From Bacteroidota bacterium (lineage in GTDB: Bacteria; Bacteroidota; Bacteroidia; AKYH767-A; 2013-40CM-41-45), in the NCBI GenBank assembly GCA_003151745.1, contig PLYJ01000124.1:1-46424 (forward strand): a stretch of 46,424 nucleotides of DNA. The letters run 5' to 3'. The position numbers and the translations under genes are program-made. Position 1 is the first letter of the stretch; the number at the start of each line of letters is the position of its first letter. This document shows, one piece after another, positions 1 to 46,424 of this stretch. The notes under the pieces are model-generated. The model was not told where the DNA came from, ran no database searches, and was given only the letters and a program-made list of their open reading frames with translations.

Positions 1-18
1 TTTTTTTAGGAAGGTACA

Positions 19-238
19 GTTACCTTTCCCTATTTCGTGGTTACAGCTAACTACATCATGGTTACCTGTCGTTTTACTGTAGTTATCTGTAACTAACGAA
101 TAGTTACCTTTCCCTAAACGGTAGTTACCTGTAATCACATCATGGTTACCTGTCACCATTCCTTAGTTACCTGTAATCATGTAATGGTTACCTTTCCCTA
201 TTTGGTAGTTACCGGTAATCGCGTTGTAGTTACAGGTA
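19..238. repeat. Degenerate tandem array, 21-bp period, ~10.5 units, consensus GTTACCTGTAATCACATCATG / GTTACCTTTCCCTATTTGGTA
   Basis: GTTACCT-like starts at 19,40,61,82,103,124,145,166,187,208,229, exactly 21 bp apart. Confidence 0.95.
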
Positions 239-384
239 TTTTTTAATTGGATGAGGAAAGAAACGTTGAAAAGACAAGCGTAATTTATAAAACTAAAAGG
301 AATATTTGTTCAACAACTCTACTCTTCAATGTTGATGTGAAACGCTATTATTTGAACGTGTTTGCCCGTTTAATAGTGAGCAGC

Positions 385-1716
385 TTACTGAAATAACTCA
401 CCTGCTATTTTATCAGCGAAGAACTTTCCCTTATGTGTAAGCACAAAGTTTTGACTAGCGCCTGTCCCGCTTAATGCGGGATTTTCCACTAAGCCGTCAT
501 TGATATAAGTCGAAACAGTCTTGTAAAAATCCTCCGCAACCTTTTCTCCAAAATCATTTTTAATCTTTTCAAGATTAACACCCCATATCGTGCGCAAAGA
601 AACCATGACGTATTCATTGAATTTTTGCGTTGGCGTAAGTATTTCTTTTTCAAACGGCACGTTGTTTTGTTTTATCGCTTCTATATATTGAGCGTTGTTT
701 CTCACATTCCATTGCCTTGAAGCGCCATCGTACGAATGCGCGGAAGGGCCGAGGCCGAGGTACTTTTTTCCAAGCCAGTAGCTGGTGTTATGCTTTGAGT
801 AGTAAGTAGTATAGTCGGCAGTTGGCAGTTGGCAGTCCGCAGTATGCACGGAATCAGGTGCAGTGCTCACTGGAGACTGTGGACTGTGGACAGTAGACTT
901 TATTCTCGCAAAGTTCGAAATCTCGTATTGCTCGAAACCATTGTCAGCAGCCATTTTCATCAGGATGTCGAATTGCTGTGATGCCTTTTCATCGTCCACA
1001 TTTTTCAGTTTCCCCTTTTTAATAAAATCGGCAAGAGGCGTTCGTTCCTCAACGGTAAGACAATAGCAGGAAAGATGATTGATCGGGAGTGCGAAGGCCG
1101 TTTCCAAGTTTTTAATCCATTGCTCGTTGCTGAGTGTCTGGATTTCATAGATGAGATCAACAGTGATGTTGGTGAATCCGCTGTCGGCAGCTATATACAC
1201 ACATTCATGTGCCTGCGTGCTGTTGTGTGCTCGGTTCATTAATTGCAAATCCACATCTGCAAAGCTTTGTATTCCGATGCTGAGGCGGGTTATTCCTGCT
1301 TCCTTGTACCCAGTTAGTTTTTCTTTTGTGAGGTCGTCGGGGTTGGCCTCCAGTGTTATTTCGGCATCCTTTTCTACTGTGTGGTATTTTCCTATTTCAT
1401 CCAGAATTCTTTTGATTTCATCTGCGGATAGAAGAGATGGAGTGCCTCCGCCGAAGTAGATGGACCTCACCCCCTCAGTCCCCCTCTCCTTGAGGAGAGG
1501 GGGAAGTGGCGCGGAGAGATAGTGCTGCTGTAATGAGATTTCTTTAATAAGCGCTTCGATGAAATCATCTTTTGTTTTGAGCGAGGTTGAAAAATAAAAA
1601 TCACAATAATGACAGGCTTGCTTGCAGAAGGGGATGTGAATGTAGATGCCAAAGCCCCCCTGCCCCCCAAGGTGGGGTATTGAGCTACCATGATGTATTT
1701 TTGTTTGATTGCCCAT
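385..1716 (-). CDS. hemW: HemW-like radical SAM protein (coproporphyrinogen III oxidase-like), with in-frame repeat-derived insertions
   Basis: GIYIHIPFCKQACHYCDF radical-SAM CxxxCxxC motif, IYFGGGTPS, LGLGPSAHS. Confidence 0.9.
   Translation of the reverse strand: MGNQTKIHHGSSIPHLGGQGGFGIYIHIPFCKQACHYCDFYFSTSLKTKDDFIEALIKEISLQQHYLSAPLPPLLKERGTEGVRSIYFGGGTPSLLSADEIKRILDEIGKYHTVEKDAEITLEANPDDLTKEKLTGYKEAGITRLSIGIQSFADVDLQLMNRAHNSTQAHECVYIAADSGFTNITVDLIYEIQTLSNEQWIKNLETAFALPINHLSCYCLTVEERTPLADFIKKGKLKNVDDEKASQQFDILMKMAADNGFEQYEISNFARIKSTVHSPQSPVSTAPDSVHTADCQLPTADYTTYYSKHNTSYWLGKKYLGLGPSAHSYDGASRQWNVRNNAQYIEAIKQNNVPFEKEILTPTQKFNEYVMVSLRTIWGVNLEKIKNDFGEKVAEDFYKTVSTYINDGLVENPALSGTGASQNFVLTHKGKFFADKIAGELFQ
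814..897. repeat. 12 consecutive degenerate heptamers inside hemW
   Basis: gtcggca|gttggca|gttggca|gtccgca|gtatgca|cggaatc|aggtgca|gtgctca|ctggaga|ctgtgga|ctgtgga|cagtaga. Confidence 0.85.
1465..1506. repeat. Palindromic 42-bp heptamer element inside hemW
   Basis: cctcaccccctcagtccccctctccttgaggagagggggaag; similar to the palindrome at 21563-21605. Confidence 0.75.
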
Positions 1717-1821
1717 ATAGCAGTCCTAAAAATAAAATCGAAAGTTGAGAAAAATGCAAAGTTAGGCTTTCAAGAAGGGATAAGCGTTGTATCCCCCTTT
1801 GGGGGCAGGGAGGCTGCTTTT

Positions 1822-2976
1822 CTATTTCTTAAGGACAATCCGAAAAATCGTTCCCTTATTGGGTTCGGAGCTTTTTACAAAAATCTGCCCGTCATGATAT
1901 TCTTCAATGATGCGCTTGCTGAGCGAGAGGCCAAGCCCCCAGCCGCGGCTCTTGGTCGTGTAGCCGGGTTTGAAAATAGTTTTATAGTTTGCCTTTGCAA
2001 TTCCTTTTCCCGTATCGGCAATGTCTATATATGCGAACTGGTGCTGATCGGTAATGGTTACTGTAATTTTACCCGGCGTGCCCATGGCATCAATGGCATT
2101 CTTCAGCAGGTTTTCTATGACCCACTCAAACAGCGGAACATTGATCGGAGCATGCACTTCATTAACCGGCGGAACAAGCTTAAAGGTAATCTTATCAGAT
2201 GCGCGCGACTTCATATAATCCATCGAATGCTGCATCACTTCGCTTAGATCTTCTTTTTTAAGTGAAGGAGCAGAACCTATTTTTGAAAAACGCTCGGTGA
2301 TGGTTTGCAGGCGTATAACATCCTTTTCTATTTCCTGCGTATATTCTTTATCTGCGCCTTTCATCTTTAAGTAATCCAGCCATGCCATGAGCGATGACAG
2401 CGGAGTGCCAAGCTGGTGGGCTGTTTCCTTTGCCATGCCTACCCACACCTGGTTTTGCTCTGCCTTGCGCGATGTGCTGAAAGCAAGATACGACACAAAT
2501 AAAAACAAGGCAATAACCGCTAACTGGAAGTACGGATAATAACGAAGCTTGACGAGCAGGCTGGAATCTTCATAGTATAAATACTGTTTGAAGCCGCCCA
2601 GCTCACTTTTAAAATCAATGAAAATAGGATCATGCTCCGACTTCATGATTTGAAGATGCTGCTCCAGGTAGGTCATGTCCTTCTCCCGAAGGGAATCGAG
2701 GTTTCGTGAAGCCATGATTTTCCCTTTGTCATCGGTTTGAATAATGGGGATGGTCGTGTTGTTGGAAATGACAGAGCTGAGAAAAACAATGTCTTCATTC
2801 GTGCCCACTGCAGCGAAGCGCTTGGTGGCCTCAGCCCAAATCTGCATTTTCTTCTTTTCCTCTTCCGATAATTGCTTTACCAGCCTGCTGGTGTACCAAA
2901 GGGATGCAGCGCCGATCAGTAAGGCGGCAACGAGCAACAGGGCTTTCCAGCGTTGTTTTTGTGTGTAGATATTCAT
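1822..2976 (-). CDS. Sensor histidine kinase, membrane-bound
   Basis: H-box AKETAHQLGTPLSSLMAW, N-box ENLLKNAIDAM, G-box DTGKGI and GWGLGLSLSKRI. Confidence 0.9.
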   Translation of the reverse strand: MNIYTQKQRWKALLLVAALLIGAASLWYTSRLVKQLSEEEKKKMQIWAEATKRFAAVGTNEDIVFLSSVISNNTTIPIIQTDDKGKIMASRNLDSLREKDMTYLEQHLQIMKSEHDPIFIDFKSELGGFKQYLYYEDSSLLVKLRYYPYFQLAVIALFLFVSYLAFSTSRKAEQNQVWVGMAKETAHQLGTPLSSLMAWLDYLKMKGADKEYTQEIEKDVIRLQTITERFSKIGSAPSLKKEDLSEVMQHSMDYMKSRASDKITFKLVPPVNEVHAPINVPLFEWVIENLLKNAIDAMGTPGKITVTITDQHQFAYIDIADTGKGIAKANYKTIFKPGYTTKSRGWGLGLSLSKRIIEEYHDGQIFVKSSEPNKGTIFRIVLKK

Positions 2977-3088
2977 GGCAGCATAAATGCGACCCCAAAC
3001 CTACATGATTCGTTCGGGAAACACAAGAAGTGCATAACGTAAAATTGAATTATTTATTTCATTTCTGATTTATTTAGACAACTTCAAC

Positions 3089-3157
3089 AGGGAGTTAGAA
3101 GTGGGAAGCCGGCTTATACTTCTTCCTTCTCCCTACTCCTGACTCTCTATTTTTTAT
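3089..3157. repeat. Heptamer-type imperfect inverted repeat upstream of panC
   Basis: gggagttagaagtgggaag ... ttctccctactcctgactctc. Confidence 0.5.
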
Positions 3158-3171
3158 ACCTTCGGCACGGT

Positions 3172-4035
3172 ATGCAGGTAACAGAAACGAAATCCGCTTT
3201 GATGAAATTGCTAGCTCCTCTCCGGCTGGAGGGAAAGAGGATTTCTTTTGTGCCAACAATGGGTGCGCTTCATAGAGGGCATATATCCCTGGTGGATCGT
3301 GCGCGCAAAGAATGTGATATAGTTGTTTGCAGCATCTTTGTTAACCCGACACAGTTTAATAATCCTGGTGATCTGAAGAACTACCCCCGAACAGTTAAGC
3401 AGGATTCGGCTATGCTTGAGAAGGCATTGGTTGATATTGTTTTTCTTCCTTCGGTTGAAGAAATGTATGCTCCGGGAGAGATAGAGGAAACATTTGATTT
3501 CGGAATGTTGGATAAGGTGATGGAAGGCGCTCAGCGTCCCGGTCATTTTAAAGGTGTAGCCATCATCGTTTCGAAGTTATTTGAAATCGTTCGTCCGCAT
3601 AAAGCCTATTTCGGAGAAAAAGATTTTCAGCAATTAACCATTATTCGGGAACTCGTTAATCAAAGGAAGTCCCTTACGTACGGGATTGAAATTATAGGTT
3701 GCGAAACAGTACGTGAACAAAGCGGTTTAGCCATGAGCTCAAGAAATATGCGGCTTACGGAAGATGAAAGAAAAGAAGCGGCGAATATTTACAAGGCGCT
3801 TTCCATGATTAAAAGTGAATGGAAGAAATCAAACACGAACAATGCCGAAATCATCAACAAGGCAATTAAAGTGATTGAACAAAACGGAATGATGAAGGTG
3901 GAGTACCTGGAAATTGCTGATGAAAAGACGTTAATGCCGGTTAATTCGGAGAATCAAGGGAAGCTTCTGCGCTGTTTTGCTGCGATTCAATTAGGCAATG
4001 TACGCCTCATAGATAATATGAAACTGGAAATTTGA
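3172..4035 (+). CDS. panC: Pantothenate synthetase
   Basis: FVPTMGALHRGHISLV, VNPTQFNNPGDLKNYPRT, YFGEKDFQQL. Confidence 0.96.
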   Translation: MQVTETKSALMKLLAPLRLEGKRISFVPTMGALHRGHISLVDRARKECDIVVCSIFVNPTQFNNPGDLKNYPRTVKQDSAMLEKALVDIVFLPSVEEMYAPGEIEETFDFGMLDKVMEGAQRPGHFKGVAIIVSKLFEIVRPHKAYFGEKDFQQLTIIRELVNQRKSLTYGIEIIGCETVREQSGLAMSSRNMRLTEDERKEAANIYKALSMIKSEWKKSNTNNAEIINKAIKVIEQNGMMKVEYLEIADEKTLMPVNSENQGKLLRCFAAIQLGNVRLIDNMKLEI

Positions 4036-4150
4036 AACTGACTGTAAGTCATTCTGTAAGAATATTGTTGATTCCGAGCAGTTAACTAATAAGATGCTTT
4101 CAGCATAACCTTCGGTTAGTTTCCCCTTAATTTCTACTTTTGCGCCCGTT

Positions 4151-4498
4151 ATGCAAATACAGATATTAAAATCAAAGATTCACAGGGCAACGGTAACGGA
4201 AGCCGACTTAAATTACAAAGGGAGCATTACAATAGATGAAGATCTTATTGAAGGCGCGAACCTGATTGAAAATGAAAAAGTAGAAGTGCTGAACGTTAAC
4301 AACGGAGCGCGTTTCGAAACATACGTGATTAAAGGCAAGCGGGGCAGCGGCCAGATTTGCCTGAATGGCCCTGCTGCAAGACAAGCCTTGGTAGGAGACA
4401 TCATTATTGTAGTTTCTTATGCAACAATGGATTTTGAAGAAGCTAAAAAGTTTAAACCTGCTCTTATTTATCCGAACGCACAGAACAGGCTAAAATAG
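4151..4498 (+). CDS. panD: Aspartate 1-decarboxylase
   Basis: [27 protein letters not shown] cleavage region and [10 protein letters not shown]. Confidence 0.96.
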
Positions 4499-4500
4499 AT

Positions 4501-4600
4501 ATGTGATATGAGTATTGAGATATGAGAAAAGCCGGAATCCTTTATATTTATAGATTCGCCTTTAGTCTAACGTCTCACATCTCATATCTCCCGTCTCAAA
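4501..4600. repeat. Heptamer-type inverted repeat between panD and the next gene
   Basis: atgtgat|atgagta|ttgagat|atgagaa ... gtctcac|atctcat|atctccc|gtctcaa. Confidence 0.6.
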
Positions 4601-4610
4601 TTCTTCTCTT

Positions 4611-5624
4611 TTGAAAAAAACTGTATTATCAATACTTAAATACTGCATTCTCCTTAGTATTGGCGTTGCCCTGTTCCTATTGGCGTTTCGCGGTGTGGAT
4701 GTAAAGAAGACTTTTTCAGAAATAAAAAATGCAAACCTATGGTGGCTTGGCTTGTCCATTCTGGTTTCGCTTTTTGCATTTGTAAGCCGTGCTTACCGTT
4801 GGAATCTTTTAATTGAGCCGCTTGGTTACAAGCCGTCGTTAAAAAATACTACGGCTGCATTGATGGTAGGTTATCTTGCAAACTTTGCTGTTCCGCGCCT
4901 TGGCGAGGTGTCCCGCTGCGGCGCTTTGAGCACTGCCGAAAAAGTTCCGTTTGATAAGTTGTTGGGAACGGTGATTGTGGAACGTGTGATTGATGTACTC
5001 TCGCTGCTCATCATTATTATCATCACAGTAGCTGTCCAGTTTGATCAGGTGAAGAATTTCTTTTTTGAAAAATTTGTTTACGGAGTAAAAGATAAAGCTT
5101 ATAGCATTATGCATGCGGTGTGGTTTATGCCAGTGGCTATCGGCGGATTAGTGATAGTCACGATTGTGGTTATATATTTCATGAGGAGCAAAGCGACCTC
5201 AACACTGATGGTCAAAATTCGTGCGTTACTGAAAGGAATTGTCGAAGGGGTCAAAAGTGTTCAAAACCTGCGAAGCGTACCCTTGTTCCTCTTTCACACG
5301 ATTTTTATCTGGACAATGTATTTCTTCATGGCTTACTTTGGCTTTTTTGCCTTGAATGCTACAAGCGGCTTGGGCTGGCAGGCAGGGCTCATGAGCCTTG
5401 TTGCCGGAGGCATGGGTATGTCAGCGCCTGTGCAAGGAGGCATCGGCGCATATCATTACATGGTTTCACAAGCCTTGTATATATACAAAATTGCAATTAA
5501 CGATGGATTGGCCTATGCAATTATGATGCATGGTTCACAGTTTCTGGTTGTGATTTTATTCGGCGCCGTCGGTTACGTAGTTTTGTGGTTCGGAAATAAA
5601 AAGAGAGAAAATGCAGATGCTTGA
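4611..5624 (+). CDS. Lysylphosphatidylglycerol synthase TM-region family (UPF0104) membrane protein; TTG start in the track
   Basis: Multi-TM protein; YLANFAVPRLGEVSRCGAL and PVQGGIGAYHY family motifs. Confidence 0.85.
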   Translation: MKKTVLSILKYCILLSIGVALFLLAFRGVDVKKTFSEIKNANLWWLGLSILVSLFAFVSRAYRWNLLIEPLGYKPSLKNTTAALMVGYLANFAVPRLGEVSRCGALSTAEKVPFDKLLGTVIVERVIDVLSLLIIIIITVAVQFDQVKNFFFEKFVYGVKDKAYSIMHAVWFMPVAIGGLVIVTIVVIYFMRSKATSTLMVKIRALLKGIVEGVKSVQNLRSVPLFLFHTIFIWTMYFFMAYFGFFALNATSGLGWQAGLMSLVAGGMGMSAPVQGGIGAYHYMVSQALYIYKIAINDGLAYAIMMHGSQFLVVILFGAVGYVVLWFGNKKRENADA

Positions 5625-6102
5625 TTTCATTCGCTCAAAGGTGTTGGATACAGCTGCACTACGGCGCAAGGTAAGTGTGTGGCGGCTACAATCGAAGAAA
5701 ATTGTTTTTACCAACGGCTGCTTCGATATTATGCATCTTGGTCATGTAGATTATCTCGCAAAAGCATCGGACGAAGGGGACGTGCTCATCGTTGGCGTCA
5801 ATAGTGATGCCTCTATCAAGAAATTAAAAGGACCACATCGCCCTATCAATAATGAAGAGCAGCGGAGCATGCTCATTGCCTCTTTGCACTTTGTGGATGC
5901 CGTTGTAATTTTTAATGAAGACACCCCTTACGAACTTATCAAGACCGTGCAACCGGATGTGCTGGTGAAAGGCGCTGACTATGCTCCTGAGAAAATAGTC
6001 GGTTATGATATTGTAACTGCAAAAGGCGGTCGCGTAATTACGATTGAATTGCTGCCTGGTTATTCCACTTCTCTTATTGAAGAGCGGGTTAAAAAATCTT
6101 GA
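5611..6102 (+). CDS. rfaE2: D-glycero-beta-D-manno-heptose 1-phosphate adenylyltransferase
   Basis: VFTNGCFDIMHLGHVDYLAKA, LKGPHRPINNEEQR, GYSTSLIEER. Confidence 0.92.
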   Translation: MQMLDFIRSKVLDTAALRRKVSVWRLQSKKIVFTNGCFDIMHLGHVDYLAKASDEGDVLIVGVNSDASIKKLKGPHRPINNEEQRSMLIASLHFVDAVVIFNEDTPYELIKTVQPDVLVKGADYAPEKIVGYDIVTAKGGRVITIELLPGYSTSLIEERVKKS

Positions 6103-6124
6103 CTTTAGTTCAATCCTTCAGCAA

Positions 6125-6427
6125 TTATTTAAGCCGGCTGGCATGGACAACCTGGTAAATAACCAATTTGTCTTTTAAAAGCTTGTAAATAAAAACATAG
6201 GTTTTATTAAAAAGAGCGCATCTGTAATTGCGTGCTGCTAATGCCGGATGTCTGCACACAGGATACTTTAACGGAAGTATGGCCAACGACTCTGCAAAAA
6301 GATAAAGTTTGTTTGCAAACTTTTCTGCTGTTTGCGGATACCCTTTTTCGCTTATATAAATAGCAATTGCTGTTATTTGCCTTTCTGCTGAAGGCTTCAG
6401 GAAAACCTCTATTTTCTTTTTTGCCAT
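6125..6427 (-). CDS. RelE/ParE-family toxin
   Basis: VFLKPSAERQITAIAIYISEKGYPQTAEKFANKLY...FNKTYVFIYKLLKDKLVIYQVVHASR. Confidence 0.8.
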   Translation of the reverse strand: MAKKKIEVFLKPSAERQITAIAIYISEKGYPQTAEKFANKLYLFAESLAILPLKYPVCRHPALAARNYRCALFNKTYVFIYKLLKDKLVIYQVVHASRLK

Positions 6428-6684
6428 GCAGCAATTTTCGAAGAAGTCTTTTTACGTGCTGTAACCAATGAAAGATTTTTACCTCGTGATGCGCGTTCAA
6501 GAAAGTTAATGAGTTCCTCATCCTTTAGTTCTTTTCCCGGTAACACAAGCTCTACTTCTTTTAAAAAACTAATTTGCGAGGATAATTCTCCTATAACTAC
6601 TTTGCTAAGGTTTTTATCCGCTTTGAGTTTACGATAAAGTTTAATTCCGTAATTATCGTTGGTTTGGATAGTTATAGTTGTCAT
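6409..6684 (-). CDS. Putative antitoxin partner of the RelE/ParE toxin
   Basis: Small ORF directly upstream of and overlapping the toxin gene. Confidence 0.65.
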   Translation of the reverse strand: MTTITIQTNDNYGIKLYRKLKADKNLSKVVIGELSSQISFLKEVELVLPGKELKDEELINFLERASRGKNLSLVTARKKTSSKIAAWQKRK

Positions 6685-6733
6685 AGTCGTAGAAATTTAA
6701 GCAAAGCTACAAGTTTTATATCTTGCAGGCAAT

Positions 6734-8110
6734 ATGGCGAAAATTAAAACAGCTTACTTCTGTCAGAACTGCGGAGCGCAATCTGCCAAATGGATTGGCA
6801 ACTGTCCTTCTTGTGGTGAATGGAATACCTATGTGGAAGAAGTAATAAACGCAGGCATTGACAAAAATCAATGGGATAAGCCAATAGATAAAAAGCCCTC
6901 CATCAGTAAGCCTCAAACGCTTGCAGAGATTTCCATTACACAGGATCATCGAATGGCTATTCCAGATAAAGAGCTGCATCGCGTGCTTGGCGGAGGGTTG
7001 GTGTATGGTTCTTTAGTATTGATGGGCGGAGAGCCCGGCATCGGCAAGTCCACATTGCTGTTGCAGCTTGCTTTGAAGCTGAAAGATAAATGTGTGCTTT
7101 ATGTTTCGGGTGAAGAGAGTGAACAACAAATCAAAATGCGTGCAGAGCGGCTTGGTTTGAAGAGCGAGCAATTGTTTGTGCTGACAGAAACATCGCTGCA
7201 AAATATTTTCACCCACATTCAAAAGCTCACGCCCGATCTTCTCATCATTGATTCTATTCAAACTGTACATACCGATGTCATTGAATCATCACCCGGCAGC
7301 GTATCACAGATACGCGAATGTGCTTCTGAATTATTGCGATATGCAAAGCAGACCGCAACTCCCGTTTTCCTGATTGGACATATTACGAAGGATGGTTTGT
7401 TAGCCGGTCCAAAGGTGCTGGAGCACATGGTGGACACGGTATTGCAATTTGAAGGCGACAGACATCATGTGTATCGCATTTTAAGAGCAATGAAAAACCG
7501 TTTCGGTTCTACTGCTGAACTCGGTATATATGAAATGCAGGGTGCAGGATTACGTGAGGTAAGCAATCCGTCAGAAGTTTTAATAACGCATCGTGATGAA
7601 GCATTGAGCGGTGTTGCAGTTGCTGCAACGATGGAAGGCATACGCCCGTTGCTTATTGAAGTGCAAGCATTAGTAAGCTCAGCAGTATATGGCACTCCTC
7701 AACGCACTGCTACAGGCTTTGATTTGCGACGGTTAAGCATGCTGCTTGCTGTGCTTGAAAAACGTTGCGGCTTTCGTCTTGGCGCAAAGGATGTGTTCCT
7801 CAACATTGCCGGAGGCATACGTGTTGAAGATCCTGCTATTGACCTTGCTGTTATATGCGCCGTGCTTTCATCCAATGAAGACCTTCCTGTATCGGCAAAG
7901 AATTGTTTTACTGCCGAAGTAGGATTGAGCGGAGAGATTCGTCCTGTTACACGAATAGACCAATGCATCAGCGAAGCAGAGAAGCTCGGTCTTGAGAAAG
8001 TGTTTATCAGCAAGTACAATCTGAAAGGCCTTGACAAAAAGAGATTTCCTTCGATTGAAATTATTCCTGTGGCAAAGGTGGAGGAAGTGTTCGGAGTACT
8101 TTTTGGTTAG
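6734..8110 (+). CDS. radA: DNA repair protein RadA
   Basis: CQNCGAQSAKWIGNCPSCGEWNT zinc finger, GGEPGIGKSTLLLQ Walker A, KNRFGSTAELGIYEM. Confidence 0.97.
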   Translation: MAKIKTAYFCQNCGAQSAKWIGNCPSCGEWNTYVEEVINAGIDKNQWDKPIDKKPSISKPQTLAEISITQDHRMAIPDKELHRVLGGGLVYGSLVLMGGEPGIGKSTLLLQLALKLKDKCVLYVSGEESEQQIKMRAERLGLKSEQLFVLTETSLQNIFTHIQKLTPDLLIIDSIQTVHTDVIESSPGSVSQIRECASELLRYAKQTATPVFLIGHITKDGLLAGPKVLEHMVDTVLQFEGDRHHVYRILRAMKNRFGSTAELGIYEMQGAGLREVSNPSEVLITHRDEALSGVAVAATMEGIRPLLIEVQALVSSAVYGTPQRTATGFDLRRLSMLLAVLEKRCGFRLGAKDVFLNIAGGIRVEDPAIDLAVICAVLSSNEDLPVSAKNCFTAEVGLSGEIRPVTRIDQCISEAEKLGLEKVFISKYNLKGLDKKRFPSIEIIPVAKVEEVFGVLFG

Positions 8111-8124
8111 TTAAAAATACTGAA

Positions 8125-8182
8125 AGTTGCAGTAAGCAGTGGCACTAAGCAAGACTGCACTCTGCCACTGCTTACTGCAACT
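8125..8182. terminator. Perfect 20-bp inverted repeat between convergent genes; candidate bidirectional terminator
   Basis: agttgcagtaagcagtggca (18-nt loop) tgccactgcttactgcaact. Confidence 0.7.
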
Positions 8183-8185
8183 TGA

Positions 8186-9568
8186 TTACTTCATCCCCAT
8201 TTTCTCTTTCCACATTTCGTTGAAAGACTTAGGTGCAACGCGCGGCAACTCTCTTCGCGAGCCCCATTGCGTTTTAAAAAAGTTTTGAAGAATAAAATTC
8301 TTCCCTTTCGCTCCGCCTTTGTTCATGAGCTTGCGGCTAAGCATGGCTTTCTTCCAGAAAGTAAATGTCCACCGTTCCGTTTTAGTCGGAATTCCTTCCT
8401 TCACACTATCACGGCGGTTAAAGAGAAGATGCTTATGCAATTCAATCTTCACAGGGCATACTTCCGTGCATTTGCCGCAAAGCGATGAAGCATAGCTTAG
8501 ATGACGGAACTCCTCCATGCCTCTTAAGTGCGGAGTGATCACAGAACCAATGGGGCCGCTGTAAGTAGTACCATACGCATGGCCTCCGACACCTTTATAT
8601 ATAGGACAACCGTTCAAACACGCACCGCAGCGAATGCAGGCAAGCGCTTCACGCTGCTGCTCCTGTGCAAGCAATTCTGTTCTGCCATTGTCAAGCAGGA
8701 CAACGTACATTTCTTCCGGGCCATCTTTCTCATCCGGTTGGCGCGGGCCGGTCATGATGCTGTTGTAAACCGTAACGTTCTGCCCCGTGCCATGCGTGGC
8801 AAGCAGCGGCCAGAAGAGGTCAAGATCAGTAAGCGATGGAATTAATTTCTCAATGCCTGCAATGGCAATATGCACTTTTGGAAAAGCGACGCTCATAAAA
8901 GCATTGCCTTCATTCTCCGTAACTGCTATAGCGCCTGTGTCAGCAATAAGGAAGTTAGCGCCCGTTATCCCCGCTTCCGCCACCTGGTATTTTGCACGCA
9001 GGCGGTTTCTCACCCACAACGTTATCTCCTGTGGAGTGCTGCTAGGTGGCAGGCCAAATTTCTCATTAAATGTTTTTGCAACATCCTCCTTGCTCAAATG
9101 CATAGCAGGCGTTACGATATGATAGGGCGGCTCATCGCGTTGCTGCACGATGAATTCACCAAGATCAGTCTCTACGGATTCAATCCCTGCCTTTTCTAAA
9201 TTCTGGTTCAGGTGCACCTCTTCCGTAGTCATGCTCTTGCTCTTGACAACCATTTTGCAATCTACCCTCTTGAGAATGGCAACGATTTCACGAATGGCTT
9301 CATCGGCATCCTGTGCCCAGATCACTTTTCCTCCGCGCTTGATAAAGTTTGCCTCAAACTCGATGAGGTACTTGTCCATGTTCTCAATCACCTTGCGCTT
9401 GAGGGCTGCAGCGCGCAATTTGGCAGTTTCGAGATCCGCATACTGGTGCTTTCCGTCAATCACTTTCTTGTCATACTGCGCGATGTTGAAAGCAAGCTTG
9501 CGCCGGTGTTCCGGGTCGAACACTTTTACTTCCGAATCATCTAAAAATTTATCTGACTGTAGAGACAT
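8186..9568 (-). CDS. LutB/YkgF-type iron-sulfur lactate utilization protein
   Basis: CIRCGACLNGCPIYKGVGGHAYG and CGKCTEVCPVKIELHKHLL. Confidence 0.92.
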   Translation of the reverse strand: MSLQSDKFLDDSEVKVFDPEHRRKLAFNIAQYDKKVIDGKHQYADLETAKLRAAALKRKVIENMDKYLIEFEANFIKRGGKVIWAQDADEAIREIVAILKRVDCKMVVKSKSMTTEEVHLNQNLEKAGIESVETDLGEFIVQQRDEPPYHIVTPAMHLSKEDVAKTFNEKFGLPPSSTPQEITLWVRNRLRAKYQVAEAGITGANFLIADTGAIAVTENEGNAFMSVAFPKVHIAIAGIEKLIPSLTDLDLFWPLLATHGTGQNVTVYNSIMTGPRQPDEKDGPEEMYVVLLDNGRTELLAQEQQREALACIRCGACLNGCPIYKGVGGHAYGTTYSGPIGSVITPHLRGMEEFRHLSYASSLCGKCTEVCPVKIELHKHLLFNRRDSVKEGIPTKTERWTFTFWKKAMLSRKLMNKGGAKGKNFILQNFFKTQWGSRRELPRVAPKSFNEMWKEKMGMK

Positions 9569-9587
9569 AACGGTTGCGAAAATACGC

Positions 9588-9643
9588 GTTTACAGTTTAC
9601 GGTTATGTGCAATCAATGCGTCAACTGTAAACCGTAAACTGTC
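9588..9643. repeat. Heptamer inverted repeat, TTTACAGTTTACGGTT family
   Basis: acagtttacggtt (9592-9604) pairs with aaccgtaaactgt (9630-9642). Confidence 0.8.
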
Positions 9644-10874
9644 ATAGTTTTATCTCGACTTGATTTCTCAACAGGTCATCAAACGGTTCATGCTTGCGGA
9701 TGAGGTGAGCTTTGCCTTTATAAATAAACACTTCAGCAGGACGCAAACGCGAGTTGTAATTGTTGCTCATCGTAAAACCATACGCTCCAGCATTCTTAAA
9801 AGCAAGAATATCACCTTCGCGCACTTCATTCAGCTTCCTGTCCCAGCCAAACGTATCCGTTTCGCAGATGTAACCTACCACCGTATATACACGCTTCGTG
9901 CCTTCGGGATTTGAGATGTTTACAATCTCATGATAGGCATTATAGTACATGGGTCGTGTCAGGTGATTCTGCCCGGATTCAACACCAACAAACACCGTAG
10001 CCATTGTCTGCTTCACAACGTTTGTTCTTACGAGGAAAACACCCGCTTCACTCACTATATATTTGCCCGGCTCAAACCACAATTCTAGCTCCCTGCCATA
10101 CGATTTGCAAAAGGTTTTGAAACGCGGCGTCAGCTCCTTGCCAAGCTCAGCCATGTCTGTCACCGCATCATCTTCTTTATATGGCACTTTGAAGCCGCTG
10201 CCAAAGTCAACGAATTCAAGGTCTTTGAAGTTCTTCGCCGCTTCAAATAATATGTCTGCGCCTTTTGTAAATACACTTGCATCGAGAATGTCAGAGCCTG
10301 TGTGCAGGTGCAAACCGACGACCTTTATATTATCAGAAGCCACGACGCGGGTAAGATGCCTCATCTGGTAGATAGAAATACCGAACTTGGAATCAATATG
10401 CCCCGTTTGTATATGTGCATTGCCGCCAGCCACAATATGTGGGTTGAGGCGTATGCTGCATGGAACAGTGTTGCCATACTTATGACCAAACTGTTCCAAA
10501 ATGGAAATGTTATCAATATTAATAGCGAGCCCCAGCCCAACACCCTGGCATATCTCATCAAAAGAAACGCCGTTAGGAGAAAAGAAAATTTCTTTCGGTT
10601 CAAAGCCTGCCTTAACGCCAAGCATAGCCTCCTGTATGGACACGACATCCAGCCCTGCGCCAAGCGATTTCATGTAACGCAGCACGCTAAGGTTACTCAA
10701 TGCCTTGCATGCAAACTTGATGCGCAACTTCACAGCGCTGAAAGCGGTATTTATCTGCTGATACTTGTCTGCAATCGTATCCGCATCATATACATAAACA
10801 GGAGTGCCAAACTCATTGGCCACCTCAAGCAAGTCAACGCCACCCAACTGGTAGCGGGAGTTCTCTAAAATCAT
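9642..10874 (-). CDS. lysA: Diaminopimelate decarboxylase
   Basis: PVYVYDADTI, KFACKALSNLSVLRYMKSLGAGLDVVS, LHLHTGSDI, ESGQNHLTRPMYYNAYHEI. Confidence 0.95.
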   Translation of the reverse strand: MILENSRYQLGGVDLLEVANEFGTPVYVYDADTIADKYQQINTAFSAVKLRIKFACKALSNLSVLRYMKSLGAGLDVVSIQEAMLGVKAGFEPKEIFFSPNGVSFDEICQGVGLGLAINIDNISILEQFGHKYGNTVPCSIRLNPHIVAGGNAHIQTGHIDSKFGISIYQMRHLTRVVASDNIKVVGLHLHTGSDILDASVFTKGADILFEAAKNFKDLEFVDFGSGFKVPYKEDDAVTDMAELGKELTPRFKTFCKSYGRELELWFEPGKYIVSEAGVFLVRTNVVKQTMATVFVGVESGQNHLTRPMYYNAYHEIVNISNPEGTKRVYTVVGYICETDTFGWDRKLNEVREGDILAFKNAGAYGFTMSNNYNSRLRPAEVFIYKGKAHLIRKHEPFDDLLRNQVEIKL

Positions 10875-10893
10875 GGCGCGAAGGTAAGAATAC

Positions 10894-10972
10894 GTTTACA
10901 GTTTACGGTTTACGGTTATGCAGATCGAACGGCAGAGAACCGTAAAGGGAAGCTGTAGACCGTAAACCGTAA
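10894..10972. repeat. Heptamer inverted repeat, same family as 9588-9643
   Basis: gtttacagtttacggtttacggtt ... gaaccgtaaa ... gaccgtaaaccgtaa; 12-bp perfect stem 10905-10916/10959-10970. Confidence 0.8.
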
Positions 10973-11011
10973 TTTGTATATTCGTACAATAATTGCCAGC
11001 GACATATTCCA

Positions 11012-11461
11012 ATGGACAGCACATACGCAAGCGCACTTAATTACATTTTAAGAAAAACCGCTCCAAAAGGAAAGGGTAAAGTCAGCGGGCTAAGCACCTC
11101 CGGTTTTCCTACACCGCTTTCCAGTGATGTCAAGCCTATTATAGCGGATGAACAATTACGATCTGTAAATGTAAAGCTTCGGGTGGATGAATACCTCGAA
11201 AAGCGATACAATCTTGATGACCACGAACTGGCTGAGATGTATAAGAAGCTAACAGATGAACTTTATATTTATGAAGATAAGAAAAGCCAGCTGATTAAAA
11301 TAACATTCAAAGGCCTTGATTTTATTAATGAAGGCGGTTTTGTTAAAAAGGAAGCAAAGGAAAAAGACAAAGCATTTTATACCATGGCTGTTGTGATTTT
11401 TTTTATCATCGGGGCAATAGCCTTAGCCGTCATTGAACTCCTTAAATATACTCACTCATGA
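11012..11461 (+). CDS. Hypothetical protein with C-terminal TM helix
   Basis: Intact ORF; FYTMAVVIFFIIGAIALAVIELL. Confidence 0.6.
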   Translation: MDSTYASALNYILRKTAPKGKGKVSGLSTSGFPTPLSSDVKPIIADEQLRSVNVKLRVDEYLEKRYNLDDHELAEMYKKLTDELYIYEDKKSQLIKITFKGLDFINEGGFVKKEAKEKDKAFYTMAVVIFFIIGAIALAVIELLKYTHS

Positions 11462-11468
11462 CCTCATT

Positions 11469-11840
11469 TCATGCCATCGTCTGCATCCTCTTATGATATA
11501 AGCGATACGAGATCGCTAAAAAAATAAAAGGCAGCAGCATGATTGCCATTTGCGGCTTCAATCCGTCACTGGCTATGATGGAATAGGTTGCTCCGATTAA
11601 GTCAAAGAACAACCCTGCATACGCCCATTCCTTTATTTTCGGCATGCTGGGAATAAGAATCGCGATTAGTCCCAACACCTTTGCGATACCAAGCATCGGG
11701 CTGACGTATTTGGGATAGCCCAAATGATTCATAAACGTAACATTATCGGGGGTATTTAAAATTTCCTGCACAGCAGACATCAGCATGAATACTGTAAACA
11801 GGCTAGTGACAATCCAGAAAATTATTTTTGTCTTTTTCAT
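11469..11840 (-). CDS. DoxX-like membrane protein
   Basis: Four-TM pattern; HLGYPKYVSPMLGIAKVLGLIAILIPSMPKIKEWAYAGLFFDLIGA. Confidence 0.8.
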   Translation of the reverse strand: MKKTKIIFWIVTSLFTVFMLMSAVQEILNTPDNVTFMNHLGYPKYVSPMLGIAKVLGLIAILIPSMPKIKEWAYAGLFFDLIGATYSIIASDGLKPQMAIMLLPFIFLAISYRLYHKRMQTMA

Positions 11841-11842
11841 AT

Positions 11843-12358
11843 TTATTTTTGAATTTTAGTTAAGAATTCTTCTAATTGATTGAATGTTCCTGCAAATCCT
11901 TGCTCCATGTTAGCAATTATTGAATAATACGTTGCCTCCTGCTCCGGAGTTGCATTAACCGGATGTCCTTGAAGTGTCAGGGTGGTAATGCCATTATTTT
12001 CTGACAGTGTCATTTGATTAAAGATCTCCAAAGGGAATTCCATTGGAAAAGGGGACTTACAAATATTTCCTGCTTCATCAGAGAATGAAGAAACAAATTC
12101 AATCAAATCAGGGCTGCTGATTTTTCCATATCTGAAAAGTCCCCACATGATTTGCCCGTTACCCTCGGTTTTGTAATGAACTTTTCCGCCTTGCCTGAAG
12201 TCGAAATGTTTCACAGTAACGGGCATTCCCGCCGGTCCTCACCATTGTGCAAAATTGTCTGCTGACGAGAATGCTTCAAATACCAGCGTCTTAGGCGCTT
12301 TGAATTCACGAACTATTTTTAGTCCTTTCTTTTTTTCTGTTTCGTTTACGTTTGTCAT
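11843..12358 (-). pseudogene. AHSA1/SRPBCC protein with in-frame TGA at 12239-12241
   Basis: Reading from ATG at 12358: MTNVNETEKKKGLKIVREFKAPKTLVFEAFSSADNFAQW*GPAGMPVTVKHFDFRQGG...; the stop falls in the family WWGP motif. Confidence 0.85.
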
Positions 12359-12390
12359 TTTATTTTGATTTATATGTAATTGTTTGAGAT

Positions 12391-12876
12391 TTATTTTGCT
12401 AACAGTTCATCCAGGTTGCCCAGAGCCATCGTAAAGCCGCCTTCAAAGCCCATTTCAACCAGCTTCTTAATATCCGCTTCCGTATCGAAGGTAAGTTCTA
12501 CCAATACTTTCGATCCCGTTGCAGTTGCCCGGAATTCATTCTTCCATTTTGCAATACCCGGGAAGTCAGCAATTTTATTGCCATGTTCATCGCAAAAGAA
12601 ATTACTGCTCATGAAACCCTTGTGTGTATCAATGCTTAGAAAATCATTGCGGCTCCAATGTTTTGAACCATCCGGCCCCGACATATAATAAAGCCAGTAG
12701 CCTCCAACCTTGAAAGTAAGCGATTTTGTTACTGCCTTCCATGGCTTCGGCGCCCACCATAAATCCAACAGCTCGCTTTTTGTCCATGCATCCCACACAT
12801 CTTTAAGCGGAGCATTGAACTCTCTTACAACAGTAAGTTTTTTGTTTTCTAAATCCTTTACAATTTGAGTTTTCAT
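12391..12876 (-). CDS. AHSA1/SRPBCC domain protein
   Basis: TVVREFNAPLKDVWDAWTKSELLDLWWAPKPW. Confidence 0.88.
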   Translation of the reverse strand: MKTQIVKDLENKKLTVVREFNAPLKDVWDAWTKSELLDLWWAPKPWKAVTKSLTFKVGGYWLYYMSGPDGSKHWSRNDFLSIDTHKGFMSSNFFCDEHGNKIADFPGIAKWKNEFRATATGSKVLVELTFDTEADIKKLVEMGFEGGFTMALGNLDELLAK

Positions 12877-12941
12877 TTGTTTTGATTTTAAATTTTTGAT
12901 TTATAAGAAATTGTTTAAGACCGGTATATATTTTATTTTAA

Positions 12942-13409
12942 TTACTTGCGAATTGCAAGTTGGGTTTGAAGGTAATAATTTAGCTTCTCCACATTTTGTT
13001 TCAGGCCTTCATCCGCTTTAAATGTTTTCACCACCTGTATGAATTGCTCTTTTGTTTCAAACAGCATGTGCCAGTTGATAAATGTTTTGTCACCCTGAGC
13101 CTCGAACTCAATGGTGGCAATGAAATTGGGTGACTTGTGCTGAAACACAATCTTCTTAAGAGGAATGATTTCCTGGAAAACACTTTCATTTTTATAATCC
13201 CTTCCGTCTGGGCCATGCATTGTCAGATTCCATGCACCGCCTTTTTTAATATCCATCAAATGGATGGTATTGGTAAAGCCATTGGGCCCCCACCAGTTTT
13301 TAATATGGTCGGGATTTGTCCACACTTCCCACACCAGTTGTACCGGTGCATTAAATAACCGCGAAATACTTATCTCACGGTCGGCTGTACTACTTTCTTT
13401 TTTTAACAT
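12942..13409 (-). CDS. AHSA1/SRPBCC domain protein (start refined to MLKKE)
   Basis: ISRLFNAPVQLVWEVWTNPDHIKNWWGPNGF; overlaps the end of the upstream arsR gene. Confidence 0.85.
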   Translation of the reverse strand: MLKKESSTADREISISRLFNAPVQLVWEVWTNPDHIKNWWGPNGFTNTIHLMDIKKGGAWNLTMHGPDGRDYKNESVFQEIIPLKKIVFQHKSPNFIATIEFEAQGDKTFINWHMLFETKEQFIQVVKTFKADEGLKQNVEKLNYYLQTQLAIRK

Positions 13410-13752
13410 GTTTTTTTTCTTTTTGAAGTTTATCAAGATATTTTTCCAATGAATCAAACTTGCTTTCCCAAAACTGGCGGTATTGCTCCACCCACTCAGA
13501 CACCTCGTTCAGCTTATCAAACTGCGCTTCGCAAAAACGCTCCCGTCCCTGCTGCTTGATGGTGATGAGGCCGCACTCCGTTAAAATTTTTACATGAAGA
13601 GAGACGGCCTGCCGCGTAACATCAAATTTTTCCGCAATGGCATTCACGTTCATAGACTGATGCGCAATCAGGTTAATGATCTCCCTCCGGGTAGGGTCGG
13701 CTATGGCCTGAAACACATCTCTTCTCGATTCCATCTTAATTCGTTTACACAA
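13390..13752 (-). CDS. ArsR-family HTH regulator
   Basis: DVFQAIADPTRREIINLIAHQSMNVNAIAEKFDVTRQAVSLHVKILTECGLI. Confidence 0.92.
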   Translation of the reverse strand: MCKRIKMESRRDVFQAIADPTRREIINLIAHQSMNVNAIAEKFDVTRQAVSLHVKILTECGLITIKQQGRERFCEAQFDKLNEVSEWVEQYRQFWESKFDSLEKYLDKLQKEKKHVKKRK

Positions 13753-13880
13753 GTATCAGGGCACAAAGATATGCGCAAGCAAGTGCTTGCGCAAGTGTTT
13801 TTGAAAATATTTTTTAACCCACCCTTTAAATCTTAAAAAAGCACAGAAAAAAGGCAAAATCGGGGCGCCATTTTAATCAG

Positions 13881-14153
13881 GCGACACACCATTTTGTTGT
13901 GGTGGCGTAACGCCTTTATGAAGCGACGCACCATTTCATTGTGGTGGCGCATCACTCTCATGAAGCGATGCACCATTTTATCGTGGCGACGCATCACTTT
14001 CATGAAGCGGCATGCCATTTTATTGTGGTGGTGCATCACTTTTATGAAGCAACACACCATTTCATTGTGGTGACGCGTAACTTCATTATGGCGACGCACT
14101 GCTTCATCGTGGTGACGCACCACTTTTATGTGGTGGTGCACCGTTTTTGCGTG
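13881..14153. repeat. Degenerate tandem array, 21-bp period, 13 units, alternating GCGACGCACCATTTCATTGTG / GTGGCGCATCACTTTCATGAA
   Basis: Units parse at exactly 21-bp spacing from 13881 to 14153; the two sub-consensuses largely alternate (42-bp higher order). Confidence 0.95.
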
Positions 14154-14465
14154 GTTTTGCTGTTTTGTAATGAAAAAAGGGGATTCCACTTATGTTAAGG
14201 GGCAATTATTGCAATTTTTGAACACCCTTACCGGATGATGGCTTTGTTTTACTTTAAATCATTTTGGCCAAACAAGAATTGTCAGAAATTCCTTTTATAA
14301 AAACGCAGGAATACAGATTATCGCAACTCCCAATTGTGTTAATCTGCAATAAGTGTGTTGTATTAACGAACTTTTTGTAGGTTTGATTTCGTTAATATAA
14401 ATAGTATGGGCAATTTTAGCGCAACTAACTAACAGTATCGGTAATTTGAAAGTGTGTAATTCATT

Positions 14466-16481
14466 ATGACACGACAAGAAGCGGAAAAAATTTTACAACA
14501 GACTTTCAAACTACAAAAGTTCTACGATGAGCAATGGGAAGCAATTGAAAAAATCCTGAAAGGTGAAAGGGTATTACTTATTGAAAAAACAGGTTTTGGT
14601 AAATCACTTTGCTTTCAATTTCCAGCGACACAATTTAAGGGAACAACTGTAATTTTTACTCCACTCATTGCACTGATGCGTGACCAAGTAAAGAAACTTA
14701 CTGCACTTGGTATATCTGCAAAGTGTATCAACAGTGAACAAACACCAGAAGAAAATTCTCAAATCATAAACGAAGCGAAGCAAGGCAAAATCAAAATTCT
14801 CTATATCGCACCTGAAAGGCAAGAGAATAGTGAATGGATTGAAGCTACAAGAGAAATGAATTTAAAAATGGTTGTAGTTGATGAAGCACATTGCATTTCT
14901 GTTTGGGGACACGACTTCCGACCAGCTTTCAGAAGAATCATAAACCTTGTAAAACTTCTACCGACAGGACTTCCAGTTCTTGCAACGACAGCAACTGCAA
15001 CAAAAAGAGTTGAGCAAGATGTCGCTCAACAAATTAGCGGCAACATCACAACATTGAGAGGGAATCTAATGAGAGATAACTTCAAGTTGTTTGTTGTGAA
15101 GGTTGCGTCAGAAGATGAAAAGTTAATTTGGTTAGGAAAGAATTTGGAAAGACTTCCAGGTTCAGGAATTCTCTATACAGGAACAAGGGTTGACACAGAA
15201 ATTTATTCCAAATGGTTTGAGCATTTAAAAATTTCTTCAACAGGTTATAACGCAGGACTTGACGTAGAATCAAGAATTGCAATTGAAAACGGATTAATGC
15301 AAAATCAATGGAAGTGCATCATTTCAACCAACGCATTGGGAATGGGAATTGATAAACCCGACATTCGTTTCATCATTCACACTCAAATTCCACAATCTCC
15401 AATTCATTACTATCAGGAAATTGGCAGAGCAGGCAGAGACGGACAACCTTCTTACATCATTCTCTTTTATAATCCAAAGGACAAAGAATTGCCGGAAGCA
15501 TTTATTGAAGGAGGCAGACCATCAATTAAGAAATATGAAAAAGTAATTGAAGCAGTAAAAGCAGAATTGCTTGGTAAATGGGATTTAATGCGAAAAACAA
15601 ATCTCAAGAAAACTCAAATTAGAGTAATCAAAGCTGACCTGATTGAGCAGGGGATTATCCGTGAAGTAATGATAAATCGTGCAAAAAAATATGAATTTAT
15701 TCCAAACTCTCAGCCGTTGAACACAAAAGCATTTGAAGAACTTCGCAATGCAAAAACGAAAGACCTTGACAACATGATTCAGTATGTTGAAACAACAGAA
15801 TCAAGAATGAAATTTCTTTGCGATTACTTAGGTGACAAATCAAATCACACATTCACGAATTGTGACAACACAGGAGAGAAAAGAATTGTTGTTCAAGTTA
15901 CTACTGAATGGACAGAAAGACTGCAAGCGTTCAGGGAAGATTATTTTCCTCAATTGGAAGTTGAGGCAAACGGTTCAAATATTGTGAATGGCGTTGCATC
16001 ATCTTACTATGGAGTTTCAAATGTTGGTACGGCACTTCACCGTTCAAAGTACGAACATAGTGGAGATTTCCCCGACTTCCTTTTAAAATTTGTTTTAAAA
16101 GCATTCAGAAAGAAATTCGGTCAAGAGATATTTGACTTAGTTGTCTATATTCCGCCAACCTCTTCTGGCGACTTAGTAAAAAACTTTGTAGTTAAGGTTG
16201 CTCAAGTTTTGAAATTCCCAATCTCCCATAACTTGAAAAAGCAACGACAGACATCTGAGCAAAAAGTTTTTGAAAATAGTTTATTAAAATCAGACAATGT
16301 AAAAGGGGCTTTTACATATGAGGCACCGAATGAGATAAGCGGAAAAAGCATTTTACTGATTGATGATATTTTTGATAGCGGTGCAACTGTGAAGGAGGTA
16401 GGTAGAATATTAACTAACTTTGGGGCAATAAAAATTGCCCCAATTGTCATAGCAAGAACAGTTGGAGGCGACTTAGTATGA
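14466..16481 (+). CDS. RecQ-like helicase with C-terminal phosphoribosyltransferase domain (PsyrT/RqlH-like)
   Basis: GFGKSLCFQFPA, VVDEAHCISVWGHDFRPAF, GRAGRDGQPS; C-terminal PRPP motif ILLIDDIFDSGATVKEVGRIL. Confidence 0.92.
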   Translation: MTRQEAEKILQQTFKLQKFYDEQWEAIEKILKGERVLLIEKTGFGKSLCFQFPATQFKGTTVIFTPLIALMRDQVKKLTALGISAKCINSEQTPEENSQIINEAKQGKIKILYIAPERQENSEWIEATREMNLKMVVVDEAHCISVWGHDFRPAFRRIINLVKLLPTGLPVLATTATATKRVEQDVAQQISGNITTLRGNLMRDNFKLFVVKVASEDEKLIWLGKNLERLPGSGILYTGTRVDTEIYSKWFEHLKISSTGYNAGLDVESRIAIENGLMQNQWKCIISTNALGMGIDKPDIRFIIHTQIPQSPIHYYQEIGRAGRDGQPSYIILFYNPKDKELPEAFIEGGRPSIKKYEKVIEAVKAELLGKWDLMRKTNLKKTQIRVIKADLIEQGIIREVMINRAKKYEFIPNSQPLNTKAFEELRNAKTKDLDNMIQYVETTESRMKFLCDYLGDKSNHTFTNCDNTGEKRIVVQVTTEWTERLQAFREDYFPQLEVEANGSNIVNGVASSYYGVSNVGTALHRSKYEHSGDFPDFLLKFVLKAFRKKFGQEIFDLVVYIPPTSSGDLVKNFVVKVAQVLKFPISHNLKKQRQTSEQKVFENSLLKSDNVKGAFTYEAPNEISGKSILLIDDIFDSGATVKEVGRILTNFGAIKIAPIVIARTVGGDLV

Positions 16482-17620
16482 TGAATGAAGCTGTATATTG
16501 GATGGCGTTGGCCCATTTGCCAAGGTGGGGTCATTTGAAAATAAATAACCTCATCATAAAGTTTTATCACGAATACAGAATTTCAATTGAGGATTTTTTT
16601 AACCTTACGGAAACTGAATGGAGAACAGATTACCAATTAGATGAAAAGCAAGTTTATGATTTGCAGAAAGCAAAATTAGAATTGGCGGGCAATGCATTTT
16701 TAGCAGAATCATTTTTTAGTCAAGGTTTTGAACTGATTCCAATTGTCTCACCTCAATTTTCAAAAACTCTAAAAGGAAATTTGAAAGCTGCACACTCTCC
16801 TGCTGTACTGTATGTGAAAGGCAACAAAAAAATTCTTGATGAAAAATCTATTGCAATTGTAGGTTCAAGGGATGCTTCGGAAGTGTCTTTGAAATTTACA
16901 GACAACATTGCGAAACTTGCAAGTAAAGAATATAAAGTTGTAGTAAGTGGTTTTGCAAAAGGAGTTGACAAGCAAGCATTGGATTCAGCAATCAATTACA
17001 AAGGACAAAGCATAATTGTTTTACCGCAGGGTATTATGACTTTCGGTTCAGGATTCAAAAAGTATTACAGTCAAATAATAAATGGTGATGTTTTGGTGTT
17101 AAGCACTTTCTTTCCAAAAGCTCCGTGGAGAGCAGAGTTAGCAATGGCAAGGAATCCTATTATCTATGGTCTTGCAGACGAAATTTATGTTGCGGAATCA
17201 GCAGAGAAAGGCGGAACATGGTCAGGGGTTGTTGATGGGTTAAGGAAGCAAAGAAAAATCTTTGTTAGACAGCCAGAACCAACTGAGAAAAACGCGAACT
17301 TAATTTTGATTCAAAAGGGAGCAGTGCCAGTTGACTTTAATGGAAATGTTTTTGCTAAAACGTATGACACGACAACACTTGAGCAAGTGTCAGTTGTTCA
17401 AGAACCATCTGAATCGCTTGATTCAAAAATTCGTTCTGCGTTTAATGGAAGACCTTTAAGTGCTAAGGAATTAATTTCTAAACTTGGTTTAGATTGGTCA
17501 ACAAAAAAACTTAGCGCATACATGAAGCATCTTCACTTTATTGAAGTTATTAAGAATAAAAAACCTAATCTATACAAGGTAAAAGGAATTGCCGACTCCC
17601 AACCAAGTCTTTTTGCTTAG
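16478..17620 (+). CDS. DprA-like protein (PsyrA/RqlI-like partner)
   Basis: SIAIVGSRDASEVSLKFTDNIAKLASKEYKVVVSGFAKGVDKQALDSAI; 4-bp ATGA overlap with the upstream CDS. Confidence 0.9.
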   Translation: MMNEAVYWMALAHLPRWGHLKINNLIIKFYHEYRISIEDFFNLTETEWRTDYQLDEKQVYDLQKAKLELAGNAFLAESFFSQGFELIPIVSPQFSKTLKGNLKAAHSPAVLYVKGNKKILDEKSIAIVGSRDASEVSLKFTDNIAKLASKEYKVVVSGFAKGVDKQALDSAINYKGQSIIVLPQGIMTFGSGFKKYYSQIINGDVLVLSTFFPKAPWRAELAMARNPIIYGLADEIYVAESAEKGGTWSGVVDGLRKQRKIFVRQPEPTEKNANLILIQKGAVPVDFNGNVFAKTYDTTTLEQVSVVQEPSESLDSKIRSAFNGRPLSAKELISKLGLDWSTKKLSAYMKHLHFIEVIKNKKPNLYKVKGIADSQPSLFA

Positions 17621-17784
17621 ACAAAAAGAAAAACTGCCTATAACATGCGCATTAAATAAAAGATTTTTTTATGGCTCACCATCTGACAGGTAGGAATTCT
17701 CCTGTTATTTTTACAAATATGAAACCCAACAGGAACTACGCACCTGTCGGGTTGTTTGCTCACAAAAAGAACAAGTTGTAAACT

Positions 17785-18468
17785 TTACTTTTGATGAACA
17801 GGATTTGCCTTCTGCCAGGAGGCAAATGCCTTTTCAAGCGTTTCCAGGAATACCCGGCTATCCTGCGCTCCGGATACTGCGTACTGCCTGTTGAACACAT
17901 AAAACGGAACGCCGCGCGCGCCTATTTGTTGCGCCTCATAAATGTCTGTCCTCACATCATCGGCATAAGCGCCATTTTCCAAAGCCGCTTTGAGCGCTGT
18001 TGCATCCAGCCCTATTTCAGTACCTGATTGAATAAGGAAACCATAGTCGTCAATATTTTTTCCATCTGTAAAATAGGAATGGAAAAGTTTTTCTTCCGCC
18101 TCGTTTTGTTTGCCGTATTGCTTTGCAAAATGAGAGAAGCGATGTGCATTAAAAGAGTTGGCTACAACTGCCTTATCAAAATTATAAACCAGCCCGACGC
18201 GCTTTGCCAACGCGGTTACATGATCATTCAGGTGCTTTGCCTCTTCCAAGGGCATGCCTTTATATTCTGCCAAAAACTGATCTATATTTTTGTCCGGCTG
18301 CGTTTTTAAATCAGGCGAAAGCTGAAAGCTCTTCCAGGTTATTTCAATATTTTCTTTGCCGGGAAATTGAGCTAATGCCGATTCAAATTTCCGTTTGCCT
18401 ATATAGCAGAATGGGCACATAACGTCGCTCCAAATTTCTACCTGCATTTTATTTTTTTGGGATTCCAT
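17785..18468 (-). CDS. DsbA-family oxidoreductase, FrnE-like
   Basis: EIWSDVMCPFCYIGKRKFESAL; GARGVPFYVFNRQYAVSGAQ. Confidence 0.92.
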   Translation of the reverse strand: MESQKNKMQVEIWSDVMCPFCYIGKRKFESALAQFPGKENIEITWKSFQLSPDLKTQPDKNIDQFLAEYKGMPLEEAKHLNDHVTALAKRVGLVYNFDKAVVANSFNAHRFSHFAKQYGKQNEAEEKLFHSYFTDGKNIDDYGFLIQSGTEIGLDATALKAALENGAYADDVRTDIYEAQQIGARGVPFYVFNRQYAVSGAQDSRVFLETLEKAFASWQKANPVHQK

Positions 18469-18503
18469 GTGTGCGTCGTAAGAGTCCGCAAGATAACCTA
18501 CGT

Positions 18504-19052
18504 TTATGCTGCCTGCAACTCTTTCTGTTTTACAAACTGAACATTGGCAGTTATCTTTACTTCTTCGCCCAACCCTACTCCGCCTGCGTCTGTAACTATT
18601 CCAAAGCTCACACCGAAATCCTTCCGGTTAATCTTACCGCTAAGCGAAAATCCAACGCGTGTGTTGCCCCAGGGATCTTTTATAGTCCCGCCAAACTCAG
18701 CATCGAGTACAATTCTTTTACTCGTACCCCTCATGGTTAGCGTGCCATGCACCTTATAGTTGTCCGCATTAATCTTCTCCAATTTATCTCCTTCAAAAAT
18801 AAGTTGCGGATGATTTTCTGCATCAAAGAAATCGCCGTTGCGGAGGTGTGCGTCGCGTTGGTCATTGCCGGTATTGATAGAGTTGATATCGGCCTCAAAA
18901 TGCACTTTTGCCGTGGTAAAATCATCCCCTTCCGTTTCAACCGCTCCTGTGAACTTATTAAACTGCCCTGATACCGTAGAAATCATCAGGTGCTTTACTT
19001 TAAACTGAATCTCTGAATGTGTAGGGTCTATTGCCAATTTTGTCGTTGTCAT
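18504..19052 (-). CDS. YceI-family protein (start refined to MTTTKLAIDP)
   Basis: TKLAIDPTHSEIQFKVKHLMISTVSGQFNKFTGAVE; GFSLSGKINRKDFGVSF. Confidence 0.92.
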   Translation of the reverse strand: MTTTKLAIDPTHSEIQFKVKHLMISTVSGQFNKFTGAVETEGDDFTTAKVHFEADINSINTGNDQRDAHLRNGDFFDAENHPQLIFEGDKLEKINADNYKVHGTLTMRGTSKRIVLDAEFGGTIKDPWGNTRVGFSLSGKINRKDFGVSFGIVTDAGGVGLGEEVKITANVQFVKQKELQAA

Positions 19053-19122
19053 TTGTTTATTTTTTAAATTAATTTGCTTTATGTGGACAAAAGTATGTAT
19101 ATTTGCTATCCAAAAGTAAGTA

Positions 19123-19146
19123 CTATACCATAGTATAGCACTATAC
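19123..19146. promoter_or_regulatory. Inverted repeat CTATAC-CATA-GTATAG plus a further CTATAC copy between divergent yceI-like and hxlR-like genes
   Basis: actataccatagtatagcactatac in the divergent intergenic region. Confidence 0.5.
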
Positions 19147-19171
19147 AAAAGGATAGTCCCATTCAAAAACA

Positions 19172-19534
19172 ATGACAATGGCAAAACCAAAAGAAGTAAA
19201 AACGCATACGGAATGTGCAAAAGCAATGCTTCCCGTGAAAGATGCATTGGATATTTTAAGAGGCCGGTGGAAGCTGCCGATTATTGTTTCCCTGTTGTTC
19301 GGCGCCAAACGCTTCGGAGAAATTTCCAAAGAGATAAACGGCATTACCGATAAAATGCTCTCCAAAGAATTAAAGGACCTGGAAGTAAACCAGCTTGTGA
19401 AGAGAACTGTTTTCGATTCTTTTCCTCCTGTCGTGGAGTATTCCATTACGCCTCATGGCAAATCGCTTGAAAAAGTGATTGGCGAGCTTCGCAACTGGGG
19501 AGTAGGGCATCGGAAGAAGATTATCGGGAAGTAA
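19172..19534 (+). CDS. HxlR-family HTH regulator
   Basis: CAKAMLPVKDALDILRGRWKLPIIVSLLFGAKRFGEISKEINGITDKMLSKELKDLE. Confidence 0.92.
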   Translation: MTMAKPKEVKTHTECAKAMLPVKDALDILRGRWKLPIIVSLLFGAKRFGEISKEINGITDKMLSKELKDLEVNQLVKRTVFDSFPPVVEYSITPHGKSLEKVIGELRNWGVGHRKKIIGK

Positions 19535-19574
19535 AGGAAAAGAGAAAATAATATCTTTACAAACTCATCAAAGT

Positions 19575-20228
19575 ATGGCAAGTGCAATGAACAAAGTTGT
19601 CAGCAAACAATTAATATATACAGTGGGCCATTCGACCCATCAACCTGAATATTTTATTGAACTGTTGCAGGCGCATGGAGTGAACTGTATTATTGATGTA
19701 AGAAACGTAGCAGCAAGTGCCTATAACCCGCAATACAATAAGAAACCTCTTTCTAATTTTCTGAAAAATAACAAGATCAAGTATCTCCATTTTGCAGAAG
19801 AGTTTGGTGCCAGGCATACAGATCCTGATTTGTTGGATAATGAAGGCAAGGTTGATTTTGAAAAGATTCGCAAATCATGGAACTTTAAAAATGGTGTTGA
19901 AAAGCTTTGGCAGGAAAGTGACAAAGGGCTTATCATTGCACTGATGTGTTCAGAAAGTGAGCCTTTTGACTGTCACAGGTTTTCCATGATCTCCATTGCT
20001 CTTGAAAAGGATGGTTTTGAAGTAACCCATATTCTCAAAGACAAAACATTAAAAAGTAATGCGCAGCTTGAAAGCGACCTTTTAAAAAAATACGACAAGA
20101 AGATACCAAAGCCGGATATGTTTGAACCGCACATCACGTTAGATGACCAGTTAAGCGCTGCCTACCGTTTGAGAAATAAGGAAATTGCTTTTTCGCCTTA
20201 TGTAAGCGAGTCGATAACCTTGAACTGA
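19575..20228 (+). CDS. DUF488 family protein
   Basis: IYTVGHSTHQPEYFIELLQAHGVNCIIDVRN; CSESEPFDCHRFSMI. Confidence 0.88.
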   Translation: MASAMNKVVSKQLIYTVGHSTHQPEYFIELLQAHGVNCIIDVRNVAASAYNPQYNKKPLSNFLKNNKIKYLHFAEEFGARHTDPDLLDNEGKVDFEKIRKSWNFKNGVEKLWQESDKGLIIALMCSESEPFDCHRFSMISIALEKDGFEVTHILKDKTLKSNAQLESDLLKKYDKKIPKPDMFEPHITLDDQLSAAYRLRNKEIAFSPYVSESITLN

Positions 20229-20251
20229 AACGTTGAATGGTGAATGGCTGT

Positions 20252-21544
20252 TTACTTCAATCCGTATTTAGCCTTATACTTCTCATTCAACTGCTTCTGC
20301 ACATTGTCGAGATTAATTTGACGCCCGTTTATAAAAGCGGTCTCCACATTGTTTGTGCGCATATCCAATGCATCGCCTGTGGAAATGAAAAGTGTGGCGT
20401 CTTTGCCGGCTTCAAGTGTGCCTGCAGTGGCATCAATGCCAAGAATTTTTGCAGGTGCTGATGTAATGCTCACTAAGGCATCTTCTTTCGTTAAACCATA
20501 TCCTGCCTCTGTGCCTGCATTGAAAGCAAGGTTGCGATTTTGCCATGAGCCGTCAACGCTTACAGCATACGTTACACCTGCTTGCCTGAGCATCGCAGGA
20601 ATCTTGTAAGGAAGATCCGTATCCTCGTCCTGGAGTGGAGGCAATGAATGTGTTCTGCCAAGAATAACAGCTACGTTATTTTCTTTGAGAAGGTCAGCAA
20701 CACGCCATGAATCATCGCCGCCGACGATGACTAACTTAATTGCATACTTTTTGCAAAAGTTGACGGCTGCTACAATCTCCTTTACATAGTCGCAATGCAC
20801 ATATAGTTTTTTCGTTCCGTTAAACAAGCCATTCATGGCTTCGAAGCGCACGTTCATTTCCTGCGGTGAAGCATTGAGGGAATAGGCTTTTGCTTCTTTG
20901 AAAAACCTGTCAATGTTGTTTAATGCCTTATTCATGTTCTCACGTTGTGTGTCTTCTGCTCCCGGCGCATCCGATTTAATAACGAACATCCGCGGCCAGT
21001 TGAGATGAATGCCTTCATCAGTTTTATATGCGGCATCCTCCCAGTTCCATGCATCCAGCTGCACAACGCTTGACTGCCCTGAAATGGTTCCACCCTGCGG
21101 AACGATCTGCGCAAGCAATATGCCGTTGCTGCGAACAGTGGGAATAATCTTGGAGTCTGTATTATAAGCTATGACGCTTCTCACATCTGAATTGAAGTCG
21201 CCAACTTCATAATTATCGCTTGTGGCACGGGCTGCATCAAGCTCTGTTAGTCCGAGTGTGGAATTACAATCAATGAAGCCCGGATAAACATGCTTTCCTT
21301 CGGCATGAATAACGCTTTTATATTTTGACATATCGAGCTTAATGATCCTTGCATCGGCAACAAGAGTAAGCTTGCCGTTTTCAAAAGCGATGACTGCGTT
21401 TTCTATCACCTGTCCGTTGCCAAGATGTGCAGTGGCATTCATGATGATGACAGATTCTTTCTGTGAACCAACAGGAGCAGGGTTTTGCGCTTGTGTAAAA
21501 AGAAACAGGCAAACATATGGGAATAGAAGGAGTGATTTTTTCAT
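20252..21544 (-). CDS. Secreted amidohydrolase (imidazolonepropionase-like)
   Basis: Signal peptide; HAEGKHVYPGFIDCNSTLG; ALVSITSAPAKILGIDATAGTLEAGKDATL. Confidence 0.85.
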   Translation of the reverse strand: MKKSLLLFPYVCLFLFTQAQNPAPVGSQKESVIIMNATAHLGNGQVIENAVIAFENGKLTLVADARIIKLDMSKYKSVIHAEGKHVYPGFIDCNSTLGLTELDAARATSDNYEVGDFNSDVRSVIAYNTDSKIIPTVRSNGILLAQIVPQGGTISGQSSVVQLDAWNWEDAAYKTDEGIHLNWPRMFVIKSDAPGAEDTQRENMNKALNNIDRFFKEAKAYSLNASPQEMNVRFEAMNGLFNGTKKLYVHCDYVKEIVAAVNFCKKYAIKLVIVGGDDSWRVADLLKENNVAVILGRTHSLPPLQDEDTDLPYKIPAMLRQAGVTYAVSVDGSWQNRNLAFNAGTEAGYGLTKEDALVSITSAPAKILGIDATAGTLEAGKDATLFISTGDALDMRTNNVETAFINGRQINLDNVQKQLNEKYKAKYGLK

Positions 21545-21562
21545 ATATATAATTGTTTTTCG

Positions 21563-21605
21563 GCCTCACCCCATCCCTCTCCTTTGGAGAGGGATGGGGT
21601 GAGGC
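21563..21605. repeat. Perfect 20-bp palindromic element, 3-nt loop, between two amidohydrolase genes
   Basis: gcctcaccccatccctctcc ttt ggagagggatggggtgaggc. Confidence 0.9.
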
Positions 21606-21610
21606 TTTTA

Positions 21611-24600
21611 TTATTTCATTATTAATGTTTCATCTTCAAGACAATGGTGCACCACTTCTCCTTGCACGACCGGTTTTTGGGTAACTTCACCTCTTGTTTT
21701 TGCATCTGCCATTTTCTGCATCAGGCGGGTGCGTTCCGTTTTTATTTCTTCACGAAGTTGCTTATCTGTATCAATATCGAAATAACGAATGCCGTCAACA
21801 TACGTCTGCAATGGCTTTGCATATATACTTAACGGATTGTCATTCCATAAAACAAGGTCGGCATCTTTCCCAGCCTTAATGGAGCCGATACGATCATCAA
21901 CACGAAGCATCTTTGCAGGATTGAGCGTAACAAATTTCCATGCTTCTTCTTCGCTCACGCCGCCGTACTTCACTGCCTTCGCGGCTTCCTGGTTGAGGCG
22001 TCTTGCCATCTCAGGATCATCGCTGTTGAAGGAAACATTCAAGCCCACATTGTGCATGATTGCTCCGTTGTATGGAATGGCCTCATACACTTCAAACTTA
22101 TAGGCCCACCAGTCGCTGAAGGTAGATGCGCCAAGCACACCATGTTCTTTCATTTTGTCTGCAACCTTATATCCTTCCAAAATGTGTGTGAACGTATTCA
22201 CCTTAAAACCGAATTTATCAGCCACATGCATCAACATATTGATTTCACTTTGCTCATAGGAGTGACAGGTGATGAACCGTTTGCTGTTCAGTATTTCTGT
22301 AAGTGCATCCAGTTTTAAATCCCTGCGAACAGGCATTGCTGCTGACTTTGCCTTTGCATCAAGCTCTTTATATTTCTTCTGTGCATCATCATATTCGCTC
22401 GCACGGGTGAAAAAATCCACATATACCTGCTCCACGCCCATGCGTGATTGTGGATAACGGGTAACCTGCCTGTCGCCCCAGTTGCTTTGTTTTACATTTT
22501 CACCTAATGCAAACTTGATGAAGCCGGGCCATCCTTCAAACTTCAATTTCTCGGGAGCCAATCCCCAACGCATTTTGATGAGCTGCGTTTGCCCTCCGAT
22601 AGCATTGGCGCTACCATGAAGTATGTGCGATGTGGTAACACCGCCTGCAAGCAGGCGATACATATTTATATCCTCGCAATCCAACACATCAGCAATGCGC
22701 ACTTCGGAAGAAGCAGACTCTGTGCCTTCATTCATTTCTCCGCTAACTGATATATGCGAGTGTTCATCAACAACACCGGAGGTGAGATGCTTTCCTGTGC
22801 CGTCAACCACTTCAGCATTGCCCGCAGCAAGATTCTTTCCTACTTTTTGAATTTTACCATCAGAGATTAGAACATCCGTGTTTTGTAAAATGCCTTCTGA
22901 CTCATTCGTCCATACTGTTGCATTCCTAATAAGAACTGTTTTTTGCTTTGGTAACTCTTTCCAACCATACGCCATGTTAGGATAAGTAACAATACCAAGA
23001 CGTGAAGTATCCTTTTTAGTCGTGTCCTTTTTAATTTCCGCTGTGAATGTTGAATCATAAGTTGCTGTCCATTTGACCCAATCGCCTGAAGGCAGCAGTG
23101 CATTGCCTTTCCAGAGGTTTGCATTGCTATCATCTACATAACCGCTCAGACGATAAACACCTTTCTGATCTTTCTTCTTCAACTCATATTGAAGACTGAT
23201 AAGCGTGCCTTGTCTTGAATAGGTTGCCTTGATTTTTGAAGTGTCTTCTATTACCGTTATTTCAGGAGCAGTCATTTCACCACTGACGGAAACTTTCAAC
23301 ACAGGAAGATTACCGACAGAGAGTGAATATTTTCCGCGAATGTCTTTCAAGTCGGCTTCATTGATCTTGTAACGCACGCCTTTAATCCAGTTGTCAACGA
23401 TGATGTTGTCTTTGTCGAAGATATTCTTTGAAGTAACAATGAAGTTTGCCATCATGCCCTTCTTTAAGCTGCCAACCACATCATTTACGTGCAGCAGTTC
23501 GGCAGGCGTTTGTGTCATTGCTTTCAAAGCAGCCTCTTGCGTCAAACCATTGTCAATGGCTTTGCGCAGGTTTTTCCAGAAATCCTTTTTGTCTTTCAGA
23601 TCGGCAGTAGTCAATGCAAAAGGAATTCCTGCTTTCTCTATCATAGCAGGATTCGTCGGTGCAAGTTCCCAGTGCTTCATTTGTGCAAGAGAAATATTGA
23701 GGGCATCATACGGATCGCTCACATCAATTGCATCCGGAAAGTTGAGGGCAATGATAAGCAGAGCGCCGGTTTCTTTTATTTCATTGATGCGCTGGTATTC
23801 ATTTCCTCCGCCCTTAATAATGTACTTCACATCGAACTCCTGTCCTATCTTGTGTGCACGAAGCACATTCAGTTTATCGCTTGCATCAAACACTGTTGGC
23901 AAATCCATTTCCTTGTTCCATGCATCAAGGCCAATATTATACTCCTTTTTGTATCCGCCGTTCTTATACCATTGCCCGTCGTAATAACTCTGGCGGATGA
24001 GAGCAATCGCTCCCATCAGTGAGCCCGGATATTCCTGCGTGCTGCTGCCTTTATCAAACGATAAATTGTTTGCTACGCGGTCTTTGATAACGATGTCATT
24101 TTCTTTTCCATCGCCGAGCGTAACAAATGCAGACGTGCCGCGGGCAATGCCATCATGATTAAAGCTCATCACCGAGCCGAAGCCCATGTTGCGCCATTGC
24201 TCCGCTTTCTTGCTATCGGCAGCAAAGTTTTTGTATGAATCATATTCCGGGTGAATGGCCTGGTTCCAGTCGTATGCGCCTTTAACATTGCTTTGATACT
24301 GAGGAAAGCCATCCACAGGCTGTGGCTTCCTCACTTCCGGCATTCCGTAATCAGTGAAAATGTCAATGAGGGAAGGATATATGTACTTGCCCTTGAGGTC
24401 ATACACAACAGCATCTTTAGGCACAGCAATATTTTTACCTGCATCCACAATCAACCCGTCGCGAATGATAAGGGTTGCATTGTCAATGTTCGTTTTACAA
24501 TCCGTAAAGATTTTTGCATTAATAAATGCGTATGAAATGTGCTTGGGATCAGTAGGCCCGTTAACAGGAAAGGTAACCTGGGCGCTGAGCGTTGTTGATA

Positions 24601-24637
24601 GTAGAAATACGGATAGCAGGTAAAAGTATATTTTCAT
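21611..24637 (-). CDS. Large secreted amidohydrolase with two amidohydrolase-like halves
   Basis: VYDLKGKYIYPSLID and VVDGTGKHLTSGVVDEHSHIS; two ALNPAK/TPAELL-type C-terminal motifs. Confidence 0.85.
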   Translation of the reverse strand: MKIYFYLLSVFLLSTTLSAQVTFPVNGPTDPKHISYAFINAKIFTDCKTNIDNATLIIRDGLIVDAGKNIAVPKDAVVYDLKGKYIYPSLIDIFTDYGMPEVRKPQPVDGFPQYQSNVKGAYDWNQAIHPEYDSYKNFAADSKKAEQWRNMGFGSVMSFNHDGIARGTSAFVTLGDGKENDIVIKDRVANNLSFDKGSSTQEYPGSLMGAIALIRQSYYDGQWYKNGGYKKEYNIGLDAWNKEMDLPTVFDASDKLNVLRAHKIGQEFDVKYIIKGGGNEYQRINEIKETGALLIIALNFPDAIDVSDPYDALNISLAQMKHWELAPTNPAMIEKAGIPFALTTADLKDKKDFWKNLRKAIDNGLTQEAALKAMTQTPAELLHVNDVVGSLKKGMMANFIVTSKNIFDKDNIIVDNWIKGVRYKINEADLKDIRGKYSLSVGNLPVLKVSVSGEMTAPEITVIEDTSKIKATYSRQGTLISLQYELKKKDQKGVYRLSGYVDDSNANLWKGNALLPSGDWVKWTATYDSTFTAEIKKDTTKKDTSRLGIVTYPNMAYGWKELPKQKTVLIRNATVWTNESEGILQNTDVLISDGKIQKVGKNLAAGNAEVVDGTGKHLTSGVVDEHSHISVSGEMNEGTESASSEVRIADVLDCEDINMYRLLAGGVTTSHILHGSANAIGGQTQLIKMRWGLAPEKLKFEGWPGFIKFALGENVKQSNWGDRQVTRYPQSRMGVEQVYVDFFTRASEYDDAQKKYKELDAKAKSAAMPVRRDLKLDALTEILNSKRFITCHSYEQSEINMLMHVADKFGFKVNTFTHILEGYKVADKMKEHGVLGASTFSDWWAYKFEVYEAIPYNGAIMHNVGLNVSFNSDDPEMARRLNQEAAKAVKYGGVSEEEAWKFVTLNPAKMLRVDDRIGSIKAGKDADLVLWNDNPLSIYAKPLQTYVDGIRYFDIDTDKQLREEIKTERTRLMQKMADAKTRGEVTQKPVVQGEVVHHCLEDETLIMK

Positions 24638-24692
24638 AACAGGTAGTTAAAGGAAGCGAATGTAAATAAAATGTGAAATATTAACGCTTAAA

Positions 24693-25027
24693 CTATCCAG
24701 CCGTTGGGATATTCTTCAGCAGCTCTTTTAATTCTTTGCCTGATAAATTTGTTTTTTCAGATTTATCGTAAATAGACATAAGATATACATTCTCTGCCTC
24801 AACCATCACGTATGTGATACCCTGGCTCCTCCTGATTTGCCCTTGCCTTTAGAGGATATTGCAAGCCGTATTTTGAAACAGCGATTTCCAATGGGCGTGC
24901 CTTGTTTTGGATTTTCTTTAAGCGAAAAAATGAGAGTGGATAGTTCGCCTTTGAGGGAGGAATATTTCTTTAAAAGCCGTTTTGCCTGACTTTCAAAAAC
25001 GTCAAGCGCCTTTACATTATAGCTCAT
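24693..25027 (-). pseudogene. RelE-family toxin with frameshift near its middle
   Basis: MSYNVKALDVFESQAKRLLKKYSSLKGELSTLIFSLKENPKQGTPIGNRCFKIRLAISSKGKGKSGGARV, then after a frame change TYVMVEAENVYLMSIYDKSEKTNLSGKELKELLKNIPTAG*. Confidence 0.85.
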
Positions 25028-25223
25028 TGAGAAAAGCTTCGGCGTTACGGGCTTTTTTCTTCCCGGCTTTAATTTGTTTCATTTCTTCAACAGCTTCTTT
25101 GATTTCCGATATCAACTGCGCCTTTTCATCGCTTATGGTTTGAGTTTTTACAAACGGAAAACTCTTAAGCAGCTCCATCATAAAACCTGCTTTGTTGTCT
25201 TTAATGTCAAGAATAATTTTCAT
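25017..25223 (-). CDS. Putative antitoxin partner of the frameshifted RelE toxin
   Basis: MKIILDIKDNKAGFMMELLKSFPFVKT...; overlaps the toxin start. Confidence 0.7.
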   Translation of the reverse strand: MKIILDIKDNKAGFMMELLKSFPFVKTQTISDEKAQLISEIKEAVEEMKQIKAGKKKARNAEAFLNEL

Positions 25224-25580
25224 TTTAAAAGTTTTCTCAAAGATACCCCTTCTCCCTCACAAAACAAAAAGTTAAAGATTAGTGAAGGGAAATTATCTGA
25301 ACTACCGAAATAATCGGGACAGGTGTGATTTATGGGATTAATGTGATTGGCTTGATTTCAGTAAGATTGCTTTACTTTTGCGTTGCTTAGAAAGAGTGAA
25401 GTTGTCTAATGCACATGAAAACGCGCTAAACTTTGCTAATCGGAGTTTTTGTTTTATTAAGATTATAAATAAGAAGCACAGGAAAATTCTTTTATCAGTT
25501 AATTTGTAGATTTGCCGCTTGACCGATCAGAAGAAGGATAACAGTGGTGAAATATTAAAGCAGGCAAAACAATTCAGTTA

Positions 25581-25895
25581 ATGGCTTCAGGAGCAGTTAT
25601 AAATAAAGTAAGGAGTTTCGCAACGCAAGTAAACGCCTGCGGCATATCACTTAAGAAGGTGATTTTGTTTGGCAGCTATGCAAATAACAAACAAACAAAA
25701 TACAGCGATATAGATGTTGCACTTGTAGCGGACGAATTTTCCGGCGTACCTTCAGAAGACGTAAAATTATTTTTGAAAGCCCTGCGCAAATATTACATCG
25801 TGCAGACACAGACCTTCAACACCAGGCAATTCTCTCCCGACAAAGATCCCTTCGTAGAAGAAATTCTGAAAACAGGCATTGAGATAAAGATTTAA
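25581..25895 (+). CDS. MNT-type nucleotidyltransferase domain protein
   Basis: KVILFGSYANNKQTKYSDIDVALVADEF (GSx10DxD). Confidence 0.85.
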   Translation: MASGAVINKVRSFATQVNACGISLKKVILFGSYANNKQTKYSDIDVALVADEFSGVPSEDVKLFLKALRKYYIVQTQTFNTRQFSPDKDPFVEEILKTGIEIKI

Positions 25896-26176
25896 AGAGA
25901 ACTGAACCTATCCTGCTCATATGCCAACAAAGCGGAGGCGTGAAAGAATCTTCACCCATAAAGCAACAACACGCGCCCTCTTCAATGCTTTAGGGCTTTG
26001 GCGTGATGCCTGCACAAAATTGTCTGAACTGGGATTTATGGGATTAATGTGATGAACTTGATTACCTATAAAATTCTTTTACTTTTGTGTGGTTAGTAAG
26101 GCAAGGTTGTCCCACGTACATGCAAAAGTACGAATCGCACCAATTGGAAAGGAGTTTAATATATTAGTTTAAAATT

Positions 26177-27175
26177 ATGAGGGTAGATAACATATTTGAA
26201 TTAACTAATAAATCTCGTAAAGAAGAAGATCAGTTGTCTGCAAACTTCGGTTTCATATTAAAAAATAATAAAGAAATTCTCAATCTTTTTTTAAAAGAAA
26301 TTGGAATAAAGCTACTTCCTAAAGAACTTAAACAAGTTGATATAGAAACTCAAATATCGTATAATTCTAATGAAAGCAAAATAGATTTACAACTTACTGT
26401 TTATAGTAAATTTCTTGTTTTCATCGAATCTAAGCTATATAAAAATGATGAAGACAAAATTTTTGAGCAACTCAATAAATATAAAAATATTCTTTATGAG
26501 AAAAAAGCAGAATATACTGCCGGAATCAGATTAGTTTATGTTAATAAGTTTGACGTTGATAAAAAGATTATTGAAAAATTAAGGACAAGATTAAATGTAT
26601 CAAAGAAAGAATTTTTCTTTTTTACTTGGGAAGATTTGATTAAACTTGATGAAAAGTATTCAAAAAAAGAAACAGTTCGATTATTTCATAATTATATACA
26701 AGATGCTATGTACAACAAAAAAGAAATAAAAGAGCAAAAGATAAAAGACATTGTAGAACTACTTGTAGTTTATACAAACCCCATATTTTGGGAATTAGCA
26801 AATAAGAAAAATATTGTGGTGCAAAATAACATGGCACCAGATGCAAAATATATTGCTTTTTTAAGAACACATCGGGATAATAAAAAGAGAAGCGCAATAA
26901 CACATATTGCAGAAGTAAAATACACTGAAAAAAATGTGCCTGTTAAAAATTCTTTTAAGGGATTCCCAGAATTAATTAAGGATGCTACAAAGAAAAAATA
27001 TATATACGAACTACATAAAGAATATCACCTTGACAATATAATTGAGTTAGCAAAGGAAATACCATCCATAAAAGGTCCCGCAAGAGGGCAGGTTTATTTC
27101 CAAACAAAAATGAGCGAACTTATACGAGTGAATAATATAAGTGAAATTAAAATTCCAAGTAAACTTAGAAATTAA
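26177..27175 (+). CDS. Putative PD-(D/E)XK nuclease superfamily protein
   Basis: SKIDLQLTVYSKFLVFIESKLYKND: D...ExK motif; AT-rich stand-alone gene. Confidence 0.65.
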   Translation: MRVDNIFELTNKSRKEEDQLSANFGFILKNNKEILNLFLKEIGIKLLPKELKQVDIETQISYNSNESKIDLQLTVYSKFLVFIESKLYKNDEDKIFEQLNKYKNILYEKKAEYTAGIRLVYVNKFDVDKKIIEKLRTRLNVSKKEFFFFTWEDLIKLDEKYSKKETVRLFHNYIQDAMYNKKEIKEQKIKDIVELLVVYTNPIFWELANKKNIVVQNNMAPDAKYIAFLRTHRDNKKRSAITHIAEVKYTEKNVPVKNSFKGFPELIKDATKKKYIYELHKEYHLDNIIELAKEIPSIKGPARGQVYFQTKMSELIRVNNISEIKIPSKLRN

Positions 27176-27180
27176 AAAAA

Positions 27181-28668
27181 ATGAAAAAACTAATACTACT
27201 TCTATTCGCATTTGCAAATAATATAAACTTTACAAACGCACAATGGCAACAGACCAACGGACCTTATAACATTAGTTGTCTTGCAGTAGGCGGTACGAAT
27301 ATTTTTGCAGGAAATACTCCCGGGGGCGTATTTTTATCTACAAATAATGGGGTAAGCTGGACACCAGTTAATAACGGTTTGTCAAATACCAATGTTAATT
27401 CATTATTTGTAACTGGTACGAATGTTTTTGCGTCAACTGAAGACGGCGTATTTTTATCCAGTAATAATGGGACAAACTGGACAGCTTCTACTAATGGTTT
27501 ACCAGCAAATCCAAGTATTACTTCATTCGCTGTAAGTGGAACGAAAATTTTTGCTGGGAGTGAAGGTTACGGTGTATTTATATCTACTGATACCGGTGGA
27601 AGCTGGACAGCGGTTAATAATGGTTTAACAGACACCAATGTTTTAGCTTTAGTTATAGTCGGTACAAATATTTTTGCAGGTACTGCAAATAGCAGTGTAT
27701 TTTTATCTACAAATAACGGAACAAGCTGGACGAATACTGGTAGTCCAAGGGGAATTAGTTCATTTGGTGTAAACGGAACGAATATTTTTGCAGTAGATGG
27801 ATTAGCTTATGACAGTGTATTTCTGTCCACCAATAATGGGGTAAGTTGGACAGAAGTAAATAATGGTTTGCCAGCATATTTCGGGGTTAGTAATTTTGCT
27901 ATGAGTGGAACGAATATTTTTGCTGGGAGTCGTGGTTGGGGTGTATTTTTATCGACGAATACAGGTGCAAGCTGGACGGCGGTTAATAACGGTTTAACAT
28001 TTGGCGAGGTTGGAACAATTGCTATAAGCGGAATAGATATTTTTGCAGGAACTAATGGAGGAGGAATATGGAAACGGCCATTGTCTGATATGATACAGTG
28101 TGGTTCAAACTTTTCTATTTCTGCCGATACTGCTCTATTGCATCATTATATAATAACAAATGATGCATTTGGTGTGCCGCCATTAAAATATGATTGGAGT
28201 TGGGGTGATGGCTCTCATGATACTATTCCTTATCCAAGTCATACTTATGCTGATTCAGGCTTCTATAACATCTGTCTTTCTATTACTGACTCAACTGGCT
28301 GCCAAAGCACTTTCTGCGATAGCTCGTTTCACGTTATGCGAACAACTATGCGAACAACTAATTATATGGTTTATATAGATGTTGTTCCACCAACTGTTAC
28401 AGGAATCTCAACAATAAATTCACAAACTTCACAGATAGCTATCTATCCCAACCCCGCCACCAACCAACTCACCATCCACACTTCATCTTTTTACAATGAA
28501 GCGGTAATAGTTTCGGTGATGAATGTACTTGGGCAAATTATGCAGGAAGAAAAAATAAAATGGAGCAACGATATAAGCATGAACATTAAAAACCTTCCGG
28601 CAGGCATTTATTTTCTTCAAATGAAATCGGAGAGTGGGAGGGTGGTGAGGAAGTTTGTGAAGGAGTGA
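27181..28668 (+). CDS. Secreted repeat protein with PKD-like segment and type IX secretion C-terminal sorting domain
   Basis: Repeated GTNIFAGTxxGVFLSTNNGxSWTxVNNGL; YDWSWGDGSHDTIPYPSHTYADSG; IYPNPATNQLTI...GIYFLQMKSESGRVVRKFVKE. Confidence 0.9.
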   Translation: MKKLILLLFAFANNINFTNAQWQQTNGPYNISCLAVGGTNIFAGNTPGGVFLSTNNGVSWTPVNNGLSNTNVNSLFVTGTNVFASTEDGVFLSSNNGTNWTASTNGLPANPSITSFAVSGTKIFAGSEGYGVFISTDTGGSWTAVNNGLTDTNVLALVIVGTNIFAGTANSSVFLSTNNGTSWTNTGSPRGISSFGVNGTNIFAVDGLAYDSVFLSTNNGVSWTEVNNGLPAYFGVSNFAMSGTNIFAGSRGWGVFLSTNTGASWTAVNNGLTFGEVGTIAISGIDIFAGTNGGGIWKRPLSDMIQCGSNFSISADTALLHHYIITNDAFGVPPLKYDWSWGDGSHDTIPYPSHTYADSGFYNICLSITDSTGCQSTFCDSSFHVMRTTMRTTNYMVYIDVVPPTVTGISTINSQTSQIAIYPNPATNQLTIHTSSFYNEAVIVSVMNVLGQIMQEEKIKWSNDISMNIKNLPAGIYFLQMKSESGRVVRKFVKE

Positions 28669-28729
28669 GGCTGGCTTTGAAATTGGCATGAAAAAAATCA
28701 ATATCTTTGAAGCATTAAATAGTTGAAAG

Positions 28730-28960
28730 ATGAGGACTCTTAATATTTCAATCTCTGATGTTGAATACAGTAAATTCGGTTTAAGGAACAACAAACTTAC
28801 TTTCTCCGATTTTCTTGATATGGTGAGCAAAGAACTGTCGCGGCAGACACTTAACAAGTGTGTTGAACTTGCTGAGAAACACGGGCTTTCCAAAATGACC
28901 ATGAAAGACATTACCAAAGAGGTAAAAGCCGTAAGGAGAAATGCAAAAAATCGTCATTGA
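28730..28960 (+). CDS. Putative antitoxin of PIN-domain TA module
   Basis: Small ORF overlapping the following PIN toxin gene. Confidence 0.7.
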   Translation: MRTLNISISDVEYSKFGLRNNKLTFSDFLDMVSKELSRQTLNKCVELAEKHGLSKMTMKDITKEVKAVRRNAKNRH

Positions 28961-29357
28961 CACAAACGTATTAGTTTCTTCTTTTATACAGCGTGGCTAT
29001 CCTTACTTAATCGTTGACCTTTTTTTTGAACAGAAAATTAAGCTATGCATTTCTGATGAAGTGATTGAAGAATATTACAATGTTCTGAATCGCGAAAAGT
29101 TCTCTAAATATCCTGACTTTCTTTTAAGAGCGGAGTTGTTGCTTGCTGACATAGAAACAAAAGCAGCGAGGTTTACTCCTAAACTCAAAGTAAGAATGAT
29201 AAGTGATCGTAATGACAATAAATTTTTAGAACTTGCAGGAGAAAGCAAAGCTAATTTCCTTATTACTGGCAACACTAACGACTTTACAATGGCTGCTTAC
29301 AGGAAGACAAAAATTGTAACACCAAAAGAATATTTGGAGAAATATAGTCCTTCATAA
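28941..29357 (+). CDS. PIN-domain toxin
   Basis: KIVIDTNVLVSSFIQRGYPYLIVDLFF; SDRNDNKFLELAGESKANFLITGN. Confidence 0.9.
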   Translation: MQKIVIDTNVLVSSFIQRGYPYLIVDLFFEQKIKLCISDEVIEEYYNVLNREKFSKYPDFLLRAELLLADIETKAARFTPKLKVRMISDRNDNKFLELAGESKANFLITGNTNDFTMAAYRKTKIVTPKEYLEKYSPS

Positions 29358-29513
29358 CGCATTGGAAAGACAGAATTGGACTTTAAAATTTAAATACGTG
29401 CTTGACTTCTGAATGATATTTTTTCCAAGCCCTGACTGTTGTTCATTATACCAGTCAATCGCATCCTGTATATCAGCTACTGCTTCGGGTTCAAGTTTTA
29501 TTTTGAAAGGCAT
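29345..29513 (-). pseudogene. Decayed ParE/RelE toxin remnant
   Basis: MPFKIKLEPEAVADIQDAIDWYNEQQSGLGK then two frame changes to ..YHSEVKHVFK.. and ..ILKSNSVFPMRYEGLYF; truncated at the end of the convergent PIN gene. Confidence 0.75.
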
Positions 29514-29725
29514 TAACTCAACTTGAAACTGTCCTTTACATCGTCCCAGTCCAAAAGCCGCTCAGGAGATTCATTGGATTTTTTTGTCCTCTTTCTGACA
29601 ATTTCTTTATGCTCTTCAGGAATCTCTATTTGACTTTCTTTAACCACTTCAAAGCCCAATAGCTTAACAAGCTCCATGAAGAAGCTTAATTTTTGGTACG
29701 GTACTTTAAGCACTATTTCTTTCAT
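29513..29725 (-). CDS. Putative antitoxin, now without an intact toxin
   Basis: MKEIVLKVPYQKLSFFMELVKLLGFEVV...; directly upstream of the toxin remnant. Confidence 0.65.
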   Translation of the reverse strand: MKEIVLKVPYQKLSFFMELVKLLGFEVVKESQIEIPEEHKEIVRKRTKKSNESPERLLDWDDVKDSFKLS

Positions 29726-29768
29726 GACTCAAAAGTAAGAATTTTAAATAACGTGTTTCTAAACTTCA

Positions 29769-29837
29769 CCAGGCATTTATTTTCTTCAAATGAAATCAGA
29801 GAGAGGATTTGTTGTGAAGAGGTTTGTTAAAAAATGA
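29769..29837 (+). pseudogene. Orphan fragment of a T9SS C-terminal sorting domain
   Basis: Encodes PGIYFLQMKSERGFVVKRFVKK*, near-copy of the 3' end of the CDS ending at 28668. Confidence 0.8.
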
Positions 29838-29920
29838 GAAACATCCCTTTTAATAGTCCTTACTATACATGATTTGTATTGATTTGGTGCAAAAAAACGC
29901 AATAGTTAAGCAAAAATCAT

Positions 29921-30150
29921 GAGTAACTCTATCGAAATCACTCATAACTCTGTTGAAATGATGGCTAACTTTATCAAAATCACCCATAACGCTGTTGAAG
30001 CGATGGCTGACTCTTTCGAATTCACTTATAAACTGATGAAGTAACGGGTGACTCTACCGAAATCACCCATAACCCTGATGAAGTTATGGCTAACTCTATC
30101 GAATTCACTCATAACTCTGATGAAGTTATGGGTGATTCTGTTGAATTCAT
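29921..30150. repeat. Degenerate tandem array, 21-bp period, 11 units, alternating GGCTAACTCTATCGAATTCAC / TCATAACTCTGATGAAGTTAT
   Basis: 21-bp units at 29921,29942,29963,29984,30005,30026(20 bp),30046,30067,30088,30109,30130; clear 42-bp A/B alternation. Confidence 0.95.
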
Positions 30151-30237
30151 CTATCATTTTTGACAGGTCAGTTGATGTTTGGTTGGAAATTTAGCCCTGT
30201 TTTTAACACCTAGTCACGCACGTGCAGAGCAACGGAG

Positions 30238-31281
30238 TTATTCCAACAAAGCATCCCAGCCCTGCGCTTTGATAGGATGGATACTCCCGGATTTGTCAAC
30301 CAAACTCACGCCTGCATTCTTTTCTGTTATATGTCCGATAACTGAAACCTCTTTGATGGATTTTATCTTTTCGTAATCCTCCTGCTTGATGGTGAAAAGC
30401 AATTCGTAATCCTCACCACCATTGAGAGCACATATCAACGGATCGAGATTGAATTCGGTGGCTGCGTTGAAGGTTTCCACATCAATAGGAAGCTTTTCTT
30501 CATAGATAGCGCTGCCCACATCGGACTGTTTGCAAATGTGCAACAGGTCGGATGAAAGCCCGTCAGAGATATCAATCATGGCTGTTGGTTTTATCTTTTG
30601 CTCTTTGAGCTTTGCAATGACGTCTTTTCTTGCTTCAGGCTTTAGCTGGCGTTCAAGAATGTAATCATTGCCCTCCAGGTCAGGTTGGATTTTTGGATTC
30701 TCGACAAATATTTTTTTCTCCCGTTCCAGCAATTGCAATCCTATATATGCGCCGCCAAGGTCACCCGAAACACAAACCAGGTCGTTAACACCTGCTGTGT
30801 TGCGATAAACAACATCCTCTTTATCTGCAGTGCCAATAGCAGTAATAGAAATAATTAATCCTGAAGTGGAAGACGTAGTATCACCGCCCACTAAATCAAC
30901 TTCATGACGCTCGCAAGCCATAAAGATGCCCACGTAAAGTTCCTCGATTGCTTCAAGAGAAAAACGATTTGACATGGCAATGGAAACAGTGATTTGATGA
31001 GGGGTTGCATTCATAGCGTAAATGTCAGAAAGGTTGACCGTCACTGCCTTATAGCCTAAATGCTTAAGCGGATGAAACGCGAGATCGAAATGAACTCCTT
31101 CCACCAGCATATCGGTGCTAACCACCGTCATCTTATTTCCGTTGTCAATGATGGCAGCATCATCACCGATGCCTTTCAAAGAAGAAGCATTTTTCAGTGA
31201 AACACTTTTTGCAATGTGTTCTATAAAGCCAAACTCGCCAAGAGTGCTTAGATCGGTTCTGTTTTCTTTGTTTTCAAACAT
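30238..31281 (-). CDS. thiL: Thiamine-monophosphate kinase
   Basis: GIGDDAAII, STDMLVEGVHFDL, DLVGGDTTSS, MIDISDGLSSDLLHI, GGEDYELLFT. Confidence 0.95.
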   Translation of the reverse strand: MFENKENRTDLSTLGEFGFIEHIAKSVSLKNASSLKGIGDDAAIIDNGNKMTVVSTDMLVEGVHFDLAFHPLKHLGYKAVTVNLSDIYAMNATPHQITVSIAMSNRFSLEAIEELYVGIFMACERHEVDLVGGDTTSSTSGLIISITAIGTADKEDVVYRNTAGVNDLVCVSGDLGGAYIGLQLLEREKKIFVENPKIQPDLEGNDYILERQLKPEARKDVIAKLKEQKIKPTAMIDISDGLSSDLLHICKQSDVGSAIYEEKLPIDVETFNAATEFNLDPLICALNGGEDYELLFTIKQEDYEKIKSIKEVSVIGHITEKNAGVSLVDKSGSIHPIKAQGWDALLE

Positions 31282-31323
31282 GCTCTGGTTATTATAAGTT
31301 ATTCGTTAATACGCTGCTTTAGC

Positions 31324-31384
31324 GGGGAGTTGGGAGTAGGGAGACGGAGGTGCGAACCCCGCTTCCTACTCCTCACTCCCTACT
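31324..31384. repeat. Heptamer-type inverted repeat
   Basis: ggggagttgggagtaggga ... cttcctactcctcactccctact. Confidence 0.7.
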
Positions 31385-31387
31385 TAT

Positions 31388-31990
31388 TCACAAAAGTATC
31401 TTTTTGAAAGAAAACCCCTTCGAAGAGAAATATTCCAACATCTTAGGAAGCGCATACTGCAATCTGTCGAATGCTTTTATATTATCGTGAAAAACAATAA
31501 TTGATCCGGGCTTTGCTTTGGTTAGCACTCTTTGCAAGCATTGTTCCCCTGTCATTGCTTTATCGTAATCTTTACTCAGAACATCCCACATCACAATCTT
31601 GTATTGAGATTTGAGATTTGAGATTTGAGATAGCCTTAGCTTTCCATACGGTGGGCGGAACAGGTTTGATGGAAGCAAAGCGTTTGTTTTTTCAATATCA
31701 TCTATATAAATATCGTTCTTCGTTTTCCAGCCATTAAGATGATGATAGGTGTGATTGCCGACGGCATGTCCTTCATCTATGATGCGTTGAAAAACATTGG
31801 GGTGCTTGTTTATGTTTTCACCGACACAGAAAAAAGTTGCCTTGGCATTGTATTGTTTTAATAAATCCAGTACGTAGGGTGTAACTTTCGGAACAGGTCC
31901 ATCATCAAACGTGAGATAGAGGAAGTCTGTTTCCGCAGAAATGTCCCACACCAAAGAAGGAAAAAACGTTTTGCCGAGCGTGGTAAGCAA
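31388..31990 (-). CDS. Polysaccharide deacetylase family protein
   Basis: YLTFDDGPVPKVTPYVLDLL, GHAVGNHTYHH, LFRPPYGKL, KIVMWDVLSKDYD. Confidence 0.93.
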   Translation of the reverse strand: MLTTLGKTFFPSLVWDISAETDFLYLTFDDGPVPKVTPYVLDLLKQYNAKATFFCVGENINKHPNVFQRIIDEGHAVGNHTYHHLNGWKTKNDIYIDDIEKTNALLPSNLFRPPYGKLRLSQISNLKSQYKIVMWDVLSKDYDKAMTGEQCLQRVLTKAKPGSIIVFHDNIKAFDRLQYALPKMLEYFSSKGFSFKKILL

Positions 31991-31992
31991 GC

Positions 31993-34900
31993 TTATTGCT
32001 GGAAGATATCGCCTACCTGACCCATTGCGGAATTAAGCTGGCTGTCAATATTGTCACTAAGCGCTTTTTGCTTAAACTGCTTGGTGACAGCGCCCAACTT
32101 TTGCAAAACATACAGTGATTGCCTAAGCTCTGTCTCCACGTAATGGAACTTAGACGGGCTTGATTTTAAAGACAGGTAATACCGGATGTTATCGGCGTAT
32201 ATATCAAATAGTCTCTTTACAACTGCATTTCCTTTTTCGATGCAGCGCTTGTGCTTTGCAAAGTCCGGGTTCTGCGAAGTTTGCAATGAATCAGCGCCGG
32301 GAGGGAAGCCGTAACAATTGTAATATAATTCGGGCAGGTCGGACACAAAGAAATTGAAAGGAACGTTCGTATCAGGCATCATCTCAATGCTCTTATCCAA
32401 CACTTTCTCGGCTAACTCGTGTTTACCTTGTATAATAAGCGCCTGGGCAAGACGGCTGCAATTGATACGGATATTGGTGGTCATACGCAGGTTGTTTTCA
32501 TCCATATATACCTTTGGGTTGTTCATGTTGCCCCAATCGAACTTATTCATCAGGTTCTCATACATGATGGACGTGTTGATGGTTCCAAACTCACCTTCGT
32601 TGCTCTTTCTTTCTCCCTTAATCGGCACCAAGCGATAGGTAAGCCCTTCCAGTTGGAAATAATCTTCGAGTCCAAGAAAGTTTTCGTTGCCAACGGTAGT
32701 AGCAAAGTAAATAGGCCGCTTCCAGTTGTTATGAGCCAGAAAATCAAGAATGATCAGGTCATTTTTCTGAATATAGCCTGGTCCGTAGGTCCATTTTATT
32801 TCTTTCACAATTTTTCCGGCATCTTCCCTTGATACAGTGCCCGTATTTATTGCAGCAGCAGCATCAACGGTAACCTTAAGATTCTTTGCCGAAAAATAAT
32901 TAATCATTTCGCCGTTGTTCATCTCCTGCCTTGATTTCGGATCGTTGACAACAAATTCAAGCACATCCTTCAGCTCAACAGTATCTTTTACACCCTTATC
33001 AATGTAATAAACCACGTTCAGCTTTTCACCAAGATACTTATCGCTGCTTATAGTTAACGGCAACGGCATTGATTCGTAGTACTGGCGCTTCAACTGGTCT
33101 ATATACCAGTCCGTGTTTAGCAAGCTGAGATTCACCACGCGTATATCCGTTCTTATGCCTTCCACTTCCTGTGCATACCAAAGCGGGAACGTATCGTTAT
33201 CGCCATTTGTAAACAGGATGGCATTGGGTGCACAGGAGTTTAAATAGTCGTAAGCAAAATCGCGGGAAGTGAAACGGTGTGAACGGTCATGGTCATCCCA
33301 TCCCTGTTTCGCCATCAGCGTAGGCACGGCAAGCAGGCAGATGGCAGTAGTGAGAATGGCCGCTGTTGTTTCTTTCATCTTCTTCCTTACATACTCCACC
33401 AGCGCCATCACTCCTAGCCCTATCCACACTGCATAAGCATACGTGGAACCTGCATAAGCATAATCACGCTCGCGGGGTTGTTGCGGATTTTGATTCAGAT
33501 AAATGATGATTGCCAGTCCCGTCATAAAAAACAACAGCATCACCACCCAGGCATCTTTACTTGCTCTTTTATAATGATAAAAAACACCGATCAATCCAAG
33601 GATTAAAGGCAATCCATAAAATGAATTTCTTGTTTTATTAGTCAATAAGCTCTGCGGAAGCTTATCCTGGTCGCCTAACCACATAGCATCAATGGCTTTG
33701 ATTCCACTGATGGCATTGCCGCGCGTCAGGCTACCAGGGCCTTCCCCGTCATTCTGACGACCGAGAAAATTCCAAAGAAAATATCTCCAATACATGGCAT
33801 TCACCTGGTAGCTAAAAAAGAAGCCAATATTCTGCGCAAATGTTGGCGTTTTGTCTCCCTTTATTCCCGCATATTCTTTATACACGGCTATGTGTCCCGG
33901 CTGGCTGCTAAACATACGCGGGAAGATGGTACACTTATCGTCTTCATAGACAGGTTCAACCTTCTCTCCGATCTCAACATATTTATTCTGCCCGTCCACT
34001 TTGGCATAATTCATTCCGCCACGATCATACTTCTCCACCTTTGCTGTGTAGTATTGTCCATAAAGCAAGGGGCGTTCACCGTATTGCTCACGATTCAGAA
34101 AAGAAAGCAACGAATAAACATTTCCCGGCTTATTTTCATTGAGAGGCGGATTGGCATTTGAACGAACTACCACCTGCGCAAACGATGAGTATCCTATATA
34201 CAAAAAGCAGAAGGAAAGAATTGCAATATTCAAATAGGGCTTGTTCTTTCTCTGTGCATACCTCAATCCCCATAATATTAAGCCAATAACCAATATCGTG
34301 TAAAGTAGAATGCCTGTGCCAAAAGGCATGCCCATGCTGTTGACGAAGAAAAGATCGAAACTTGCCGCAATAGATATGATGCCTGAGATTACACCCACCT
34401 GCACAAAGCCGAGAACTCCAACTGCGATAATGGAAGTCCAGATAAGCCCTTTGCGGGTAACAGGAAATTTCCGGAAGTAGTAGGTAAACGCTAAGGCAGG
34501 AATAGTAAGCAGGTTTAGAAGATGCACACCAATGGAAAGCCCCATCAGGTAAGCGATGAGGATGAGATAACGCGATGAATGTTTTTGATCAGCGATGGCA
34601 TCCCATTTAAAAATAAGCCAGAACACACAGGCAGTAAAGCACTGCGAGCTGGCATACACTTCGGCTTCTTCGCCGGAGAACCAAAAAGAATCTGAGAAAG
34701 CGTAAGCCAATGCGCCAACCATTCCGGCGCCCATAATCGTCATGATGGCGCCTTCCGTAAGCTCGCCGGACTTCAATGCAATCTTTTTTGCAATGGCAGT
34801 GATGGTCCAGAATAAAAACAAAACAGCAAACGTGTTCATGAGTGCCGACATAATATTCAGCATCACCGAAACAAGCCTCACATCGCTGCCGGAAAAGAGC

Positions 34901-35094
34901 GTAAATATTTTTCCTAACATCAGGAAGAGCGGTGCTCCGGGCGGATGGCCTACTTCCAGCTTATATGTGGTGGCGGTAAACTCACCGCAATCCCAAAAGC
35001 TTGCAGTAGGCTCAATGGTGCTGATGAAAACATAACCGGCAATAAGAAAAGTAAACCAGCCGACAATGTTATTTATCCTTATGTAATTTTTCAT
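31993..35094 (-). CDS. DUF2723 family large multi-TM protein
   Basis: STIEPTASFWDCGEFTATTYKLEVGHPPGAPLFLMLGKIFTL; NQNPQQPRERDYAYAGS. Confidence 0.93.
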   Translation of the reverse strand: MKNYIRINNIVGWFTFLIAGYVFISTIEPTASFWDCGEFTATTYKLEVGHPPGAPLFLMLGKIFTLFSGSDVRLVSVMLNIMSALMNTFAVLFLFWTITAIAKKIALKSGELTEGAIMTIMGAGMVGALAYAFSDSFWFSGEEAEVYASSQCFTACVFWLIFKWDAIADQKHSSRYLILIAYLMGLSIGVHLLNLLTIPALAFTYYFRKFPVTRKGLIWTSIIAVGVLGFVQVGVISGIISIAASFDLFFVNSMGMPFGTGILLYTILVIGLILWGLRYAQRKNKPYLNIAILSFCFLYIGYSSFAQVVVRSNANPPLNENKPGNVYSLLSFLNREQYGERPLLYGQYYTAKVEKYDRGGMNYAKVDGQNKYVEIGEKVEPVYEDDKCTIFPRMFSSQPGHIAVYKEYAGIKGDKTPTFAQNIGFFFSYQVNAMYWRYFLWNFLGRQNDGEGPGSLTRGNAISGIKAIDAMWLGDQDKLPQSLLTNKTRNSFYGLPLILGLIGVFYHYKRASKDAWVVMLLFFMTGLAIIIYLNQNPQQPRERDYAYAGSTYAYAVWIGLGVMALVEYVRKKMKETTAAILTTAICLLAVPTLMAKQGWDDHDRSHRFTSRDFAYDYLNSCAPNAILFTNGDNDTFPLWYAQEVEGIRTDIRVVNLSLLNTDWYIDQLKRQYYESMPLPLTISSDKYLGEKLNVVYYIDKGVKDTVELKDVLEFVVNDPKSRQEMNNGEMINYFSAKNLKVTVDAAAAINTGTVSREDAGKIVKEIKWTYGPGYIQKNDLIILDFLAHNNWKRPIYFATTVGNENFLGLEDYFQLEGLTYRLVPIKGERKSNEGEFGTINTSIMYENLMNKFDWGNMNNPKVYMDENNLRMTTNIRINCSRLAQALIIQGKHELAEKVLDKSIEMMPDTNVPFNFFVSDLPELYYNCYGFPPGADSLQTSQNPDFAKHKRCIEKGNAVVKRLFDIYADNIRYYLSLKSSPSKFHYVETELRQSLYVLQKLGAVTKQFKQKALSDNIDSQLNSAMGQVGDIFQQ

Positions 35095-35230
35095 ACGAGG
35101 TTAATTATTTAGGAAAGGTTGCGAAGGTAAAAAAATAATCAAGCAAGACAGGGAGGTTTGCGGCAACCTCTCCATGCTATCTTCATCTTGCTCAGGCAAA
35201 ACCTTTTGCTACTTTTGCAGCCCAAAAAAT

Positions 35231-35303
35231 TGTCCCATGGTGTAACTGGCAACACGTCTGATTTTGGTTCAGAAGAGTCTAGGTTCGAGCCCTAGTGGGA
35301 CAA
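35231..35303 (+). tRNA. tRNA-Gln(TTG)
   Basis: Acceptor TGTCCCA/TGGGACA; anticodon arm tctga-ttTTGgt-tcaga; T-arm ctagg-ttcgagc-cctag. Confidence 0.93.
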
Positions 35304-35360
35304 CAAATTATTTTTTTAAATCCCTGTAAATAAATACTTTGCAGGGGTTTATTATTTGTT

Positions 35361-35382
35361 GGGGACGGTATAGGGGACGGTA
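35361..35382. promoter_or_regulatory. Paired 10-bp direct repeats (putative arm-type site)
   Basis: ggggacggta at 35361 and 35373, 12-bp offset. Confidence 0.65.
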
Positions 35383-35452
35383 TGTTGAGGGTTTCCTCAT
35401 TTGATTAGTCAATTTAATATTGTTCTTTTGAGTGGTCTGATCCTAAAGGCAA

Positions 35453-35878
35453 ATGAAAAAGTCAATTTTAATAATTTCCCTTTTCCTGTTTTCATTTTCT
35501 TCTTTTGCAGTATGCACCATTAGATGCAACGTAAGATATTATCCTGTAGCCACTCATGAAAGTTATTTTTCTTCAAAGACGACAGGCAGGATGCCCGTCT
35601 ATTCGGGCTATGGAGATGATTGGTCTGATACTTACACAGTGGACGTATCGTTCTATTCAGGATATGAGTTGGGTGATGAAAGATTTGATGATAACGCAAT
35701 CATTGCAGTTATAAGATGGAACAACGGAGGTTATTCAACAATAAAAATAAAGGGTTGGACAACTAAATTAAAATACATGACAAGAGAAGAAGCACTATAC
35801 GATTCTCATGGCAATCCTATAAAGAGCGAGAATGGATACGATACCAAAAATATTTTGTGGTACATTGAGTTTTATTGA
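35453..35878 (+). CDS. Small secreted protein, unknown function (element cargo)
   Basis: Signal peptide MKKSILIISLFLFSFSSFAVC. Confidence 0.7.
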   Translation: MKKSILIISLFLFSFSSFAVCTIRCNVRYYPVATHESYFSSKTTGRMPVYSGYGDDWSDTYTVDVSFYSGYELGDERFDDNAIIAVIRWNNGGYSTIKIKGWTTKLKYMTREEALYDSHGNPIKSENGYDTKNILWYIEFY

Positions 35879-35973
35879 ATGGTCGTAGTGTACGAGTGTG
35901 TATTAAAACCGATACCCCCACATTCAGTTAAAGTAAAATCGAAACGAGTAGGAAGTTCAACCAAAAAAAAGAA

Positions 35974-36267
35974 TTACTTTTTACAATATCCTTTGAATGG
36001 TTTACCCCTTTTCAGGTGTTTGTCAATCGGGCATTTTTGTATTAATATCCCTTTAGAGGTGTTCTCATAGGTTGCACCTTTGGAAAAGTGGTTTGATAAG
36101 GTTTGAGAAGTAACTACGTCCAATGCCCTTGTAATTGCTCTCTGTGATAGAAAGAACATAGGGAACAACTTCCCATTAATAACTACACTATATCCGTATT
36201 TTGTCATGCTGAATGTAAAGATATTAAAATGCCATTTGAATTGCTCTATTACACTTGAATAGGTCAA
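35974..36267 (-). CDS. Hypothetical protein
   Basis: Intact ORF inside the element. Confidence 0.45.
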   Translation of the reverse strand: MTYSSVIEQFKWHFNIFTFSMTKYGYSVVINGKLFPMFFLSQRAITRALDVVTSQTLSNHFSKGATYENTSKGILIQKCPIDKHLKRGKPFKGYCKK

Positions 36268-36302
36268 ATAGTTAGTGGAATTAGTGATGTGAACTGTCTT
36301 CC

Positions 36303-36599
36303 TTATTTGAGTTCATTAATTCCTTTCGGTGTCTCTGTGCGCACAACTCGTATAATAAATTTTTGTTGTTCTGTGTTTTCTAAAGTAACGGATTGCAATT
36401 TAGGTAAACCGTACTGGAGGAGGTCGCAATAAAGTTTAACCCTGTCTTTTGGTTTGAGTGTATTGAAGTCCTTAACAATCTTTGTAAAGTTATCATTGAG
36501 AAAGTCTGTTATTGTTTCTCTGAGTTGTAACCCTGTTTTATTTTTTGCTCCTTTTGGTTTCCCTTGTGGGTTGCCGGACTTACCTTGTTTGAATGGCAT
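36303..36599 (-). CDS. Small protein with SGNPQGKPKGAKNK motif (DUF5681-like)
   Basis: MPFKQGKSGNPQGKPKGAKNKTG. Confidence 0.65.
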   Translation of the reverse strand: MPFKQGKSGNPQGKPKGAKNKTGLQLRETITDFLNDNFTKIVKDFNTLKPKDRVKLYCDLLQYGLPKLQSVTLENTEQQKFIIRVVRTETPKGINELK

Positions 36600-36605
36600 T
36601 GTTTT

Positions 36606-37883
36606 CTATTGTATTTTACAGTTCACTAATTTAACCTCAAACTTTGTTCCCTGCCAATACCTCAAAGATTCTTTTTGCTCATCTTTAAGTTGAAGGTATT
36701 GAGTTGAATCAAACAATGCCGGGGTCATGCAAAGTTTGTTCAAACTTCTTCTCAGATTGTTTCGAGGATTGGAATCAATGTTTCTCAGTTTGTGCGCCTC
36801 CCTATAACCTATTCTTTTTGCGCTCATAAACTTACTCCCCTTGCGTTGGTCTGATATATCCTTACCTGTTATTTTACATTGCGGTTGTTTAGGTTCGGAG
36901 TTGGGCGGAATTTCCCCTTTATATGAACGGTAAAAAAGGTTGAAGTTTTGTTTTGGGAAACGGTTTTGAAAGTCGGTAAATATGGTTGAAGTTATAGAAT
37001 CTGTTTTGAGTAGCTCATTAATCTTTTCCTGAATTAGTTGTGCTATTATTTGTTGTTTGTTTTCCTTTGAATATTTACATTGAATATCCTTTAGTCTCCT
37101 CCGTTCATATTGATATTTTTTGATGTTGATTCTATGTAACTCCTCTGTGTAAATAGGATTGCACCAGTTTTGGTAAATTTTCCGTTCCGGTGCGCTCAAT
37201 GATTCAATAGAAATAGATTTATCAATAATGACAATCTCTTTGAATACCTCAACTAATAAATTTCCTAATGCGTGTAAATTGTCAATGAGGAGGAGGTCGG
37301 ATAAAATTTTAATTGATATTCCTTTTTTGTTGGGATATTGCATTTTCCCTACATGAATCTCAAACCTCATGTTTTCTTTTGGCAAACCGTATTGAGATTT
37401 TTTGCAGTACATTTTTATTCTCATTTGCGAGAGTTGGCAATGAATCCCCAGTGAACGTCCTCCCTTTGATCTCATATCTGTAAATCTTGCGCCTCCATAA
37501 CTCAATACCTGCCTTAAAAAAGGTTTGGTTTCAAAAGGAGGACTAATGTTTACGCCAAACTCCAGACTTCTTAAAATGGCTGTAAATGGGTTTAATTGAA
37601 TCGTATCGTTTAATGCGATAATAGTTTTGAGGAGGTCGGTAAAATTAAAATCGGTGTAATTGAAACCGGCATGAGCAAATTTGTGGAGACTGCCTGAGAG
37701 TTCGATAAATGCAGGACTGTGAAATTTTATTTCGAGGGTTTCAGTAACGGCGGTGATCGGATACTCTTTTATTTCGCCTGTGTGTAGGTCGTACTCTCCG
37801 CTAACATTCCAATTCTCATTGATAAGTTTGGGAATAAGAGTTTCCGGTTGGTCGTCAATCTTTATCTTACAAAAATCAATCAT
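36606..37883 (-). CDS. Putative phage/plasmid replication protein, gene II/X (gpII)-like (start refined to MIDFCKIK)
   Basis: ELSGSLHKFAHAGFNYTDFNFTDL resembles the GSLHK..N..DF region of II/X replication proteins; RIKMYCKKSQYGL...MRFEIHVGK. Confidence 0.6.
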   Translation of the reverse strand: MIDFCKIKIDDQPETLIPKLINENWNVSGEYDLHTGEIKEYPITAVTETLEIKFHSPAFIELSGSLHKFAHAGFNYTDFNFTDLLKTIIALNDTIQLNPFTAILRSLEFGVNISPPFETKPFLRQVLSYGGARFTDMRSKGGRSLGIHCQLSQMRIKMYCKKSQYGLPKENMRFEIHVGKMQYPNKKGISIKILSDLLLIDNLHALGNLLVEVFKEIVIIDKSISIESLSAPERKIYQNWCNPIYTEELHRINIKKYQYERRRLKDIQCKYSKENKQQIIAQLIQEKINELLKTDSITSTIFTDFQNRFPKQNFNLFYRSYKGEIPPNSEPKQPQCKITGKDISDQRKGSKFMSAKRIGYREAHKLRNIDSNPRNNLRRSLNKLCMTPALFDSTQYLQLKDEQKESLRYWQGTKFEVKLVNCKIQ

Positions 37884-37914
37884 GTTTGAATTGTAAAAAA
37901 TTGTATTTTTGCAG

Positions 37915-38682
37915 TTATAAATCGTTGAACAGTTGCCCTGTGAAATGATTTGGAACAACTAAGGGAGGTCGAGATTCGCCTCCCTTTTTTATTTGTTCTA
38001 CCTGCTCTCTGATAAACGTCTTTCTTCTTTTCGGATAAACTTTAAAGTGATTATAGAAATAGGCATTGAGGTATTTCTTATCCTTTGAGAAATGAAATAG
38101 AACGAAAGAGTTTTTCTTGTTACCGTTTACAAATTCGTAATGGTCTCCGAAAAAGAAATCAGGAAACTCAGTAGTTAGTAGTCCGGTAAAGAATAAATAT
38201 CTACCGTTCTTTATTCGTCCCCTTATTATTTGTGAGGAGTGAATCTGTTCCGGTCTCCTGGTCTCCTCAATTTTCAGTTCATCAGGGAGTTTGTTAAATC
38301 CTATATCACAGGAAACTTTCTGATAGTAATTTGTTTCATCATTGAGTTGATAGGTAACTGTTTTGAATTGGGGAGGAGTGGGTTTACTTGCCATTGTGCG
38401 CCCCCTTTCTCTTAGGTATAGAATCCATGCGCCAAAGAGCTCAGACCTCTTAAATCGTACCCTTGTCCCCATGCGACAAAATGGTATTCGCCCCTCAGTT
38501 TTCCATTTGTGCAGTGTAACAAGTGAAACCCCTAAAACCTTTGCAGATTGTTTTGAGGTTAATAACTCCTCCTCCTGTTTGGGTTGTAGTGGAGTTGCGG
38601 AATTGAGTTCGGACTTAAACCGATTGACTATTCTCGTTTCGAGTTCGTCAAGTGTAATTGGTGATAAAATGAAATCGTTCAT
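37915..38682 (-). CDS. Helix-turn-helix (excisionase-family fold) domain protein
   Basis: LLTSKQSAKVLGVSLVTLHKWKTEGRIPFCRMGTRVRFKRSEL. Confidence 0.8.
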   Translation of the reverse strand: MNDFILSPITLDELETRIVNRFKSELNSATPLQPKQEEELLTSKQSAKVLGVSLVTLHKWKTEGRIPFCRMGTRVRFKRSELFGAWILYLRERGRTMASKPTPPQFKTVTYQLNDETNYYQKVSCDIGFNKLPDELKIEETRRPEQIHSSQIIRGRIKNGRYLFFTGLLTTEFPDFFFGDHYEFVNGNKKNSFVLFHFSKDKKYLNAYFYNHFKVYPKRRKTFIREQVEQIKKGGESRPPLVVPNHFTGQLFNDL

Positions 38683-38760
38683 ATACGCTAACTTTATTTA
38701 GTTGGCGAAAGAACGGAGGGGTGAGGGGGAGGGGTGAAAGTAATTTCGCCCCTTTCTTAT

Positions 38761-39669
38761 TTACTTTAGAGAATTGAGATAAAGTTCTACCTCTTTTTTT
38801 TCCTGTTCAGTTGGTTTGTCTTCGTTATTGAAAATCTTCTTAGCATTTCGGGGACTACATTTTAAAATGTTTGCAATGAGTGTAAACCTATCGTTTTGAC
38901 TGATATTATTTCCTTTAAAATAGGAAGTATTTAAGAGTTCCATTTTTTGTAAAAGATAAAATCGGGTTCTAAGATTCCATTTTTTTATTCCTTCAATTTC
39001 CTTTTCTTCGATTGAATCATTTGTAGATAATTCGTCTCCCTTCAGTTCTTCGAGTAAGTCATTCAAATATTTATTATACTTCACTTCACTTTTTGCCCTT
39101 GCATATAGTTCCGGTACTTCAGAAGTTTTTAATTTTATTTTGTTCCGGCTGCCAGTGATCTTATATGAATTAACTTGTTCCTCGTTCCAGTCAGGTTCAT
39201 ATTGCTCTAACTTGTATGCCTTCATCAGCATTTTAATAATATCCTTTAACGGATGTTCAATTTCTCTACTTAGTTCAAATTCAATCAATTCTTTTTTATC
39301 CAATGACTTATTAAACCTTTCAAGGAATTTTGCCTCAACTTTTTCAATATTGTAGGTTGTCTCTAAATAATAATCATGTAGCCATTTGTTGAATCTCCCT
39401 GTTTCCCCCTTATTTGCAGGGTTTGGAGCGATCGTTAAAACGTCCTCCATTTCAAATAAATCCTCTTCATTGTGCGGAGGGATAGCGTTCTCACCTATAT
39501 ATATAGTAAATTCTAAAGGATATGCTAACAGTTGCATTACCCTTTCCTTCCAAAATTTTAGTGCCTCCTCGTAATTTGTTTTTCTGATTTTATCAAACTC
39601 TGGTTTAAGTGTTTTAAACTTGTTCCAGTATTCTGTTAGCTCCTTTTCCCTTTCTGATTTCTTTTTCAT
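38761..39669 (-). CDS. Hypothetical protein
   Basis: Intact 302-aa ORF in the element gene cluster. Confidence 0.65.
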   Translation of the reverse strand: MKKKSEREKELTEYWNKFKTLKPEFDKIRKTNYEEALKFWKERVMQLLAYPLEFTIYIGENAIPPHNEEDLFEMEDVLTIAPNPANKGETGRFNKWLHDYYLETTYNIEKVEAKFLERFNKSLDKKELIEFELSREIEHPLKDIIKMLMKAYKLEQYEPDWNEEQVNSYKITGSRNKIKLKTSEVPELYARAKSEVKYNKYLNDLLEELKGDELSTNDSIEEKEIEGIKKWNLRTRFYLLQKMELLNTSYFKGNNISQNDRFTLIANILKCSPRNAKKIFNNEDKPTEQEKKEVELYLNSLK

Positions 39670-39697
39670 TCGTTGCCCTGTTTAAATTGTTAGTGAA

Positions 39698-40978
39698 TCA
39701 AACCACTTGAAGTTTAACCTGAGTACTCCAAAATTCTCTCAGTTTGTTTGCGTTCTGCTCCGGTGATATTTTTATATAAGTCATAAATGCCTTTTCCGTT
39801 TTGTGCCCTGTTATTTTCATTATAGAAATTGAGGGGAAACCCTGCAAATAAAGGTTTGTAGCAAAACTCCTCCGCGCTGTATGCGTAGTTACCAGTTCGT
39901 ATTTTTTAGCGGAGGTTGTTATTCGTTTCCCTCCCTTGTTTATGGTCGTTTGAACCTTCTCTGTTAGTCCGGCTAAACGTCCGATTTCTTTGAGATATTC
40001 ATTCATTTTTTGATTTGAGTTTGCAGAGGGTAAGGAGTTCACAAAATTCTTTTTGTATTTTTTCATTATTGCCTCCACTGTCCAATGAATAGGAATCATT
40101 ACTGTTTCATCTGTTTTTTGAGTGCGAATACTGATACTCTTATGTGGTTTCCCTTTATTGTCAATACCGGACTTAATGTTTTCGGGCTGTATCTGAGTGA
40201 AATCAGAAAAACGTAATCCTGTATAGCATCCTACTATAAACAAGTCCTTCACTTTCTCTAATCTTTTTGACTGTGAAAGGTCGAGGTTGTATATCTGTAA
40301 GATTTCCTCCTCAGTGAGATAAATGTTCTCTGAGCTATCGGTAATTACTTTGAACCGTTTACTCTTAAAATCGAGTTTAGTGTTTATCCCTCTCTCCGTT
40401 GCCTCATTCAAAAAAACTTTCAGGTTCTTTATTTGTTTCCCTATGGTATTAACTGAGAAGTTTTTCTCTTTAGTGAGGTAGTCCGTAAAATCATTGTAGA
40501 AATCTAAACTGATTGAATCAAAATCAATTCTTTTTTTAGGAAACCGGCTCTGAAATTCTTTAAGGTGTCGGAGAGTGTTATTATACGCTCTTACTGTTAA
40601 AGGTTTACGGAGGTTCGTTACTGATTCGATATAGCTCTCAATGAAATTAAAAAAGGTAAGGGGGCGGTTTATCGGTTTGCGGTTCGTCTCCTCACTTAGT
40701 TTATTCTTTAACTGTTCAAGTGTGAACGGTTCATTCAATGTCGTAAACTGAGTATAGATTTTAAGGGTGTCCCCTTCTAAACTCTTTAGGTCGTTCTTTA
40801 ACTCAGGTGCACCAACAAATGATTTTTTGGGACGTTGGTTTTCGGAATCCCAAAACTTTGGGAGGATTTTCTTCTTAGTAGAAAACTTAAATCTTTTTTC
40901 ACCTACACTAAATGCAAGGAAAATAGGAGTTTCGTTAGAGCTGTTCGGCTCTTTGAGATAGAAATTTACTGTTGCCAT
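39698..40978 (-). CDS. Tyrosine-type site-specific recombinase (integrase)
   Basis: GCYTGLRFSDF, HTARRSFATNLYLQGFPSISIMKITGHKTEKAFMTYIK: R..HxxR..H..Y. Confidence 0.94.
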   Translation of the reverse strand: MATVNFYLKEPNSSNETPIFLAFSVGEKRFKFSTKKKILPKFWDSENQRPKKSFVGAPELKNDLKSLEGDTLKIYTQFTTLNEPFTLEQLKNKLSEETNRKPINRPLTFFNFIESYIESVTNLRKPLTVRAYNNTLRHLKEFQSRFPKKRIDFDSISLDFYNDFTDYLTKEKNFSVNTIGKQIKNLKVFLNEATERGINTKLDFKSKRFKVITDSSENIYLTEEEILQIYNLDLSQSKRLEKVKDLFIVGCYTGLRFSDFTQIQPENIKSGIDNKGKPHKSISIRTQKTDETVMIPIHWTVEAIMKKYKKNFVNSLPSANSNQKMNEYLKEIGRLAGLTEKVQTTINKGGKRITTSAKKYELVTTHTARRSFATNLYLQGFPSISIMKITGHKTEKAFMTYIKISPEQNANKLREFWSTQVKLQVV

Positions 40979-41025
40979 TTTTTTTAATGATTTAGAACAG
41001 GGGCAAAAGTAGTAAAAAAGTATTA

Positions 41026-41047
41026 GGGGACGGTAGAGGGGACGGTA
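41026..41047. promoter_or_regulatory. Paired 10-bp direct repeats (putative arm-type site)
   Basis: ggggacggta at 41026 and 41038, same 12-bp offset as at 35361/35373. Confidence 0.65.
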
Positions 41048-41216
41048 AAATCTTTGTTCCTCTTAATTTCACTTTATTTTACTTTTTCCATTTCTCCCTC
41101 GTAAAATGCGATTCACTGAGGAGGAGTTACAAAATTGAGTAAAGTGAATTATCAAAGGTTTGAGTACTAGTGGGACAACTATAAGTAAGTAAACAAAAAT
41201 AAAAATAAAGTACTGC

Positions 41217-41252
41217 AAAGCCCCCTGTCAAATGGGGGCTTTAGTCATTTTT
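41217..41252 (+). terminator. Rho-independent-type hairpin
   Basis: aaagccccc tgtcaaat gggggcttt followed by agtcattttttt. Confidence 0.75.
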
Positions 41253-41294
41253 TTGGGCAGCTGCTTTGAAAGAACGACCGGACGTTTCAACGAG

Positions 41295-41567
41295 GCGGCA
41301 TTACACCACGATGAAACGGCATACCACTCCATCAAGGCGGCATACCGTTTTGACGAAGCGGTGCACCACTTCAACGTGGCGGCATACCATCTCAACGAGG
41401 CGTCGCACCACTACCATAAGGCGACTGACCATCTCACCGAAGCGACACGCCACTTCAACAAGGCGGTGCGTAACCACAACGCGGCGGTGCACCACTTTTG
41501 TAAGGCGGTGCGTAACCACGACGAAGTGACGCACCACTTTTTGGTGGTGGTGCACCGTTTTTGGGGT
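41295..41567. repeat. Degenerate tandem array, 21-bp period, 13 units, consensus GCGGYGCACCACTTCAACGAR
   Basis: Units at exactly 21-bp spacing from 41295; related to the array at 13881-14153. Confidence 0.95.
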
Positions 41568-41783
41568 GAATTGGCGTTTTTGAGGGGAAAAGGGGGGAAT
41601 TGGCCAATGGGAAATGAATATTTTGTTTAATATCCACATTTATCTTTACAAACTATTGAGTTATAAATATTGGAAATAATAGCTTGATACATTTGTAAAC
41701 CGATACAATTAGAAATGCTGTGTAAATGATAAAATTTTAGCAGCGAAATTTATCTAATTTAGCGGCAATAGAAATATCGAAAA

Positions 41784-42695
41784 ATGACAATAGAGAAGTA
41801 TTTAAATAAAGTTGTTCAAGGTGATTGCTTGGAGATAATGAAAGATTTACCTGATAAATCTGTTGATATGATATTGTGCGATTTACCATATGGAACAACT
41901 CAAAATAAATGGGACTCCGTTATTGATTTAAAAAAACTTTGGGCCGAATATGAAAGAGTAGTAAAAGATAATGGTTGTATTGCCTTAACTTCTCAAGGAG
42001 TTTTCACAGCAAAACTTATCCTTAGTAATGAAAAACTTTTTAAATATAAAATAGTATGGATTAAATCTAAACCAACCAATTTTCTAAATGCAAAAATTCA
42101 ACCCTTGCGTAAGCATGAGGACATTTGCATTTTTTATAAAAAACAGCCGACTTATAATCCACAAATGACTGAAGGCGAACCTTACGATAAAGGAATAAGA
42201 AAAGATCAATATACTGGAAGTTATGGAGATTTCAAACCAAGGCATATTAAAAGCAACGGAGAAAGGTATCCCAACGATATTGCTTTTTATGAAGAACAAA
42301 ACATTGATGATTATGTTTATATTAAAACAGCAGAATCTGAAGGCAAAGTTGTACATCCAACACAAAAACCAATCAAACTTGGACAATACTTAATTAGAAC
42401 CTATACGAAGCCAAAAGATATTGTATTAGATAATGCTTGTGGATCAGGGAGTTTTTTGCTTTCAGCAATTCTTGAAGGAAGAAGTTTTATTGGTATCGAA
42501 AAAAATGAAGATGTTTTGTTGCATAAAGTTCATTCTATAGATTACATCAAGGTCTGCACTGATAGAATAAAAGAAACATTGAAATACAAAGAAGTTAAAT
42601 CTTCGACCTTAAAGCTTTTCACCGAACCTATAGTAAAATATCACACCCTGAATTATAAAAATAATTCAAAAAAGACTAGGTCATTGGTTCATTAA
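41784..42695 (+). CDS. Site-specific DNA methyltransferase (N4/N6 type)
   Basis: MILCDLPYGTTQNKWD (motif IV), KHEDICIFYKK, VLDNACGSGSFLLSAILEGRSFIGIEK (motif I). Confidence 0.93.
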   Translation: MTIEKYLNKVVQGDCLEIMKDLPDKSVDMILCDLPYGTTQNKWDSVIDLKKLWAEYERVVKDNGCIALTSQGVFTAKLILSNEKLFKYKIVWIKSKPTNFLNAKIQPLRKHEDICIFYKKQPTYNPQMTEGEPYDKGIRKDQYTGSYGDFKPRHIKSNGERYPNDIAFYEEQNIDDYVYIKTAESEGKVVHPTQKPIKLGQYLIRTYTKPKDIVLDNACGSGSFLLSAILEGRSFIGIEKNEDVLLHKVHSIDYIKVCTDRIKETLKYKEVKSSTLKLFTEPIVKYHTLNYKNNSKKTRSLVH

Positions 42696-42719
42696 TTTTC
42701 ATTTAAAGAATAAAAACAA

Positions 42720-45467
42720 ATGCCTACAGTTGGGTACAATGAAAGAAGTTGGGCAATAGATGTTATTAGCGAGATTAATCTCCACTTGCATAATAAAAGT
42801 TGGCATTTCAAGAGAGCCGGCGGCGAGAACACAATAAGTAATGAAAGATCAAGCCTATTTCCAGATGTATTGATATTTAAAGACGGGTCAAAAAGTGTTA
42901 TTCTACAGGGATGGGAACTAAAAATGCCCGACACTGCAATTAATGACGCAGAGCTCATTGCGAATGCTATTAAAAAGGCGAAAATATTACAACGTAATAG
43001 TTTTGTTTTATGGAATGTCAAAAGCGCTGTTCTATACTCAAAAAATGGAGAAACATACTCAATATTTAAAACTTGGGATGATATAGGGATAAATACTAGA
43101 AAAGAAGTAGAACAAAAGGAAGAATTATGGAAAGCCTTACTATATAAAATACTTGAGGATCTGAACTCCTATTTTGAATCAGGACAGATCGCTGAAAGTG
43201 TATTTGAAATTTTTGCAATTGATACAGTTATAGATGTAATTCTGGAAAATATTCCAAATACGATTGAAAATATAAAACAAGCAACTAGGTCTCATTCGCG
43301 AATTGATGCCTTAATAAATACATGGTGGTTATCGTCTGCATCAGAATATGGCTGTAAGGTAACATCAGAAAAGGATAAATTTCTCACTCTATCAAAGGTA
43401 ATTTTAACTGATTGGGTTTTTAAAATAGTTTTTGCTCACATACTTAAAAGACAATTCAATGAAGCAAGATTAATAGAGCAAATAAAAGACGAAACTACCA
43501 TAGAGTCCGCAAAAGCAATTATTCTTAGAATCTCTGAACATTGTAATTTCTGGAATATTTTTAGTAATAATCTTGCCCAAGAATATATATCGCAGGTAGC
43601 TTGGAAGCAATTGATTCAACTAAATTTGTTTTTATCAAGTATTAATATAAATGCAATTGATATTGAAATACTTCACAAACTACTTCAAACATCAATTGAA
43701 TCTGCAAAAAGAAAAGTAGCAGGGCAATTTTCAACTCCACAAAAATTAGCTGATTTACTCACAAGATTAACAATTGATAATAAATCAGGGGTTGTATTAG
43801 ATCCTTGTTGTGGAACGGGCACTATAATAAATCAAGCTTATAAGCTTAAAGAAGAATACGAAATTCCTCAAGATAGCATACTCAACAGTATCTGGGCTTC
43901 AGACAAACACTCTTTTCCAATACAGCTATCCACATTAACACTTACCAAGCCCAATAATATTGGCAAAATATTTAACATTTTCAGCAGCGATGTAATTGCT
44001 CTTACGACAGGACAACAAATTGAATTTAAAGATCCGAATAATGGTAATATAGTAATTAAAGAGCTGCCCGTAATTGATTATGTCGTTTCAAACCTCCCAT
44101 TCATTAAAAACGAAGAAATAAAAGTATTAAATCCTGAAATTAAAAATATCAATGATTGGATTAAAGAAAGAACAGGACAGTCAAATATATTAAGCCGCAA
44201 GAGCGATATTTTTGCCTATATCCCCTTTTATCTTTACCAACTTCTATCAGAAAATGGAAAAATTGGATTAATTCTATCAAATGCATGGATGGGTACAGAC
44301 TATGGAGAAATATTTCTTGAATTATTTCAGAAATTTTTCAATATAGAAATTGTTGTCATCTCTGGTAAAGGCAAATGGTTTAAAAATGCAGAGATTGTCA
44401 CAACTCTTTTAATTGCTAATAAAAAAACTCAAACTAATAGTGGAGAAGAAATAATATCCTTTTGCACTTTGAAGAAAGATATTAGTGGAGTAACAAACAT
44501 AAAAACTCTTAGTGAAAATATTATTTTAAATAGCGAGACGGAATTTTTAAATATTAAGCAATATTCATTACACCAAATAAGACAACTTGAAGACATTGGC
44601 ATGCCATGGTGTAGTTACTTTGCTAATTTAGATTGGTTACCAAATGTTTCAGATAAATTAATAAGTTGCAATTCAATTTTTGATTTTACAAGAGGCGAGC
44701 GGAGAGGATGGAACCCTTTATTTTATCCTGCTGTAGGGCACAACATAGAATCGGATTATATTAAGCCTATACTTAAAGATTTAAGGACAACCACTTCCTT
44801 ATTTTGTATTGCTGATAGCGAAGCCTTTTCTTGTTCTAAAAGCATTGAGGAATTGCAGGAGTTACATCATACTGGCGCAATAAATTGGATTAGAAGCTTT
44901 GAAAATCAAAACAATGAGAAAGGAATTCCTTTGAAACAATCTTTGAGAAAAGCTAATATGTTATGGTATGAAATGAAAACGGATAATATGGCAGACTTTG
45001 TTGCAAATGTAAACTATGACAAAAGTCTGTTTATTGCAAAATTTAGCGCTCGTTCATTTATAGATCAAAGAATGATCGGCTTTTCAATTAAGGCTTCATA
45101 CCAAAACGAAAATAAAATACTTTTCCTTGCGCTTTTTAATAGCATCATTAGTATGTTCTTTATTGAAAGCTTCGGATTTGGAAGAGGGCTTGGTGCATTA
45201 GATTTAAGAGCAACTAAATTTGAAAGAGATTTTAAAATTCTCGACCCTTCAATTTTATCCAGTGAACAGAAAACAAGAATTATACAAACTTTTGAGCCTA
45301 TTACTTTAAGAAATAGATTCCCTCTAGAACAAGAATTACTTCAAAGAGATAGAATAAACTTTGAAAATACTTTGTTTGAAATATACAACATTAGTGAATA
45401 TTATGAATCCATTAAATCGTCTCTATTACATTTATATAGAATTAGGTTTGCAGTCAAAGATGAATAA
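42720..45467 (+). CDS. Type IIG-like restriction enzyme/N6-adenine methyltransferase fusion
   Basis: N-terminal FPDVLIF..QGWELKMPD (PD-ExK-like), AGQFSTPQKLADLL, VVLDPCCGTGTI (motif I), YVVSNLPF (motif IV variant). Confidence 0.8.
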   Translation: MPTVGYNERSWAIDVISEINLHLHNKSWHFKRAGGENTISNERSSLFPDVLIFKDGSKSVILQGWELKMPDTAINDAELIANAIKKAKILQRNSFVLWNVKSAVLYSKNGETYSIFKTWDDIGINTRKEVEQKEELWKALLYKILEDLNSYFESGQIAESVFEIFAIDTVIDVILENIPNTIENIKQATRSHSRIDALINTWWLSSASEYGCKVTSEKDKFLTLSKVILTDWVFKIVFAHILKRQFNEARLIEQIKDETTIESAKAIILRISEHCNFWNIFSNNLAQEYISQVAWKQLIQLNLFLSSININAIDIEILHKLLQTSIESAKRKVAGQFSTPQKLADLLTRLTIDNKSGVVLDPCCGTGTIINQAYKLKEEYEIPQDSILNSIWASDKHSFPIQLSTLTLTKPNNIGKIFNIFSSDVIALTTGQQIEFKDPNNGNIVIKELPVIDYVVSNLPFIKNEEIKVLNPEIKNINDWIKERTGQSNILSRKSDIFAYIPFYLYQLLSENGKIGLILSNAWMGTDYGEIFLELFQKFFNIEIVVISGKGKWFKNAEIVTTLLIANKKTQTNSGEEIISFCTLKKDISGVTNIKTLSENIILNSETEFLNIKQYSLHQIRQLEDIGMPWCSYFANLDWLPNVSDKLISCNSIFDFTRGERRGWNPLFYPAVGHNIESDYIKPILKDLRTTTSLFCIADSEAFSCSKSIEELQELHHTGAINWIRSFENQNNEKGIPLKQSLRKANMLWYEMKTDNMADFVANVNYDKSLFIAKFSARSFIDQRMIGFSIKASYQNENKILFLALFNSIISMFFIESFGFGRGLGALDLRATKFERDFKILDPSILSSEQKTRIIQTFEPITLRNRFPLEQELLQRDRINFENTLFEIYNISEYYESIKSSLLHLYRIRFAVKDE

Positions 45468-45560
45468 CATCTTATAAAAAATAATATTTCTGTGGAGGCA
45501 GGTTTCTTACCCGCCTGTTTTTTGTGATTTGTGTTATAACTATTTATTTTCGGCAACGAA

Positions 45561-46070
45561 ATGCAACTACAGGTTATCCGGAAAAGAATTCATGAAGTGA
45601 GAGGTCAAAAAGTAATGTTTGATTTTGACCTTGCTGAATTGTATGATGTGGAAACACGGGTTTTAAACCAGGCGGTAAAACGAAATATTGATATTTTTCC
45701 CGAGGACTTTATGTTTCAGCTTACTAAAAAGGAATGGGAAAATATGTCATCACAAATTGTGATGACATACCCTGTTAAACGTCCAAAAACAGCTCTCCCG
45801 TTGGCTTTCACCGAACACGGAGTAACCATGCTTGCCCATGTATTGAAAAGCAAAAAAGCCAGGCAAACAAGTATTGCAATAGTGAGGGCGTTTATTGCGC
45901 TGAAAGAATTTGCTTTAGATTATAAAGAATTTTCTGAAAAACTAAGGAGACTTGAACTCAAATACAACAGGCAATTCAAAGACGTGTATGATGCCATAAA
46001 TTATCTGCTTGATAAGGACAAACAACAAACGGAGCAAAGCCAACGCAAACCGATTGGTTATAAAAACTAA
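45561..46070 (+). CDS. ORF6N domain-containing DNA-binding protein
   Basis: VMFDFDLAELYDVETRVLNQAVKRNIDIFPEDFMFQLTKKEWE; ALPLAFTEHGVTMLAHVLKSKKA. Confidence 0.9.
   Translation: MQLQVIRKRIHEVRGQKVMFDFDLAELYDVETRVLNQAVKRNIDIFPEDFMFQLTKKEWENMSSQIVMTYPVKRPKTALPLAFTEHGVTMLAHVLKSKKARQTSIAIVRAFIALKEFALDYKEFSEKLRRLELKYNRQFKDVYDAINYLLDKDKQQTEQSQRKPIGYKN
45743..45769. repeat. Perfect palindrome with 13-bp arms inside the ORF6N gene
   Basis: tatgtcatcacaa a ttgtgatgacata. Confidence 0.9.
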
Positions 46071-46255
46071 CTGTTTCTATACAGACAGGTTTCTTACCGG
46101 CCTGTTTTGTTACAAAGCAGCACTTCCCTCATTTCCCGCTGCCATTTTCACCCTCGCTTTCACAAACTCACTATTTTCTACTCAGATCTACCCAGATCAC
46201 CATCAAAAAATTTGATTCAGGGGTTGGCACGGCCATACCTTTGTCCCGTAATTAA

Positions 46256-46273
46256 TCCCGAAATGCTTCGGGA
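46256..46273. repeat. Short hairpin
   Basis: tcccgaa atgc ttcggga. Confidence 0.6.
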
Positions 46274-46310
46274 CAAGTGATAAAATGACGTCGGTTTGAG
46301 TAGGTGAATC

Positions 46311-46350
46311 TGAAATGAACCGAAATGAAATGAAATGAACCGAAATGAGC
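46311..46350. repeat. 20-bp tandem duplication
   Basis: tgaaatgaaccgaaatgaaa | tgaaatgaaccgaaatgagc. Confidence 0.75.
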
Positions 46351-46424
46351 ATCTAAAAAGTTGAGTTGGCTGTTTCGTCGCTGTAATTTTGTCTTCGTAA
46401 TTATACTAATCGCTAATATAAAAC

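What the first reader, a model, noticed from the sequence alone, without database searches (positions are those of the whole stretch)
814..897. Twelve consecutive heptamers inserted in frame into hemW
84 bp of 7-bp-period DNA encode STVHSPQSPVSTAPDSVHTADCQLPTAD between NFA(R/K) and YSKHNTSYW, a junction normally compact in HemW. 84 = 12x7 = 28 codons, so the element could insert without breaking the frame. Similar heptamer DNA otherwise lies between genes here.
Basis: partly seen in the sequence, partly recalled or inferred. Interest (0 to 1): 0.68.

Follow-up and report, generated by a model that had tools for sequence, protein, structure and literature searches.

The report
Palindromic DNA element inside hemW gene
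A short hairpin-forming DNA element that is scattered over this bacterium's genome sits in frame inside hemW and several other genes, where it is predicted to add a floppy 31-residue loop to HemW; this resembles the gene-invading palindromes of Rickettsia but occurs in a different phylum, with an element made of seven-base units.

Summary
The insert is real and lineage-specific. The HemW loop between YEISNFA and SKHN is 5 aa in 50 of 51 Bacteroidota relatives (6 in one) and 36 aa here, a gain of 31 aa (93 bp). It is not a run of twelve tandem heptamers. It is one copy (812-900) of an 89-bp dispersed palindrome: AAGTNNN(CAGTNNN)x4, a core, then the mirrored arm ending ACTT. That is six heptamers, a 5-nt centre and six inverted heptamers, with CAGT tetrads kept and triads free. 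The genome holds about 43 copies at E<=1e-5. Most lie directly after stop codons; several lie in frame inside other genes. CapD gains the same 31 aa, MnmG 21 aa from a solo arm, Ddl-like and SDR proteins 17 each. AlphaFold2 keeps the HemW core confident and the insert disordered. Best reading: a non-autonomous MITE/REPIN-like palindrome behaving like Rickettsia palindromic elements, with in-frame copies kept where a loop tolerates them. The mobilising enzyme is unknown: no target duplication was found and the link to Y1 transposases is weak. Related CAGTNNN-armed palindromes with other cores occur elsewhere in the class (35 of 395 genomes match). New variant of a known kind.

The parts
385..1716 (-). 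hemW ORF, 443 aa, host gene of the insert
   Evidence: Radical_SAM and HemN_C Pfam matches; 33-64% identity to 35 relatives; best solved-structure match HemN 1olt
812..900 (.). 89-bp palindromic heptamer element (full-length copy)
   Evidence: 51/57 fixed template positions, null maximum 30; model R1 match to 813-900 at 1.7e-18 (this copy is in the model's training set)
812..843 (+). left arm: TAGT/CAGT tetrads at 7-bp steps (five tetrads, four triads)
844..868 (.). core of 25 bp with a 5-nt centre
869..900 (+). right, inverted arm: ACTG tetrads at 7-bp steps ending ACTT (one tetrad is ACAG)
805..897 (-). 31 codons gained relative to homologues (STVHSPQSPVSTAPDSVHTADCQLPTADYTT); best placement of the net +93 bp, which cannot be fixed to the base
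   Evidence: loop of 5 aa in 50/51 relatives; placement computed

Best explanation
The hemW insert is one copy of a genome-wide family of 89-bp non-autonomous palindromic elements. Shown: the fixed architecture, the dispersed copies, the concentration just after stop codons, and in-frame copies in several conserved genes. Inferred: an enzyme acting in trans recognises the hairpin and/or its 7-bp-spaced CAGT/ACTG tetrads and copies or moves the element. Insertions inside genes survive only when the net change is a multiple of three and the site is a loop, linker or N-terminus. In hemW the copy was fixed as a translated, probably disordered 31-residue loop that the enzyme tolerates. It behaves like a Rickettsia palindromic element but is built differently, from tetrad-triad heptamers.
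For: Loop +31 aa against 51 relatives. Copies share an 89-bp gap-free architecture with AAGT...ACTT ends; about 43 places at E<=1e-5, 24 of them used to train the model; 62 two-armed matches against 0 in the reversed control. In-frame copies in CapD (+31 aa in every relative matched on both sides), MnmG (+21 in most), Ddl-like (+17 in most) and SDR (+17 in most) proteins, a histidine-kinase linker and two N-termini. 23 of 30 gene-facing ends lie within -3..+15 bp of a stop codon. Strong hairpins on the + strand and in sister copies (z -4.5 to -10.4), weaker on the hemW coding strand (z -2.6). AlphaFold2: HemW core confident, residues 280-302 of the insert below pLDDT 50.
Against: No target-site duplication. 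No relative closer than about 65% identity is held, so no empty site is shown at DNA level. 89-bp element against 93-bp net gain leaves 4 bp unexplained. SDR gained only 51 bp from a full copy, so some target sequence was also lost or replaced there. No mobilising enzyme is identified. No transcript or peptide data.
Confidence: 0.78

Rival explanations
1. In-situ growth: the heptamers in hemW arose by replication slippage of a local seed, not by arrival of an element.
For: Arms are made of 7-bp units; some loci hold single arms, and arm number varies between copies.
Against: Slippage would homogenise whole units, but tetrads are kept while triads differ. It does not make an inverted second arm, a shared core and AAGT...ACTT ends at about 43 unrelated places.
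Confidence: 0.07
2. Adaptive domestication: the element in hemW, or copies in general, are kept for a function (transcription termination or mRNA 3' ends between genes; a regulatory or interaction loop inside proteins).
For: Copies sit right after stop codons and between convergent genes and fold as strong hairpins.
Against: The protein loop is predicted disordered; intergenic copies show no excess of open frames; triads do not covary between arms. Position after stop codons is also expected of neutral insertions that avoid genes.
Confidence: 0.2
3. The mobilising enzyme is a Y1/HUH (RAYT-like) transposase, so the family is a REPIN.
For: Seven Y1_Tnp matches, one with a copy about 170 bp upstream; no target duplication; Y1_Tnp in 30/35 element-positive against 230/360 negative genomes, p 0.006.
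Against: Element-positive, well-assembled genomes without Y1_Tnp exist (G359, G366); the other Y1 genes have no copy nearby; the association is not controlled for relatedness or genome size.
Confidence: 0.3
4. Assembly or binning artefact: the insert is chimeric, or the contig belongs to another organism.
For: Draft genome of 279 contigs with 6.8% estimated contamination.
Against: Copies differ in sequence, lie inside contigs and keep frames open; CapD shows the same 31-aa gain; HemW is closest to a genome of the same family (G002, 64%).
Confidence: 0.03

Closest known systems
Rickettsia palindromic elements (RPE) and related protein-coding palindromes
   Same: Dispersed small palindromes with terminal inverted repeats, intergenic and also in frame inside conserved protein genes, tolerated by the product (PMC2229807, PMC10969869)
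   Different: 89 bp instead of about 105-150; arms of tetrad-triad heptamers; a Bacteroidota host; no comparison with RPE sequences was made here; most copies lie next to stop codons
REPs / REPINs with RAYT (Y1) transposases
   Same: Short dispersed palindromes carrying a tetranucleotide motif; no target duplication seen; Y1 transposase genes in the genome
   Different: Tag is CAGT/AAGT repeated every 7 bp, not GTAG or CGTC (PMC3733652); elements also found in genomes without Y1_Tnp
TAACTGA and other heptamer repeats of Beggiatoaceae, Cyanobacteria and Bacteroidetes
   Same: 7-bp period; ACTG is part of TAACTGA; mostly intergenic, sometimes in ORFs (PMC4679880)
   Different: Those are direct repeats of one exact heptamer, typically before start codons in the genome studied most; here the triads are free, the arms are inverted around a core, and copies follow stop codons
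MITEs (ERIC, Correia/NEMIS, RUP)
   Same: Small non-autonomous inverted-repeat elements, some of which fuse in frame with genes (PMC2229807)
   Different: No target duplication and no parent transposon found

Membership tests
Rickettsia palindromic element (works like) | Dispersed palindrome with terminal inverted repeats, many copies per genome | tested here: met
   About 43 places at E<=1e-5, AAGT...ACTT ends
Rickettsia palindromic element (works like) | In-frame insertion in several unrelated conserved genes | tested here: met
   HemW, CapD, MnmG (solo arm), Ddl-like, SDR
Rickettsia palindromic element (member of) | Sequence similarity to an RPE family | not tested
   No RPE sequence was compared; membership is not claimed
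REPIN / REP with RAYT | GTAG or CGTC tag at one end of the palindrome (the two super-families of PMC3733652) | tested here: not met
   Conserved ends are AAGT...ACTT and the internal tetrads are CAGT/ACTG
REPIN / REP with RAYT | Linked Y1 (RAYT) transposase gene | tested here: inconclusive
   One of seven Y1_Tnp places has a copy about 170 bp away; Y1_Tnp is absent from some element-positive genomes
MITE | Target-site duplication | tested here: not met
   No excess of flanking direct repeats in 15 copies with intact ends
MITE | Parent transposon with the same terminal repeats | not tested
   Only Y1_Tnp was searched for as a source
TAACTGA heptamer repeats | Direct repeats of the exact heptamer TAACTGA | tested here: not met
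   Triads vary (35 kinds seen; CTT, TGG and CGG commonest) and the arms are inverted

The most novel reading that the evidence does not exclude
A superfamily of heptad-armed palindromes across this Bacteroidota class (fixed CAGT tetrads at 7-bp steps, free triads, lineage-specific cores) spreads by a mechanism that reads the 7-bp tetrad array itself, and recurrently donates translated, frame-neutral segments to core enzymes.
Probability: 0.25. Interest if true: 0.75.

Novelty: new variant of a known kind. Interest (0 to 1): 0.55.

Why it matters
In-frame invasion of conserved genes by palindromic DNA is best known from Rickettsia. If confirmed, this shows the same process in a different phylum, in enzymes such as HemW, MnmG and CapD, with an element whose period (7) runs through all three reading frames. 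It would give a system for asking how palindromes spread without a visible transposase and how proteins absorb foreign 31-residue loops. It also warns annotators that such repeats can be real coding sequence.

Tried and rejected
Covariation of triads between arms: tested, not found (variable positions pair at 0.36 observed, 0.38 shuffled). Target-site duplication: tested over lags 84-100, none enriched. Stop-avoidance: copies outside genes have open frames at about shuffle level (0.75 and 0.58 per strand against 0.59 and 0.61), so there is no sign that the element is tuned to be translated; gene-internal copies are a selected subset. HemL has a heptamer run (C208) but no length change against a solved homologue, so it was not counted. 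Secretion-domain-like proteins sharing QSIVISLQSAVN (C8, C9, C43, C67, C110) look like paralogous copies of one region and were not counted as independent insertions. A methyltransferase with a solo arm (C88) gave mixed lengths in relatives and was not counted; a solo arm in an SMC-like coiled coil (C47) was not tested. The 84-bp frame argument was rejected.

Full report
Observation. The window's first gene on the minus strand (385-1716) is an intact 443-aa HemW with Radical_SAM and HemN_C domains. Between YEISNFA and SKHNTSYW it has 36 residues. In 51 relatives from two searches the same loop has 5 residues in 50 and 6 in one. A 36-sequence alignment shows the same gap in all 35 relatives aligned. 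The net gain is 31 aa or 93 bp. The frame is open, and the CxxxCxxC motif and the other columns invariant in the alignment are kept.

What the DNA is. Counting AGT at 7-bp steps on one side and ACT on the other shows two inverted arms around a core. A gap-free 89-bp template, AAGTNNN(CAGTNNN)x4 with core NNGCANNGAATAAACTTCNNTGCNN and the mirrored right arm, matches the hemW copy at 51 of 57 fixed positions; the best score in shuffled loci is 30. Twenty-four copies align without gaps. Fixed positions average 76% identity between copies and variable positions 38%; the triads come from a skewed set, CTT, TGG and CGG commonest. The element is thus 6 heptamers, 5 nt, 6 inverted heptamers, ending AAGT...ACTT, and the hemW copy occupies 812-900.

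How many and where. A sequence model of the 24 copies finds about 43 distinct places at E<=1e-5 in the 4.6-Mb genome (the 24 training copies match by construction). More partial or single-arm places follow at weaker E-values. A two-armed pattern gives 62 matches against 0 for the reversed control (one element can give several overlapping matches); among the ten other genomes of the family it gives only 2, both in G003. In 395 genomes of the class, the window's own included, 35 match at E<=1e-6. The eleven loci inspected from ten or so of these have CAGTNNN arms around other cores. The exact 89-bp family therefore looks lineage-specific, while the heptad-armed design is wider.

Position. Most copies lie between genes. 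Of 30 element ends that have a facing gene 3' end within 60 bp, 23 lie from -3 to +15 bp of the stop codon (binomial p about 2e-13 against a uniform spread in that range). Several fill the whole gap between convergent genes. This fits either a terminator-like role or simple tolerance of insertion there.

Copies inside genes. In-frame copies lie in HemW; in a CapD-type NDP-sugar dehydratase (C111), where relatives matched on both sides lack 31 aa; in a Ddl-like ligase (C239, truncated copy, about +17 aa); in an SDR dehydrogenase (C16, about +17 aa from a full copy, so some target sequence was lost or replaced); in the linker of a hybrid histidine kinase (C118); and in the N-termini of a DUF4835 protein (C257) and a sensor-like protein (C67). 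A solo arm adds about 21 aa to MnmG (C53). The gains were read from match coordinates and hold for most relatives, not all. No copy was seen that splits a gene, as selection would predict, but this was judged only from ORFs of at least 100 codons near the element. Copies outside genes are not unusually free of stops, so the element itself does not look adapted to being translated.

Effect on HemW. AlphaFold2 on the alignment gives mean pLDDT 87. Only residues 1-18 and 280-302 form stretches below 50, and the insert lies between strand 268-272 and helix 308-314. The best solved match is HemN 1olt. The likely outcome is an active enzyme with a disordered loop; activity was not tested.

Mechanism. 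No target-site duplication was found, and the copies tested fold strongly as single strands. Both fit a single-strand HUH transposase such as Y1/RAYT. Seven Y1_Tnp matches exist and one has a copy about 170 bp upstream. Across the class Y1_Tnp is more common in element-positive genomes (30/35 against 230/360, p about 0.006, not controlled for relatedness or genome size), but well-assembled positive genomes without Y1_Tnp exist. I rate mobilisation in trans as likely and this enzyme as a candidate only.

Comparison. It works like Rickettsia palindromic elements: dispersed palindromes, in frame in conserved genes (PMC2229807, PMC10969869). It is not claimed as a member, since no RPE sequence was compared. 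It fails the GTAG/CGTC tag of the REP super-families of PMC3733652 and the exact-heptamer definition of TAACTGA repeats (PMC4679880), with which it shares the ACTG tetrad and the 7-bp step. Searches of the held literature found no description of this family, but most subscription papers are not held.

Noticed in passing
window 1456-1520, 1641-1690, 436-500 (hemW): hemW has three more inserts or extensions absent from nearly all aligned relatives, each built on a different palindrome: about 11 aa (LPPLLKERGTEG; CCCCTCTCCTTGAGGAGAGGGG), an N-terminal extension (PHLGGQGGF; GC-rich) and 7 aa near the C-terminus (LSGTGAS; CCCGCATTAAGCGGG). The first has only two weak sister matches in the genome.
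   Followed up: partly
window 8122-8184: A second CAGTNNN-type palindrome (AAGTTGCAGTAAGCAGT...ACTGCTTACTGCAACTT) without the 89-bp core fills the gap between the stop codons of convergent ORFs 6734-8110(+) and 8186-9568(-).
   Followed up: partly
window 31325-31385 and 4497-4598; L133:5516-5598, L148:1079-1147, L156:1507-1583: Heptamer-armed palindromes of sister types, with other tetrads or units (GAGTNNG, AAGTTCA, GAGATAT-like), suggest several subfamilies of the same design.
   Followed up: no
window 31604-31631: Four perfect tandem TTGAGAT heptamers lie inside an ORF (31388-31990, minus strand), possibly another in-frame heptamer insert.
   Followed up: no
window 19-220, 13881-14155, 29914-30139, 41286-41541: Four long arrays with 21/42-bp period (multiples of 7), each with its own unit sequence, apparently between genes.
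   Followed up: no
L165:1305-1393 and L166:1296-1384 (G000 C58 and C107): Two near-identical Y1 transposase genes share downstream DNA with small hairpins of their own (CACCGTAGGTG, CCACCATAGGTGG), possibly an IS200-like or RAYT element with its own ends.
   Followed up: no
G042 and other genomes of the class (L244-L254): Distantly related genomes carry CAGTNNN-armed palindromes with unrelated cores; G042 gives 74 two-armed pattern matches.
   Followed up: partly
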